Shown here: positions 1-64,000 of the stretch, one piece after another
How positions within the stretch are numbered: the first letter of the stretch is position 1
How the letters are laid out: every line of letters starts with the position of its first letter
Source: Dacryopinax spathularia
Lineage: Eukaryota > Basidiomycota > Dacrymycetes > Dacrymycetales > Dacrymycetaceae
Direction: 5' to 3'
Assembly (NCBI GenBank): GCA_037974965.1
Contig: JBBPFI010000003.1
Location: 310,001-374,000 of the forward strand
DNA: 64,000 bases
Notes under the pieces: model-generated
Seen by the model: the letters and a program-made list of their open reading frames with translations, nothing else
What the model was told of the DNA's origin: nothing
The model's database searches: none
Translations under genes and position numbers: made by a program

Positions 1-2
1 TC

Positions 3-302
3 CTGAAGGTCCGGGAGATGACCGTGCGGTATTTGCAGGATGAGTTGAGGATGGTGCATAGGATGGAGTGGAACCATACGCTGGACTTGGTCTGGTGTGT
101 GCTACCTAATGCTGAGCAGGGTACGCGTTCTAGCTCTCTTTCTCGCTGGGAGGGATGATTCTGATGAGTGTTTGCTGTGACAGACGATACAATCAGAGAC
201 CGGGCACTGGCGGCTGTTCTGGAAGACGTGGCGTATGTGCATGAGGACGAGATTGAGGAAGTTGTCGAGCGCGACGAAGCGCTCGTGCTTGGGAAGCCTT
301 AG
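3..302 (+). CDS. 3' end of a gene related to the large low-complexity gene at 11200 (partial)
   Basis: Only the last 78 codons lie in the window. Exon 3-120, intron 121-183 (GTACGC...CAG), exon 184-302 ending in TAG. The tail resembles the C-terminus of the gene at 11200-14001: this copy has EWNHTLDLVWCVLP where the other has [14 protein letters not shown]. In both, a phase-1 intron falls a few residues later, just before an acidic tail. I infer that the two are diverged paralogues, formerly tandem, now separated by the transposon at about 1.7-10.4 kb. Function unknown. The upstream part cannot be judged from here. Confidence 0.75.
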
Positions 303-922
303 GGAGGACGACGACGAAGGGAAAGGATCACTTGACTGATTGATGGCGGGGACGGCTGTGCCTAAGTATCGCTCAACAGGAACGTGCTACCCTATCTACC
401 TTAGAGATCACGTTGAAGGTGTTCTAGCGGTTGTTGTTATCAGATTGGAGATTCTGACTGAGTCATTCGCATGCCTGTGCGAGGGCGAGAAGCATGCTCG
501 CGCCACACGCCCAAAACGGCGGAATTCTTCCTGCGCAGTCGCGTATGAAATCCGCCCATCAGCACACAGTATCAAAGAAGTCAGCTAAACAACGAAGTCT
601 CGCGGGACTCCTTTGCCCTCGTTCTCAATCTGGTCTAATTTCCAATCCCCTGTGCCAAGCGTAAACCCGGCTCACGCAGCTCGGGAATCCCCTCATCCTT
701 GATCCCTGCCGCCGACGACCGGGATAAGCCGGCCCCGGCGTGGCTCAGTACATACAGATTTCCGGGCAAGGGTTCTGTACTCTGCGTGGCGGTGCAAAGA
801 ACCGGGGGCAGATTTGTTCCCATGTCATGTGATCTGGGATATCTGCTTCCGTGACCCGTTCGACGCGGCTTCAACACCACAACTGGTGAGCTCGCTGTCT
901 TGCTCCCTCTGCTCAACTCTGA

Positions 923-1167
923 GGCCACCGTGCTCGGTACCTCCCTCCTCTCCCCTTCCCCTCTCCTCCTTCTCCTATCCACCTTCCTCCCACAACACTC
1001 TAAAGGTGGCCGTACTCGGTGCCTTCCCCTCTCCCCCAGCAAAACAGGTGGCCGCTCACGGCGCCTGTCCAGGTTTCCCGCAAGCAAGGCGGCCGCTCAC
1101 GGTGCCTCGACAGTCAAGGTCACCGCTCACGGTACCTTTGCCAAGCAGGCCACCGTTCACGGTACCT
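923..1167 (+). repeat. Interspersed minisatellite, six copies of a 20-bp unit
   Basis: Six copies of a unit close to GGCCACCGCTCACGGTACCT start near 923, 1006, 1047, 1088, 1118 and 1148. The last four are spaced 41, 30 and 30 bp, with C/A-rich spacers such as GCCAAGCA. Copies differ at a few positions (GTGCTC, GTACTC, GCTCAC, GTTCAC in the middle). It lies in non-coding DNA just left of the transposon block. Confidence 0.7.
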
Positions 1168-1672
1168 GCTTGTGCAGCGCATCCCATCCGTTCCCCCGCG
1201 TTCCCCTTCCAACAGGGACGTTCTCGAGTATGGAGGAGGAGGGGGCAATTCAGTCGGGACGGGCACACATTTTTGAATACGGGCAGGGCCCGAACGGCGA
1301 AGCTATGCCAAAATTTTCAATTTTTACTAATTTTTATTACTTAGCTTTTCTTTTTATGTACTTAAAACTTGTATGTACGCTTAAATAGAGAAATAAAACA
1401 AAATTGCTTACCTTAATTGGGTTATAAGTCCGAGATAGGGTCCGGTTCTGGATGCGCGCCCAGAGCCAGATCCAGAACAATTGCCCGGATTCCTCACCTA
1501 TGTAGCACGGGAGGAAGCGAGGATCTGCGGCAGGGGCGAGGCTCGACCCCGTCGCGGAAACGGGAGCGTTTGCAAGGACCCCTGCATCCAGCGCAATCCA
1601 GCTCCCTAGGGTGCTTGTATACCTGATTAGGTAGACCCAAGGAGCATGTCTAGGTCTGTGCATGCACGCACA

Positions 1673-1696
1673 CGAGACCCATGCACCTTACTTGCC
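1673..1696 (+). repeat. Left copy of imperfect direct repeat flanking the transposon block
   Basis: Begins with CGAGACCCATG and ends with ACTTGCC. The partner at 10387-10414 has the same 11-base start and the same end, with a few inserted bases between. Confidence 0.4.
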
Positions 1697-1751
1697 AACA
1701 AGCATATTGATTACTTGGAGCCTGCCGGCAAGCCATCACACTCGTTCGACT

Positions 1752-2151
1752 ATGTCCTTGAATGCCATTGATCACCACGAATACGATTACTGGCTTCCTC
1801 GCCAAGGCACGTTTACCAAGCCCACGCTCTTCGAGGTCGGCAGCAACGGTTTCTCGTATGATCTTGCACCCAAGAAAGTCAATGTAGCCCTCATGGCCAA
1901 GAGGCGCTGGGCGCGAGCATTGGTGCATGTTTCTCTTGTTCTTGTACCAAGCTGACGACTTCTAGACATCGGGAACATCTCCGCGACTATCAACGAGACT
2001 ATTCAGCCAAGAAACGAGCTGAGGAGAAGGCGAAAAGGGCTGATTCACTAGCCCGACTCAAGAAGTACAAGGCTGAGCAACAAGCTGCTCACCGGGCGCG
2101 GGAAGAAGGCGCCGAGATCCTGCTTTTACTTGCAACCTCGACCAACGCGTA
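1752..2151 (+). CDS. Small transposon-borne ORF, basic coiled-coil protein (plus strand)
   Basis: I do not recognise this family. The first part opens at ATG 1752 (MSLNAIDHHEYDYWLPRQ) and runs to about 1922. The second part, about 1951-2151, encodes a highly charged helical stretch (YSAKKRAEEKAKRADSLARL) and ends in TAG at 2149-2151. A normal intron from GTGCAT (1923) to TAG (1965) does not keep the frame. Frame is kept only by an atypically short 28-nt intron (1923-1950), by a longer one from 1857, or by assuming a base slip. It ends 34 bp from the stop of the convergent gene at 2186-3759. Its position inside the transposon block suggests an accessory gene, possibly damaged. Confidence 0.45.
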
Positions 2152-2185
2152 GACAAGCACGCGTCTCTTGGTATTACTATTATAA

Positions 2186-3759
2186 TTATGAGGCCTCCCA
2201 AGGCACTCCAACTCTTGTATCCGTGTACCCCAACGTGGTGCCTAGTAGAGAATTCCAAGACATGTTACTAATATCCGCGAGTGCTGGTCGGCCCTCTTGG
2301 GCTGGCACAAGTGCTTGTTGTGCCTCTTGTCCATGAGGTGCAACAAGAGGCTGGAGGGACATGTTCCCGCTCAAAGCAGGATTGGGATCAAGACGCTTGC
2401 GCTTCTTGGACCGCGCTCCTTGCATCGGTTGCGAGAGCTGCACGTTTGGTCGACTGCCTGTTAAGTCGACTGCCATGCTGCCTCGGCTCGTGTCGTAGGG
2501 TTCACCTTCCTGGGTGCTTGAACGAGATGCTGGAAGCGATCGAGCACTCGGCATAGGAGCCGGAGGAGGTACTTGAGGCGACGAGACGACTTGAGGAATG
2601 GCGGGCACGGTGTCTAGCTCTTCTTGCCTGCGCTGGATTGCTCGTTGCTCCAGCTCGGCACCGGTCATCTTGCGAAAGAAGCACTTTCCAGCCTTGAGAG
2701 CGTCATGCACTTGCGAGAGCTGGGGTACATTTCGTATATCCGAGGGATTCACGAGGGCAGGTAACGGCCAGCCATGCAAGGTGATCTTGTACTTGTCTTC
2801 GATTTCTCGAGCAAATGCTTTGTAGGCCATCGTCGTCCGCTCGCCTTTTGTCGCTCGTTCTAGGCACCGTGGTCAGCACACGTCTTTGCTCTAGCGCGAC
2901 TTGCACGCACTGAGCCTAGCATCCAACATCACGCGGATCTCGTGCTTGAAGACGTTGGCACGAGATTGAGTTTTCTCGGCCGCCTCTGGGAAACACGTTA
3001 GATGTGATCTTGATCGCGATTGAGAAGCTGGATGCACGTCTAGCTCCCCCGCTCAAGGCCCATGACTCCAGTTCCAAACCCAAGTCTGTGATGGGTAACC
3101 CCAACACTTGCTCGAACCACTCGCGACAGATTGCGCTGCCGAAGTACTCAGGAGCTGCATAGTCATCTGGATGGCCTCGAAAGATGAACCCGCACATGTG
3201 GCCGCCCGTTCGGGTGTTGAAGTCTCGAGCTTGGTCGCGTAACAAGTCTTGCATGTGGTTCGTGTCGACGAGCCGCGACTGCCCAGGTAACCGCACTTGA
3301 TTCGCGCTGCGTTCTCGAGCAATGATGACAGCTTCTCGAGCTTGAGCCAGCCTGATGTCGTCCGAGTTATATTCGATCACACGAGACGCTACAGCAGCAT
3401 CGAAGTCGGCATCCCCAATCGCTCGAAATTTGCGGCCTAGGGCATGTCAGCCAGTGCACCGAGCCCATTCGACTACGAGCTCTCACACCTTGATCTCGCC
3501 ATTCACAAGCCACGCTGTGGCGAGCTGCATTCCAGACCGAGACACCCTCGTGCTTCCTCTTGATCCCCAAGCCATAGAAGTAGCCATGCAGGATTTCTCG
3601 TTTCATGCCTAGAGAGTCTGCCAAGGTGTCGAGACGACTCTCGATTTCAAGCCGCAGGTCGTAGATCGCATCACGAGCTTGCGCATGCTTGTCCCGGGTA
3701 CGAGCAGTGAGACTGGAACGGTGCGACCAGGATTTTACGGGGGTGGATACGCGAGGCAT
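2186..3759 (-). CDS. Transposon-borne accessory protein, 472 aa, function unknown
   Basis: Four exons: 3489-3759, 3038-3436, 2911-2985, 2186-2859; 472 residues with no internal stop. Start ATG at 3759 (MPRVSTPVKSWSH). The N-terminal part is helical and basic. The centre carries a well-ordered stretch, roughly residues 150-205, with GHPDDYAAPEYFGSA and EQVLGLPITDLGLELESW. A later segment reads KYKITLHGWPLPALVNPSDI, and the last 130 residues are Ser/Pro/Gln-rich with a KKRKR basic patch that could act as a nuclear signal. I recall similar proteins as multi-copy hypothetical genes in basidiomycetes but cannot name a domain. I see no JBP/TET dioxygenase motif. Intact splice sites and frame suggest recent or selected coding capacity. 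Role in the element unknown. Confidence 0.7.
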
Positions 3760-4199
3760 GTGTAGGACGAGATGTGACCGCGGTCATGTAATCGCATTCA
3801 CTCACTAGACGCGAGCCCTAGTCACGTGCACCATAACAATGCACGCTTCACGAGGTACGAGCACAACAACATGGTATTAGCGACACGGCTAGTAAGCGAG
3901 GAACTCTCGCAGAACATCATATGCAAGTACCATACATACTAGCTATTATTCGAGTATACACAGGGCTAGGAAGCGAGCGTCGGGTAGCGAGCGACGAGAC
4001 AAGCCGAGACAGTTCTTCACGATGCCGAGACATTTTTTTTGCTTGTTTTTGCTTGATGTTCTTGTAGTAGTACGAGAGTCGAGTCGAGAAAGAGCATTCC
4101 GAGTAATTTGAGAGCCATGATCCACGCGAGAGCCCAGAAACCGTGTTCCTACTGCCGTATGTTGCAAGTGACGTGACGAGGACCTCGACACCCCACGAC
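3760..4199. other. Spacer between two transposon-borne genes
   Basis: About 440 bp lie between the start of the 2186-3759 gene and the stop of the 4200-5867 gene. I see no ORF, repeat or RNA gene. It should contain the promoter of the former and the 3' end of the latter. Confidence 0.5.
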
Positions 4200-5867
4200 C
4201 TAAGCGCGACCTTCGTAATACGCGTTGAGCTTCTCGACTTGCATGACTTGCACGATGTCCTCGACCAGCTGAAGGAAGACGCTGGCCATAGACGCGCTCG
4301 AGGTCGGTGTCAAGGCATTCGAGTTGCGGGCGTCTGAGAGCAGGGTCGTGACACGTTCGTTCCAGAGACGAGGGGGGTCCCATGCATATATATGCGCGAT
4401 CTCGTCATAAATCGTGCGGATCGTGTGACGATCCACGATCTCGAGCTGGTGAAGCCAGCTGGCGATGACCTCCGTGACGACGCGAGGCAGGGGTCCAGGG
4501 GCCTCGGGCATGCGCCCGTACAAGCGACGAGGGCCTTCGCTCAAGAGGCGAGCAGCGAGGGAGCCAGACCTAGACGGCGTGAGGGGCTCGGAGTCCACAG
4601 CGGTCGAGGTAAACGGGGACGACTGCACTTGACGAGGAGTCGAGGGAGCGGGGAGCATCTCGACGCTCGTGGATTGCGTCATGCTATGACCCTTGGCCTT
4701 GGCCTTGCCCTTGCCCTTCGAGCCGCTTGGCGTCGGGGTGGAAGGCATCGTGGCCGCGGAGCTAGTAGAGCTCGTGCTCGTCGTGCGGGCCTGGGTTGCC
4801 GCCGCTTGACTCGATTGCTGTGTCATCGAGCGAGTGGTTCTGCGGTTGCTTTCTTCAGTCCTCGTCTCTTGACTGCCGAGAATCAAGTTGGCCGCGGGCC
4901 AGAAGTTACGAGGGTCAAAGGTGACCACGGAAGCGTGCGAGGTGCGTGCCCCAGACCCTGAGCCTTCGTTGCGCGCGTCACGAAACGCGGTCATGTCATT
5001 CGAGAAGGCGGCGAGGACGGCGTTCTCGAACAGCGAGATCATGCCTTGAATGATGGGCATATAGCCCGTGTCCCAGAGGAGGCGAGAGACGAAGGTCTCG
5101 GCAACCGGAGTATTCGTGGCCCCGTTGTCGTAGCGTCCTCCGATCCAGAGCTGGAGACTACCGCCGAGAAGTCGGTCGCTCACCGTCATCTAGGCACGAG
5201 TTAGCGAGGATCACGAAGCGAGTACAAGGGACGCACGATATCACGGATCTGAGGCGTGTACTCCTCGTACCACGTAATCCTACGCACACGACCGACGATC
5301 GGCACCTGCCACGGGTGCACATCGTGACCTGGAAGGTGGAGACCATCATGCATCGCGCCTGTGATCTGGCGAGGAGCAGTCGAGGCCCTAGCACGGTCTT
5401 CACGCCACGTGCTGCGGCTTGGGCCGCGAATAGGCTGGGCGGCAACCGAGGGCGCAGGATTAGGCCCGTTCGCGGGATGCAAGCCTTGCAAGGTCGCGAA
5501 CTGTACGAGCACAGGAATGGGCACGTGCTCGGTCGCGGCCGGTGCGAGCATCGAGGGCGCGGGCACCGCAGGTTGAGAGGAGGGAACAAGCAGAACTGTA
5601 TCGCGTTCACACGGTTAGCAAGAAGTGTGGCGATGAGGGGCGAGAGCACGCACCAGGAGTTCCGCGACCCGCAGGAGTTGCGCGGCCACCAGTCGCGTTG
5701 CCGCCCGAGGCTCCAATGGGCGGGAGAGGAGCCCAAGGGTTGGGCGCGCGTCCTTGTGAGCCTAGATGACATGAGTCATCGTGGCTAGAGCGCATATACG
5801 AGGACAAGTACTTACCACGAGGAGGTCCATGACCATGATCCGAGTTGTTGTCGTCGTCACTATCCAT
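4200..5867 (-). CDS. Transposon-borne accessory protein, 502 aa, function unknown
   Basis: Four exons: 5816-5867, 5654-5761, 5237-5595, 4200-5189; 502 residues, all GT-AG introns, no internal stop. The N-terminus is acidic then Gly/Pro/Ala-rich (MDSDDDNNSDHGHGPP). The centre has an ordered region containing VGRVRRITWYEEYTPQIRDI and LWDTGYMPIIQGMISLFENA. A Ser/Thr-rich linker with GSKGKGKAKAKG follows, and the C-terminal third ends in an ordered helical part (RHTIRTIYDEIAHIYAWDPP). No known domain is recognised. It lies between the transposase gene and the 2186-3759 gene on the same strand and shares their base style, so I infer it belongs to the same mobile element. Confidence 0.65.
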
Positions 5868-6629
5868 CCTTGTTGTTCTTGTCGAGTATGTCTTGTTTTG
5901 AAACCTTCCGAGTTGTTGTTCGAGGTCTTGTAATTCGAGGCGTCGAGAGATCGAGGAGGTCGGGAAGAAAGAAGGGAAGAGGGGACGCGTCTAGGGCGAG
6001 GGTTATATACGCGGCTCGCGCCACCCTGGCCCTAGCTTAGGCTCGATGCTTGCCACTGGCCACCCTCGATTCCTCGCCATTTTCCTAGCATCACTCCGCT
6101 TTTCTCGGTGGAACCTTGTCGCGAGCCAGTTGTTCTAGAAGCCAATCGCAAGTACCAAGTAAATAGGATGACGTGAGGCATGCTCCGCGAAGCATTAGAC
6201 AGATAGACGGCGTATTCCGCGAATCCTCAACTTGTCCCCTATTCTACTTGACTTCTATACATCTTGCTATCCGGCAACGGACCTTCCACTGATTCGATTT
6301 TGCTCAATTTTCGATACATTCTAGTAGCTAGTAATACAAGACTATTGCGCTAAATTTCAAGCTGTCGAAAGGCTTGATTGCCCCGATATCGTGAACATTA
6401 GATATCGTGCCCCATTTTCGAGCGGACCCTTGCCTCCTTCTGAGGTTCTCCACCATTCCGCTAGCAGAACCATCTTGTCATCCCGCATCTGGCAGATGCG
6501 GGATGACGAGGGGGACTCGGGACATCCACCCATATTTGTCCTGAGGCGGGAACTTGCCGAGTGTATACCGTGAATTCCGGGCATCGAACTAGAATACATG
6601 ACGCTTGCTACGGGGAACTCGTGCTGTAT
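5868..6629. other. Spacer between transposase gene and accessory gene, with a palindrome
   Basis: Non-coding stretch of about 760 bp upstream of the 4200-5867 gene and downstream of the transposase. It contains the 31-nt palindrome at 6477-6507 and a short direct repeat GATATCGTG (6386-6394 and about 6402-6410). If two elements abut here, this is where the junction would be. I see no gene. Confidence 0.5.
6477..6507. repeat. Perfect 31-nt palindrome (15-bp arms, 1-nt centre)
   Basis: Left arm GTCATCCCGCATCTG (6477-6491), single central G (6492), right arm CAGATGCGGGATGAC (6493-6507), the exact reverse complement. It sits in the non-coding gap between the transposase gene and the next transposon gene. 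Confidence 0.9.
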
Positions 6630-9600
6630 CTACATCGAGAGGTTCGAGAGCGCGTGACTCATGCGCTCAAACTCCTCGCGGCTTTCGTCATCGACTTCGC
6701 CCTCGGCTAGGTCATACAGTCCATCCTCGTCCACAGCAGGCTCGGCCTTGAGAGGCGGGGTGCTCGTTACGGGAGCATCTTCGTCGGTTCCAGAAGAACT
6801 CGATGACAGACGATGTGCACGCTTGCCGATGGTGGTCGTGCCCGTGTAGCCTGGCAACGCAAACAGGTCCACAAGGCGAGAGGCGGTAACTTGATCCACT
6901 CGCTGCCGAAATTCTAGGCGCTCACGCATCTCCGCTGCAAGAAGCAAGTCACCTGAAGCCTCCATGGCCTCGATCTTGGCCTTCATCGCGACCGGCTCAC
7001 GATGAATCGCCGTCCAGACTCGTCGCGCCTCGACATCTAGTCGCCGAATTTCCTCGCTTGCACAACGCACTAGAAGCCATTGTACAAGCATGGCGCGGAT
7101 CTGGGGGTTGGACCAGGCTCGTTCTCGGATGTCGTCACGTGAATATCGAAGGAGCGCGAAGTCCGAGAGCCAAGTGTACGCGAGCACTTGCTCCAACGTG
7201 AGTGTGGGCCGACCGACTCTAGTTGCGAGCGTGTTGTACTTCGCTAGAGCAGACCGGATCGCGTCGCTGCGCCGCTGCAGCGCCTCGCCAAGAGCGCGGC
7301 GCATCTTGTATCCTAGGTAGAGCTTGAAAATGAAACTCGGTGGCTCGAACAAAGCCCACTCACCAGTGCCACGCAAGTCCAGTTTCTCCAGCTCGAATAA
7401 GCGTTGGACCACGAGAGACTCGAGGGAATCGAGGGCGCGATTGTACTCTCGATAGTTTAGGTCATGTTCAGCTCGTTGCCACTCCACGCATTCTGGAGTC
7501 CACCGGGATGTGTTCAGCAGCCGCTCGTACCCCAGTGCGAGTTGTTCGAGCCGCTCGATGGTTTGTATACTTGCCACGTAATCTCGTTCAAGTGCCCGCG
7601 CCTTCTGATGCCCTGTGAGCGAACTCCACGTGGCGGGTGTCATGTGCACGAAGCCGTCGAATCCCGACTCTTGCAGCTTGCGCCTAGAAACGCGTGAGTC
7701 ATGTATGAGCCGAGGTATCACACTCAGCCATACTTAGCTGCCTCGAGAGACTGTAGTGTTTCGAGGTACTGGAAAACCAGCATGTCCTCCTCAGGCTCGG
7801 TCGCCAGCTGCTCGAAGTATGCCCGCTCCTTGTCGAGGAAGCGACTGAAGTCCGCGTCGCTGATGCCTCGCTCACGCTAGAATTTGACAACCGCGGGTTG
7901 GATCGTGGCTAGGATGTGCAGGGCTTGACAATAGTTGTCGAAAAGAAACTCGCCTGGTTTCTCGTCAGACCGAGAAACGAGGTGAGTCCCGAAACGCACC
8001 TAGAGACGCACGGCGATCCTCGTCCCACCTAGACCAAAAGAAGTGGAGCGACATGTGACGATGATATTGGGACGCGTGGCGATAGAGGTGGGCGGCAAGG
8101 TTCTGCTTCGAGAAAAGCCGCTTGTTGGTCTCGAAGTCCTCCAGCCCAGCTGTGGCGAGGAAACGCGGGTGGAACGCGAGTTGGCATTTGCGGTTATGCG
8201 CGTAGCCATGAAACGCGCCCACGAAGAAACGTAGCGCGAGTGACTGGGCTCGAGCACCTAGAGTGCTTCTCGCCACGGTTTTTGAATGCTCGCAACCGAT
8301 ATCGTAGCCCACCGCGACGCCGTGGCCGAAAACTTCAAGGATCTTGCTGAGGCAAGCAATCGAGTACTTCGCTCTATTACTTGTTGTGAGCTAGCTTCAG
8401 TTCATGACTGTCTTGCACTCACAGCTCGCCCGCCTGAATCATGTCCACAGACCACAAGACCATCCCATGACGGCAAGCCACGAGGAAGTTGCCCGTAGCA
8501 TGCAGAGCTTCCATCCAGTGGGAGCTCTTGTCCTTGGCTCGCCATGTTTTCCACTTGGACGTGCAAGCGTGCTCGGTCTTGCTCTCTTCGACACTCTCAG
8601 TCTTGCTATTGTTGAGCTCGACCGGCTCCGCACGCTTGCTTCTCTCGCTACACGTTGCGTTCTTGCCCGCCCGTTCCTCCTTGTAGACATCCACGAAATC
8701 CGGGCCTAGAATGTAGTCACTCGAGAACTCGCGCAAATCCTGGTATCCTGCGGCTAGGAACCGCTTGCTCAAGTTGTTTCCGTCCGCGGCCACGAGCTTG
8801 CTATGCGGAAGTACGGGCTCGCCCTCCAACTTGTATCGAGATGAGCGCGATCCCGACATGGCAGGCAAGGACTCACGCGATACTCGCATGCTGTGCATGA
8901 ATTCAAAGCTCGCCAATGAGGAGTATCCTGTCCGAAGCCCTTCTTGACAAGGCCTTGGACGTGCAGAAGGGTCTCAACCCAAGCATCATAAGCTTGACAA
9001 AGCTGGATGCGAAAGTAGCGCCGATAAGGTCTCTAGACCACGATCAGCTCGGAATGTTAGGTACGAGGGAGCACGTACTTGGTGAATATCGCACAGAATG
9101 CGAGCAAATGCTTCATGCGAGACATAAGCACGAACTCGACAATGGTGCAGAACTTCTAACAGGTCGAGTGAGATCGCGACCCTTGGCAAGTCGGGCGTGC
9201 AAGGGAAGAAGCCGCGCTCGACGAGATGCGTGAGCAGATTCTCGCTGACACGGCTACAGCGAAATTCCCGCATCTCCACCTCTGTCGCAAGATCAGCGAG
9301 ACCCTCGTTCATCTGCAATCGTGACGTACGTTTCCAAGTCACAATCTGCAAGCGCGCTACCGTGCCCATCTCGTCGTCCTGCTCGTCCTCTTCTGCACCT
9401 CGAGGGGCCTGGCTTTCGGCGAATCTCGTTGGATCGTGCTTCCATGCGAGTAAAGCACGAGCCAGGGCGGGGGTAGCGCGACGCCAGCGGCTAGCCATAG
9501 ATGCTAGCTTCTCAGCATATGCACCCTGACCCCTAGCATAGTGCCCATGTCGACCGCGAGCTCTGGCTGTCTAGTTAGTATAGTGGAGCACGTCACAGGC

Positions 9601-10154
9601 CACGAGCAAACCTGCATCGTCGCCATAGCTGGCACAAGCTCTCGTATCGCTCAGTTCTCGCTGACAACAGCTCGTCCACCTCGATTTCCCAGTCCTCATC
9701 GTTCGTTGGCATGGTGCCGATTGCCTGGTCAGGTTCGGCAGCGAGCGTGCCGAGGTCGAGATCAACGTCGTCGAGATCCATAGTTGTAGTGTTAGGGGCG
9801 TAAGTGTCACCGAGATATCGTAGTGCTTCGGCTTCCTCGGGTCGAGCTGCTCAAGGTGAGCCCAAGTGACGAGCGGGACTCTAGGCGGAACTCACTAGTT
9901 TCTCGTTTGAGTCTTTCGCCATTCAGTCGATCCTTGTACGCGTAGATGGCTTTGAAGTTCAAGGTCTCCCGTTTCGCGGCCGAGATTCGATCGGGCAAGC
10001 CTGCTTGATACTGGTAAGGAGCCCGTCGGTTCTGCTTGCGTCGTCGAGTGGCCGAGTCCTCGAATTCCGCTATGCGAAAGGCTCTGGAGGTCGAGCCACA
10101 CTGCGACCCGGAACTCGCCCTTCCGGAGAGTGTCGATGAGCGAGAGGTGGACAT
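6630..10154 (-). pseudogene. KDZ transposase gene with one in-frame stop
   Basis: Eight exons: 9896-10154, 9612-9846, 9079-9490, 8877-9002, 8423-8829, 8000-8373, 7734-7953, 6630-7683; 1029 codons. A cysteine-containing segment of CxC1 type (EFRCSRV...RGFFPCTPDLP) lies near residues 240-265. The catalytic core has AADGNNLSKRF (D about 360), VGYDIGC (D about 504) and GLEDFETNKR (E about 561), flanked by SACRHG-like VACRHGMVLW and HGYAHNRKCQ, as known in KDZ transposases. A TAG at 7877-7879 interrupts codon 630, after the DDE core. The rest of the frame to 6630 stays open and conserved in style. A truncated protein would keep the core but lose the helical C-terminal 400 residues. One spliced join (9612 to 9490, 121-nt intron) is less certain. 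The catalytic step is DNA strand cleavage and transfer at element ends. Confidence 0.8.
7877..7879 (-). other. In-frame TAG in the KDZ transposase
   Basis: In exon 7 the frame reads VVKF-stop-RERGISDADF and then continues open for 399 codons across one further intron. No GT-AG intron of plausible length removes it. It is most simply a single substitution in an otherwise preserved gene. Confidence 0.75.
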
Positions 10155-10386
10155 GGGGAAACGCGTATGCTGTCGTCGCGGCTAGGGTCGTGTCACGTGC
10201 CTTGATATTGGCTGCTTGCCTTCAAACCCGTCAAGTAGAGACTTGGAAGGCGGACTCAAGGCAATCTAGGTACCCAAGCTATCGGGTGTTGCTTGTCGAG
10301 CGATTAGACGGCCGATTCACCACTAGAGAGACGCGACGTAAACGCGTAAACTGTAGTATGATACCTAGCTAGTACATGACTGATCC

Positions 10387-10414
10387 CGAGACCCATGTCG
10401 CGCCTTCACTTGCC
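10387..10414 (+). repeat. Right copy of imperfect direct repeat flanking the transposon block
   Basis: Shares CGAGACCCATG at its start and ACTTGCC at its end with 1673-1696. Confidence 0.4.
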
Positions 10415-11111
10415 TCATTAGGGATGCAAGTGCTGGAATAGCTGGAATGCGGGGTCCTGCATACTGCTCGCGGTTCCGCGACGGGGTCGAGGCGCGCCCC
10501 CCTCCCGGATGCAAGTGAAAATCCAGTCGTCACGGGTGGGATTCCTGAGCGTCCTCGCGTGGCTTGAGCAGAACAGCCACCAACTCCACGTGAAAACACG
10601 GTCTGAAGTCGCGACGTAACCTCCGAACGAGCGTCAAACGGAGGCAGAAGTGATGCTTCTGTCGCACACGCTGGCCCTTTCAGGTGGTGGTCCCCTTCAA
10701 TTCCCCCAATCGTCCAATCATCGTAAGCTCGCCCCCCCTCAACTGGCAGCGGCGATAGCCCATCCGGGGCTGGCAAAACGTACGAAATCCGGAAATCGAA
10801 TGTATGCGCTGTCTCGCCAACTTCTTGGGAGGTGCATTCCCGCGGGTGGATGGTGAAGGGGGAGGGGGGCTTCGTAACTATTTTGGATCCCCCTGCTTCG
10901 ATGGAGGGGAGGGGATTGGATGATCTGACGTAGTCTTGCAACCCGGCGGGGATACGCGCTCCTTCCGCCCGTCAGCCATCAGCGATCAATCTCCCGCCGA
11001 ACCCACGCACGCAGCTGTGCACCGGCCGAATGCAGAGCACGGCATCCCACCATGTCAACCATATGTCATCAATCAATCATCGGCAGCTCCGCAGGCGGGC
11101 ACTGATGGGCG

Positions 11112-11119
11112 TATATAAA
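11112..11119 (+). promoter_or_regulatory. TATA-like element
   Basis: TATATAAA lies 81-88 bp upstream of the ATG at 11200, in GC-rich surroundings, at a spacing usual for fungal TATA boxes with a short 5' leader. Confidence 0.6.
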
Positions 11120-11199
11120 TGCTGGCACCGTCGACAAGTCACTCCCTTATCGACTCTTGCTCTCCTTCCCACCACCACCCATCACCCCGCGGAAGGACA

Positions 11200-14001
11200 A
11201 TGGATAACAAGCAGTATTATGCACCTCCACCGGGGACGCCACAGCAGTATGCGGCTCAGAGGGGGTCGCAGCAATACCCTCAGCAGCAGCAACAGCAGCA
11301 AGGCGGCTACTACGCTCCTCCAGGAGGGATGCCGCCCCCTCCGTCATACACCATGACTGCCTCCGGCTCCGGGTCGTCCTCCTCCTCTTCGAGCCGTCCT
11401 TCCCAGTCGGGCCCCGTAGTCCGGCGCACCGACCCAAGCGGCCGCACCTCGAACGAGCAAGACGCCCCGCCCAAATACACCGAAGAAGATGCTGCCGCCT
11501 TATGGCCTAACATGCCCCCTCCGCCTCCACGCCCGATCGCGCGCCTGCAAATCCCCGTATGCATACCCCAAGTCACGGCAAAGTTCGACAGTCAGTTCGC
11601 GCGCGCGTACTCGCCCGAGCTGCAGAAAGTGGGGATTGGGATGAAAGACTGGCTGGACTTTGTTGATGGGCTTAATATCGCGATCGTCTCCAGTCCGCCG
11701 TTGCGTGTGGTGGATATGGCCGGTCAGCTCGTTGGCTTCGTGTACGTCCCCTATTCACCCCTTTGCCAAAGTATATGCGTACTGATTCGCTGGCTCGATG
11801 CAGCCCGTGGCACTGGGCGATGCTAACCCAAATGCTGATCCAAACCTCGGCCCAAGTCGTCGAGCACGTCATCTCCAAGTCCCTCTCGGACAAGTACCTC
11901 CGGCGCGCGAACCAGCAGTTCTTCGAGCCCCGGGGCGTACGGGTCAGGCTGTGCAAGACGGCTGCTATGCGCGTCCTGGTGGGGAAAGACCAGCCGCAGG
12001 AAGATGAGAGTAAGGCGCTCAAGATTGCGAAGGGGATTGGGATGGGTATCGAGAATGTCGCCCTTACAATGCCTATCCCGTTCGCCTCCCGTATCATTGA
12101 GGCCATCCATGGCCCGCTCGCTCCGGTCGATTACAACTCCGGCCTTACCGTGACGCAGCGCAGGATGCAAGACCTGCAGGGCTTCATCGCCCCACTGCAA
12201 TTCGACAACCTCCCGCCCGTCAAGAACCCCGAGGACATCCTGGGCAAGATGAACGCCATAAGCGTAAAGATGGACATCGGCTTTGCCCAAAAAGCGGATA
12301 AGAAGAACAACCAGCGTCGGCGGCTTCTGGCCATCCGAACGGGACAGGAAACGTTCACCCCCGGGTTGTCGTCCGCAACGGCGAGCATGTCGAACCTCAG
12401 CTTGAGCCCGAGCTCGTCCAGGTCTGGACCGCCGTCGCCCAACTCGCAGGCTAGGTCCGCCCCGCCCTCTCCCGGGAGATATGGCCAGCAAGGGTTGGCA
12501 CCGCAGGGTGCACCAGTGCCGTATGTCCAACAAGGGCCGCAGGGGCAGTATGGCCAGCAAGGGCAAGGACAATATGGACCGAACGGACCGAACGGGTATG
12601 GTCAGCAGGTGCAAGGACAAGGGCAGTACGGCCCGAATGGACAGGTCGAGCGTGGGAGGAGCGGTGCGCCGGGAGGTTATGGGCCGCCGCCTGGGGCGCC
12701 TGGGCAGTATGGTCAGCAGCAGGGAGGGTATGGTCAGCAGCCTGGTGGATATGGGCAGCAGGGCGGTTATGGACAACAGGGCGGCTATGGCCAACAAGGA
12801 GGATATGGCCAACAAGGCGGTTATGGCCAGCAGCAAGGAGGCTATGGTCAGCAACCCGGTGGTTATGGTCAACAAGGCGGCTACGGCCAACAGCCCGGCT
12901 ATGGTCAACAAGGAGGCTACGGCCAACAGCCCGGCTATGGTCCTCAACCGGGGTACGGCGCCCCCCCACCCCCAGCACGCGAGACCTCCCGCGAGCGCAA
13001 GAAACGCCAGAAAGAAGAAAAGCGCGCCCGCTCACGCGAGAAGAAAGAACGTTCTCGTGAACGGAAGCGGGAGAAGTCGCGCGAGAAGGATATGAAGCGA
13101 CATCCGGAGCGGTATGCGCAGCAGAACCAGTATGGGCCTGGTGGCGCTGGCGGCTATGGAGGAGGGTATGGAGCACCTCCTGGGCAGTATGGACCTCCTC
13201 CCGGGCAATATGGGCCTCCTGGTCAGTACGGTCCTGCGGGTCAGTACGGACCGTCGCCTGGGCAATATGGACCTCCGGGTCAATACGGCCCTGGAGGCTA
13301 CTACAACCAACCCCGCGGCCGCGAAACCAGCAAAGAGCGCAAAGACCGCGAGAAGCGCGAGAAGAAAGACCGCGAGCGTGCGCGTTCTCTCGAGAAAAAG
13401 GAAGCGAAGCGTGCCAAGTCCCGCGAGAAACACGCCGGCGAAGACCAGTACAAAGCCGAGAAACGGATGCTTGACGAGCAAGAGCGTATGCTCAAGAAAG
13501 AAGAGGACCGGCTCAAAGGCGAGAGGAACGCGCGGTTCTTCAATGGTCTGGGAGGGGGCGATCAGGGGCCTGCGCCGACGAGGACGGTGGACGATGTCAA
13601 GTTTGAGCAGGATATGATCAAGGCGCAGAAGAAGGCGCTTAAGGACAAGTATGAGGGGAAGGAAGAGGATGGTGGGCTGCTCAAGCGGAGGGTGCTGAAG
13701 GCCGATCGGCTGGAGTATAACCAGACTTGGGATCTGGTTTGGCTCGTCGTGATCGATATTGACAGAGGTCAGTTTCTTTTTCCTGTTGTTTCGTTGATGT
13801 TCGCTGATTTCGTTTGCAGACAATGAGATCAACGGCAAGGACGTCGTCGACAACGACGACGACGTCGAAGTCGTGAAGGAGGACGACTGGAGGGAGGTAG
13901 TCAAAGCCGAACGCCGCGAAGACGAGACCTACCTCCGCGGGGAGAAAGAGCGCGGAGGGATGAAAGACTCCGAGGAGGATGTCCTCGCTCGGTACAGCTG
14001 A
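11200..14001 (+). CDS. Prion-like, RE-rich low-complexity protein, 895 aa, function unknown
   Basis: Exons 11200-11741, 11804-13767, 13820-14001. Start [11 protein letters not shown] chosen because the upstream in-frame ATG at 11119 lies at the TATA element. Order: Q/P/S-rich N-terminus; an ordered domain about residues 105-310 ([48 protein letters not shown]), the only well-conserved part; a Ser/Pro linker; a GGYGQQ array (about 480-570); an Arg/Glu/Lys block of SRERKK type; a GQYGPP array; a second RERK block; a helical charged region; a C-terminal [11 protein letters not shown] motif with acidic tail shared with the partial gene at 3-302. GYGQQ arrays with RE blocks resemble proteins that form condensates, which is inference. 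The ordered domain recalls basidiomycete hypothetical proteins without assigned role. Confidence 0.85.
12702..12965 (+). repeat. Coding tandem repeat, GGYGQQ array
   Basis: About fourteen units of 15-21 bp encode GGYGQQ or PGYGQQ variants in frame within the 11200 gene. Third positions vary (GGCTAT, GGATAT, GGTTAT), so the array is kept at protein level and not from a very recent DNA expansion. A second, shorter GQYGPP array lies at about 13180-13300. Confidence 0.85.
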
Positions 14002-14733
14002 AGGAAGCACGCGGGCACGTGCGTCGGATCGGGTATGAAAGTTAGACTCATGTTGAAACGCAACTGTGTACAACAGGATGTTGTATGTCCAGAAACTCAT
14101 GTGCGGAAATAACGATCGAATGTTTTGTACCGTGTCTTGCCTGATGTGTTGGGCGTGGGAGCTTGCCTGTCGAGGTCCACAATAGTCGGGGAACTACTCG
14201 CCAAGACAAGCCAAGACAAGCTTTCGAGCGGCTAATAGCTGTTTTGATCGACCGATTGTGCTGAAATAAGCACTTCATATATTTCTCACCTCGCCTTCCA
14301 CACCGTCCAGGTTGATGCCCGCCTCGAACAGCACGAAACGCAGTGTGCCTGCGTCCGTGCACAGGAAGGCGCTCACGTGTTTCAGGGTTTGTCGCTCAAC
14401 CCTCCATCCCTCGGCCAGCGCGGGCTTCGGGCTTCCACCAACCACCAGGGTTCCCCAACTTGCGCGCCTTCTCCCGCCTTCGCATGGAGGCGATGCTCCT
14501 TCAGCCACGCATTTCTCTACATTTGTGTCACTTGCTTGAATAGGCAATGCTAGAACTGCAGTACTTACACCTCGTACGGTCGGATGGCGTGAGACTCTGC
14601 GCCGACGGGGCGATGTTGGGCTCGTATGAGGCTGGAACTGTATTCGGCGAGGAATTGTCGGGCATGCCAAATCCTGGGCAGGTGAACCCCGCACTCTGAA
14701 CTTGAGTCTGCCATGTTATGGAGGGCTTCTACC
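14002..14733. other. Intergenic stretch, no gene seen
   Basis: About 730 bp between the 11200 gene and the TATA element of the ferritin-like gene. Frames on either strand (for example 14275-14694 minus) show no recognisable protein and begin without a clear ATG context. Expected to hold the 3' untranslated region and the upstream promoter. Confidence 0.45.
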
Positions 14734-14740
14734 TATAAAT
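14734..14740 (+). promoter_or_regulatory. TATA box of ferritin-like gene 1
   Basis: TATAAAT lies 101-107 bp upstream of the ATG at 14841. The paralogue on the other strand has TATAAAT at nearly the same distance. Confidence 0.65.
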
Positions 14741-14840
14741 GCATGGCTGGAATGCCGGGGAAAAAACTCCAACAAGCAATTCCCAACCCCTCCTCCAAGA
14801 AGCCGCTGCACCTTCCTCAACAAGAACATCTCTTTTCAAG

Positions 14841-15965
14841 ATGCACGGCTCTCTCCTCACTGCCGCCGCCACGATCGGCCTCGCTGCCATGGGCGTCTCT
14901 GCCGCACCCTCCCGTCGCTGGGGCAGCGGAAGCGGCTCTGGCTCTAGTGGATCTGGCTCGAGCAACGGCTCGCCTTTCCCTCTCGCCGATGGCTTCCCTA
15001 CCCCTACCCCCCAGCAACTCCAGCAGATCGAGATCGGCGCCCATGGCACGCTCTCAAATGCCACCCCGCCCGCGAACATCTCCGCGCAGGGCCTGGTCAA
15101 CCTCCGCCTGATCGACTTTGCCGAGCGTATCGAGGCTGTCTACTTCGAGCAGTTCCTGACCAACGTCACCACCGGTGTTCCCGGCTACGAGCTGCCAGAC
15201 TGGGTGGACTATGACTACTTTGTCAACTTCCTCACTGTTACCCAACACGTTGAGGAGCTGCACAACCTGAACGCGGTCAACGCGCTCGCGCACTTCAACC
15301 AGACCCCGATCGAGCCTTGCACGACGTACCACTTCCCCGTGTCCAACTTCGAGCAGGCCGTGACGCTCGCGATGACGTTCACGTCCAACGTGTTCGGTGT
15401 CCTCGGCGAGGTCGTCCAGATCTTCGCGCAGAACGGCGATACCGGCCTGGTCCGCGGTGTCGTCCAGACCGTCGCGAACGAGGGCGAGCAGAACGGCTTC
15501 TTCCGCTACTTGCTCGGCCGCGTGCCCGACGAGCTCCCCTTCACCACTGTGTCCAACCGCGACTTTGCCTTCACGGCTCTGCAGGGCTTTGTCGACCCCG
15601 CCTCGTGCCCAAACATCGACATCATCGCTGCTGACCTGAAGACCTTCGCCCACGTCGCTTTCCTCGACATGCCCACGGGTAAGACCCAGGACGTCCGCCT
15701 CTCGCTGTCCAAGGACAAGTGGACCGACGGCAAGGCGTACAACGTCGTCTACGTCAACCAGCTCAACAACCCCGTCGTCGTCCCTGCCACCTATGTCTCG
15801 CAGGACGACAGCTCGGTGATCATCAAGGCTACCTTCCCCTTCGACGAGCACCTGATGAACGGCCTGACGATCGCGTCCGTCACTGACCAGGCTGGGCCCT
15901 TCGCCAACGTTGACGCTGTTGCCGCTGCTGCCGTCTGGGCTCCCGCTTTCGCCGTTGTCAACTAA
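14841..15965 (+). CDS. Secreted ferritin-like domain protein, Rds1/LsdA type (paralogue 1)
   Basis: Single exon, 374 residues. Start at MHGSLLTAAATIGLAAMG, a clear signal peptide ending near VSA-AP; longer in-frame upstream sequence lies in the leader behind the TATA box. A short Gly/Ser linker (GSGSGSSGSG) precedes the conserved region from PLADGFPTPTPQQLQQIEIG. Helices with LRLIDFAERIEAVYFEQFL, TQHVEELHNL and VANEGEQNGFFRYLLG give the Glu and Glu-x-x-His residues of a ferritin-like four-helix fold. Family members include S. pombe Rds1 (stress and starvation regulated) and Aspergillus LsdA (sexual development); the biochemical activity is not established. Many N-x-S/T sites fit secretion. 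About three quarters identical to the convergent gene at 16457-17536. Confidence 0.9.
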   Translation: MHGSLLTAAATIGLAAMGVSAAPSRRWGSGSGSGSSGSGSSNGSPFPLADGFPTPTPQQLQQIEIGAHGTLSNATPPANISAQGLVNLRLIDFAERIEAVYFEQFLTNVTTGVPGYELPDWVDYDYFVNFLTVTQHVEELHNLNAVNALAHFNQTPIEPCTTYHFPVSNFEQAVTLAMTFTSNVFGVLGEVVQIFAQNGDTGLVRGVVQTVANEGEQNGFFRYLLGRVPDELPFTTVSNRDFAFTALQGFVDPASCPNIDIIAADLKTFAHVAFLDMPTGKTQDVRLSLSKDKWTDGKAYNVVYVNQLNNPVVVPATYVSQDDSSVIIKATFPFDEHLMNGLTIASVTDQAGPFANVDAVAAAAVWAPAFAVVN

Positions 15966-16456
15966 ACGTGAGCGAAACGTGCACTTCCTTCGAAAAGCTC
16001 GCATTATATGTAAACATTCGTTTGTTACAACAAGGACTCTATCCTATGTAGATTGTAATCTTCAAAGGGTATTTGCAAATGTTACTATTATGGACTGTAC
16101 CTCATAACTTCCTCCTGTCCGTATTCGGCTTCCACACTGCCTTTTACGGTGGGAACCCAGGATCGACGGAAAGAGCCGAAAATCAGGTCATTTGCGTAAG
16201 AAAGGTAACGCCTCAGAAGGCTCCAGAAAGAAGATCGGCCGTTGTGCAATCGGATCCGACGATCCCGAGCTTCGCGATAACTCACTGCATGTGAAAATCT
16301 CTTCGCGATAATCAGCAAAGTCGCGTCATGTTCTTGTCTGCTGATCGTTCGGCGCATACATGCTGCTAGATGTATGCGCGAGAAATTGTGTTTGTTCAGT
16401 CATCGTCATTGCACACATTGTCCAGTCGTTACAACATGGCATCCCGGTATGTACTT
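15966..16456. other. Shared 3' region of convergent ferritin-like genes
   Basis: About 490 bp between the stops of two convergent paralogues. No ORF is supported. It contains the hairpin at 16352-16379, about 85 bp from the shoulder of the minus-strand gene's stop. Confidence 0.5.
16352..16379. repeat. Inverted repeat, 10-bp arms and 8-nt loop
   Basis: GCGCATACAT (16352-16361), loop GCTGCTAG, then ATGTATGCGC (16370-16379), a perfect stem between two convergent genes. It may serve 3' end formation, or only be a chance stem. Confidence 0.75.
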
Positions 16457-17536
16457 TTAGTTAACAACGATGAACGCCGGTGCCCAGATCGCAGCGGCGG
16501 ACACAGCGTCCACATCGGCAAACGGCCCACTTGAGTTCGTCACAGCCGCGATGGTGAGCCCGTTCAGGAGATGCTCCGTATATGGGAAAAGCGCCTTGAG
16601 CGTGACGGTGCTGTCATCGCTGCTCACGTAGCATGCGGACTCGACAACGGGCGTGTTGAGCTGGCTGATGTAGACGACATAGTAGTTCGTCCCGTCGACA
16701 TACTTGTCCTTCGCGACGGCGAACTTGATCTCCTCTGTCTTGGCCTCGGGTGTGCTGAGGAGAGTGAGCGCGTCGAACGTCTTGATGTCCTTCTGAATGA
16801 GGTCGATGTTGGGGCAGGAGGAGGGGTCGACGAAGCCCTGCAAGGCGGTGAAGGAGAACTCGCGCGTCGAGACGGTCGTGAATGGCAGCTCGTCCGGAAC
16901 GCGGCCGAGCAGGTAGCGGAGGAAGCCATTCTGCTCGCCTTCGTTCGCTACGACTTGGACTATATGCCGGGTGAGCGCGACATCGCCGTTCTGCGCGAAG
17001 ATCTGGACGATCTCGCCGAGCAGACCAAAGACGTTGGACGTGAAGGTCATCGCTAGCGTCACGGCTTCCTTGAAGTTCGATACGGGGAAGTTGTACTTCG
17101 TGCATGGCTCGATCGCCGTTTGGTTGAAGTGCGCAAGAGCAGTGACGGCGTCGAGGTTGTGCAGCTCCTCAACATGTTGCGTGACCGTGAGGAAGTTGAC
17201 AAAGTAGTCGTAGTCTACCCATGAGGGGAGCTCATACCCGGGTACGCCGCTGGTGACGTTATAGAGGAACTCGGCAAAGTACACAGCCTCGATACGTTCG
17301 CCGAAGTCGAGCAGGCGAAGGTTGACGAGGCCCTGGTCGGAGATCGTCGCGGGAGGGGAGGAGTTGGAGAGTGAGCCGTGAGCGCCAAGCTCGATCTGTT
17401 GGAGCTGTTGAGGCGTGGGGTTGGGGAAGCCGTCCGACAAAGGGAGGGGGTCAGACGTGTCGCGCGCCTGAGGTGCAGCGTAGGCGCCAACAGCGGCGAG
17501 ACCAACAGCGGCGGAGGCGAAGAGCTGAGTGCGCAT
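16457..17536 (-). CDS. Secreted ferritin-like domain protein, Rds1/LsdA type (paralogue 2)
   Basis: Single exon, 359 residues, signal peptide MRTQLFASAAVGLAAVGAYA. It lacks the Gly/Ser linker of paralogue 1, and from PLPLSDGFPNPTPQQLQQIE it aligns along the whole length to the same ending (WAPAFIVVN against WAPAFAVVN). The helix residues LRLLDFGERIEAVYFAEFL, TQHVEELHNL and VANEGEQNGFLRYLLG are kept. The convergent arrangement indicates an inverted local duplication. Like its sister it has TATAAAT about 106 bp upstream of ATG, so basal promoter layout was duplicated too. Function as for paralogue 1. Confidence 0.9.
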   Translation of the reverse strand: MRTQLFASAAVGLAAVGAYAAPQARDTSDPLPLSDGFPNPTPQQLQQIELGAHGSLSNSSPPATISDQGLVNLRLLDFGERIEAVYFAEFLYNVTSGVPGYELPSWVDYDYFVNFLTVTQHVEELHNLDAVTALAHFNQTAIEPCTKYNFPVSNFKEAVTLAMTFTSNVFGLLGEIVQIFAQNGDVALTRHIVQVVANEGEQNGFLRYLLGRVPDELPFTTVSTREFSFTALQGFVDPSSCPNIDLIQKDIKTFDALTLLSTPEAKTEEIKFAVAKDKYVDGTNYYVVYISQLNTPVVESACYVSSDDSTVTLKALFPYTEHLLNGLTIAAVTNSSGPFADVDAVSAAAIWAPAFIVVN

Positions 17537-18644
17537 GATGATAATGATGCGAGGGGGTTGTAGATGTATGCTGTAGATGTGGTGTGGGGCAGAGGGGGGG
17601 AAAGGTTCTGCACGGGGCTTTTCGAGAGCAAAACGCGCTGCATTTATACGACAGACGCGCTGTCACCTGTTGTCTTCCAGAAAGGCTTGTTTGCCGCCCG
17701 AAATGGGAGACATGGCTGAACGGAGCACGGAATGCGGAGGGGAAAGAAGGGGGCGGCGTGACCCATCATCAGGAATCGAGACGCGTCCGAGTGTGTGACT
17801 TCCCATTATGACGCAGGCACCGATTCCTGTCACACTCAGTCACGATTGAGGAACATCAGAGGAATGGGGGGATGTTCTTCTGAGGATCGTAAATAGCCAC
17901 GACGGCCACGGATATCCGCCGATTGGTCCATCGGCCGCAGACGTCGAAGTCGTGAGAACTCTGAACGCTCCCCGCGCACCGCCTTCCGAGGACAGACGTC
18001 TTTGTAAAAAGAGGGAGGTTCATCATCATCATTTGCGGTTTCGGGGCCCGAGGAGATTGCACGCACGTTTTCGGTCCAGAGTCCGCCAGTCAGCCTTCGT
18101 AGTGGAGAGGCTGTAGGCGCATATATCGAGCCAAAAAGATGTGTGTCCGATCCACAAGTTAGACAGCGGTAGTGGTGGTAGACGGTGGCTGCTGTCTAAG
18201 GGACTCGCAGAGAGTTCGGAATGGGGTCCGATGAGACAGACAAAGACGAGGCCCGTGACAAGCCATTTTCAACCGCAGAACGATGCGGGGCGGGTCAGTA
18301 CTTGCAGTCCCTTTTACCGTACACTCAGCATACAGCCATTCATGTTTCGCATGGTTCGCCTGCATGATTCGGTTGCAAGCATGTTGTGGCGGGGAGAGTC
18401 AATGCTGATACCTTGGCATGCCTACCATACATGCGCTCGTGGTTTGCAGCGAGATCGAACCACTTCCCTAGTTGGACCCAATTACTTCATCCGGTTGAAC
18501 CTGACCTGAACTTGCAATACGACTCGTGAGGCGAATGAAGAGCTTTGAATATGTACTTATGGTCACTGAAAGACCAGAAGCGGAAATACAGGATTTTATT
18601 TGCGCTAGTAGTTTTGTAGAGAAAGTCCTCCGCAAGCCAGGCAA
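17537..18644. other. Intergenic stretch, no gene seen
   Basis: About 1.1 kb between the start of ferritin-like gene 2 and the 3' end of cytochrome c1. Apart from the TATA box at 17642-17648 I see no feature. Frames at 18141-18509 and others have no recognisable content. Confidence 0.45.
17642..17648 (-). promoter_or_regulatory. TATA box of ferritin-like gene 2
   Basis: TATAAAT on the minus strand, 106-112 bp upstream of the ATG at 17536, mirroring the element of the paralogue at 14734. Confidence 0.65.
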
Positions 18645-19958
18645 TTATTGAGGAGGGTTGTATACTGCGCACGAAGCTAAATCAGCAAGAGCATATATGC
18701 AGGAAGGCAGGGACAAACGTACTCAGCTTCCTGGTCTTGATAAGGCTCCACTTGAAGCGCTTGACGTACAGGCTGATTGCGGTGAGGGTGGAGAGGATGA
18801 TCATGGCCTGCATGCCGATACGCTTGCGGGTGTCGTGCTCGGGTTCGGCGGCCCAGTTGAGGAAGGTGACGACGTCCTTTGCCATCTGTGAGGTGGTTGC
18901 CGGGGTTCCTATATGAGAGTTAGCACAATACTGGACGCATATAGATGGAAGATAGACGTACCGTCCCCGTACTCAACCAGGCCGTCGAACAGAACACGAG
19001 CCATGGAGATGGCACCACCGGGGAAGTATGGGTTGTAGTTCATGCCCTCACGGATCTCGACACCAGCAGGCGGATCAACGTAGCCAGTCAAGAGCGAGAA
19101 CACGTAGTCCTGGTCGCCAAGACATATCAGCGGATATCCAACCATGAACAAGCGCTGATTGGCTTACACAACCACCATGGCGAGCCTTGATGATCAAGCT
19201 CAGATCAGGGGGCAGAGCACCTCCGTTACCTGCACGAGCAGCCTCCTCGTTCGCGTACGGCCGTGGCATGTAGTCAGACAGCTTTCCAGGGCGCTGGAAC
19301 ATCTCGCCCTCATCGTTCGGCCCATCCTCGTACTCAACCTCCTCGGCCATCGCCTTCACCTCATCGACGGTGTGCGAAACACCAACAAGGTTTCGCCATG
19401 CGATACGATCGAGAGAGTGGCAGGCAGCGCAGACCTCGCGATAGACCTGGTATCCACGACGAATACTAGACCGCTGTATCAGATACCGCACATGTAAACA
19501 AGGCGCGACAAGACGCACCTGGCATGATCGAACGAATCCAAGTATCCGGAATGGCTCCAAGGATAGTGAGTAGGATGAAGACCCTCCTCGGCAGGGGTGT
19601 TGGCGCTAGCCTCGGGCAGGAAAGGGATGGAGCCGTAGAGATGGGTGTACCAGGCGATAGTGCCGGCAGAGATGAGGGCGAAGGTTAGAGGAAGGGCATT
19701 GCTTGACAACGACTGTACCGACTCCTCGTCAGTTATAGCCTTATATGTGTATACCAGCAGACGTACAGAACGAGTAGAAGCTTGAGCCGAGGCGAATCGG
19801 GCCTACGATAATGACGTCTTTTCAGCATCGAGTTGTTGATGGCTCGCCTCTCACGACAGCGAGGAGGACGCGTTGAAACTGCCTACCTGGACGTTGACTG
19901 GTCTGCTCAACAGCCTAGCAGAAGCTCCCAGGCTCCTGGAGGAGAGCCTCGAGAACAT
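18645..19958 (-). CDS. CYT1: Cytochrome c1, mitochondrial complex III
   Basis: Seven exons: 19887-19958, 19767-19802, 19519-19712, 19168-19465, 18962-19109, 18723-18908, 18645-18664; 317 residues. The protein carries electrons from the Rieske iron-sulfur protein to cytochrome c in the bc1 complex of the inner membrane. The N-terminus [20 protein letters not shown] is an Arg/Ser-rich presequence, followed by a hydrophobic bipartite sorting segment ([17 protein letters not shown]). [24 protein letters not shown] holds the CxxCH haem site. [37 protein letters not shown] (axial Met region) and [20 protein letters not shown] follow. A C-terminal membrane anchor ([19 protein letters not shown]) ends at KTRKLIYNPPQ. 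Two very small exons (36 and 20 nt) are easily missed by gene finders. Confidence 0.96.
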
Positions 19959-20531
19959 GACAGTTGAGGAAGGACGTCCGAAGGGAGGGTGTGGCCTTCT
20001 GCCTATTCACGCAGCTTGTGAGGTAGGGTGTGCAATGCTCGATTGGGACGACGAGTGCTTCCGAGAACGTCGATGTGCTCACCACCCGCACCACCCGGCA
20101 TTGGCCGGCCCTAACGCACGGACCCTCTTTCACTCCAGCCAATCAACGTACATCAATTCCGTCGCGACACACACTTGCAACTTCAGCATTGTTTGGACTC
20201 AAAAGTCGCTCTATTAGGCACTACCAGACAATATCACAACACAAGCACTGATGTTACAAAGACCAGAGAGCGTGAGGGGCGCCGGAGAAAAGGGACCGCC
20301 GCAGCCAAATTCAAAAGCGCAAGAAAGGAAAACAAATATACCATGTGACATCATCGACTTGATGATGGCAACAGCACGGAGCACAATTATGAACATATGT
20401 TCTGCTGCAGCGCAAACAAGCGCGCATCGAAATGGGAGCAAACTGGGGGAAATCTTCGTGAATGATATGTACAATTGTCGCTCGGCGACCGAAACCGAAC
20501 CCAGATGATTGAAGATGAGGGAAAGAGGGCA
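19959..20531. other. Intergenic stretch upstream of cytochrome c1
   Basis: About 570 bp between the cytochrome c1 start and the stop of the Far1-like gene. No ORF with recognisable content. Should contain the cytochrome c1 promoter and the 3' end of the Far1-like gene. Confidence 0.5.
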
Positions 20532-23500
20532 TTAGTCGCGTGCAACCCAGTCAGCGCTGCGTTGAATGAGCTCGGGCGATAATTCGGCGTTGAAGAAAAG
20601 CTTTTCTGTCGGAGTCCTACTTGTCCAGCTCTTCTGATCGCGCAAGATCATAGCCTGTTAAACCAGGTCAGATATAGCAGAAACAAGTGATGAGAAGGTC
20701 ACGAACCTGTTGAGCTCCAAAGTTGCGTTGATCGAAGGCGAATTCATCTCTCGTGTCCTCCAGGGCATCCAAAAGGACTTGTGTGTCCTGAAGGACGGAT
20801 TGAAGAGCGCGGACAGTCGCAAGGATCAACAGCTCGCGGCGCGAACGACCTGATGAACCGGCTGTGGGAGGCGGAAGCCCTTGCGTAACATTCTGCAGCA
20901 CGGTACGCAGTATGCGCTGCGTCTCCGACAGGATACGCGCAGCCTGATCGAAGTTCTTCCTTGATACTAGCACGAGAGCACGAGTCATCATCTCTGATGC
21001 CAGGATCTCCATTCTGCGACGGACAATCATGGGGTCGGATTGGCCCTGATTTGTAGGCGGTCGCCCAGGATAAGGCAGGATGGTGACGGTGAGAAGGATG
21101 GGGTGGACAAGACGGGATACGTTCTTGGCAGATACAGGGTCGAAGAATGATCCGTCAACCTCGAAGACAGGCACTTCATCAATCATGCGATCCATCATCC
21201 CATCAACCAGTGTTGGACCGTCACTCAGGGACAGAGCATCCAGGCCCATTCTCTGGACGAACTGGTCCGTTGCATTTAGCGGACCACGCGGTCTCATCTC
21301 GTCTGCCTCGCTGAGTACGGAGAGCCCGCGCCGTGCCGCCGCCGGATCGGACTGGTTGTCAAGTTCCAGTTCGACCAGCATTTCTTTACGTTCGCCGTAA
21401 CGGAGCTCGCCGATCTCGATGTCGACATCCCGGCCTGTCGAAGAGACGATGACTTGCGGACCACCAGACACTTTCCGGATTCGGAAGCGCGCGCCATCGA
21501 TGACCTTCAGATGAAGCTTCATGTTGAGGAGACCCATGGAGAAATATCCCCCCAGAAGGCCAGCGAGACACTCGCGCAGGTCATACCTGGGTACATATCA
21601 GCGGCGTTCAGATGCCATGCTTAAAGAACCCACCAATCCTTGACATAGGTATATGTCCCTTGCGTATGGTTAGACATGAGCCAGAGCGACGCGGGATCAT
21701 GAGCGCGTCCCCATCCGAACGAATGAATCGGTACGCTGCGCATATAATGAGCATTGAAGACCGGGAATAATGCCGGAACACCTACTTCGCTGCCTCGGTA
21801 CGAGCGAGAACCAGATCCATCTGCGCTCGGCGCATGGTGTCCGCAGCATCGCTGACCAATATCATGCCGGTGACATAATTGCGTGCCTTGCGCTGCAGCA
21901 CAACATCAAGGGCTATATGCACATTGATCAGCGACTTTCGGCATTAGGCAACAACGAGAGGCTTACCATTGTTCACAGCAGTCACGACATCCGTCTTTTC
22001 TTCCTTGCCAGGTGGTACCGTAAACTCATCGCTGCCATCCTTGCACATGCCGGAAATGAAGGACTCCAGCCTTCGCTTGCTGGTGAGCTTGCCAGGGCAC
22101 AGGAAGGGCGTCCTCCTGATCCGACCCATCTGGCCAACCTCAAATGTGACGAAGGAGAGGCGATCACGGGGACCCATGTTGCCGAGGATGAAGTCGAGCG
22201 TTGATCGGAGCACGTTCAGCTTGAGGGAGGCAGATCCAGATGAGTACTGCCATGCCTGTGGGGTGGGCAGAGAGACCACAACAACAAGGTCCATAGCGGG
22301 ATGGGGTAGAGGCGGGAGTAGATTCGATGGTTGACCCGTGGGCACAGGCGGCGCACTGGCAGCGCTCATGGGAGACGCAAGCGAGTTGTAGGATGGCGAA
22401 TGCTGGAGGGAGGATGTCGATGGTGCTTTCTGCAGTCGAGAGTGAACATTCGGTACTCTTGCGTATTGCGCACTTGGGGAAGCACCGGTGACTACCGATG
22501 ACATTGTCGAGCGTTGGGAGGAGTGCAGCAGGCTATCCTCAGTCGCACTAGCGGCACTGTCCGACATCGACGTCACACCGCTCGCAGACGGTGCGAGACT
22601 AGCACCATCTCGTCCATCCTTCGAAGGAGGTGTGGGTCCGCCGCCCAGCAGCCGGGCTGCCTTGCCGCCGCCGTTGACCATCGCCGATGGAGCACCAAAT
22701 TCAGACTCAGGATACGAGTTTTTGTCCGTCCCGTTCGCGATGGCCTCCTTTCGCCTGTTATCCTCGACAAGCGCCATAATGTGTCGTGCCCAGTTCTGCA
22801 TGCTAACCCTGTCCGGGAACAGCAAGATGAAGCTGTTATCGTCCATGTGGACTGTAAGACTGTGCTCTGCGTCCTTCTCGCCCGACTCGGTCACTTTCTG
22901 TATATGCTTGATGTATATGCGCCCTTTCATTCGCAGGGGACCTTTCCCGCCTCCATCAGGTCCACTGCCAGATGATCCCCCACCAGCCAGCAAGCGGTTC
23001 AAGCCCTTTTTCTTCTCCTCGATAACGCATATAATTGCCTCTTTGAACAAATAGACGTAGAATTCGCGGATTTGGGTCTCCCGGCGGACCTTCAGGATGT
23101 CAAACATGAGAAGGGAACCCATGTAAGGCATATCGTGACCCTTCCAGTTGTCGATCCGTTTTTCCAGGTCTTCGGCGATACGCTGAAAGGCGGGATTGGG
23201 CGTGTCGTCTATCGTAGCTAGCGGCACGACAGGGGAGTGCGGGGTGGGTGCCTGTACAGGCTCATTTTGTGACAATGGCGACATCGGACCGGCATCGATC
23301 GATCCTCCCGTCGCCCTTTCCTCTCTCTCCCAAGGTTGAGGTTGAGAGTGGTAAGAAGCAGATGAGGCCGATACGGGTTCCCTCTCCTGCTCGTAGTCGC
23401 GGACCCTTGGTAACCTCTGGTCCATACCCCAGGCGGGTTGCATTCTCTCTGCACTCCTCAGCTCCGGCGGTTTCCGACTCGGAAGCTCAACCACAACTAT

Positions 23501-24723
23501 GCAGGTCATGGCTTGTGTAGGTTGTCCATTGCGAGTGATGGTGGGGAACTCGGGTCGGACTTGTATGCCAGGCGTTGTCACGTATACATTCTGTTGCCCG
23601 GAGAGCGACGAGTGCATAGAGCTTGGAGGAGAGCGTAAAGGCTCCAGAGGGTCGTCATCTGTTGGGCCACGGGCTTCGATCACAACGGGCGTGCGTGCTC
23701 CAGGGCGACCTGGCATGAACGTCGGTCCTTCCCCACGCGATCTGTTCACACCATCGAGCCCAGGATATAGTTGTGCTGCGCCCTGGACCTTTTTCTCACC
23801 CATTCCGGTTAGAGCCGCAAGTTCTGTTACGCATCAGATCGCTGGAAGATAGTCTCCTGATCGACTGCGGGACGCACTGTTATTTTTACTGCTGTCCCCA
23901 TCACCAACTTTCATCGGTCGCCTGCATACACCGCATACTCCCAAATTGGTCTTACGCCCAGTACCGTTCCTAGACGAGGGCGGTCCGTACACCGCCGAGA
24001 AGCAAGCCTGTGCACAGCATCAGAACCTGGACCGGATCGGGTAAAGAATATGGCTAAGAGGCTGACCTCATGCAGTGCGTGCCCGCACTCGGGCACGATA
24101 TGCGGTTTCTCGCCCGGGATGCGGAAGGAGAAGCTTAGTGGCTCCAGGCAGACCGGACAGTCGTCCTCTTCCTCGACGGGGGCAGCGACGACGGCTTGAG
24201 GTAGGGGAGCCATCGCCGCGTAGGGATGAGAAGTGTAGGAAGACGTGGAGGATATAATGGACTGGGTATCGGGTGCCAGACGGCGGGGTACCTTGAGCGG
24301 CTGCGTGGCGGGCAACTCTTCTTCGTTGAGCTGGGGAGACGTGGGGTCCGAAAAGGACGGGTCGTAAGGTACGTTAGGTGTCGAAGGGAGGGAGTCGCCG
24401 CCGTATATTGTAGGGAGTGTTGGGTGTCCGGCGTAGCGGGTCTGTGTGGTGGTGTCTCGCTCGTTTGGGTTGGAGAAAGAGGAGAGATTGGAGCGTATAG
24501 ATACTGATGATGGAAAGAGCGAGAAAGCCGAAGTACGGCCAGGCTGTGGCCCCGTCTGATGGACAATAGAGAATGAGAAAGCGGATCGAGACGCGTTTGT
24601 CGAGTAGGAGTCGCGATGGGTACTATGTCCGACGCTTCCCGGTGTCGGTGTTGACGAGTTTGATGTGTTTGAGCCGGTATCGCGATGCCGTCCCCAGTTC
24701 GAGGGCTGCCACTTCCTTGACAT
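20532..24723 (-). CDS. FAR1: Far1/Ste5-like scaffold: RING-H2, PH and vWA domains, 1291 aa
   Basis: Seven exons: 24067-24723, 23878-24007, 21967-23823, 21786-21912, 21634-21735, 20707-21586, 20532-20654. A Ser/Thr-rich N-terminus leads to a RING with ligands C189, C192, C213, H215, H218, C221, C244 and C247 (CPVCLEPL...ECGHALHEACF...CGVCRRP). A PH domain follows at about 480-617 (MGSLLMFDILKVRRETQIRE ... VSMQNWARHIMALV). After a disordered stretch a vWA domain starts near 772 (DLVVVVSLPTPQAW), runs through ILVSDAADTMRRAQMDLV and VPIHSFGWGRAHDPASLW, and lacks the DxSxS metal motif at its first strand. RING, PH and vWA in this order are the layout of Far1 and Ste5, scaffolds that join G-beta-gamma to the pheromone MAP kinase cascade. 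The symbol rests on this architecture; orthology to either yeast protein is not proven. Confidence 0.8.
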
Positions 24724-27048
24724 AAATGCGATTAGGTATTTGTTGAGAGAAGGAGAATGATGAGAGGGCGCTGAAGTATGGGTAGCAGAAGAGGAGCGGG
24801 TAAGGGTAAAGGAGGGAGGACAGCACGCGGGTAGGAGGCAGAGGGACGTGAGCCGATGAGGATATCAGATCAAACAGAAGACGACAAAGACTGATAGGAA
24901 GAACAGCTTGGAGAAACAGGGTATTTGGCCAGCTGACTTGCTTGCAAAGCTGATGATGATAAAGAGGAGGAGGAGGGGGAGGAGGCAGGGCGAAGGGCGT
25001 ACCAGGCTCGATCTGCACAGGGCAGAGGCGACGGTGCAGAAACCTCAGAATACCCCGCTGTGCGACTTTGACGCTCCCTTTGCGCTGTGTCGCCGACTCT
25101 CGCTGTCCGCTGTACCGTCGATTGTCTGCCTCCGCGTTTCTTCCTCTCCCTTCCTTTTGCCCTGAACAAATTCCAAAATTCCTCTTCTGATACAAAAGTC
25201 GATGGCAGGCCTCAAAAGTCAAGTAGGGAAGAGAAAGTAAGAAGTCAAAGTCAGCAAGCCCTTCAGGACCGTGCTCGCCAGGCGAAGGCGACTCGGACAG
25301 GGGGGTCGCGACGGTGATCCCACTCGTCGGCCGCACAAGGGCAAAGGTTGTAATGATAGCCCTGACCTTGCCCTAAGCAACCAATTTCCCTTTGGTGGTC
25401 CCCGTTTCTGCTCGTCCCTCTGTCAGGCTCGGGCCAAACCGTCCGCTGCCGGCGGCGCCACGCGACTACCCCTTCGGGTAAGCTGAAAAGAACGTGGTGA
25501 GGCGTGAGCCCGCTGGTTTTTTCGGCCACGATTCATCATTCTGCGCTGCCTCTTTTCACACAACTGCAAAAACTGGGGTTGCTTCTGCTTTTGCGGTGCA
25601 GCGAAGGCAGCGGATATAGAGAACTTCAGAAGAACCTACAAGTTTCTGCGCCTTCCTTCTCCCCGCCCTCGTTGCTCACCGCGGATCACTTCTCCCCGTT
25701 CTCCCCACACGACCAGCACAATGACGCGCGATTTTTAGCCCCATTTTTGCTCACTCCTGTGTCGCAGATCCAGTTACGACAAGGGACACCCCCTCAAAGT
25801 CTCACTGCAAGCGAATCCAAATTGAATGAACTAGCTTGTCCTGGGTCTCAGACTGCATCGAGACCACAAATTCCAAACATTCCAAAGAGAACGAAGACCC
25901 TTGTGCCACGGCTCCGGCCGGTCTGCCGGGTGCAAAGTTCAATGAACCGCATCAGGCGTAGCGGTCCCTTCTTCTGCTGTTGCACCGTGCCACTATGGCG
26001 TAACAACTGCGACTTGCCCTCGCGACAAGGTCTGGATCGTCAGTTGTCGTCTCTACACGTTCCGCAGCGTACACCTACCCCTATAAAGCTTGCGTTGGAG
26101 CGTTGGCATCGTCGCGCCATGTCTCGTAGATCAGCTCCCCAGGCAGCCAGCGAGGCACGCCGGCTGCTATCTCCGTGAGACAGCTGCAGCTGGTGCCTAG
26201 GCATCGGCGATCGACTGTCCAGACGCTTGACGAGGTGTGTCTGTCGGGTCATTGTGAGTGACTACAGTAAGCCTACCATCTGAAGATGCGATGAAGCTGC
26301 TCTCGCTGTTATCGTCTATCTTGGCCGCATCACCAGCTTCTGGAAATGCCAGAACCTTCGCCCATATCAGCTTTTCCCACAGTTTCCAACAATACATCCA
26401 TTAACCAAATTCGCCTACTTCTGTTGCCTACATTATCCAGAAGCACAGCATATTGTTCAAATGAACATATAGAAGGGAGGTGATCACCGTATTTGTTTAT
26501 GGACGCAGGATGCACCCCAGATTCTGTTGATGATATCATGCGCTGCAACTGTTCCCTACCGCCGGCATCTGCAGGTGGGCTAGCCATCCGACCGCACACA
26601 TCTTTGTCTGATGTCTGAACGTCTACTCAACTGTTCCGCGGGGCCCGGTATAGCATTCTGGCAGCAAAGTCATCTCACGCTGGAAAGAGATATCTGAAGG
26701 ACCTAGTCGCTAGCAAGCCAGGCACCTATGAAACCGGATTTCATCTGATCATCTGATAGTACCAGCGCGCCGACTGAAACTCCAACGGCTCGAACTAGCC
26801 CGTCGACAACACATATTCAATCAAAACCTCCAATGCATGCTACGTCGTCTATGTCCTAGACATGAGTCATTCATCATAGGAACAACAACGGCGCTAGCCC
26901 ACTTCGAACGAACAACGGAAGAAACTGATGCCGCATCCCGCAACTATTCCGCACAAAGACAACTACGCACCAGACCAGCTAGAGTCGAAGCATTGTCCCT
27001 CGGACGACCATTTAGTTGATCTGAACTGCTGGATCCCGGGCTGATACA
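24724..27048. other. Long intergenic stretch (2.3 kb), no supported gene
   Basis: Lies between the divergent starts of the Far1-like gene and beta-lactamase-like gene A. The first 500 bp upstream of the Far1-like gene are C/T-rich on the minus strand, as common in fungal promoters. A TATAAAG at 26082-26088 has no convincing gene behind it. Minus frames at 26197-26587 look weakly protein-like but could not be joined by a valid intron. Confidence 0.45.
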
Positions 27049-29096
27049 ATGCTTTTCTTGAAAATCGTTCTGGCTGCTACGTCGGTCTTGGCGGGATCCC
27101 AGGTTTTACTGTCGACTTCGGCTGGCGCAAGTTATGGAGCAGAGGACTTTGCCGCGTATGTCGCCAAGGTTGGAAACGCATTCAAGCTGCCTGGCCTGTC
27201 TGTTGCTGTGGTCCGGAAGGGCAAAGCGCCTGAATATTATACTTGGGGAAATCAGACGGAGCTGGGCGCGCCGGTAACCCCAGATGTGGGTGGAATACTC
27301 GCTGGCCCGACTTATTTCTCACCCCGAATGCGGTAGACGATGTTCTCCATCGGGTCATGCTCCAAGGCTTTCACGGCCATCTCGATGGGTCTTCTGATAG
27401 ACGATTTCAAGCATGGCCGGAATGTTACCGCCCTCCCTCTTGGAGTAGAGCTGGACTGGACGACCAAAGTCGTAGACATCCTTCCCGACGAATGGAAGCT
27501 CATGGACGAATGGGCGACCTCGAAGGCCAACCTTCTAGATCTGTTCAGTCATGTGACCGGCTTGCCTAGGTAGTTCTTCTCTTGCTTTTGCGACGTGCCC
27601 ATGCTCAATGACGGATATAGACATGATATGATGTACAACAGCCAATTACCGTTGGACCAGTTGGTCCGTAATCTCCGATATCTGAGGCCAACATACGAGT
27701 TCCGGGAGCAATGGCAATACAATAATCTCGTATGCTTCCCAGGCCTTGAGCTACTACATCGCTGATTATTTGGATAGATGTATGCGACCGGCGCATATAT
27801 CGTCTCGAAGTACTCCAACCAGCCGTACCCTAAGTTTGTGAGGGATCGGGTATTTGATCCGCTGGGGATGACACAAGCCACATACTATCCCCAAGAACCG
27901 TACGACAATGGGACACTAGCTGAGCTGTGGGTCGAACAAGCCGGACCGTACATGAACGAAACCCGCTTGGTACCGTATTTCTTGGACGACTGGTCTGATG
28001 CTGCAGTGGAGTCGTTCCTCGCTGGTGCCGGAGGCGTGATCGCCAACATCCGAGATCTTGTATGTCCCATAAAAACACATTATTAGGAGAGCTGACTGAG
28101 GAGATTGGTAGTCGGTCTGGGTCGCGACGTTGTTGAACCGCGGTGCACATCCAGACACAGGGAAGCAGATCATCCCCTCCGAAGTTCTTGATAGGGTGAT
28201 GGCCGGGCGGAGTGCCATGACTGCAATGGCGGACTACCCAGAGCACACGCCCTGGGTGTACGGCGCCGGCTGGTGGAGAGTGTCTGACCGTGGTCACGAG
28301 GTCTATGCTACCCAATCTCTGTGCCTGTCTGGAAGCTGAACTCGGTGAATAGTTTGTGCAGCATGGTGGAACAGTCACTGGATCCAGTACCTGGATTACA
28401 CTTGTCCCGAACGACGACCTCGCTATTGTTACGCTTGTGAACGGCAACGGGCAGCATAAGGCACTGCAAGCTTTGACAAGTAGAGTTGTCGAAGACGCAT
28501 TCGGATTGGAGCATATTGATTGGATAGATCGGTAAGCAGCTTACCATCCTTTCCTTTGCCCCTTCTCAGCCCGTAACAGTTTCCTGAATGCTTCGACGTC
28601 CGACCATGAGATGAAAGAGACAGGCAAGCCAGTTGTTTCTCAATCTTCTGCATCATCATTGGACAAGTTCGCTGGGACCTACTGCAATCCAGGCTACTTC
28701 GGCAACTTCACCTTGTGCAAATGGCCCTCGGAGCAAGGTAGCCCATGCTCTCGAATTCTGAAGGACTACTCGATCGTAGATCCCGACTTCGAAACAGAGA
28801 AGCATCATTCCCTATATGCCAGCTGGAGGCGCCTTTGGAGCTCCAGCTTCAAGCTCGTCCAGCAGAGCGACACGGTGTTCTTATTTATGAAAGATACCCT
28901 GTACCCAGAAGGCTACGGACAGGACACGTCACCGTTCTTCCTGCGCTCTTCGGTTGATGACTCACTGGGCGAGTTCGGGCTCCAGGACGGGAAGGTGGTT
29001 GGTTTGGGCTTATGGGGTCTATCTGCTGGGCCGCGGGACAGGGTGCCTGGCGATCCGGAGGGCAGCTCTGAAGCGTGGTTCACGAAGATTGCTTAA
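27049..29096 (+). CDS. Secreted beta-lactamase-fold serine hydrolase (paralogue A), 581 aa
   Basis: Seven exons: 27049-27285, 27337-27569, 27621-27729, 27778-28059, 28112-28300, 28353-28531, 28580-29096. Signal peptide MLFLKIVLAATSVLAGSQVL. The class C beta-lactamase/LACTB fold is shown by the SxxK motif S86-C-S-K89 (FSIGSCSKAFTA), the Y-x-N element in EQWQYNNL, and HGG in FVQHGGTVTG. A separate C-terminal domain begins at about residue 410 (LDKFAGTYCNPGYFGNFTL) and ends at AWFTKIA. Likely an extracellular or secretory-pathway esterase or peptidase; substrate unknown. The acceptor of exon 6 was chosen at 28351-28352 because it gives FVQHGG, matching IVQHSG in paralogue B, and makes both exons 179 nt. 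Same intron positions as the gene at 36957-39263. Confidence 0.88.
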
Positions 29097-29201
29097 AAAG
29101 TCCCACAATGAAAAATGGACAATCGTAAATGAGATAGAGCAGATGTGTTGAACAGGGATATGTAGGTTATACAGCCAGGATCGCTTGATACACACCGCCT
29201 A

Positions 29202-30833
29202 TTACCGGTTTCGGCCCACATGGATGCGCGAAGGATCGGGAAACCGAGCTGCACTCTTCAAAAAGTCAGGCGTTTTGTACTTCTGGGCCATCCGCCTAAA
29301 CTGATCGAGGCACTCCTTGCTATCCGGGCGTTCGAATGGTAGATGGTCGCCAGCCATGTTATGCGCAAGCCGCAGGAGCATACGCAGGTTAGCCTTGGCC
29401 TGCGGCAGCCCATGAGCACCTTGGTCATCGGGGAAAAAAGCCATGCATACGTAGATGAGGTTATACAACAGTATCCGGCCCACCATCCAGATGTCAACAG
29501 GGAAGGGATCGTATCCGATGTGTCCTCCGCACTTGCGATGTACGCCGACTTCCGGGGGGACCTCTGCAGGACCTTCCCTGTCGAATGTGAGTCGTGCCTC
29601 TCTGGGCTTATAGCGGTGAGAATAGCTGTAGTCTATCAAACAGTAGGAGTAGTTGACGGTGGAAGGGAAGCGTCGGCGTGCCCCTCCTGAGGAGTACGAC
29701 GGAGGAAGGACCATGATATTATGGATTTGTATATCCCTACGTCAGGCAGTTAGTATCCCGATATACCGTTGCCGGTCTTCTTCGATCACTAACCCGTGTG
29801 AGATGAGTTGCGAATGCAAGAAGTGCACGGCCTTCAACGCGTCATTAATATACCATACGCAGACAAGACCTTCTTACCTCCAGAAGCTGGTGGACAAAAT
29901 CGAACACGTCGCCAATCGTCGTCAAGTCATCCAGCTTCAGAGGAACCAACGGCGGCATGACCACAAACACATAGTCATCCACGTCGTAACAGTTGATGAA
30001 CTCTAAGATCGGGGGACAGGCCAACTTTGATAGATGCCGTAGTTCAGGTGAGGTAAGCTTCTGAAGGGCGACATACTCCTCTGATCTTCGCTTCACCGCT
30101 TTGATGAAGACCGGTTCTAGCTGATTACCCAGTATGGTTCGATGGGAGCGCACAACACTGCCGTGCTTTCGACAACGTTAGTACTTGGGCAAACCGGCGC
30201 CCCGCGTACGGGGGGGTGTGAGACACTTACCTCCGGCAAAGAATCGCGCTGCTCGGTTGGCCAGTTTCGCCAGAAGTTGTCGGCAGGGAGAACGATGCCT
30301 CCCCTTCTCAGAGCTTTGCCAGCGCGATCCCATATGCTTGTGGTAGAGCTTAAGTGAGTTGGTGGACGGGCATGGACCAGGGCCGTTGGAAGGGACGGGA
30401 CTGGCGGAGGAGAGGGCAGCGGATCAAGAGATAGGTCGTAGGGCAGGGTGTTCGCTGTGCTCCAAGCTGAACTCCCCAGCTGAACGGGCTGTGGTACCGA
30501 CAATCGTGGAGGTAGGAGACCAGCGGGCGGCGTCTCGGGCACGACAGTAGCGCTCCCAAAGGAGAAATCGGAGTCAAAGACTTCGTCATCCGAGAATGCT
30601 TGGCGCATCATCGCGCGGATGTGCGACATACGAGGGGTTGGTTCACGCGACACGTTCGGACCCGGAGTAGCTGAGCGGGGCAACGGAGCAGCCACTGTCC
30701 TGGAGGAAGACGGTGCCGGGGTTTGAGACCGCGTTCGGTAGGTGGAAGGGTGATCGCTAAGCCGACCCACGTCTTGAGCCGCTCTCTCCATACCGCGCGG
30801 AGCGGGGGTTTGCGTACGGTTGATAGGTGCCAT
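29202..30833 (-). CDS. Kinase-like protein 1 with disordered N-terminus, 470 aa
   Basis: Five exons: 30231-30833, 29878-30165, 29794-29831, 29451-29736, 29202-29399. Start MAPINRTQTPAPRG chosen by match with MSPIHRAPTPAPRG of its tandem sister. The first 200 residues are Pro/Ser-rich. The kinase-like part has a candidate Lys in PVFIKAVKRR (K223), a catalytic loop HGDIQIHN (D311, N316) with Gly replacing Arg of HRD, a changed DFG (LIDYSYS), PPEV in place of APE, and DIWMVGR in helix F. No glycine-rich loop is visible. It fits the lineage-expanded kinase-like genes of Agaricomycetes, and reduced activity or pseudokinase behaviour is possible. The last intron (29400-29450) is 51 nt and free of stops, so retention would add 17 residues. 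A homologue of equal length lies 1 kb away at 31819-33435. Confidence 0.78.
29400..29450 (-). other. Stop-free 51-nt intron in kinase-like gene 1
   Basis: GTATGC...GCCGCAG, a multiple of three without a stop. The sister gene has an intron at the same place (32011-32058) that does contain a stop, which supports reading this as an intron. Confidence 0.7.
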
Positions 30834-31045
30834 ACTTCTTGTACGCGGTGAGAACGGGCCTTGATTTATTGAAAGTACGCACCGAACGACAGACTGGGAA
30901 GAGGGCAACGATACCTACAGGTGCGAAGACCGGTCCCAGATAAATTAGAGGGAAGCCTGGGGAAAGGCCATCAAGACGCGTAATCCATACGAGGCTTATA
31001 TTCGTCTCGGAGGAGCGGCGTTAGAAAGGAGATCAGAGCGGAGTA

Positions 31046-31069
31046 TCCTTTGAAGTTGAGTCACCAAGG
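31046..31069 (-). promoter_or_regulatory. Conserved upstream block with TGAGTCA (kinase-like gene 1)
   Basis: A 24-bp block containing AAGTTGAGTCAC on the plus strand, 22 of 24 bases shared with 33659-33682. It lies about 213 bp upstream of ATG; TGAGTCA is the AP-1/Gcn4-type bZIP site. Confidence 0.6.
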
Positions 31070-31318
31070 TCCGATAACATTCGTTGCCGGCCGGGACGCC
31101 GGGTTGCTTGTCATCAGTCATGCGCTCCTGCGAGCACGTAGAGTCTCCTATACCATCCGTTTCCCAAAGCCAAAGCATGAAGCCGTCAAATCAACGGGAG
31201 TTTAGATACTGATACTCGTTGCTGGCTCCGATTCATGATATCGCGAGTGTTTCGAAATGCTGAGCGAACAAAAGGGTCGGAATTGGCCGACCAGAAGGGC
31301 AGTGCGAGAAGAGCGAGA

Positions 31319-31364
31319 CGATTTTCACGTGAAGAGAAGCGGGACGTCGGTTTTCCGCGTTTCC
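31319..31364 (-). promoter_or_regulatory. Conserved upstream block with CACGTG and GACGTC (kinase-like gene 1)
   Basis: CGATTTTCACGTG, then after a short gap GGACGTCGGTTTTCCGCGT. Shared in order and spacing with 33938-33984 upstream of gene 2. Contains an E-box (CACGTG) and a CRE-like core (GACGTC). Confidence 0.6.
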
Positions 31365-31818
31365 AATATACGTCGCATGCCTCTCGCTCTTGCGAGCGCA
31401 CGAAAGTGAGACACGTTCACCTACTGTGCATGTCCTCGTGTCAGAAGTAGCATTTCTCGTCGATTGAGTAACTCTGCGTTGTGCCAGCTGTTTGCTCGGA
31501 AGGATACCGCCTACTAGAAGAGACGGTGAAATGCCTTCGTCTGTTCTCACCACCGAGAAGACGCTAAGGATACAAGCGGCATGCAGCAGCAGCTGGTACC
31601 GTTTGCCCGGAAGAGCGCTCAACAAGTTGGAGTGTGCTGTCTGATGAACAATGACCGACGGGTACTTGGCAACTCTGTGTGGAGTTCTGACACCGCGAGA
31701 ATCGCCTGACGAGCGTACCCGTTCTAAGCCCAGTCCTGTATAATGTAAAAGGGACAACAATATTGTATGGAGACAGAAAATGGAAGGTACAATGCGCCGG
31801 GGACGAGATGTACTGCCA

Positions 31819-33435
31819 TCAATGCCGCCGCACGGCGGTGCTGGAAGGCTGGGAAACCCGAGTAGCGCTCTTCAAGAAGTCGGCGTCCGTATGCCGTGCA
31901 GCAATAGTGTAGAATTCCGAGAGCGACCGGTGGCTAGTAAAGCGCTCTTCGGGATCACTTATCCTCATACCGTTCGCGAGCGGCTGAAGCGTTCCTAAGT
32001 TTGCCTTGACCTGGGAAAGTCAGCGCACCAGGTATAAGATCGGGAGCTACACGCGTACGTTGACCAGCTTCAGCTGAATCAGGCGGCTCATCATCCAGAT
32101 ATCCACGGGGAAGGGGTTATATCCGAGCCTGCCGCCGGATGCTCGATGGGCCACAACCTCAGGTGGGACGTCTGTAGGGCCGTCCAGGCCGAACACTCGA
32201 GGATTTTTCTTATCCGGTACGTAATTGCGCGAATAGCTGTAGTCGATCAAGCAGTATGTCTTGTTCACCGTGGAGGGGAAGGGTGCAGGTGCTACTCCGG
32301 CAGCATAGGCGTCCGGCAAGATCATGATGTTCTTGGTCTGTATGTCCCTGCGATATGGTGTGAGTGCAGAAACGCGAGTCTTTGGAGAGAGCACATGCCC
32401 ATGTGAAATGCCCGTACGATGCAGGAAGTCTACAGCCTTCGAGGGTGATGAGCAGCGCACAGCGTCGTCATAATGAGAGCTCCTCACCTCAAGTAGTTGG
32501 CGGACAAAATTGAACACGTCACCGACGGTCGTCATATCATCCAGTTTCAGAGGTAACATAGGCGGCATCACCACAAAGGCATAATCCTGAATATCAGGGC
32601 AATGTATAAACCCCAAGACAGGAGGGAAGGCTAATTTCCTCAAGCGGGAGCGCCATAGTTCTGACGAAGTAAATTTCGTGATGGCGATATACTCGCCCGA
32701 TCTCCGTCTTACTGCTTTGACATATACCGGCTCGAGCTGGTTGTACGGGAGTATACGCTGAGTGAAGACGACGGAACCGTTCTAAAGAGGTGGTCAGCGC
32801 GAACTACACAGGTTGTGATATCGTAAGAGACTCGCTGCTGGAAGAGAATCCTGCTGTTCTCTTGGCCAGTTACTCCAGAAGTTGTCCGCTGGTAGGAGGA
32901 TGCCATTCAATCGCAGACTCTCACGAGCGCGATTCCAGACGCTCGAACGAAACTCCAGCCGAGCCCGAGCCCGAGCTTGAAGTAGAGCCGCCGGCAGAGA
33001 CGCCACCGTTGGTGTCGAAGGCAGCGGAGGTTCCGATCGCGGAGGCGGCAAGACAGTCGCGCCTCTCCAAACTTCACCGTCTGAATGGGAAGGGGCCCAG
33101 ATGGGGCTTGATGGCGGCAGGGGAGCGGGTAATGGTACATTGGGTGTGACGGTCGCGCTTCCGAAGGAACAGTCGGGGTGCAATACGTCCTCATCCGAGA
33201 GTACGTGACGAACCGTAGACTGAACGTGTAACATGGCAGCTGTAGGTGCACGTGTTGCGCGGGGCCCGGGTGTGGATGAGCGGGCAGGTTGTGCGGTAGC
33301 AGATCTGGCGGAAGATGGTGCTGGGGTCCGAGAGCGCAGTCTATGGGTTGAAGCCTCGTTGAGCGGGGCTAGGTCCTGACCAGCTCCCCCCAAACCACGA
33401 GGAGCGGGCGTTGGTGCACGGTGGATAGGCGACAT
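31819..33435 (-). CDS. Kinase-like protein 2, tandem paralogue with GC-AG introns, 470 aa
   Basis: Five exons: 32836-33435, 32488-32781, 32399-32436, 32059-32347, 31819-32010; total length identical to kinase-like gene 1. Start MSPIHRAPTPAPRGL. Motifs: PVYVKAVRRR, HGDIQTKN, LIDYSYS, PPEV, DIWMMSR, and C-terminal DADFLKSATR matching TPDFLKSAAR of the sister. Two introns only work with GC donors: after codon 200 (GCA|GCGAGT, where the sister has GAG|GTAAGT) and after CATGG (GG|GCATGT, where the sister has GG|GTTAGT). Both restore frame and homology exactly. If GC donors are spliced poorly, the gene is weakly expressed or decaying. Function as for gene 1. Confidence 0.72.
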
Positions 33436-33658
33436 ACTGACCCAGGTCCTCAAAAATGGGGATGGGGGAGAAACTGGATACTCACATGAATCTGAGCGTT
33501 CAAGTACAGCAACAAGCAGAGCAGGAGCGGAGATCCGGAATTCTGAGGAGAGGAGTCGTGAAACCAGAGAGCCTTGGCGAGGCCATGCAGATGCGTAAGC
33601 CATTGCACTTATCTACTTATCAAACCAGCCCAGATCACGGCAGTTAGAGCGGAGGTTC

Positions 33659-33682
33659 TCCTTTCAAGTTGAGTCACTAAGG
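33659..33682 (-). promoter_or_regulatory. Conserved upstream block with TGAGTCA (kinase-like gene 2)
   Basis: Counterpart of 31046-31069, about 224 bp upstream of ATG 33435. Confidence 0.6.
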
Positions 33683-33937
33683 CGAATAGCGTGCGGGAGC
33701 CCCGGAGCGCCGAGGGCAGCCCATCATCCGTGCGCTCCGCATGCCCCTAAACAATCCTGAACAAGCTGCTTCGCAAGTTCAGAGGCCTCAGAACCGCGGA
33801 GATTGATACGTGATGTTTAACCCGCTATCGGCGCTCAGACGTTTCGCATTGTATCGAGAGCGACGCCAGATGTTAATTGATAGTGTTTCCAAGATGGACG
33901 AGCAGGAACAAGAGGGAAGCGCACAGGAAAAGCCCGT

Positions 33938-33984
33938 CGATTTTCACGTGTTCAGGAAGCGTGACGTCGATTCTCCGCGTCCCC
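33938..33984 (-). promoter_or_regulatory. Conserved upstream block with CACGTG and TGACGTC (kinase-like gene 2)
   Basis: Counterpart of 31319-31364; CGATTTTCACGTG followed by GTGACGTCGATTCTCCGCGT. It lies about 500 bp upstream of kinase-like gene 2 and about 90 bp upstream of the divergent PX gene, so it could serve either. Confidence 0.6.
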
Positions 33985-34074
33985 GAAGCGAAGCCGCATA
34001 CAGCACCACCCTCCCGCTCACGCTCACATTCACCAGCAAATGCGGGCCGGCGCCCAAACACCGTGCACAATCTC

Positions 34075-34866
34075 ATGGCACATAACTCAAGTTCCAGAGA
34101 TATAGTCTCATTACCGTCTACTATACCTGAGGAAACGTCAGCCCCAACTTCGCCCTCGGACCCGGATCATCCGTTTGCGAATGCGCATGGGCTGCTGCAG
34201 GTTGATCGGAGGATTGACGTCGAGGAGGAGGAGCAGTTCTGGGAGGACTTTCCGAGCGAGGTGCGCTCGCTCGAACTCAACAATATGGACATCCAGGAGC
34301 TGAAGTACGAGCAGGACGAGTTCTTCGACCCCCAACTCCCATCATCGAACCGTTCCACCCGCTCCAGATCAACCGTAGCGTCCCTCCATCTTACGGACCA
34401 CTCGCAAGAAGACACCGGCTGCTTCACGCGCAACGTGAGCATACCAGGCTGGTCATTTGTGGGTGATAAGGTCGGGGCGGCATATGTCGTGTATGATTGC
34501 GCTATCCAGACGAAGGAGGTGAGCTTGACATAGCAATCGCGCCAGCTGGCCTTGCGCTGATTCGTGAGGCAGGGTACGACAATACACGTGTTGAAGCGGT
34601 ATAGCGCATTCTTGCATTTACAGCAGGAGCTGGAGAAGGCTGTACCGGTACGTACACCATGCCGCCGCGTCCTGGCATGCTCACCACAATGTATGTAGGA
34701 GCTGAAAGCGGTCTTGCCTGCCTTTCCACCAAAGAACACATTCGCTAAATACCGACCCGCCTTCCTGGAGAAACGAAGACGACGACTCCAGTCATGGCTC
34801 GCAGCTGTGCTCCTCCATCCCACACTTGGCGGTCTCCCACAAGTACGAAAATGGGTAATTGAATGA
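34075..34866 (+). CDS. PX-domain protein, 228 aa
   Basis: Exons 34075-34518, 34573-34647, 34699-34866. PX domains bind phosphoinositides, mainly PI3P, and bring proteins to endosomes or vacuoles. After a Ser/Pro-rich and acidic N-terminus the domain runs from about residue 125: WSFVGDKVGAAYVVYDCAIQ, then TIHVLKRYSAFLHLQQELEK, LKAVLPAFPPKNTFAKYRPA and FLEKRRRRLQSWLAAVLLHP. The RYS motif, the PPK loop and the RR before LQ.WL are typical. A small single-domain PX protein with an N-terminal linker recalls yeast Ypt35. Start: the first in-frame ATG (MAHNSSSRD); the frame is open upstream to 33877 without ATG, so a further 5' exon is possible. Confidence 0.82.
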
Positions 34867-34965
34867 TTCCCTCGATCAACCACCTTGGCTCGACGACGAT
34901 CCGGGGGATGATTGCAAGATATTGCATTTTGGTATTACGTTGTGTCTATGGTACACTCCCTCACG

Positions 34966-36744
34966 CTACACGACCCTCTTCTGCATTTTCTCGTCCATCT
35001 CCTCCTTCGAGATCGGGTCTGGAGTAATCGTGACGACATCTACGATCCTGTTCGACTTGGCGTCCACGACCTGCTGGCTCGTCTCCGCTGCGCCAGGCGC
35101 CGTCCCTTCAGCTGCGGCAGGAGTCGGGGGAGGAGGGGCAGGGCGCTCAACCTCAGGATCAATCCAGTTCGGCGCGAGCTCGTCACCCAGGGCTATTTGG
35201 GTACTGATCTCCTTCAAGTTCTCGAGTGCTGCTTCGGCTTCGCGTTTCAGTCGCTCGAGCTGGGAATCGGCGTCGTCCTTATACGACAAACTCGCGATCG
35301 CCTCGGACGTTACTTGGCGCCAGCTCTTGCCTTCTTTTCGCAAGAGCTCGGTCAATTCGTCCTTGATCTCCCGCGGGGTTCCGACCCCGTCGTATCCGAA
35401 AGCGGTGTAGAGTTGGATGGTCGAGGCGCCTAGCTTGGCGTACTCGAGCGCGTCGGCGCCGCTGGAGATGCCGCCGCAGGCGATGAGGGGGATTGAGGAA
35501 GGGAGGAGGGTTCGAAGGGTTTTGAATGCTTGCAGAGTAATGGGTTTTAGTGGTGGACCTGACAGGCCACCCGTTTCTTGCACTAGAGTAGGAGCTATAT
35601 GCTGTATTAGTAACGTATATGCGCACTGTACAGAATAAACACATACGAGACTTGAGCCCGCTCGGCCGCTGCACGGTCGTATTCCCCATAATCACTCCGT
35701 CAACCTTCGTCTCCCTAATAGCAGCAGCCACATCCTCCAGCTCATCCCCACTCAAATCCGGAGCGAGCTTCACAACCACCTTCGGCTTCCTTTCCCTTGG
35801 TAACTCATCCCTTTCCCTCACCACCTCGCCCAACAGCTCCTCCAGCATCCCACGCGCTTGCAGGCTCCTCAAGCCAGGCGTGTTGGGACTGCTCACATTG
35901 ACGACCAACACGTCCGCCAACCCTCCAAAACTCCTCACCCCCTGCAAATAGTCCTCAATACTATCCGGACTGCTACTCTTATTCTTCCCCAAATTGACCG
36001 CCAGCACCCTCCTCGGCCTCTGAGCGCAGTTGTCCGCCTCTGCCCAGGGAGAGAGTCGGGCGCGCAGTCGGCCGAGCACGCGCGCGTGGCCGTCGCTGTT
36101 GAACCCGTAGCGGTTTATGATTGCTCGGTCGGCGGGGAGGCGGAAGAACCGGGGTTGGGGGTTGCCCGGCTGGGGGTGAGGGGTGACGGAGCCTACTTCT
36201 ACGTAGCCGAAGCCGAGGTCGAACAGTCCTGTACTTCGGCTTAGTAGGAGTCCGAATTGCGAAGGGAAGGAAGAGGATTACCATCGACTGCTTCGGCGTT
36301 CTTGTCCAGACCGGCGGCGATACCTAGCGGGTTTGATATTGGCAGATCCCAGAGCTGCCATGATTCAGCACATAAGGAGAGGGAAAGTGGAGGGGAGAAG
36401 TTGCGCACCTCGCATTCCAGCAACTCATCATCCGGCTTCACATCCTTCGGCATCAACCCCGTTCCCAGCATCTTGACACCCAACCTATGCGCCGTCTCCC
36501 CGTCCAAACACGCCCTCATCAGCGGCATCGCAACATACTTATGCACAGCCGCGCGGGAATCATGGTAGTATACCGCGAACACACCGGCGCCGACGAGGAA
36601 GAGGCCGCCGTAGATGTAGGATGTGAGCGGGGTGGAGGAGGGGGCGGTGGCGTAGGCTACGTTGCTGGATGTCGAGGCTGAGCGGGCGTGTCGGCCGTGG
36701 GTGGGAAGGGAGGTGAGCGGGCGGCGTAGCCCTGATCGCAGCAT
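34966..36744 (-). CDS. Dihydroorotate dehydrogenase, class 2, mitochondrial, with C-terminal extension
   Basis: Exons 36409-36744, 36282-36354, 35647-36228, 34966-35582; 535 residues. Oxidises dihydroorotate to orotate (pyrimidine synthesis step 4), passing electrons to ubiquinone at the inner mitochondrial membrane. N-terminal presequence MLRSGLRRPLTSLPTHGRHA and a membrane segment (YIYGGLFLVGAGVFAVYY) mark class 2. Core motifs: LPISNPLGIAAGLDKNAEAV, FGYVEVGSVTP, AVNLGKNK, VNVSSPNTPGLRSLQ with the class 2 Ser, KLAPDLS, ETGGLSGPPLKP, IACGGISSGADALEYAKLGA and FGYDGVGTPREIKDELTELL. After SEAIASL about 106 further residues follow: a charged helix (QLERLKREAEAALENLKEIS), a Pro/Ala linker and a short ordered end. 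The fungal locus name varies, so no symbol is given. Confidence 0.93.
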
Positions 36745-36956
36745 TTTAGCGAGCTGCGATGGGTACTCTCTAATAGCAAGTACTGGGACTGGAATGGTAA
36801 CAAGCAGGGAGAGGTCGATGTACGCGCTGTTGCTTCCGTTTACGGTAGGGTGCTCTGACCTCTTCTCCGACCAACCCCTTCCCTTCCGCTCCTTGACTGA
36901 CCAAACAGTGCGGGGATAAGTAACCATATCATATTATCTTGGATACAGAGACATTA

Positions 36957-39263
36957 TCAAACAATCTTCTTAAAGAACGCCTCCGAGCTCTCCCTCGGCT
37001 TCCCAACAACCCTCTCCCTAGGCCCAGCCTCAATATCCCAAAGCCCGACTCCTCCTACCTCCCCATCCTGATCAACCTCGAACTCCGCCCGGCTCTCCTT
37101 CATCTCCCACCTAAAGAAGAACGGGCTCTTGTCCTTCCCCGCTCCCTCAGGGTAGAGCGTGTCGATGTACAGCTTGAACGTCTCCTTCTCTGTTGGGTGG
37201 GGCAGGAGTCGGAAGTGGGTTGACCACAGGGTTGGCCAGTATGCGTAGAGTGCGTGAGAGCGTTCGGAGCTGAAGGTAGAGCCGTATGTTGCTGAGTAGG
37301 CGGAGAATACGGATTTGCAGGCGGGGCTGGTGGAGGCGGGGTAGGCGCAGAGCGTGAAGTTCTCGAAGTAGCCTGGGGCGGCGTAGGTGCCGAGGTACTT
37401 CGTCAGGTCTAGCGTTGTCTCCTCCCTTGCCTGCTCCTGCTCCTGCAGCTGGAGCACCTGTCTCGCTTCAGCAGCCTGCTTGGATTTTTCTTCAAACCTG
37501 ACTCCTAGTCAGCCGCAACCCTCAGCTGTGGTCGAGTAGGCTCACCTTGTGGGCCAGTCAATATGCTCAAACCCGAACGCATCCTCCATAACCCTATAAT
37601 GCAGACTCTCAAGCGCAGGATCTTTCATGTCCCCATTAGTGAGGCTAATGATCCCTAGCCCCGCATCGCGGAGGAGGGAAATACGGCTCGTGAATCCCGG
37701 TACGTTGCCGGAGTGTTGGACGATCTGCGTTCATCATCAGCTGCTGCGCTCCATTTCCCGCCGTCTGCACCTTCGCGTGCAGTGGCAAGGGGAGGCGCAA
37801 GCGAGAGGGGAGGCAATGGAGAGAGAACGAACTTGATGCCCGGAATACGAATACCTCCACCATCCAGCGGCATACACCTTCCCCGACAACTCGGGATACG
37901 CCGGTTTGGGCTCGACAACCGTCCGCCCCGCCATCGTCTGCTCGATCACGGACTTGGGGATCACCTGCTTTCCCGAGCCTGGGTGTTTGCCATTATTGAG
38001 GAGGGTGCTGACCCATTGGACCTGTCCGTGCGCATCAGCACCACCTCTAGCCTGCACAAAAGCAGGCGTGCAGAGAAAGAGGAAGGAAAAGAAGCGGTGA
38101 AGGAAGAAAAGGAAGAGAAAGGGCGTACAAGATCTCTCGTGCAAGTAATAACCCCCCCAGCACCAGCATTAACCCCCACACTCCTCTCACTCCAATCCCT
38201 CAAGAAATACGGCACTCTCCTCGTCAGATTCCCCCCCGGTCCAGCAGAATAGACCCAGTTCTCCGCCAACCGGCCGGTGGCGTTCGCTTGCTCGGGTGAG
38301 TAGGTCGAGGAGCCCATGTTTAAGGATGAGAAGATGCGCGAGTGGACGAAGGATTCGTAGGTGGTGTTGGTGAGGCGGGAGACGATGTAGGCTGAGGTGG
38401 CGTACATCTGTCCATTTGTCAGTTCCAGTGCGATACCTCTTCGACAGTAGTCGGGAAGAGCAAAGGAAGGGAGGGGTGGGAAGAGGACGGACCATATTGT
38501 TATACTGCCATTGCTCGCGCAGCTCGAACGTCGGCCTAAGATCCCTCAGAGACTGGACGAGCTGCTTCAGGTTCATCCTCGGGCTATACGCCAGATCATG
38601 CCTATCAAAAACGAGCCATGTCAGCCCTCATCACCCTGCATCACAAGAGGAAAGACGGAAAGAAGGGTAAAACGGGCTAGGAAGCAAGGGAAGTGGGGAC
38701 CGACTAACCTCGGCATACCGGTCGCATGACTGACCAGATCCCTCAGCTGGACATGCTTTCCCGCATATTCGTCCATCAACGCCCATTCCTCCTCATCCAT
38801 GATCTTAGACACTGGAGTCTCCCATCCAATCCTATCCAGTCCCTGGGGCAAGGGTGTGGAGTTCCTGTCCTCGGCATAGTCGGAGATCACGAGACCGAGC
38901 GAGGTCGCAGTGAACGCCTTTGAGTTCGAAGCGATAGAGTACAGCGTCTACCCAACCCAAAACCACATGAGGAGGCAAATAGAGAGGGAAAGGGGAAGAT
39001 CGTACGTCTGAGGCGGAGGGCCGACCGGATTCGGAGCTGTTTCCCCAGTTGTAGAACGCTTCGGCTACGCTTTCCCCATCTGGGGAGAGACGGACAACGG
39101 CGACTGAGATTCCTGGGAGGTGAAATCGGTCGCCTAGGTAGGCGAGGTACGAGGAGATGTTGTCCTCTTCTTGGGTCTTGACATGGTTGACAGTCTGGAG
39201 CGGCAGCTGGGACGCAGCTATACACCCCGCAAACGCCAGGCAGAGGAGAGCTGAGGGACGCAT
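36957..39263 (-). CDS. Secreted beta-lactamase-fold serine hydrolase (paralogue B), 597 aa
   Basis: Seven exons: 39006-39263, 38709-38947, 38601-38493, 38129-38407, 37833-38021, 37546-37724, 36957-37497. Signal peptide MRPSALLCLAFAGCIAAS. SxxK in YSIASNSKAFTA, Y-x-N in EQWQYNNM, HSG in IVQHSGNVPG. The C-terminal domain starts at TKYLGTYAAPGYFENFTL, parallel to paralogue A. Exon lengths 258, 239, 109, 279, 189, 179 and 541 against 237, 233, 109, 282, 189, 179 and 517 in A show all six introns are shared. The two copies lie 8 kb apart in opposite orientation with unrelated genes between them. Substrate unknown. Confidence 0.88.
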
Positions 39264-40114
39264 CGTCCTGCTCAGCAGCGTAGAAAATTTACGCCAGACA
39301 GGAACACGAGCCCAAGTCAATCGGAAACCCTTCCCAATCCGGCTAAAGGATCGTATAGACAGAACGAGGAGGGCAGCAAAATCCAGCTTCAGAGCAGGTC
39401 AAGTTGAAAGAAGCAGCGTGCGGCGAAGCGCCGAAGCACCGCGCTGGCGCTTCGCGAGGGTTTGGAGCGGGAAGCTAGGTCACATGACCAAAGATAAGAT
39501 CTGATCGTCAAGTCTGGGTTTCATGCTGGTAACTCGCACGTTTCGGAAGGCGGAGGGTGGTCATAATAACACCGCTGCATCGATGTTGCCCAGTAGCATT
39601 CATCAGTTGCATATACATGAGGCAGAAATGGGCAACAAGCTGGGTGAAGTAGGAGATCTGACTGGTATGTGAGCGAGCACAACAGACGGTGCGGGTCATC
39701 ACCAAAACGGGCGAAGCAGCTTGCCCCCAGCTTCTGCGCCTTCTGCCAGCGCACAGCTCCCCTATCATCCTCTTCTGCACACTTCGTACACCTTCCCAAA
39801 AACGCACATTCTGCCAGCAAAGAATACCGCCCGCCCTGATCGGCGCCCATCAAGAACCCGCCGATCTTCACATGTCTTCCTACCCAATCCGGTAATTCAC
39901 CGAGCACCGCCTCCGCGTCCAACACCACCCCGATGCACGCGCATCGTGTGTGGGTGGATGGTCGGCGTTGGATGATGGCGCTGGCGAACATCATCATCAA
40001 CAACCATCTACTACTTATATCTTCTCCTCCTGTGCTCGTTGCTGGTTAGGGGGTTCTGTTATATACCCGCCCTCTCCTGGCGTTCACCTTTGCTTGGTGC
40101 TGATTTGGTGAATA
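39264..40114. other. Intergenic stretch between divergent genes
   Basis: About 850 bp. A minus frame at 39521-40003 (160 codons) begins at TTG, not ATG, and has no recognisable domain. Otherwise nothing seen; expected to hold promoters of both flanking genes. Confidence 0.45.
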
Positions 40115-42363
40115 ATGGCTGATATGGAAGAGAACGACTCGGCAATCTCAGGTGTGTAGATTCATACTACAGTCGCGCAAACAGGGGCTAACCAACTTAA
40201 TTCGAAGTGCCAATCAGCACAACTCACCGAACATCCCAACCAACCAGGTCAATCCTCAAACGATCCCGCCAATCAGCCGGCAAGCTCCTCCGTACCGTCT
40301 CAAGACCCGTAGCATTCCGCTTACCCAAGCGGGAGCGGCCAGCAGCGCAGAGAGAACCAGGCGAGCCGGATGTGGTCGCTATCCGGCGTCGGGACTCGCA
40401 GGGCTCTGGAGGAGGAGGGGGAGGGTTCTTGCGAGCGTTCTTATTTGGCGCACCGAGGATGAGAAGGGAGAGGACGGACGACTACCCCGAGGATGAGGAC
40501 GGCGCTGATGATCCTCTCTCGCGCCTCCCTGACCCGCTGGACGACGGGAGGCCGATCATGCCATCTCCAGTGGTGATGCCCCATCCAGGAGGAGGGATCT
40601 CGTTCGTTCCCCCCACCCAGCTGCCCGTGAACCCGCCCCCTCTCCCGCTCGACCCAACCCCGCCACAGGAAGGGGAGTATAGGAAGGATCATCTTCGGCA
40701 TAGCCGGAGTGGGGGGCTCGAAGACCCTCATCTCCCGCATACGCCGTACGGCGCACGAGCGCACGGTTATCCGTCTGAAGAAGTGGGCATGGGGCTGGAA
40801 GGGACGTGGGTCATGCCCCAACCCGAGCCTTCTGCGGCCGGCTCGGGCAGTGTGAGCGGCTCTGGCTCGGCCGGGGACGGGCTGTCACCGAGATCGAGGA
40901 GGAGCTCGAGGAGGGAGGATCTGCGCAGCCCGAGGTCGCATGAGTCCCATCGGTCGTATGCTACGAGAAGGGAATACGACCGCGAGCTCGCGGGCATGCC
41001 GCCTACGCCTCCGCAGCCGCATAGGAGGGTCGTTGCGCCCGACATACCCCACTCGCCACCTATGTCTCCTCTCAGTCCTCGATCAGCAAGGTCACACCGC
41101 TCACATGCCTCCCGCCTCCCACCGCCCGCGCCGCCAATCACAGTTGCCTCCCCCGTAAGGGAGATCCCACCTGAAGTTCCGCCTCGGGAACCTCGTGCGA
41201 TGGATTATGCCTATCAGCCCGCACCTGCCCCTGATCTCCTCAACACATCAGCGGCGGACCAAATACCGCAAGTACACATCCAACCCCCCTCTGACGGCCC
41301 ATCCGCCCAGCCGTCCCGCGCACCCTCAAGACCGGTATCCCGCTTCTCCCGCCTTTCACGTAGGACACACCGCTCGTCCGCCTCTGCGCCTCCTACTGCT
41401 AGTGGACCTGGTTCGCCCCAGTCTTTGCCGTTGAGGTGGGACCGGATCCCCCATGCCGCCCGGCCATTATCATATTTCTTCCCCCGTTCTCGCCGTGCTA
41501 GCGCCGCCGTCGCCGGCCTAGACCCCGCAGAAGCAGCAGCAGCGCAAGCGGCCCTCGCCGCCCAGCTCGACCCAGACGGAGCGCGCTATCAATCCTACTT
41601 CCTCTCCCGTCTCCCACCGCACGCCTCCCCACTCGAGCGTCTAACACACACGATCGAAAACATATCCCACTACCCCTGGCATCAAAAGAGGTTCAAAACC
41701 GTCCAGTTCGTCCCTGGCGAAAAGGGCGGCCTGGGGGCGCGGTACGAGATCCCCGAGCTGGTCGCGCAGGGCGAGGGGTGGGCGAGCTGGTATACCCGTC
41801 CTGGGGAGACAGGAGGGGTGGGGGAGAAGTTTGGCTATACTAGCGGGGGCGGTGGTGGTGTGGGTGGGAGGGAAAGTGTGGTAGGGCAGAGTTTTTATGC
41901 GCCTAGGAGGGAGGTGGAGAGGCCTATGCGGACGGTGGAGACGTATGCGGGGTGGGAGCAGCCGGATCCGAGAGGATATGGAGCTGGACAACAGGGGAGG
42001 GGGGTGACTTCGCCTGCTCTGCCGCCGCTGCCGATGGATGCTACCCCTGGCCCATCGGCATATCGTTCCCAACCCCCGTTGAGGAGAAGCACGACTTCCC
42101 GTTCCCGGCCACACAGTACGATCACCCTCCCTCCTCCCCCTCCCCCAAAATCGCCCCGCGTCTACAGACCTCGTGGGCTACACGGGTCCCTCAGCCCTCC
42201 TCCGCTCCAAGCGACAGTGGTGTTTAGGGAAGATGGAACGCCGGAGCTTATCATCCCTGAGGGGGCGGAGTTGCCTACTAGTCCGATCTTGATCACAGAC
42301 CCGATGGGAAGGACGGGGTGGTTTATGCCTCAGGCTGGGATGGCGAGGAGTGTGGAGGGCTAG
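40115..42363 (+). CDS. Disordered Pro/Ser/Arg-rich protein, 730 aa, function unknown
   Basis: Exons 40115-40151 and 40208-42363. The short first exon gives MADMEENDSAIS-V, joined in frame to PISTTHRTSQPTRSILKRSR; this start is preferred because the long second exon has no early ATG. The N-terminus is basic, followed by long Pro/Ser-rich stretches with SPRSRRSSRRE-type patches. A more ordered segment lies at about residues 430-560 (RWDRIPHAARPLSYFFPRSR, LERLTHTIENISHYPWHQKR, VQFVPGEKGGLGARYEIPEL). The end (VFREDGTPELIIPEGAELPT) is also ordered. I do not recognise the family; it looks like a basidiomycete-specific protein. Confidence 0.75.
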
Positions 42364-42818
42364 CTGGTTGAGGGAAGGTGATCTGTATCGAACATGGACG
42401 ATCTGTTATGATGCGTAGCTTGATGTAGGATTATGCTGACTTCATGCGAGACTGAGCACTATTTATGCTGTCGAAAATATGCTGATGATGTCACGGAAAA
42501 TGACCGTCTTTCGTCCAATCTGTCGGGCAACATGATCATGCACACGCAAGCAACTCATCATTGTGTGCGAAAAAATTCCGGATGCTACCGTCCGCTATGT
42601 ATAGATAAAGCCTCGCCAGAAAGTGGAAAAAAAGAAAAGGGGCTAATAGAATACGCTAGCGGTAAAGGCTGGAGATAGTCCTTGGGGGTGGAGGGAGAGG
42701 GAGCGAAAGGATGACATGCAGAATGCACGATATATGCGCTGGCCGAAGGAGGGTGAGGGAGGCGGAATGATGGAGAGGACGGGCGAAAACTAGTCATACA
42801 TTTGGAAAAGTGTGGAGA
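42364..42818. other. Shared 3' region of convergent genes
   Basis: About 455 bp between the stop of the 40115 gene and the stop of the Zds1-like gene. No ORF supported; A/T-rich in places, consistent with untranslated 3' ends. Confidence 0.5.
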
Positions 42819-45800
42819 TTATCGACGAGCGGGTCCGTTTGCCGGGGCGGACTCGGGTGGGAACCGACGCTGCATTTCTTGCCATTCTTTCATGGCTACT
42901 GCTTCGTCTTCCGCACCCGGGCGGCCCCAGGGCAGTTCTGGTCGACGTCCGCCCGGATGATTCGCAGAAGCGGAGACTGATCGGCCCTGGATGCGCCTAG
43001 GATCACCGCGGGGATCACCGTCCATAGGTGGAGAACGAGAATCGCGTCCGTCCATTGGAGGGTAAGGTCCTTGCCGAGGGATCTGGATCGGCGGAGGACC
43101 ATGAGGTGGGTGAGGGTGAGGAGGGTGAGGCATTGCCGCTCCTGGGGGAGGACGCATCCCACTCTGAGGCGGTTGTCCAGGATGCATCGGCGGCCGGCCT
43201 TGCATCGGTCCGCCGGGGAAGACCATCCCCGGCTGGATACCACCAGGAGGCATACCGCCTGGAGGAGGTGGACCTCCCGGGCCGAAAGGTGAACCCATTG
43301 GCAGACCGCCGCTCGGCGAGCCAGGAATAGGTGCAGAGGACGGACGTGCTTGAGGTCCGTTCATCCATGCTTGCTGGGGTGGCATGGCGCCAGGCGGGAT
43401 CCAACCAGGGGGCGGAGACATCTGAGGCGGTCGACCGCCTGGTCCACCGGGTCCAGGAGGCCCAGGAGGAGCCTGAGGATGATGGAAGATCTGGCCAGGC
43501 TGGATGCCGCCTGTGCCTGGACTGGGACCACGGTGCTGCACAGGCGGCATACCGAGCCCTCCGGGTCCACCAGGGCCGGGCGGACCGCGAGGAGGCTCAC
43601 CAGGCCGAACAGAGGGAGGAGGTTGCGCGCGTTCTGGACGACCGCCTTCCGGAGGAGCGGCGGAAGCGGAGTTGGCTCGTCGGGGAGGTTGGCCGCCGCC
43701 ACCGGCGGAGACACGGTTAGGTAGGTGGTAGGGTTGACCGGCGTGCTGAGGGATTTGGGAAGGGTGGGCACCGGGAGGGATAGGTCCTGCTGGCGCTTGG
43801 CCAGATGGATGCGGTGGAGGTCCTTGAGGAGGCGGCCCTCGACCCAAGCTCTCTGGGCCTCGCTGCGGACCACGGTTTTCAGGTGGAGGACCGCGCCCAT
43901 CAGGCGGAGGACGACCATCCGGCGGGGCAGAACGGGGATCCATCGGTGACCCGCGCCCGTCAGGCGGCATACGCCCAGGATGTCCCTCCGGCCCATGTTG
44001 CTGCAAGTACTGAGGATGCTGGGGATGTTGTTGCGTAAACGGGTTCATAGCTCCAGGAGGGGGGGAACCCGTCCTCGGTCGACCAGGATGTTGACCTGGC
44101 GGTCCGGGTTGAGGCTGCCTCATCCCCGGATGGGGACCGTTCGGCATAGGATGGCGAGGATGCTCGTGTCCCGGGGGAGCTTGGCCTTGGGCGATCATAC
44201 GATGCTGGACTTCATACTGCGGTGAGGGGATACCCATCTCTGCTGATGCTCGGTGGCTCGTAGGGCTTCCGGTCGCTTTAGATCCGTGGTTGGAAGGAGA
44301 AGGAGGAGGAGGAGGGGAGGATGAGCGGTGGGTAGCTGCGTGCGGAGGTCCATGGGGTATAGGATGCGGAGGCGAGTTCTGTCGTCCGAAGCTGTTGCCT
44401 CGCTTAAGCAGAGAATCGTGTTCCGAAGGTCGTTTCCCAGGGGTGCCGGCGACCTGAGGCCGGTGCTCGACAGGCGGAGGTCGTTCTTCTTTCTCTTCTT
44501 TCGTCTTCTTCGGCGGCTCTTCCCCGGCAGGGCGGTTGATAATGCCGAGGTACCAGAACATGAGGTTGCTGATGAGCACCTTTATGACCGAATTAGCAAC
44601 AATTCAGGCGCATATATGCGCGGAAAATGGCTCACCTGTTCGTAGAGAGGTCGCCTAGGGCTGGCGAGCTTGATATGGCTCAGCCGGTATACCGCACGCT
44701 CAACATGTATCGGGTATCTCGAATAGTTGTTCAGCCCCTGCGGGCTGGGGCTGTTGGGTCTATGCAGGTCCTTTCCGCTCTTCGACGCGCCAAGCAACTT
44801 CGCGGCCGCCGCTTGGCCCGCGCCTCCCCCGGAAAATAGACCACCAGAATGAGACTCCTCGGCCTTCTTCTTCCCTCCACCGAAGAGCGAGCCAAAAAAC
44901 CCTTCTTTTTCCTTCTCCTTCTCCTTCTCGGACCCGCCAGACCCGCTCGACTTGACAGAGTCTTTGTCGGACGCTTTGGACTTGGAGAGCTTGGACTCTT
45001 TGTCTTTCTTTTTGGAAAAGAGACCGCCTTTCTTCTCTTTCTCTTTCTCTTTCTCTTTGTGGGGCGGGGTGACTTGGACGATGGGTTTTGTGGGGGAGGG
45101 GGCGGAGATAGGGCGGCTGGGTGTTTGGATATGGGCGGGTTCTTGTTTCTCCGGAGGCGGATGGGCGAGTGAAGGAAGAGAGGTGGTCGATGCAGTTGCG
45201 GAGGGCGTGATGGGGTGGTGGACCACAGTAGAGATGGTCTCCTGGCTTTGGGTAAGAGAAGGAGTAGGGCTGGGCGGTTCTGCGGCCGTTGTGGGGCTTT
45301 CGGGTGGAGAGTGGGATGGGCGACGTGGTGACGAGACGGGAGATGGAGTGCGAGCAGGTGGGGCGGTAGATACTGGAGAGGGTATAGCAAGATGACGCTG
45401 TGGGGTAGGGTGTGCCAGCGTTGGCACTTGCTGTGTTTCTGGCTGAGGTGGGGTAGGCGGTTGGACTTCAATAGGCACCGTCGGTTTAGACTGCCTGGCG
45501 GCGAGGTCCGACTCAGACGTCGTCCTCGTAGGAGATTCCACTGAGCCAGGGGATTCGCCATGCCCTTCATCCGACATCGCCTCTGGAGAAGGAGCACCAT
45601 AGCTGTCAAAGATCGCTGCTTCGTCCGAATAGCTGATGGGACGTTCATCAATAGGTCCTTCTGCTGACGTGTCACCGCTCTGCCGACGTTGGCCTCTTCG
45701 AGTAGCGGGGAACCGATGTCCACCACCGTCACCGGAAAGGGAGGGTTTGCGGATCTTTGTCCGTGCTGCTCGGCGGAGGATCTGACCGGGTCTGGGGACG

Positions 45801-46694
45801 ATGATGGGGGCATCTGCTTCATCGACTTCGGCGATGTCGTCGATTGTGTCAATGACTGGAAGAGGACATTCAGTATTTTGCTCTGTGGGGTTATGAAGGG
45901 CGAGTAAGGGCATAGACATGGCATCGTACGGGCAAGCGCCGTATTAGGTAGAACAGATTGTCACAAACAGAGGAATGGGAGATGGAGATCGACTCACAAG
46001 CAGGAGCCACGTTCAAGCTCAAACTGCGCCTCAACACGCTCCGTAGCCTGCTCGGGTCGTCGCTCTTGCTGGCTTCCTCTGCCAGCTCCTCAAGCTTTTG
46101 CAGGTCGTCAATCGTTAGTTGTGGTCCATCCGTTTCACGAAAAATGCTATTCCGGTTTCGCCTTCCGCTCGCCATGCGAGACGGCGGCGGCACTTGCTCA
46201 TTCTCGACGCCGTCGTTTTCCTTCGGCTGGTACTGTCTTGACAGCATTGATTTTTTCCGTCCGAGCCCTTCGCTCGCCACCGTCGTCTGAGAGTGCGTCG
46301 TCGTCGACAGCGGTGAGGTAGGTGACCCATTCTGGGGAAGAGCTCGTGTATGCGCCTTGAGAAAAGCGCGGAACTCGGTAGGTGCCAGTTCGGGGTGGAG
46401 GTGCGCAGGCACCCAGAATAGGTTCGTCGGGTCGTCCATCGCATCGTCTGCGACCTTGGCTACTGGGCTCGCGACCTTCGGACTAGTCGGTTCGGGGATG
46501 GTTGACCAGTAACCCTGCTGCGTGACGGGGGAGGTGCTGGTCGGGGAGAGCTCTGGCAGATCCGGGTCCATCATCAATGAGCCCTTTTCCGTCGAAACTG
46601 ACCTCCTGCGTATTTCGCGCAGGTTGGAGTACTCCCTCTGTATTTGGGAGGGCGAGGGCAGACTGTTTGACGCGGGGAGGCTGCTGGCCGACAT
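42819..46694 (-). CDS. Zds1/Zds2-like protein with Zds_C domain and Pro-rich C-terminal extension, 1225 aa
   Basis: Exons 45998-46694, 44636-45855, 42819-44579. Zds proteins control PP2A-Cdc55 and through it mitotic entry, Cdc14 release and polarity. The diagnostic domain spans the second intron at about residues 605-655: RYPIHVERAVYRLSHIKLAS, PRRPLYEQ then VLISNLMFWYLGIINRP. Upstream lie an ordered N-terminal helix (TNLFWVPAHLHPELAPTEFR), long Ser/Pro stretches and a Lys/Glu block (KEKEKEKEKKGGLFSKKKDK). Downstream, about 570 residues of Pro/Gly/Gln/His-rich sequence are unusual, since in yeast the domain is near the C-terminus; they end at KEWQEMQRRFPP. The first intron is long for this window (142 nt) because the nearer acceptor would create a stop; this join is the least certain part. 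Confidence 0.8.
44608..44621. repeat. 14-bp palindrome GCGCATATATGCGC inside an intron
   Basis: Perfect palindrome in the intron 44580-44635 of the Zds1-like gene. Variants of the same core recur in several other introns of the window. Confidence 0.85.
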
Positions 46695-48131
46695 GGTTGC
46701 TTGACTAGACGAGGGTGGGTAAGTTGCTGGCCGAGCAAACTATTGCCACCGTCGGTCGACAGCGGCTATGACAGACAGGGGTAGATGGATGGGGGAAAGA
46801 GGGAGGGAGGGGAAGGATGACGACGAGGACGAGGACGACGATGGTGAGGAGGTGATGAATGACTGCTGCTGACTGCCTCTCACCCCGAATACAGACAGGA
46901 CAGCAGAATGGGGAGGGGAGCGGCAGGTGCAGCAGTGAGGGCCCGGCACCCGAATGTCGAGTGAGGTCGCACTGCCCAACTGGAACCGTGGTGCGCGCGT
47001 CAACTGCAACTCACAGAACACACGGCAGCGAACGCCGGCATCATTCCCCTCGCTCCCCCTCCTCACCCCCTTCCAATCTCAGCATTTGATTCCGTTTAGG
47101 CTGGGTCAGCTTAGGGGCGTAAGCACAAGACATACCCTAACAACCAATCCATCCATTTGTTACTGCTGCCGAGTCTATCACCGAGCGAGCGAGCAGCAGT
47201 GCAGTCCATCCACGATCCAGGTACATTTTCGCAAACATACTGCTCTACACCTAATAACTACTTCATGGCTTACCACTATCTCTTGACCTTGACGAATCGC
47301 GTCAGGACGATCCCCGAGTAACCCGTTCCTAGAAACCACCTCGTTCCTCGTTCATCCGTCACCACCGAGACTCCACCCGAAGCTCGGCGCTCTAGCGGCA
47401 TCCCATCCCTGAGAACTGAATGGACGTCATCTCCGGGGCGTGATATCCGCATATAGACCCCTTGGTTTACAGACTCGCAACTGTGTAGTCAGCAACCAGG
47501 CTCTGCTGGAGGTGTAGGGGTCATTCATTGTAGATCGCGAGCAGATGCGACGATAGGCAGATATATTCGCGTCAAGCTCCCAGCTTTCAGGCATCTTACG
47601 CAAATCCTGAGTAAAGAAATGCCAGCATGACCCTCTCTCCTCGCCTCCCAGCTGGCGCGGGCCGATGAACTTACTCGCGCGCGAGCGAGTTCGCGCGCAG
47701 CAGCACCTTACACGTCAAAAGATTGTTTTGCTGTTAGATGGAAAGATCGCGTTTCTAAAATAACGGCGTCAAACTCGATCGGAAGATCCTCCGTCGCACC
47801 CGTAAGGTCGGTACAATGGATGGTCGTACTCGCGCCGATTCCTCCACATACTTGCCAGCGCAGCTGGAATTCATTGGGTGGTTGCTCGCTCTAAGAAGAA
47901 AGGATGATTATATGGTCCTGCTTGGATCCCCTGAAAAGAAAGGATGAGAGCGACGTGGCCGAAGATGTTCGTTCGACCGCAGAAGAGTCAGGAACGTCAC
48001 TCGCCCGTCGCGTACGGAGCCTGAATTTGCCTCAGGACGCGTTCAGGGCCCAAACCGCGACACCGCCGACTGACCACACCAACCCAACCCGTGATTGTTG
48101 GTCTGTATCCCAACGCCAAACTTGAGGGATA
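46695..48131. other. Divergent promoter region, Zds1-like gene and NUP85
   Basis: About 1.4 kb without a supported gene. Features: a GAC/GAG triplet-rich patch at about 46815-46845, a CG-alternating palindrome CTCGCGCGCGAG at 47674-47685 in a CGCG-rich stretch, and C/T-rich runs. Nothing resembling an RNA gene was seen. Confidence 0.5.
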
Positions 48132-50890
48132 ATGGCCAACGAGCTACACGTCAAGTTCCCCGTTGGGAAGCCCGATGGCCTACACCCGGACCTCCGGCTT
48201 CTGTCGGCGGTGTCGTCCAGGGCTACGACGATTGGGATGGCGGTGACGAAAAGAAAGATCGATATTGTATGTCCCCTCGCTCTGGCATGTATGCTCTCAG
48301 GATGGGGATGAAATATTGATGAGTTTGTGCTAGACGGGAAAGAGAAAGAGGCCGCCGAGACGAGAGAGGCAGATATGGATGGTTAATGTTGAGGCTTATA
48401 CGGCTGAGATGCGGAAGGTGCGTTCTTCTGTCGTCGGCGTGATTGTCCAGTGGCAAGGAGGGCTGATCTGAGAGCAGTTGTATATCGCAACACACCCTGT
48501 CTTCTCGTCTGCTCAGCTGCTGTGGGAAACCGATAGGCGGCAGAACCCCGCTGCCTCCGACCTTGGGTACGCTGCGAGCTATCCTGCTAGAGATGCATAT
48601 TTGACCACATTTGTCGTAGGTTGCCCTCCACAGCGCAAATCCAACACTACACCCGCTGCTGGGCGCAATACCGCCGTCAAATCGACAGCGCCGACAACCC
48701 CTCCCCCGAACTCCAAGCGATATCCTCCATCCTCTTCCTCGTCGAAGTGCTCTACCTACCCTCGCGAGGACTTACAGAGGGGTTGGTAGGGGATGAGTTG
48801 CTCGATTGGCTTAATACGGTTGATGTGCGGCCGACGGGGGAGGAGATGGCCGAGTTTGAGGGGGCGGAGAGCTGGAAGGTGGATGGGTTCTGGTCGTATC
48901 TACAACGGTGAACTTCTTTCTTCTCTGCTGCTTCGGAGAGCGCGTGCTGATATGAAGGCAGACTGGTACTACGAGGACACTTCGCGATGGCCAAAGCAGT
49001 GCTCGAGCAACTCGCGGACCACCATCCCTCGGCGGTATTGAGCAACGTCGTTCGAACATTGCTTATACCTCTTGTGGAGACATTCCCCAAAGCGAGCAAC
49101 TTCGACCGGCAGTCGACCTATGAAGAAGCCCGGTTCAGATGGGACGCGGAAGTGAAAACGAAGAGGAAGCAGTTTGACACGCTGCTCAAGGGCGAGCGGG
49201 GGGACTGGGTGGATGGGTTGAGAGGGATCCTAGAGGTGCTATCGTCTCCTCTTTATTCAGTGATGTATCTGACCGTGTGGACAGATCATGGACGGAGAGG
49301 AGGAACGTATCTTTGCCCTAGCGAACAATGACGGGATTGGGTGGACGGAGGCGATTGGTGTATGGGGTATATGGGTAGATCCATCGATGACAAGAGCGGA
49401 TATCTCGTGAGTGGCTCCTCATCCAGGCCCGCATATACCCACGGGATGCTGACGAATCGGCAGCGAGCGAGTGCTGGACCATATTCTTGCTGCTTTACCG
49501 TTGGATACTACGAACACCAGTGAGGTGTTACGAGCTGCTTTGATGGCAGGGGATACTGTGAAGGTGCATAGTTTTGCCTGGCTGGTCGCTGTTTTCGGAC
49601 ATCAGGCTGATTGATATCGCAGGTACTAGCTCTGGCAGCTGAAGGCAGTAGCTGGCTCGTCGCCCATCTTGCGGATATGTTCCAGAAAATGCAGTACATG
49701 GAGGATCAGTACCTCGAGTACGTATATGCATCCCACTCCCACCGCGTCGCACGCCACCTCTGACTATCCGCGTACAGGCGAGGCGAATTCGGACATATCC
49801 GATCATTCTATATCCTCGGATACTGCGACCACCTCCTAGCCGACCCATCAATGTTCGAAATCGCATTCGACTACGCCCGGCACAGCGGACAAGAAGGCCG
49901 TGTCTGGCTCGCGGAGCACATTACCAAGATCTCCATAGGGCTAGGAGCGGCTATCGCACCGCCAGACGCGGAAGAGGAAGTGCAGGCTGTCCAGCCGCAA
50001 CCGCCGGAAGAAGGGGGCATGGACCTGGATGTGGTGATTGGCACCAAGCACGATTATGTTTTGCCGGGGGACTCGAGGCAGCTGGAGAAGCTGATTAGGG
50101 ACTGTATTGCGAATAATCTGGAGGCGGAGCTGCAGGATATCTGCAAGGTGCCTACAATCCTCCCTACCAATTGTTGTGCTTGCTGATAAAGTCCCCAGGT
50201 GGCTAGTGAGACCTTTGCAAGACAACGAAAATACGGCTACGCCGTCTCCTACGCCATCAGAGCACGCGATATCCGACGACTACGCTGGATCGCCGAGCGC
50301 CTAATGGGCGAATACGTCCGCCACGGCGCGAAGACATTCCTCCAACGTGCTGGCCAGTTGCCGAACTACTTCCTCCTCGAGGGGAGCGAGGATGAAGTGC
50401 CTATGCCGCCAGATCACGCGATGTATGCTGCGCCGTTGCGGTTCGTGTGCAGGTATTGGCTCTTCCAGAAGCTGTATTCGGAGAGCGAGTGGAGGGAGGC
50501 TGCGGTGCTCCTTGTTATGTTGCTGAATAGCGGGGTGGCGCCAAAGAAGTGGTGGGGCGTGTTATTGTGGGACACTCTTCCGTTCCTGCAAGGTACGCTT
50601 CTCACTTCCTCTCCCTCATCCTGAACTAATCGAAGCACGCAGAAGGAGAAATCCTGATAAACTACGTCGACTCCATGGACCTCCTTCGCTGTCTGGAAGA
50701 GATCTACATGGCCGCTTCCCAAGGGTACGGAGATGAGTACCTGGAGGGGATGGTGGGTATGTTGACTAAGGGGGAGCAGCTGACGCGCGAGGAGCGGAAA
50801 CGCGTAGAGAGGGACGCGCTGGAAAAGCTGAGCAATGTTCGGCTTGCGCTGGCTGGGCAGATCGCGCGGTGCTGTGTCATTTCGAGGTAG
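48132..50890 (+). CDS. NUP85: Nucleoporin Nup85 (Y complex of the nuclear pore), 732 aa
   Basis: Eleven exons: 48132-48266, 48334-48417, 48478-48566, 48620-48907, 48962-49235, 49285-49406, 49464-49563, 49623-49717, 49778-50147, 50199-50592, 50643-50890. Nup85 is an all-helical ancestral coatomer element protein of the Nup84/Nup107 Y complex. Recognition rests on the C-terminal half: LRAALMAGDTVKVLALAAEG-SSWLVAHLADMF, then FGHIRSFYILGYCDHLLADP, SMFEIAFDYARHSGQEGRVW, and the end YVDSMDLLRCLEEIYMAASQ. The middle (TRCWAQYRRQ, FLVEVLYLPSRGL, RLVLRGHFAMAKAVLEQLAD) fits too. The first two exons (MANELHVKFPVGK; a basic KRKRPPRRERQ stretch) close the frame but are weakly supported. Intron 49718-49777 and others carry TATATGC-type motifs. 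Confidence 0.85.
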
Positions 50891-51168
50891 TCATGTAGAT
50901 CAATGTATTGATACCCCTGAAGTGGATGTTTGATGTCAATCTAGTCATAAAAGGAGAATGTAGTCATGGAGCAGAGATAGGAGAGGAAGTCCAGTATATT
51001 GATATCACGCATCACGTGACCAACGCGTGACTTCACGTGGCCGCAGACCCTGGTCCCCGCTGGCAGCGAGGCGCGCAGACCTGCCCTTCGCGGCCTTCCT
51101 CTTCGGTCTTCCCTTCCCTCCACTAACCCCTAAGCCATCCTCGCATATACCAAACTGATCAGCGAATC
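50891..51168. other. Short intergenic region between NUP85 and PIF1-type gene
   Basis: About 280 bp holding the 3' end of NUP85 and the promoter of the helicase gene. CACGTGACC and ACGTGACTTCACGTGG near 51010-51045 give two E-box cores. Confidence 0.45.
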
Positions 51169-53409
51169 ATGGCGCCTCTCGACCCCCTGAATACGAACCG
51201 ACCCGTATCTCGAATCCAGTCATTCGGGCGCTCATTCGAATCCGTATCTACTATGAAGACGACGACTATCACTATCCCCTCGAGCCAGCAGGAAGACGTC
51301 GACTGGCCGCCTTCTCCCCCGAAGCCTGCGCGCATCATGACCGCTCACGAGAAACGGATGGCGCTGATCCAGCAAGCCCTCGCAGAGCCCTATGAGGAGC
51401 ATCATGGTGGCGTCTCTCGTCCTCCCCCGCCTGATATCAAACGAGCCACCGTGGCAGTCTCGAAGCGACAGAACCCGTTCGAGGAGAAACCTCAAGTCAG
51501 CAAGAAGGCCCGTGTGCTGCCATGGGAGATGGATCAGAGCAAGCTGAAGAAGAAAGGCGCTATCGGCAACGAAGCGAGGCGTACCCCTAACCCTGAACCT
51601 AAGGAGGAGCCGCAGAGGATTTTACTTAGCAACGAACAGTCACAGATCTTGCAGCTGGTGTTACAAGGACATAGCGTCTTTTTCACCGGTTCCGCTGGTG
51701 CGCCCTCTCGACTCTTGTGGTCCTAACAGCATCTCAATGTTCGACAGGTACGGGAAAGTCCGTGCTTCTGCGCGAGATCATCCAAGCCGTTCGGAAGCAG
51801 CACCAGAAAGACGGTGATGCACTTGCCGTCACCGCATCGACCGGTATCGCCGCATGCAACATAGGCGGCACAACCCTGCACTCTTTTGCTGGCATCGGGC
51901 TAGGAGAAGGATCCGTGGGCGATCTGATCAAAAATATCAAGAAGAATAAGAAGGCGAGCGCGAGATGGTTGCGGACGAAAGTGCTGATCATCGACGAAAG
52001 TGCGCATATATGCGTCCTATTTCGGACTAGGCTGACCAAACTCTCTAGTATCCATGGTGGATGGCAATCTCTTCGACAAGCTCGCACAAATTGCGCAGGT
52101 ACTGAGGAAGAACCCGAAACCTTTTGGAGGAATCCAGGTGCGTGACTGTGCCAGGTATATGCACCCTGCCTCATATCGCACGTAGATCATCGTCACTGGC
52201 GATTTCTTCCAGCTGCCTCCTGTTACTAAGGGACGCGAACAGTGCAAGTTCGCGTTCGAGGCGGAAAAGTGGAATGAGTGCGTCTCGCGTACATTCAACC
52301 TCACCCAGGTCTTCCGTCAGAAAGACCAAGGTATGTGACTGCTCGCCGTCGGATGACTGTATTGACACCATCTGCAGAGTTCGTTGATATGCTGAATGAA
52401 ATGCGGCGTGGGCAACTGTCGGAGCACTCCATCAGGCGGTTCAAGGCTTTGTCCCGACCTATCCGATACGACGACGGTATCGAGCCGACCGAGCTGTACG
52501 TCGGATTACATCGGCTCTCCGCAATGGCTGACGGTTCCTAGGTTCCCTCATCGTGATGATGTGGAGCGCTCGAATCGCGTACGTATGGATAATCTGAACG
52601 GCGAGACTAGGACATTCTACGCGATGGATGGCGGCACTATCACGAACCTGCAGCAGCGCGAGAAGATTCTAGGCAATCTGCTAGCGCCAGCTCAACTGAC
52701 GATCAAAACCGGATCTCAAGTCATGCTCATCAAGAACAAATCCGATGATAATCTTCTAGTGAACGGTAGCATGGGTCGCGTTCTCGGCTTCCTCAGTCGA
52801 ACGGAGTTCAACATGAGGGGAGGCAACATCTACAATACTCCTGATGCGGAAAGTATAGCAATGTATCAGAAAGCGATGATGAGGGAGAAAGAGGGTGATT
52901 CTGCGATGGTGTTTCCCGTGGTGGAGTTCAAGATCCCTGGATCTCCGATGGGTCGTCAAGTTCTTGTCGAACCCGATACATGGAAGGTGGAATCCAACGG
53001 CGAGATTCAGGCCAGCCGTTCGCAGGTACGTTCCACCGGAGAATTCACGTCTTCCTCGCTGACTGAACCGTCCAGATTCCCCTCATTCTCGCGTGGGCGA
53101 TGTCTATTCACAAATCTCAGGGACAGACTCTTGACCGGGTCAAGGTCGATCTCGGCCGTGCTTTCGAGATGGGTGCGGTATCCCTAGCATTCGAGTACTC
53201 TTCACCTTGCTCACCCTTCTGCAGGACAAGCATACGTGGCCCTATCTCGTGCCACCTCTCTCAACGGTTTGCAAGTGTTGCGCTTCGATCCCTCGAAAGT
53301 AGGTCCAGAACCTCGTTGGCCTTGCTCCTTGCTGACAGCAATACAGGTCAAGGCGCATCCAAGGGTTATCGCGTGGAGCCATACATTAGAGTCACTGCGT
53401 TCTGCTTAG
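51169..53409 (+). CDS. PIF1: PIF1-family 5'-3' DNA helicase, 616 aa
   Basis: Nine exons: 51169-51697, 51748-51999, 52049-52137, 52186-52330, 52378-52495, 52542-53025, 53076-53172, 53225-53298, 53347-53409. PIF1 helicases unwind G-quadruplexes and RNA-DNA hybrids, limit telomerase and maintain mitochondrial DNA. After a disordered basic N-terminus the superfamily 1 motifs are complete: [33 protein letters not shown] (I), [30 protein letters not shown] (II), [11 protein letters not shown] (III), QVFRQKD (IV), [14 protein letters not shown] with [27 protein letters not shown] (V), [18 protein letters not shown] (VI). The donor in exon 5 was placed at GAGCT|GTACGT because it restores [13 protein letters not shown]. 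Nothing suggests a Helitron: no Rep domain. PIF1 against RRM3 orthology is not resolvable here. Confidence 0.93.
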
Positions 53410-55709
53410 AGGTTACAGTTTCAAGCGGGGTAACTGGGCGTCTCAAGGGAGACCTCATTCACATGTATCATATCGGCACTGCACGTCTCCCCTGTATTCC
53501 AACTAATAGCTCAGACGAGAAACACACTTTCAACAATATGTCCCGCCGTTCCTTCTGGGCTATCCTCGCTCCGGCTCATGGAGCATCCCTCCGCCGGGTG
53601 TCTTCCTTATCAAGCTCAACATTCTCATGTCTCGCTCCGCAAGGCATTACCAAATTCCTCCAAGATCCGCGCCCGCTATGCCCGGGATCCGCTCAGGAAC
53701 CACTCGGCAGCCGCAGCTCATGCCAGGAAGTCAGGAAGTCAGAAAACTGAGGTAAACAGGACCCTTGCCACAGGAAAATCCTGCCCAGAAAGTCTGTTCT
53801 CCGCGCCCTTCAGTAGGCGATCCCTTTGCACTCTGTAGAATTCGCGAACTTTGGTCGTCTGCTCAGAATATCCTACAGAATATTATGCAGACACGGGTTG
53901 TTCGATCGGCATCCCGTAGGCACCTTCTAGGTACGGATAGATTTCGCGTGGTTCAAACGTGCCGATCAGCGGTTATTGACAGCTTCGCGCCTTTTGTGCA
54001 AAAAATAGAGTTTGCGGCGGATGTGCCGTGGGGCGTGCACATTTGGGTTTGGGTCATGCCATTTCGTTGGGAGGCTGGAGAAGGTTCAACACTTCTGCGG
54101 GGCTGGTCGAGTTTATTGCGTCCTGAAGATTTAGCCCGAATTGGTCATGTTCCAGTCGTATGATGTGCACAGTATATTCAGTTGTACTGCAACTAGTACT
54201 CGCTTAGTCGCGATAGCACCCACCAAGGTCTCCCGATGTCCCGCTGGGCCAGAAAAGAGTGGAGGCACCTTCCTCATGCTCTGCGTGGCACAAAAGAAGG
54301 AATGACCCGGGACCCTGGAGAATGGACCCTCAGCGTTTTGCACACGTGTGGCGCAACGTGAGCCACGTCACCGCCGGACAAATCAGGCGGCCGTAGATCC
54401 TAGCCGGCTCCAGGGTCCTCGACGTGTGTCGAAAAGGACCGGAGCAAAGGGTCTCACGCCCTGGAAGGAAGGCTTCGGGACGGGACTCGCGCTTACGCTC
54501 GCTGACCAGGGATCAGCTTGGTCCATCACACAATAATGCATGCGCAGTCAGCCTTGGTTCTTGGCGGACGGGTTGACGCTTTGAAGTGAAGCCGGTGTCA
54601 GCGGGCTTACGATCAGGATTCGACTGATATGGCACGATTTCCGCACGGGTCTGTCGGAAGAGTGCGGAGGTGCTCGACAGGTTGTTTGACCTGATGTCAG
54701 TGTTGGGAGGAGGAATGACTCAATGTCGGGGGTTACTTGACCGTCGACTGTGAGGTGCAGGGTCGAGCAGGGGTTTAGAGGGGAGGAGAGTGGATGGTGG
54801 GTCGGGTTAGGTTGGATGGAGGCCGTGCTGTTGCACGTTTCGGCGTTTCGCCACATCCAAGTGGGCTTCAGTCGACCAGCAATGTATCAGAAATGGCATA
54901 CAAGTGTACAGTACACATGTGTTCAGACTTCCCGCAGTTTCGCTGAACAGGTGTATGTCGCAGCGATCGGCCGAGCATGGACTGTGAACAACGGGCGGCT
55001 TGCTTGGCTTGGAATGTGCGCCGTTGGGCGTCGCCCGTAACTCTCCGCGCCGATCCGTGGACTTTAATTTATGTGCCCATGCAAGAGTGGAGTCAGTAGG
55101 GACGGGCACAGCAGGGATCGCGGTATTATTATGGTACCTTTCAGCGGCTGCGGTGCCCCGCTCTCGTGACGCATCTTTCCTAACATAGCCAGAAATATGA
55201 TCCTCCGATATGAGCGAAATGATGATGCGAATCATGATGATGGATGTACTGTAATGCTGTCGAGGTGAGTCGGGCGGCGCTGGCCGATGGTGGATACGAT
55301 TCCTCGCGGCTTGCGGCGTTTGGATACGCTGCGGCTGGCTACTTTGCGCGCGAGTCGACGGGGCGGTGGGTCCCGGGTTGGGTGGTGAGGAGGTCCCTGG
55401 ATATAAGACCCTGATTCGCGCCTCCCCTCTCTGACTCCCTTTTCCCTCTCTTCTTTCCTGCCCCGCGTACAACGCCAACGCTTTCGACGAGTAGCAACCT
55501 CAGCTTGTCGACCCCGCAGCCTCAGACATATACGGAGCATAGCCATCGCGCGCGGACTTATTACGTGTGGCGCATTAGTCAGCCGCTCAAGCCCCGGAGG
55601 ATATCGTCAAGCCGTTTGCTTTGCGCGTTCTGCTTCCGAACAAAGGGTCTCCTCTCTCAACGACCATCACCTCACCTCATCCTCACTTCGCACTCACCTC
55701 AGCGAAATA
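53410..55709. other. Long intergenic stretch (2.3 kb)
   Basis: Apart from the doubtful small ORF at 53538-53828 no gene is recognised. The last 300 bp before the zinc-finger gene are C/T-rich with a TATA-like TATAAGA at 55402-55408. Confidence 0.45.
53538..53828 (+). CDS. Doubtful small protein
   Basis: An ATG at 53538 opens [21 protein letters not shown] possible intron from GTGTCT to CGCAAG (about 53598-53643) would join it to [20 protein letters not shown] and [16 protein letters not shown]; a GTAAAC donor then leads to an acceptor directly before TAG. The product would be about 57 basic residues with a possible mitochondrial-type N-terminus. No family recognised and the splice sites are only plausible, so this may be nothing. 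Confidence 0.2.
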
Positions 55710-56563
55710 ATGGATATCCTCAATCCTACCGCCGACCTCGAGACACCGCCTTCAGCACAACGGGTTTCTCGTGCGGGCAAGAAGGAGTACAGATGCAGAG
55801 AATGCAGTAGGACGTTCACGACGTCGGGACATCTGTCCCGCCACACTAGGGTCCACACTGGCGAGCGTAACCATGTCTGCCCTTTCCCAGACTGCAATAA
55901 GAGCTGCAGCAGGCAGGACAATCTTCTCCAACAGTGAGTAGCATGTGCTTCTTTGAAATGGTTCGATGGATGTCGGTCCTGACGCATCACAGTTACCGGA
56001 TGCACCTGCCGAAATCCGAGCATCCCTACGCAACGACCGAAGTGAGGCAAGCGTTGGAGGACATGTTCAGACAACAGGGCATCGAGCGAACTTCGGCACC
56101 GCCACCCCCAGCACGCCCCTCACCTCCTTCGCGTTCTCCCAAATCCCCGCCAGCGCCGAAAGTGCAAGCACCGCCGCCCCCGCCCCCAGTGCGTCCTCAG
56201 TCATATCCGTCGCCGCCACCGCATCTCCCGCCACCGCCGATGCAGCATCCCTTGCCGCCGCCTCCGCCTGGGATGTACCCTCCGGGATTCATGATCCACG
56301 GATCGCCGACGTACGACCCACACGACCCACGTCTTCAGTCCCAGGACCGGCTGTCTCCTGCTTCTCCATCTTCGCCAGCTCATTCAGATTCACCGAGCAC
56401 GCCTGAGTTTCCGATAGACCCTCAGCTGTTGCAGTCGCACCCTAAACCCGTCGGAACATCGAATCCTCAGACACCTTCCTCACCTCCACCCGTGACAATG
56501 TCGCCCTTCGGTCCGCCCCAGCGTCGGGGGTACGAAGTATCCTATATGCGGGGTGAACACTAG
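55710..56563 (+). CDS. Two-finger C2H2 transcription factor, Nrg1-like (paralogue 1), 264 aa
   Basis: Exons 55710-55933 and 55993-56563. Two adjoining C2H2 fingers at about residues 27-82: YRCRECSRTFTTSGHLSRHTRVH, linker TGERNH, then VCPFPDCNKSCSRQDNLLQHYRMH split by the intron at Q-H. The TSGHLxRH helix and the TGE.NH.CP linker resemble Nrg1/Nrg2 repressors, which silence glucose-, stress- and filamentation-related genes by recruiting Tup1-Cyc8; that role is inferred. The rest is Pro-rich (PPPPPPVRPQSYPSPPPHLP) and ends GYEVSYMRGEH, comparable to FQVSSLRGTL in the second copy. Start ATG sits behind a C/T-rich leader. Confidence 0.85.
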
Positions 56564-59500
56564 TTGAGGGTGAGATTTGAGACCAAAATACATCCTGACC
56601 GAGATGACTAATACCCAAACGCCCAGGGTTCCACTTCCTCTGCTCGCACGAACGCAGTAAGGCCGAACATCGTCCCGAGTCCAGCGAGCGAAACCACCGC
56701 GGACCACCTCTGCTTCTCGCGCCACTCCTAGCGACCAGCGAGCGACCCCACGCGTCTATAATATTTCACCGCGACTTCTGCAATTGTATTCTATAGAATG
56801 CCCTTCGCACCGTCCGTCCCGCCGCCCGCCCTCTCGTGTATCCGTGTTTCGCAATCCTAGCACTTCTCGTGTCATTCGTATGTATCGAGTTGCTTCGTCC
56901 ACGCTTGCTCTCTTCTGTCCTGTTCTGTTCGTTCGTCGCTACATGCAGTACACTTCGGATCGGACACACCCCTCCGTTTCCTTTCTTTTTTGCTAGCAAA
57001 CGCTTAATTCCATTTGGGCTGAGGACAACTACATATGCATGTGTCTGGCTGTGCTGGCTTGTGATCTGCGATATTTTGGCTACAACGATTTCAATGCTTT
57101 CAATACAAGCACTACATCTACGTCAGAACATCGTAAGCACAAAATATCTTGACAGGCACAGCCCACCTGTCCTTTAGATGGTCGGACAGAAAACGGCCGA
57201 GAGCCGATGACACCTCTCCCTCTGATAATAATGCCTCTCCGGCAGGAAAGTAGGAGGCATGGATTGAGCTCATGGGGTGGTGACTCGCACCGCTCGCAGA
57301 GTTCGCGCCGAAGGCCGATATCGTGGGGCGTCGGAGGGCGTCGGAGGGCGTCGGGTCGTAGGACTGACAGGCAAACAAGCGCCGGCGTTTGGGCTGTGCA
57401 CCCGCGGCACTATTCCCACCCCATCCCATCCGACTCTTCCTACCAGACCGTCCAATAGCCGGATGGGGAACATCCCTCCCAACTCACCTACACACATCAT
57501 TCCCTCGCTCTTCCAGGAAGTATGTAACTTACTGATGAATCATGCACCGGGACTGGGAGCGAGTTGAAGAAGACGGAAACCACGGGATCGTCCGCCGTAA
57601 AGCAGTGCACCTCACTTCAAACTATTTGGGCATCGTATGTATAGACTGGGCAGGGTCCTTGCTCTCTTCCTGTCTTAGCTGTCTTAGAGACCTTTGAGCG
57701 CTGTGTAGATCCGCGAGCGCTGGGAAGAGCCGGGGTCAGGGTCTCCGACGTCCTGCTGAATGAAGCGTTGGGTTGGAATTAAGACTGTTGCTGAGTGAGC
57801 TGATGATGCTCTGACAGATGAGCGAGGTAGATTACAAAGCTCAAGATGCAGATTCAGATAGAGAGATAGGTCGAGAGGTGGTCTTCTTGGAAGACTCTAT
57901 ACTGTAGCCTTCTGGGCTGTGGGAGAGCTTCCCACGCTGGATTGTATGGGCCATAGAGCGAGTTGAGTGAGTTGTTGATTCTTAGCCGGTGTGGGCTGGG
58001 CTCGATTCCCGAACTCGCCGGTTGTAACACATTCCCTTGACTCGGAGATTACGTCGAGGCCTCGCGCTAGATTCTGGGTTTTGTTGACGGCTTCTCCCTG
58101 AAGTTTCCGGTTAACGATGGGTAGAGTTCACATGCTACCAGAATACTGTAGAGCAGTAGCATGGTCTAGTGTGTGATATGACTTGACTTGCCGGACGAGA
58201 GCGGCGGAACGAGTGCCGCGTTTGGTGGGTGTGAGGGAAGGCTCCGGCCGCCCTGTCCTTGGAGTCCTTTCGGTTCTCGGTTCGTTACAGGAGCGGCCGA
58301 TTAGGTTTCAGGGTCTTTGAAGGGTAGTCATGCTGACTAAGCGTGCTGAGCGGATGGCCTGCGTCATCCCTGTGCCTTGCCCCGTTTCCTTCCTTTTTCG
58401 CTCCGGTTTTGTTTGTGCTGGCGTGACCCACGATTATCACCATATCAGCAGTCTGACCAGCAGGGTCTGACCCATCAGCACCCACCTTGTGCACAGCATA
58501 CAGCACCAAGCACCAGCACGACTCTGTTCTCGGCACATTCACTCACTGAGACTTCTCTTTGCTTTTCTTGGACGGTCACTCCCCGCTCGGCAGCCCTGCG
58601 CTCAATCGTCGGCAAGGGTCTTCTTACCCCTGTCAAAGGCCCATCCCATGCTGCCCTTCGCTTCTTCTTTCCCGCCCAAAGGGGTCCTCTTCCCAAGGGT
58701 AGTGCGCTTCTCGCCCGATCACTCCGGGTGCTCAGGGCTCGCTGCGCAACGGCTTGGCCCGTCCTCTGTCCAGAACATGTCCACACTCTCCAGAGCCGGC
58801 AAGACAGAAGGTCGTTGGCTGGCGCGCTAAATACGGGTATCAGCTCGCAACACATGCACGGTCTAGAATCTCACGGCCGCCTTTGGGCCGCGGGGCGCGG
58901 GGTGAGGACCCGTATGTTCCCCCCTGCACCGCATGATGACCAGGCAGGCAAGTGGCCACAGCAGGGAATCCCTATTCATTTCGAACCCGGAGCGCTCTGG
59001 CTGGGCCGCCGGCCGCGCGCGTCATTGTTGGTATTGTCAGGCGTGGCTGGATGCCTGGCAGCCTTCTCGACACTTCCTTCGTTCGGATTTCCCCATCTGG
59101 CGGTCGGAACGCAAATCCCACGGGCGCCTGCCGTTTTGTGTGGGAAGGTTCGCCCGATCGCACGAAAGAACGGGTCCCTTTGGTTGATTCGATTTGGGAA
59201 TCTATACCTCTGGGGGGTTAGAACGCCAGGGTGTGATGTCGCAGACCGCACCATAAACCCTGAATGGGGGGAGAGGGGGAGATTGACAGGGTCCTGGCCG
59301 ACCTCCCGGGGTGTTGAGGGGCTGCAAACCGTACCATCAAGGGGCACTTAACCCGCGGAATTCGTTCACGTTCACACTCTACGCACGAGGGTTTTGAGCC
59401 TTCTCTCCTTCTCCCCTCCCCAGTCTTCCCTTTCCCACTTCCGCCCCTCTCCCGCCCTCGGCTGCTCCTACTTAAGTGTTAGCTTCCCCCCTTCCACCCC

Positions 59501-59846
59501 CGCCTCCTCTCGCGGGTCTGTCTCGCCCCTCTTTCTCCCCTTCCCGCTTGCTGCTCTCGTGCTGCTGCTTATAGGCTGCCCGCTGCTCCTGCCAACCCAA
59601 AGCACAGCTTACGTCGCTGCATCTCAGCTCGGGCTCGATCCCTCTCTATTCAGCTGCTGCACATCTGACCATCTCCCCCTTTGGCTGTGCTCTCCCCGCG
59701 CTCTCCGTGCCGATCCGACCCTGAGCCGCTGCTTACAAAAGCCAGCCGCGTCCCCGGCGTCATCATTCCCGTGCCGCTCTCTGACACGCATATATCAACA
59801 ATCCTCTGCTGACTCGTCGCTCTCTGGCTTATTCCCTGGACTTGCA
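56564..59846. other. Very long intergenic stretch (3.3 kb)
   Basis: No gene supported. A triplicated GGGCGTCGGA at about 57328-57357 is the only clear repeat. The longest frame (58377-59351, plus, 324 codons) starts at TTG and overlaps open frames on both strands, typical of chance in GC-rich DNA. The last 450 bp are strongly C/T-rich and open in frame with the next gene but contain no ATG, fitting a long 5' leader. Confidence 0.5.
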
Positions 59847-60830
59847 ATGCCCGGATTCTCGATCCCCTCTGCCTCAGGCAGGCGTGTCGACCTCCTTAAC
59901 CCCGTCGACGTCGATCCGCACGAGCTCATCCGCGCCTCTTCCCTCACTCGGATGTCGTCGAGCGTCTCTCCGCCTCCTGCACATGAGAGCTCAACCTCTC
60001 CTCCATCCGCTGTGTCTCCCCTGCCTACACCTAGTGGGCGTGGGTCCAGCAAGCGCACGTATATGTGCCAGGAATGCTTGAAGATCTTCTCGACGTCTGG
60101 TGCGCATATATGCTACCCTAACCCTTTTGTCGCCTCTAACCCCGCTCAAAGGCCACCTCACTCGGCACTCCAAGGTTCATACGGGGGAGAAGAACCATAT
60201 ATGCCCATATCCTGAATGTCAACGTCGCTGTTCTCGACGTGACAACCTGCTGCAGCAGTAAGTCATCCCTGCCTGTGGTGGCCCTATTGTTCGTGATCTG
60301 ACGCGCATATGTGCAGCTATACTATGCATCTCACTAAGGAAGAGCGCGATCTGCCCACGACGTATGTCCGCGAAGCGCTGGCAGCGATGCAAGTCCGCAT
60401 GGGCACATACGTCCATCCCTACCCTCGCGGATCAGGTGGCGCAGCCGCGCTCGCAGCAAGCGCAGCCAAGGTCGGCGCCCCTCCCCCGCCCCCTCCGCCT
60501 CAGCATGCCCAGACCATGCCTACCCTGTCTTCCGCTGCTCGCCAATATCCCGAGCCCACGACCTACAGCACGACCGAACATCCTCCGCCGCCTAGGTTCA
60601 TCCCCCTGACGATGAGCCCTACTCCCCTCAAACCGATGGAGATCGTCCCGGACGACATGTATCGCCCTCCCAGCATGAGGCGCACCTCGTCCTCTTCCTC
60701 TAGCGAGTCTACCCTTGGCCCGATCACGCCTCCCACCCCGTTCGCACCGCCTATCTCGAGGAAGGAGTACCTCCCGCCTGCAACCGAAGACCGGCGGTTC
60801 CAAGTCTCCTCCCTGCGGGGAACGCTGTAA
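59847..60830 (+). CDS. Two-finger C2H2 transcription factor, Nrg1-like (paralogue 2), 290 aa
   Basis: Exons 59847-60099, 60152-60257, 60317-60830. Start is the first ATG of the frame (MPGFSIPSASGRRV). Fingers at about residues 72-127: YMCQECLKIFSTSGHLTRHSKVH, linker TGEKNH, ICPYPECQRRCSRRDNLLQHYTMH. The second intron is at the same Q-H codon as in paralogue 1; the first, within TSG-H, is extra. N-terminal Ser/Pro region, C-terminal Pro/Ser region ending FQVSSLRGTL. The first donor is GTGCGCATATATGC, the motif seen in other introns. Probably a DNA-binding repressor like paralogue 1; divergence outside the fingers implies an old duplication. Confidence 0.85.
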
Positions 60831-63731
60831 CGCCCCCTCGGCTTCGTCGGGGCACGTCCACTCACGTAAATAACTGCAAAGACCAAGACCTGCTTTCTCG
60901 GATCATTGCTGCTCGTTCTGTTTTCCTCAATTCTGTACTATATGCGGCATCGGTTTCGCCAAAGAACATGCGTGTATCATCCTAGCCTCTGTTTCTCCTT
61001 TCCTTCTTTCTTCCTTCAGTTTCTCTACCGGTTCACTCTGGGAAAATATGACCGTAATACTCCACCTGCCTCCCCAACTTCCCAAGTATGCTGTATCGCC
61101 TCCCTGCTTCTTATCATCACTTCGTACTAGTTAGTGATAGAACCCAATTCGCTGTCTATGTTGTTCGCCCTTACGTCAGAAGAATGAAAGCCCGAATGGT
61201 CAAGCAACTGGAACGGGAATGGCCAACCCCACGCTCGGGAGCCCTTGCAACCCTGGAGCGCTCCCTATGCTCGGCAAAGCACTGCACAGCAAAGCGAGCG
61301 TACGATCTGCGACAATACCCAGGGAGGGTTGGCTGGGCAGTCCCTCGATCCTGGTCATGAGTCCCCGTTTCTGTCAAGTATAGCAGGTATCACACGCGCA
61401 GCAAGGGGAGACTTCGCCCGATCTCGAGGGAGCTGGAGGGTAAGCGGGAGAGTGGGCAAGAGTATGCCAAATAAGGCAATCGGATCGGTGGCTTTCGTCG
61501 CGAGAACATGATCGGGCAGAGCCGGTTGACTCTCGCAGTGCAGTCACGTACCATCTATGAGTGTCGGACTAGCAGGAGAGGAACTACAGTGGATCTTGTT
61601 CGCGCTTAATGGTATATTGCGCTTGAGGGGTATGTTACGTGTTCCCTGGACTTGCTATAGAAGGTAACCGCTCCTCCCGATGGTCACGTTTCCGCTCCCT
61701 CGGGGTGACACGGTCGACCCAGAAAAAGATGGATAGAGACATGACTCGGATGTTCGCCGTTCTTCCCGGGGACGAGAAGAAGCATTTCAAACCGACTGTC
61801 TTAAAACTGCCCTGCTTGCCGTTCTGTGATGCGCATCACCTCCACTTCCACTGCTCGCTTAGCTGGGGGTTGGCTTCCGCTTCTGTTCACCAACCCGGAG
61901 AGCCGGAACGGAACGTCGTGCTGGGGAAGCGGAAGAGTAAGAGCGATGGCGGTGTAGAGTACAGTACACGGTCCGTACCTCTTTTCATCCAGGTCTTAGC
62001 GCTCAGAGCCCACCGCCAGAAGAAGGAACACAGAACGAGCGACAAATGGAGCGCAGGGACGGCCCTTGCTTTTTGTCAGGTGGCGGGGGCTCAGCAGGAC
62101 TGAAAAAAGGAGCGACAGGCGTCGGGGTTGGGTTTACAGGATCGGTAGAATTCCGCTTAAGCAGGTATAACGCGCGCAAGAGGCATCACCCTCCGAGTCT
62201 TCTATACTTTCGTGGAGGCCGGACGTCGACCGAATGGTCATGTTGCCAGAGCCGAGCCGAGCCGATCAGCGTTCTTCTCCCTCAACCGCCATTCGACTTG
62301 GATAAAGCCTTGAGCCCACCGCATTACAAGCCGAAGACTGCCTGCTATCCACACTTTCATCTCTCGCATGGAGGAGAAGAAGTCAGCGCACGAAATGGGA
62401 TCCTGATTCTCTTCTTTCGGGCGCCGTACCGCTGCCAGTGCTGGTCAGGACTACTGTGAGGTCACATTCGGCATCATCGGTCAAACCTACAGTATCTTTA
62501 GACTTTCACGCCCGGGTACCGGCACCGACAGCGGGGCCGACTCGGGCGCCGAGCGGTCAAATTCGGGAGAATGAGATTATTCCCTTCCTTCCCGCATCCC
62601 AGCTGCCCACGGTCCAGTCCTTCGGCTGATCATCGGCAAACGGCCGAACCGCAGGTGCACGCCGCTGGGTAAGGCACTCGTGAGATTGGGATGCTTTGGA
62701 GTACAGCAGTGGAAAGGGGGTTCTGCGTGCGGAAATGGCGTCCTATTGTCTTGCGTGCATGGAGCGTCCAAAGCCGTTCCCGGAGTCCGAGACAGGAGCA
62801 CTGGTAGCGACCGGGTGAGGCCGGGAAACAAGAGCGGAGTAGAGCGCGTCTTATGCGAGCCCTGGAGGATCCTGCGTCGATGTAGCGCGTTCTTGTACAG
62901 GGCCAGGGCTCTCAGAATCTGACGATCGTCCTCGTAAGGCAGCTCTGGTGGGCAAGCCGTTGTCCCATCATATATTTTGTCGTGTTCTTCGCTCAGAAGC
63001 TGCGTATCGTACACTTGAAACAGGTCCCTAATTTTGCCTCTGACTTACTCTGCTTGATACAACCGGAAGAAGCTATGCTTTGTGGCCGGTCGAGCTGTGG
63101 ATGTTTCCTGATTTTGCTGTCTTCAAGAGCTCCTGTATTACGCACGACAAGGTGAGGTGATTTCTCTAGAATGTGGTGGCTCGGGAGAGTCAATTAGGTT
63201 TGCTTTAACGCCGGCATCTTTCTGTACCTGAGAGTTACAGAAGCTGCAACGTCATGCCAGTAGAAGAAGATGAGAGCAAAGCAGGAAACCAGCAGAAGAT
63301 CCAGCGATATCCAATAATGAACAAACCGCTACTTGATATCGCCAGACGACTCCGAGCCCACATTTTCTCCCACCGTCAGGCACCCCGCATCTGAGAGAGG
63401 CACATGACCAATATCAGAAGAACAAAAGCCAGCAAGTCGAGCGCATATGGTCGTCATGTGCAACGTCCGCAACCGTGGTGGTGGTGGCCAGATTCTTGCG
63501 GCTCCTTACGTCCGCGCGGGAGCACTCGGCATCCGCTTAACTCCGATAGGCCCACCGTTCGCTTCGTGTCGTGTACCGTCCGTCGTTGCCCCGCTGCCGC
63601 TGCCCCGTTGGTCTCACTCACAATCGCCGCGTTCCCCGACAGCATACATTCACCTCCTCGCCGTCCTCAGCGACTATCGCGTCCTTTCCACAGAGGTATA
63701 CCCAACGAGTACGGAATAGCAAGCAAAAACG
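60831..63731. other. Long stretch (2.9 kb) without a supported gene
   Basis: Frames such as 61639-62103, 62046-62459 and 62577-63014 (minus) show no family resemblance, and several begin at non-ATG codons. No RNA gene, repeat array or transposon end was seen. Could hold lineage-specific or non-coding transcripts that cannot be judged from sequence alone. Confidence 0.4.
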
Positions 63732-64000
63732 ATGGGATCTTTCCAGTCTTCGCTCGTCATCACCGCCGCGGTCGCAGTAGCCGGCGTAGGCCTAGTCTAC
63801 GTCCTCACCCGACCATCTACACGTCCTCCTCCTCCGCCAGCAGGAGGGCCTCCAGCGACGACATCCGGCAAGAAGAGCAAGAAGAAGAAAGGTGCTTCTT
63901 CCACCACCACCACCACCACCACTACGGCCGGCGTGCTGGGAGCGGGACAGAGTGCGAACGAGAAGGAGAAACGACTCCCCGGTGGATTGGCAGACGATAG
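63732..64000 (+). CDS. 5' end of a membrane-anchored protein, possibly Tom70 (partial)
   Basis: ATG at 63732, open to the window edge (89 codons). N-terminal membrane segment SSLVITAAVAVAGVGLVYVL followed by a Pro-rich stretch, a Lys-rich patch (GKKSKKKKG), a Thr run and a charged linker (NEKEKRLPGGLADD). A signal anchor followed by a Lys-rich, low-complexity linker is how fungal Tom70, the outer-membrane import receptor with TPR repeats, begins. The TPR part would lie beyond the window, so this is a guess. The Thr run is encoded by repeated ACC. Confidence 0.5.
   Translation, partial: MGSFQSSLVITAAVAVAGVGLVYVLTRPSTRPPPPPAGGPPATTSGKKSKKKKGASSTTTTTTTTAGVLGAGQSANEKEKRLPGGLADD

Follow-up and report, generated by a model that had tools for sequence, protein, structure and literature searches.

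A multi-gene KDZ transposon with two constant companion genes, a fixed-length terminal module and body-wide words in Dacryopinax spathularia

Results

Structure and gene content of the element

The window analysed here, a 64-kb stretch of Dacryopinax spathularia DNA, contains at positions 1495-10538 one complete DNA transposon of 9044 bp, a KDZ element with CACC...GGTG termini, flanked on the left (1487-1494) and on the right (10539-10546) by the 8-bp target-site duplication (TSD) GGATTCCT. Four copies of the invaded repeat lack the element and preserve the pre-insertion site, with GGATTCCT occurring once in each. An earlier reading of this DNA (the original prediction) had set the limits at 1673-10414, which are corrected here to the exact ends, and had treated the block as a single insertion, as is borne out by the one 8-bp duplication and the empty sites, which embrace the whole block. 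It had also placed the block between two halves of a host paralogue pair; a single 15-aa match (E 0.02) weakly favours this idea, and the absence of any nucleotide match between the flanks speaks against it.

The transposase gene occupies 6633-10154 on the minus strand, with nine exons and an ATG at 10154. Its KDZ identity, as predicted, is established by matches of Pfam PF18758 to two open reading frames (ORFs), 7965-8390 (135.6 bits, E 2.5e-39) and 8419-8973 (65.4 bits, E 7.8e-18), against a curated cut-off of 26.6. Upstream of the KDZ domain, the ORF at 8986-9570 scores 27.7 bits against CxC3, a KDZ-associated cysteine cluster, just above the cut-off of 26.6; the scores of CxC1 and CxC2 fall under their Pfam cut-offs. 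Since the gene model carries one in-frame TAG, at 7879-7877, the transposase of the window copy looks broken.

On the same strand lie gene B (4200-5867; 502 aa; exons 5867-5816, 5761-5654, 5595-5237 and 5189-4200) and gene A (2186-3759; 472 aa; exons 3759-3489, 3436-3038, 2985-2911 and 2859-2186), both four-exon GT-AG models, in agreement with the expectation of two intact multi-exon accessory genes. The small opposite-strand gene that had been proposed, S, does lie on the plus strand (1752-2152), with two putative exons at about 1752-1928 and 1957-2152; these lack a clean splice in the window copy, where no ordinary GT-AG intron joins them in frame. In another copy, C13, the sequence read by eye gives a clean two-exon S.

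Sequence searches placed neither A nor B in a known Pfam family, nor in a family represented in the PDB; a match of B to gp120 (31 aa, E 0.00046) was taken as chance, and a search for gene A in viral contigs returned none. AlphaFold gave a poor model for the core of A (pLDDT 51), and the model of its N-terminal 90 aa (pLDDT 79) found no fold match in the PDB (best E 4.6). The A proteins of C12 and C7 contain the stretch RKRGRPRK, which we take to be an AT-hook-like motif. As anticipated, no TET/JBP motif appeared among the Pfam matches of the ten pieces scanned, KDZ exons 1-2 lying outside the scan.

Recurrence, ends and terminal module

The genome search covered this one genome and scored the best candidates only, so its absences are not strict. 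It yielded at least 29 KDZ loci, 16 of them read in at least 9.5 kb of DNA, three as 3.7-kb loci (L001-L003) and ten as matches only. Eleven of the 16 carry A and B and five do not. Gene A has matches at a minimum of 12 loci, 11 of which adjoin a KDZ gene in identical order; the twelfth, C9, is a remnant with a damaged A+B pair and no KDZ found across 9.9 kb. Gene B is found at all 12 A loci, at C5 by spliced alignment alone. The proposal that the four genes recur together thus holds for KDZ, B and A, which all 11 elements of the lineage carry in one order, and falls short for S, detected in 5 of 11; nor do the accessory genes occur in this genome at host loci away from KDZ. The interpretation of the block as a KDZ transposon with accessory genes is therefore supported.

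Comparison of the insertions within this genome, which had been suggested as a means of defining the ends, resolved perfect 8-bp TSDs in 10 of the 11 elements. The exception is C2, whose ends were sought and not found and whose word counts and spacing given below rest on approximate limits. All ten end-resolved elements start with CAC and finish with GTG. Self-inverted blastn detected terminal inverted repeats (TIRs) in six of the 11 elements and gave no match for C5, C13, C14, C15a or C2. Those of the window copy are 63% identical over 70 bp ungapped, and those of C21 are 100% identical across 120 bp; a search for a non-autonomous copy with the C21 terminal repeat turned up solely the ends of C21 and C16.

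The ends share a terminal module of fixed length, in which the hexamer TCCAGC begins at a distance of exactly 93 bp from the element end in 16 of 20 termini and is missing from that position in the other four. In the window copy, the left module (1495-1604, plus strand) has CACC at 1495 and TCCAGC at 1587 and 1597, 93 and 103 bp from the end; the right module (10429-10538, minus strand) reads CACC from 10538, with TCCAGC starting at 10446 and 10437 (93 and 102 bp). Dyads lie around 29.5, 47 and 64.5 bp in the termini, in a count that omits C16, C15a, C15b and one C21 terminus, and, with each terminus taken individually, 8 of 20 show a strong palindrome.

Body-wide words

The uniform CGAG-rich style ascribed to the block was recovered quantitatively, CGAG plus CTCG reaching 29.1/kb inside against 11.9/kb in the window from 10546 to 64000, the 64-kb window serving as host background for word counts. 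Counted on both strands, CGAG plus CAAG saturate the element over 1495-10538, with 19-31 per 500 bp in its 18 bins compared with 3-21 in 108 outside bins (mean 10.4), of which two reach 19. The word steps down at the element ends, and the saturation includes the exons. It also differs by subfamily: CGAG/CAAG marks the window copy and TCCRGA is found elsewhere, C5 is enriched in CAAG and not in CGAG, and another KDZ lineage is ACGT-rich.

Under a null that preserves the protein and its codon usage, with both strands counted and the palindrome TCCGGA counted twice, coding sequence holds 111 TCCRGA against 18.6 expected (sd 5.0), 191 CGAG in the window copy against 119.6 (sd 8.0), and 123 CAAG in C5 against 56.4 (sd 5.3). 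A first-order Markov model predicts 13-17 CGAG/kb where 25-32/kb are observed. CGAG is conserved beyond control words; CAAG is not. In C14, word density is 15.9/kb in coding and 15.4/kb in other sequence when a long probable B ORF is treated as coding, and 15.0 and 16.8/kb, respectively, when it is treated as non-coding.

No interval between words in C14 is shorter than 18 bp. Even spacing is clear solely in the near-identical pair C14/C15a; their relative C2 has a 1108-bp gap in the word, and spacing in the CGAG group is mostly random. A strict period of about 27 bp for TCCRGA was rejected, as it did not rise above the null, and Tandem Repeats Finder reported no repeats in C14. The 6-bp palindrome TCCGGA has almost no information in its flanks. 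Triplets of it occur at nine places, none in C2; five lie outside KDZ+B+A elements, in short loci with no KDZ, A or B match. One locus, L039, has 10 TCCGGA sites within 901 bp.

Selection and recent movement

Gene A shows a dN/dS of 0.046-0.047 in two unsaturated pairs, C12/C15b and C12/C7, on which we rely because C3w/C13 and C14/C2 are near saturation for A; for KDZ these latter pairs are saturated, and two others give 0.08-0.11 (C12/C7, 0.080). C16 was omitted from both estimates for a frameshift in both models, and the A1 protein alignment omits C16, C15a and C15b. The core of gene B gives 0.04-0.32 in five pairs. A dN/dS of about 0.05 indicates strong purifying selection on A and argues that it is a working part and not a passenger. 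The view of the accessory genes as a different-looking cargo is accordingly upheld as regards the lack of TET/JBP and revised as regards cargo, since by the dN/dS of A they behave as conserved helpers instead.

C14 and C15a are 99.84% identical over 8690 bp and have differing 8-bp duplications; judged from sequence, this near-identity and the identical terminal repeats of C21 point to recent movement.

Discussion

Accessory genes have been described before in KDZ elements of fungi. Our KDZ tree is confined to this genome, and placement relative to Kyakuja, Dileera and Zisupton follows their descriptions. In the available text of PMC12730594, Zisupton has TIRs and 8-bp TSDs, and the present elements resemble Zisupton/KDZ (Pfam PF18758) in the KDZ transposase, whose domain is preceded by a cysteine cluster, in the TIRs and in the 8-bp TSDs; they differ in having two constant companion genes, and neither TCCAGC at 93 bp nor body-wide words figure in the portions of the description found. 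More broadly, our literature search found no description of a fixed terminal module or body words in KDZ elements. The same source, as far as its accessible part goes, presents TET/JBP-carrying Kyakuja, Dileera and Zisupton as KDZ elements of fungi that carry an additional gene, from which our elements differ in that no TET/JBP domain was found in the ten pieces scanned (KDZ exons 1-2 excluded), and reports two Laccaria Kyakuja families with CA..TG termini, 7-bp TSDs and no TIRs; all ten resolved elements here share the CA..TG termini, but have 8-bp TSDs, and six of 11 have TIRs. The Cryptococcus elements KDZ1, KDZ2 and KDZ3, in the excerpt available (PMC12810828), are mobile and 9-11 kb long, with TIRs of 139-241 bp and TSDs of 8 bp (KDZ1) or 4-8 bp (KDZ2, KDZ3). 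Compared by description only, they are alike in size, TIRs, TSDs and mobility, and the only domains named for them in that excerpt are KDZ and CxC1.

We consider it probable that the element is a multi-gene cut-and-paste KDZ transposon with self-recognition helpers and a transposase that binds the terminal module. The KDZ transposase would bind this module, in which TCCAGC, at 93 bp and again at about 103 bp, would form a ruler-like core site, and the dyads around 29.5, 47 and 64.5 bp would add sites specific to each subfamily; it would cut at CACC/GGTG, and its insertions would be staggered by 8 bp. A and/or B, as putative DNA-associated helpers, may identify the element as self by its dense body word, and would then either shield it from host silencing, leaving it open, or aid assembly of the transposition complex. 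With its stop codon in the KDZ model, the window copy would now rely on other copies.

Several other accounts deserve weight. It is possible, if doubtful, that A and B assist transposition in the ordinary way, as DNA-binding accessory subunits like those of other two-component DNA transposons, and that the body words arose independently as a by-product of composition or mutation: the two genes constantly accompany KDZ and are under purifying selection, and the Markov model accounts for part of the CGAG excess. A by-product sits poorly, however, with coding counts of TCCRGA, CGAG and CAAG above the codon-preserving null, with lineages of one genome bearing different words, with the 18-bp minimum interval in C14, and with the conservation of CGAG above controls, although CAAG does not share it. 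We regard as unlikely the notion that the words are avoidance or context marks left by a DNA-modifying, methylation or small-RNA process of the host or element. Loss of CG could give the C5 pattern of CAAG without CGAG, and the ACGT-rich KDZ lineage fits as well, but a genome-wide process would treat elements of the same genome alike, so words that differ by subfamily argue against it, and a palindromic TCCGGA with little flank information and a minimum spacing is unlike a mutational footprint.

That A, B and S are host-derived, hitch-hiking cargo is suggested by their being multi-exon genes in which no transposase domain was found, yet it seems very improbable given that every A or B match lies in a KDZ element or the damaged C9 remnant, that gene order is fixed, and that the dN/dS of A does not exceed the KDZ value (0.046 and 0.080 in C12/C7). 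As for two unrelated insertions meeting near 6.3 kb, nothing was found in favour: the empty-site alignment reveals no such junction, the empty sites and one 8-bp duplication spanning the block refute it, and ten further elements have the identical gene order, leaving it practically no chance.

The reading of A and B as self-recognition helpers finds an analogy in the VANDAL elements of Arabidopsis, with their VANC anti-silencing proteins; in the part of PMC5735166 at hand, each family is dense in its own short motif, which differs between relatives and lies mainly in non-coding regions, often as tandem repeats. A dense short motif that varies between families is found here too, but in another superfamily, and, relative to what that part describes, the words here fill exons as well, with no tandem repeats in C14. 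By this analogy we tentatively suggest that each KDZ lineage might write its own address word across its full length, exons included, with A or B as the candidate reader that recognises and protects or mobilises the lineage, a fungal, exon-embedded counterpart of VANC, such that word and reader would co-diverge from one subfamily to another; a fixed 93-bp terminal ruler would come in addition.

This genome offers ten end-defined elements in five subfamilies, together with candidate helper genes and termini that follow a precise grammar. If true, a word spread through exons beyond codon usage would represent an unusual selection on coding sequence, and the genes of the element would double as its recognition tag. 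Should a helper read the word, the recognition of self by motif density would extend beyond plants and to a further transposon superfamily.

Element ends and a single insertion

The KDZ block of the window is a single insertion, proved by four empty copies of the repeat into which it went. Its ends could be defined because copies were compared: C16 and C21, two relatives in the same genome (relatives are named here after their contigs), both start and end with CACCTATG and carry perfect 8-bp duplications. The same end rule places the window element (C3w) at 1495-10538, flanked on each side by GGATTCCT, replacing the span 1673-10414 of the original prediction. The left flank (1000-1494) belongs to a ~0.5-kb repeat, the insertion target, whose four other copies (L029-L032; on C4, C15, and twice on C10) are 82-94% identical. 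All four continue into the right flank with a single GGATTCCT and nothing inserted, which speaks against two unrelated insertions meeting inside the block. On the right the match is limited to 18-24 bp, GGATTCCT included (GAGCGTCCTC, or GCGCGTCCTC in two copies), because the repeat copies agree for ~10-16 bp beyond the insertion point and then diverge.

Scanning the 11 loci for an 8-bp duplication with CACC/GGTG gave one end candidate in eight and none in three. Two of these three, C14 and C15a, share 99.84% identity over 8690 bp; both end in CAC...GTG, each with its own perfect duplication. Ends were thereby resolved in 10 of the 11 elements, C2 being the exception. Adjoining the right flank, window 11119-13826 holds ORFs for long Gly/Gln/Tyr-rich repeats, followed by Lys/Arg/Glu-rich stretches.

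Accessory genes and their constraint

The transposase gene of the window element lies on the minus strand in nine exons with one in-frame TAG, and the small gene S on the plus strand. Genes A (472 aa) and B (502 aa) each have four exons, GT-AG introns and no stop, bearing out the two intact multi-exon accessory genes of the original prediction. A-like proteins are probably common in mushroom-forming fungi.

Among 52 genome-wide KDZ matches, 29 loci were counted, and A and B accompany 11 of them; genome-wide searches gave no nearby A or B match at the other 18. The DNA of five of these 18 lacks both genes, with one chance-level 18-aa match (E 0.37), and the five form another KDZ lineage in an in-genome tree whose outgroup is in part poorly aligned (L033-L037: C8:1136-1145k, C9:149-158k, C15:352-362k, C5:1617-1627k and C13:404-413k). 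L001 (C6:1237074) and L002 (C7:249807), similar KDZ matches with two in-frame stops each, apparently represent another KDZ group.

In this genome A matches 12 loci, 11 of them with KDZ, so the proposed co-occurrence holds. At the twelfth (C9:716.8-719.4 kb), A is broken by ~1.5 kb, B adjoins it, the search matches contain in-frame stops, and 9.9 kb of DNA holds no KDZ. Of the four genes of the proposed block, KDZ, A and B recur in 11 of 11 elements, and S was detected in five (the window, C13, C7, C12 and C15b; E 0.0005-0.003 in C12 and C15b).

Spliced alignments gave a similar exon layout for A throughout, with a frameshift in C16. B is divergent in C14, C15a and C2: over its full length it matches window B only weakly (score 144-165), but the core aligns. 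KDZ models free of stops and frameshifts were obtained for C5, C14 and C15a; those of the other eight elements have one to four each. Errors of modelling in the variable N-terminal part, which the C2 model lacks, may account for some of them.

For C12/C15b and C12/C7, respectively, dN/dS was 0.047 and 0.046 for A, 0.042 and 0.10 for the B core, and 0.11 and 0.08 for KDZ. In both pairs, constraint on A is thus no weaker than on the transposase, an argument that the element needs A in order to spread. Values for A were 0.057 (C3w/C13) and 0.064 (C14/C2), with dS near its limit in both; the B core gave 0.17-0.20 in these two pairs and 0.32 in C21/C16.

A terminal module of fixed length

Counted from the element ends in ungapped register, 16 of 20 termini have a TCCAGC that begins at position 93, the exceptions being 83 (C16), 103 (C14, C15a) and absence from the other C16 terminus; 10 of the 16 have a second TCCAGC at 102-104. 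The motif lies within 250 bp of the end in 19 of 20 termini, where 2.2 would be expected and none of 500 resamplings gave more than 8. All 10 matches to CACC-N88-TCCAGC-N3-6-TCCAGC in 29.2 Mb fall at ends of these elements, and the reversed control has no match.

The module keeps its length while its sequence drifts, since identity between subfamilies is 42% at positions 9-90 versus 24% at 111-200 (47 pairs, 11 termini). Across 13 termini, the best 3 of 130 symmetry centres lie at 64.5, 47.0 and 29.5 bp, a middle one at 47 with another 17.5 bp to either side. Complementarity at these centres is higher within a terminus (0.68-0.70) than between termini (0.47-0.56), which suggests covarying change at the dyads. 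A strong palindrome (score >=9) is present in 8 of 20 single termini, compared with 4% of 123 internal windows, and the remaining 12 stand out less clearly. Judged from these sequence features, the module is a candidate transposase binding architecture.

Body words fill the elements

The CGAG-rich style seen originally in the window is real and general. CGAG+CTCG reaches 25-32/kb in C3w, C13, C12, C15b, C7, C16 and C21, against ~12/kb in host DNA and 13-17/kb under a first-order Markov model. In C5 the word is CAAG (34/kb vs 8.9) and CGAG is not enriched, while C14, C15a and C2 carry TCCGGA (5.3-8.8/kb vs 0.24) and TCCAGA (7.0-7.1/kb vs 0.75). These words, or parts of them, also came out on top when five elements were scanned without bias. 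TCCGGA triplets also occur at five places outside these elements, which speaks against complete specificity.

Word density changes as a step at the element ends. For the window, the 18 bins of 500 bp inside the element hold 19-31 words each and the 108 outside it 3-21, two of these reaching 19; for C14 the counts are 7-11 in 16 fully inside bins, 4 and 2 in end-cut bins, and 0-2 outside.

Coding sequence exceeds a synonymous-codon shuffle that preserves protein and codon usage (both strands counted, palindromes twice): 111 vs 18.6 for TCCRGA in C14, 191 vs 119.6 and 142 vs 88.3 for CGAG in the window and C12, and 123 vs 56.4 for CAAG in C5; window CTAG (46 vs 35.4) was not significant. Flank information around the 137 TCCRGA sites of C14 is almost nil, and the sites spread about equally over three position classes (48/47/42), at 15.4/kb outside and 15.9/kb inside genes when the long B ORF is treated as coding, and 11 in 541 bases of intron. 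Their intervals, none below 18 bp or above 154 bp, have a CV of 0.47, lower than in every one of 2000 random placements; such even spacing was not seen in C2, and in the CGAG group placement is largely random.

CGAG is conserved at 65/156 sites in C3w/C13 (control words 13-31%) and 142/220 in C12/C7 (39-53%), and CAAG at 28/96, within the control range; for TCCRGA (46/83, C14/C2) control words are too few to judge.

The second KDZ lineage has ACGT at 5.2-9.5/kb vs 3.3, over stretches not bounded by defined element ends, which suggests a body word of its own; two of its loci have 19 and 13 copies of AACGTT. Elsewhere, L039 (C3:2007000-2007900), with 10 TCCRGA sites in 901 bp and no KDZ, A or B match, is perhaps another element sharing this word, and short inverted repeats of GCTTCCGGA / TCCGGAAGCAAA lie at L041 (C8:520.2-521.1k) and L042 (C8:1073.1-1074.0k).

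Known systems and interpretation

A cut-and-paste KDZ element explains the ends, duplications and recurrence. Passages of PMC12730594 describe 8-bp duplications for Zisupton elements and, for two Laccaria Kyakuja families, 7-bp duplications, CA..TG termini and a lack of inverted repeats; by these descriptions, our elements share duplication length with the former and termini with the latter. Parts of other reports describe mobile Cryptococcus KDZ1-KDZ3, 9-11 kb long and with inverted repeats of 139-241 bp (PMC12810828) and 36 Pleurotus KDZ elements, with CxC2 in intact ones (PMC7641404). A limited literature search, including parts of PMC9297572, found no description of fixed-distance TCCAGC or body-wide words in KDZ elements.

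The helper genes and body words need an idea beyond cut-and-paste. The closest known precedent is VANDAL/VANC, in which, according to passages of PMC5735166, a transposon-encoded protein binds a motif that is dense in the family encoding it and clears silencing marks, a related family using other motifs. The elements described here differ in belonging to another superfamily and in having words that fill exons too, and a tandem-repeat search of C14 listed none. Structure prediction gave no help in interpreting the helpers; AT-hook-like stretches in the A proteins of C12 and C7 would fit a DNA-associated role and prove nothing. The bold case is that helpers and body words together may provide these elements with self-recognition.
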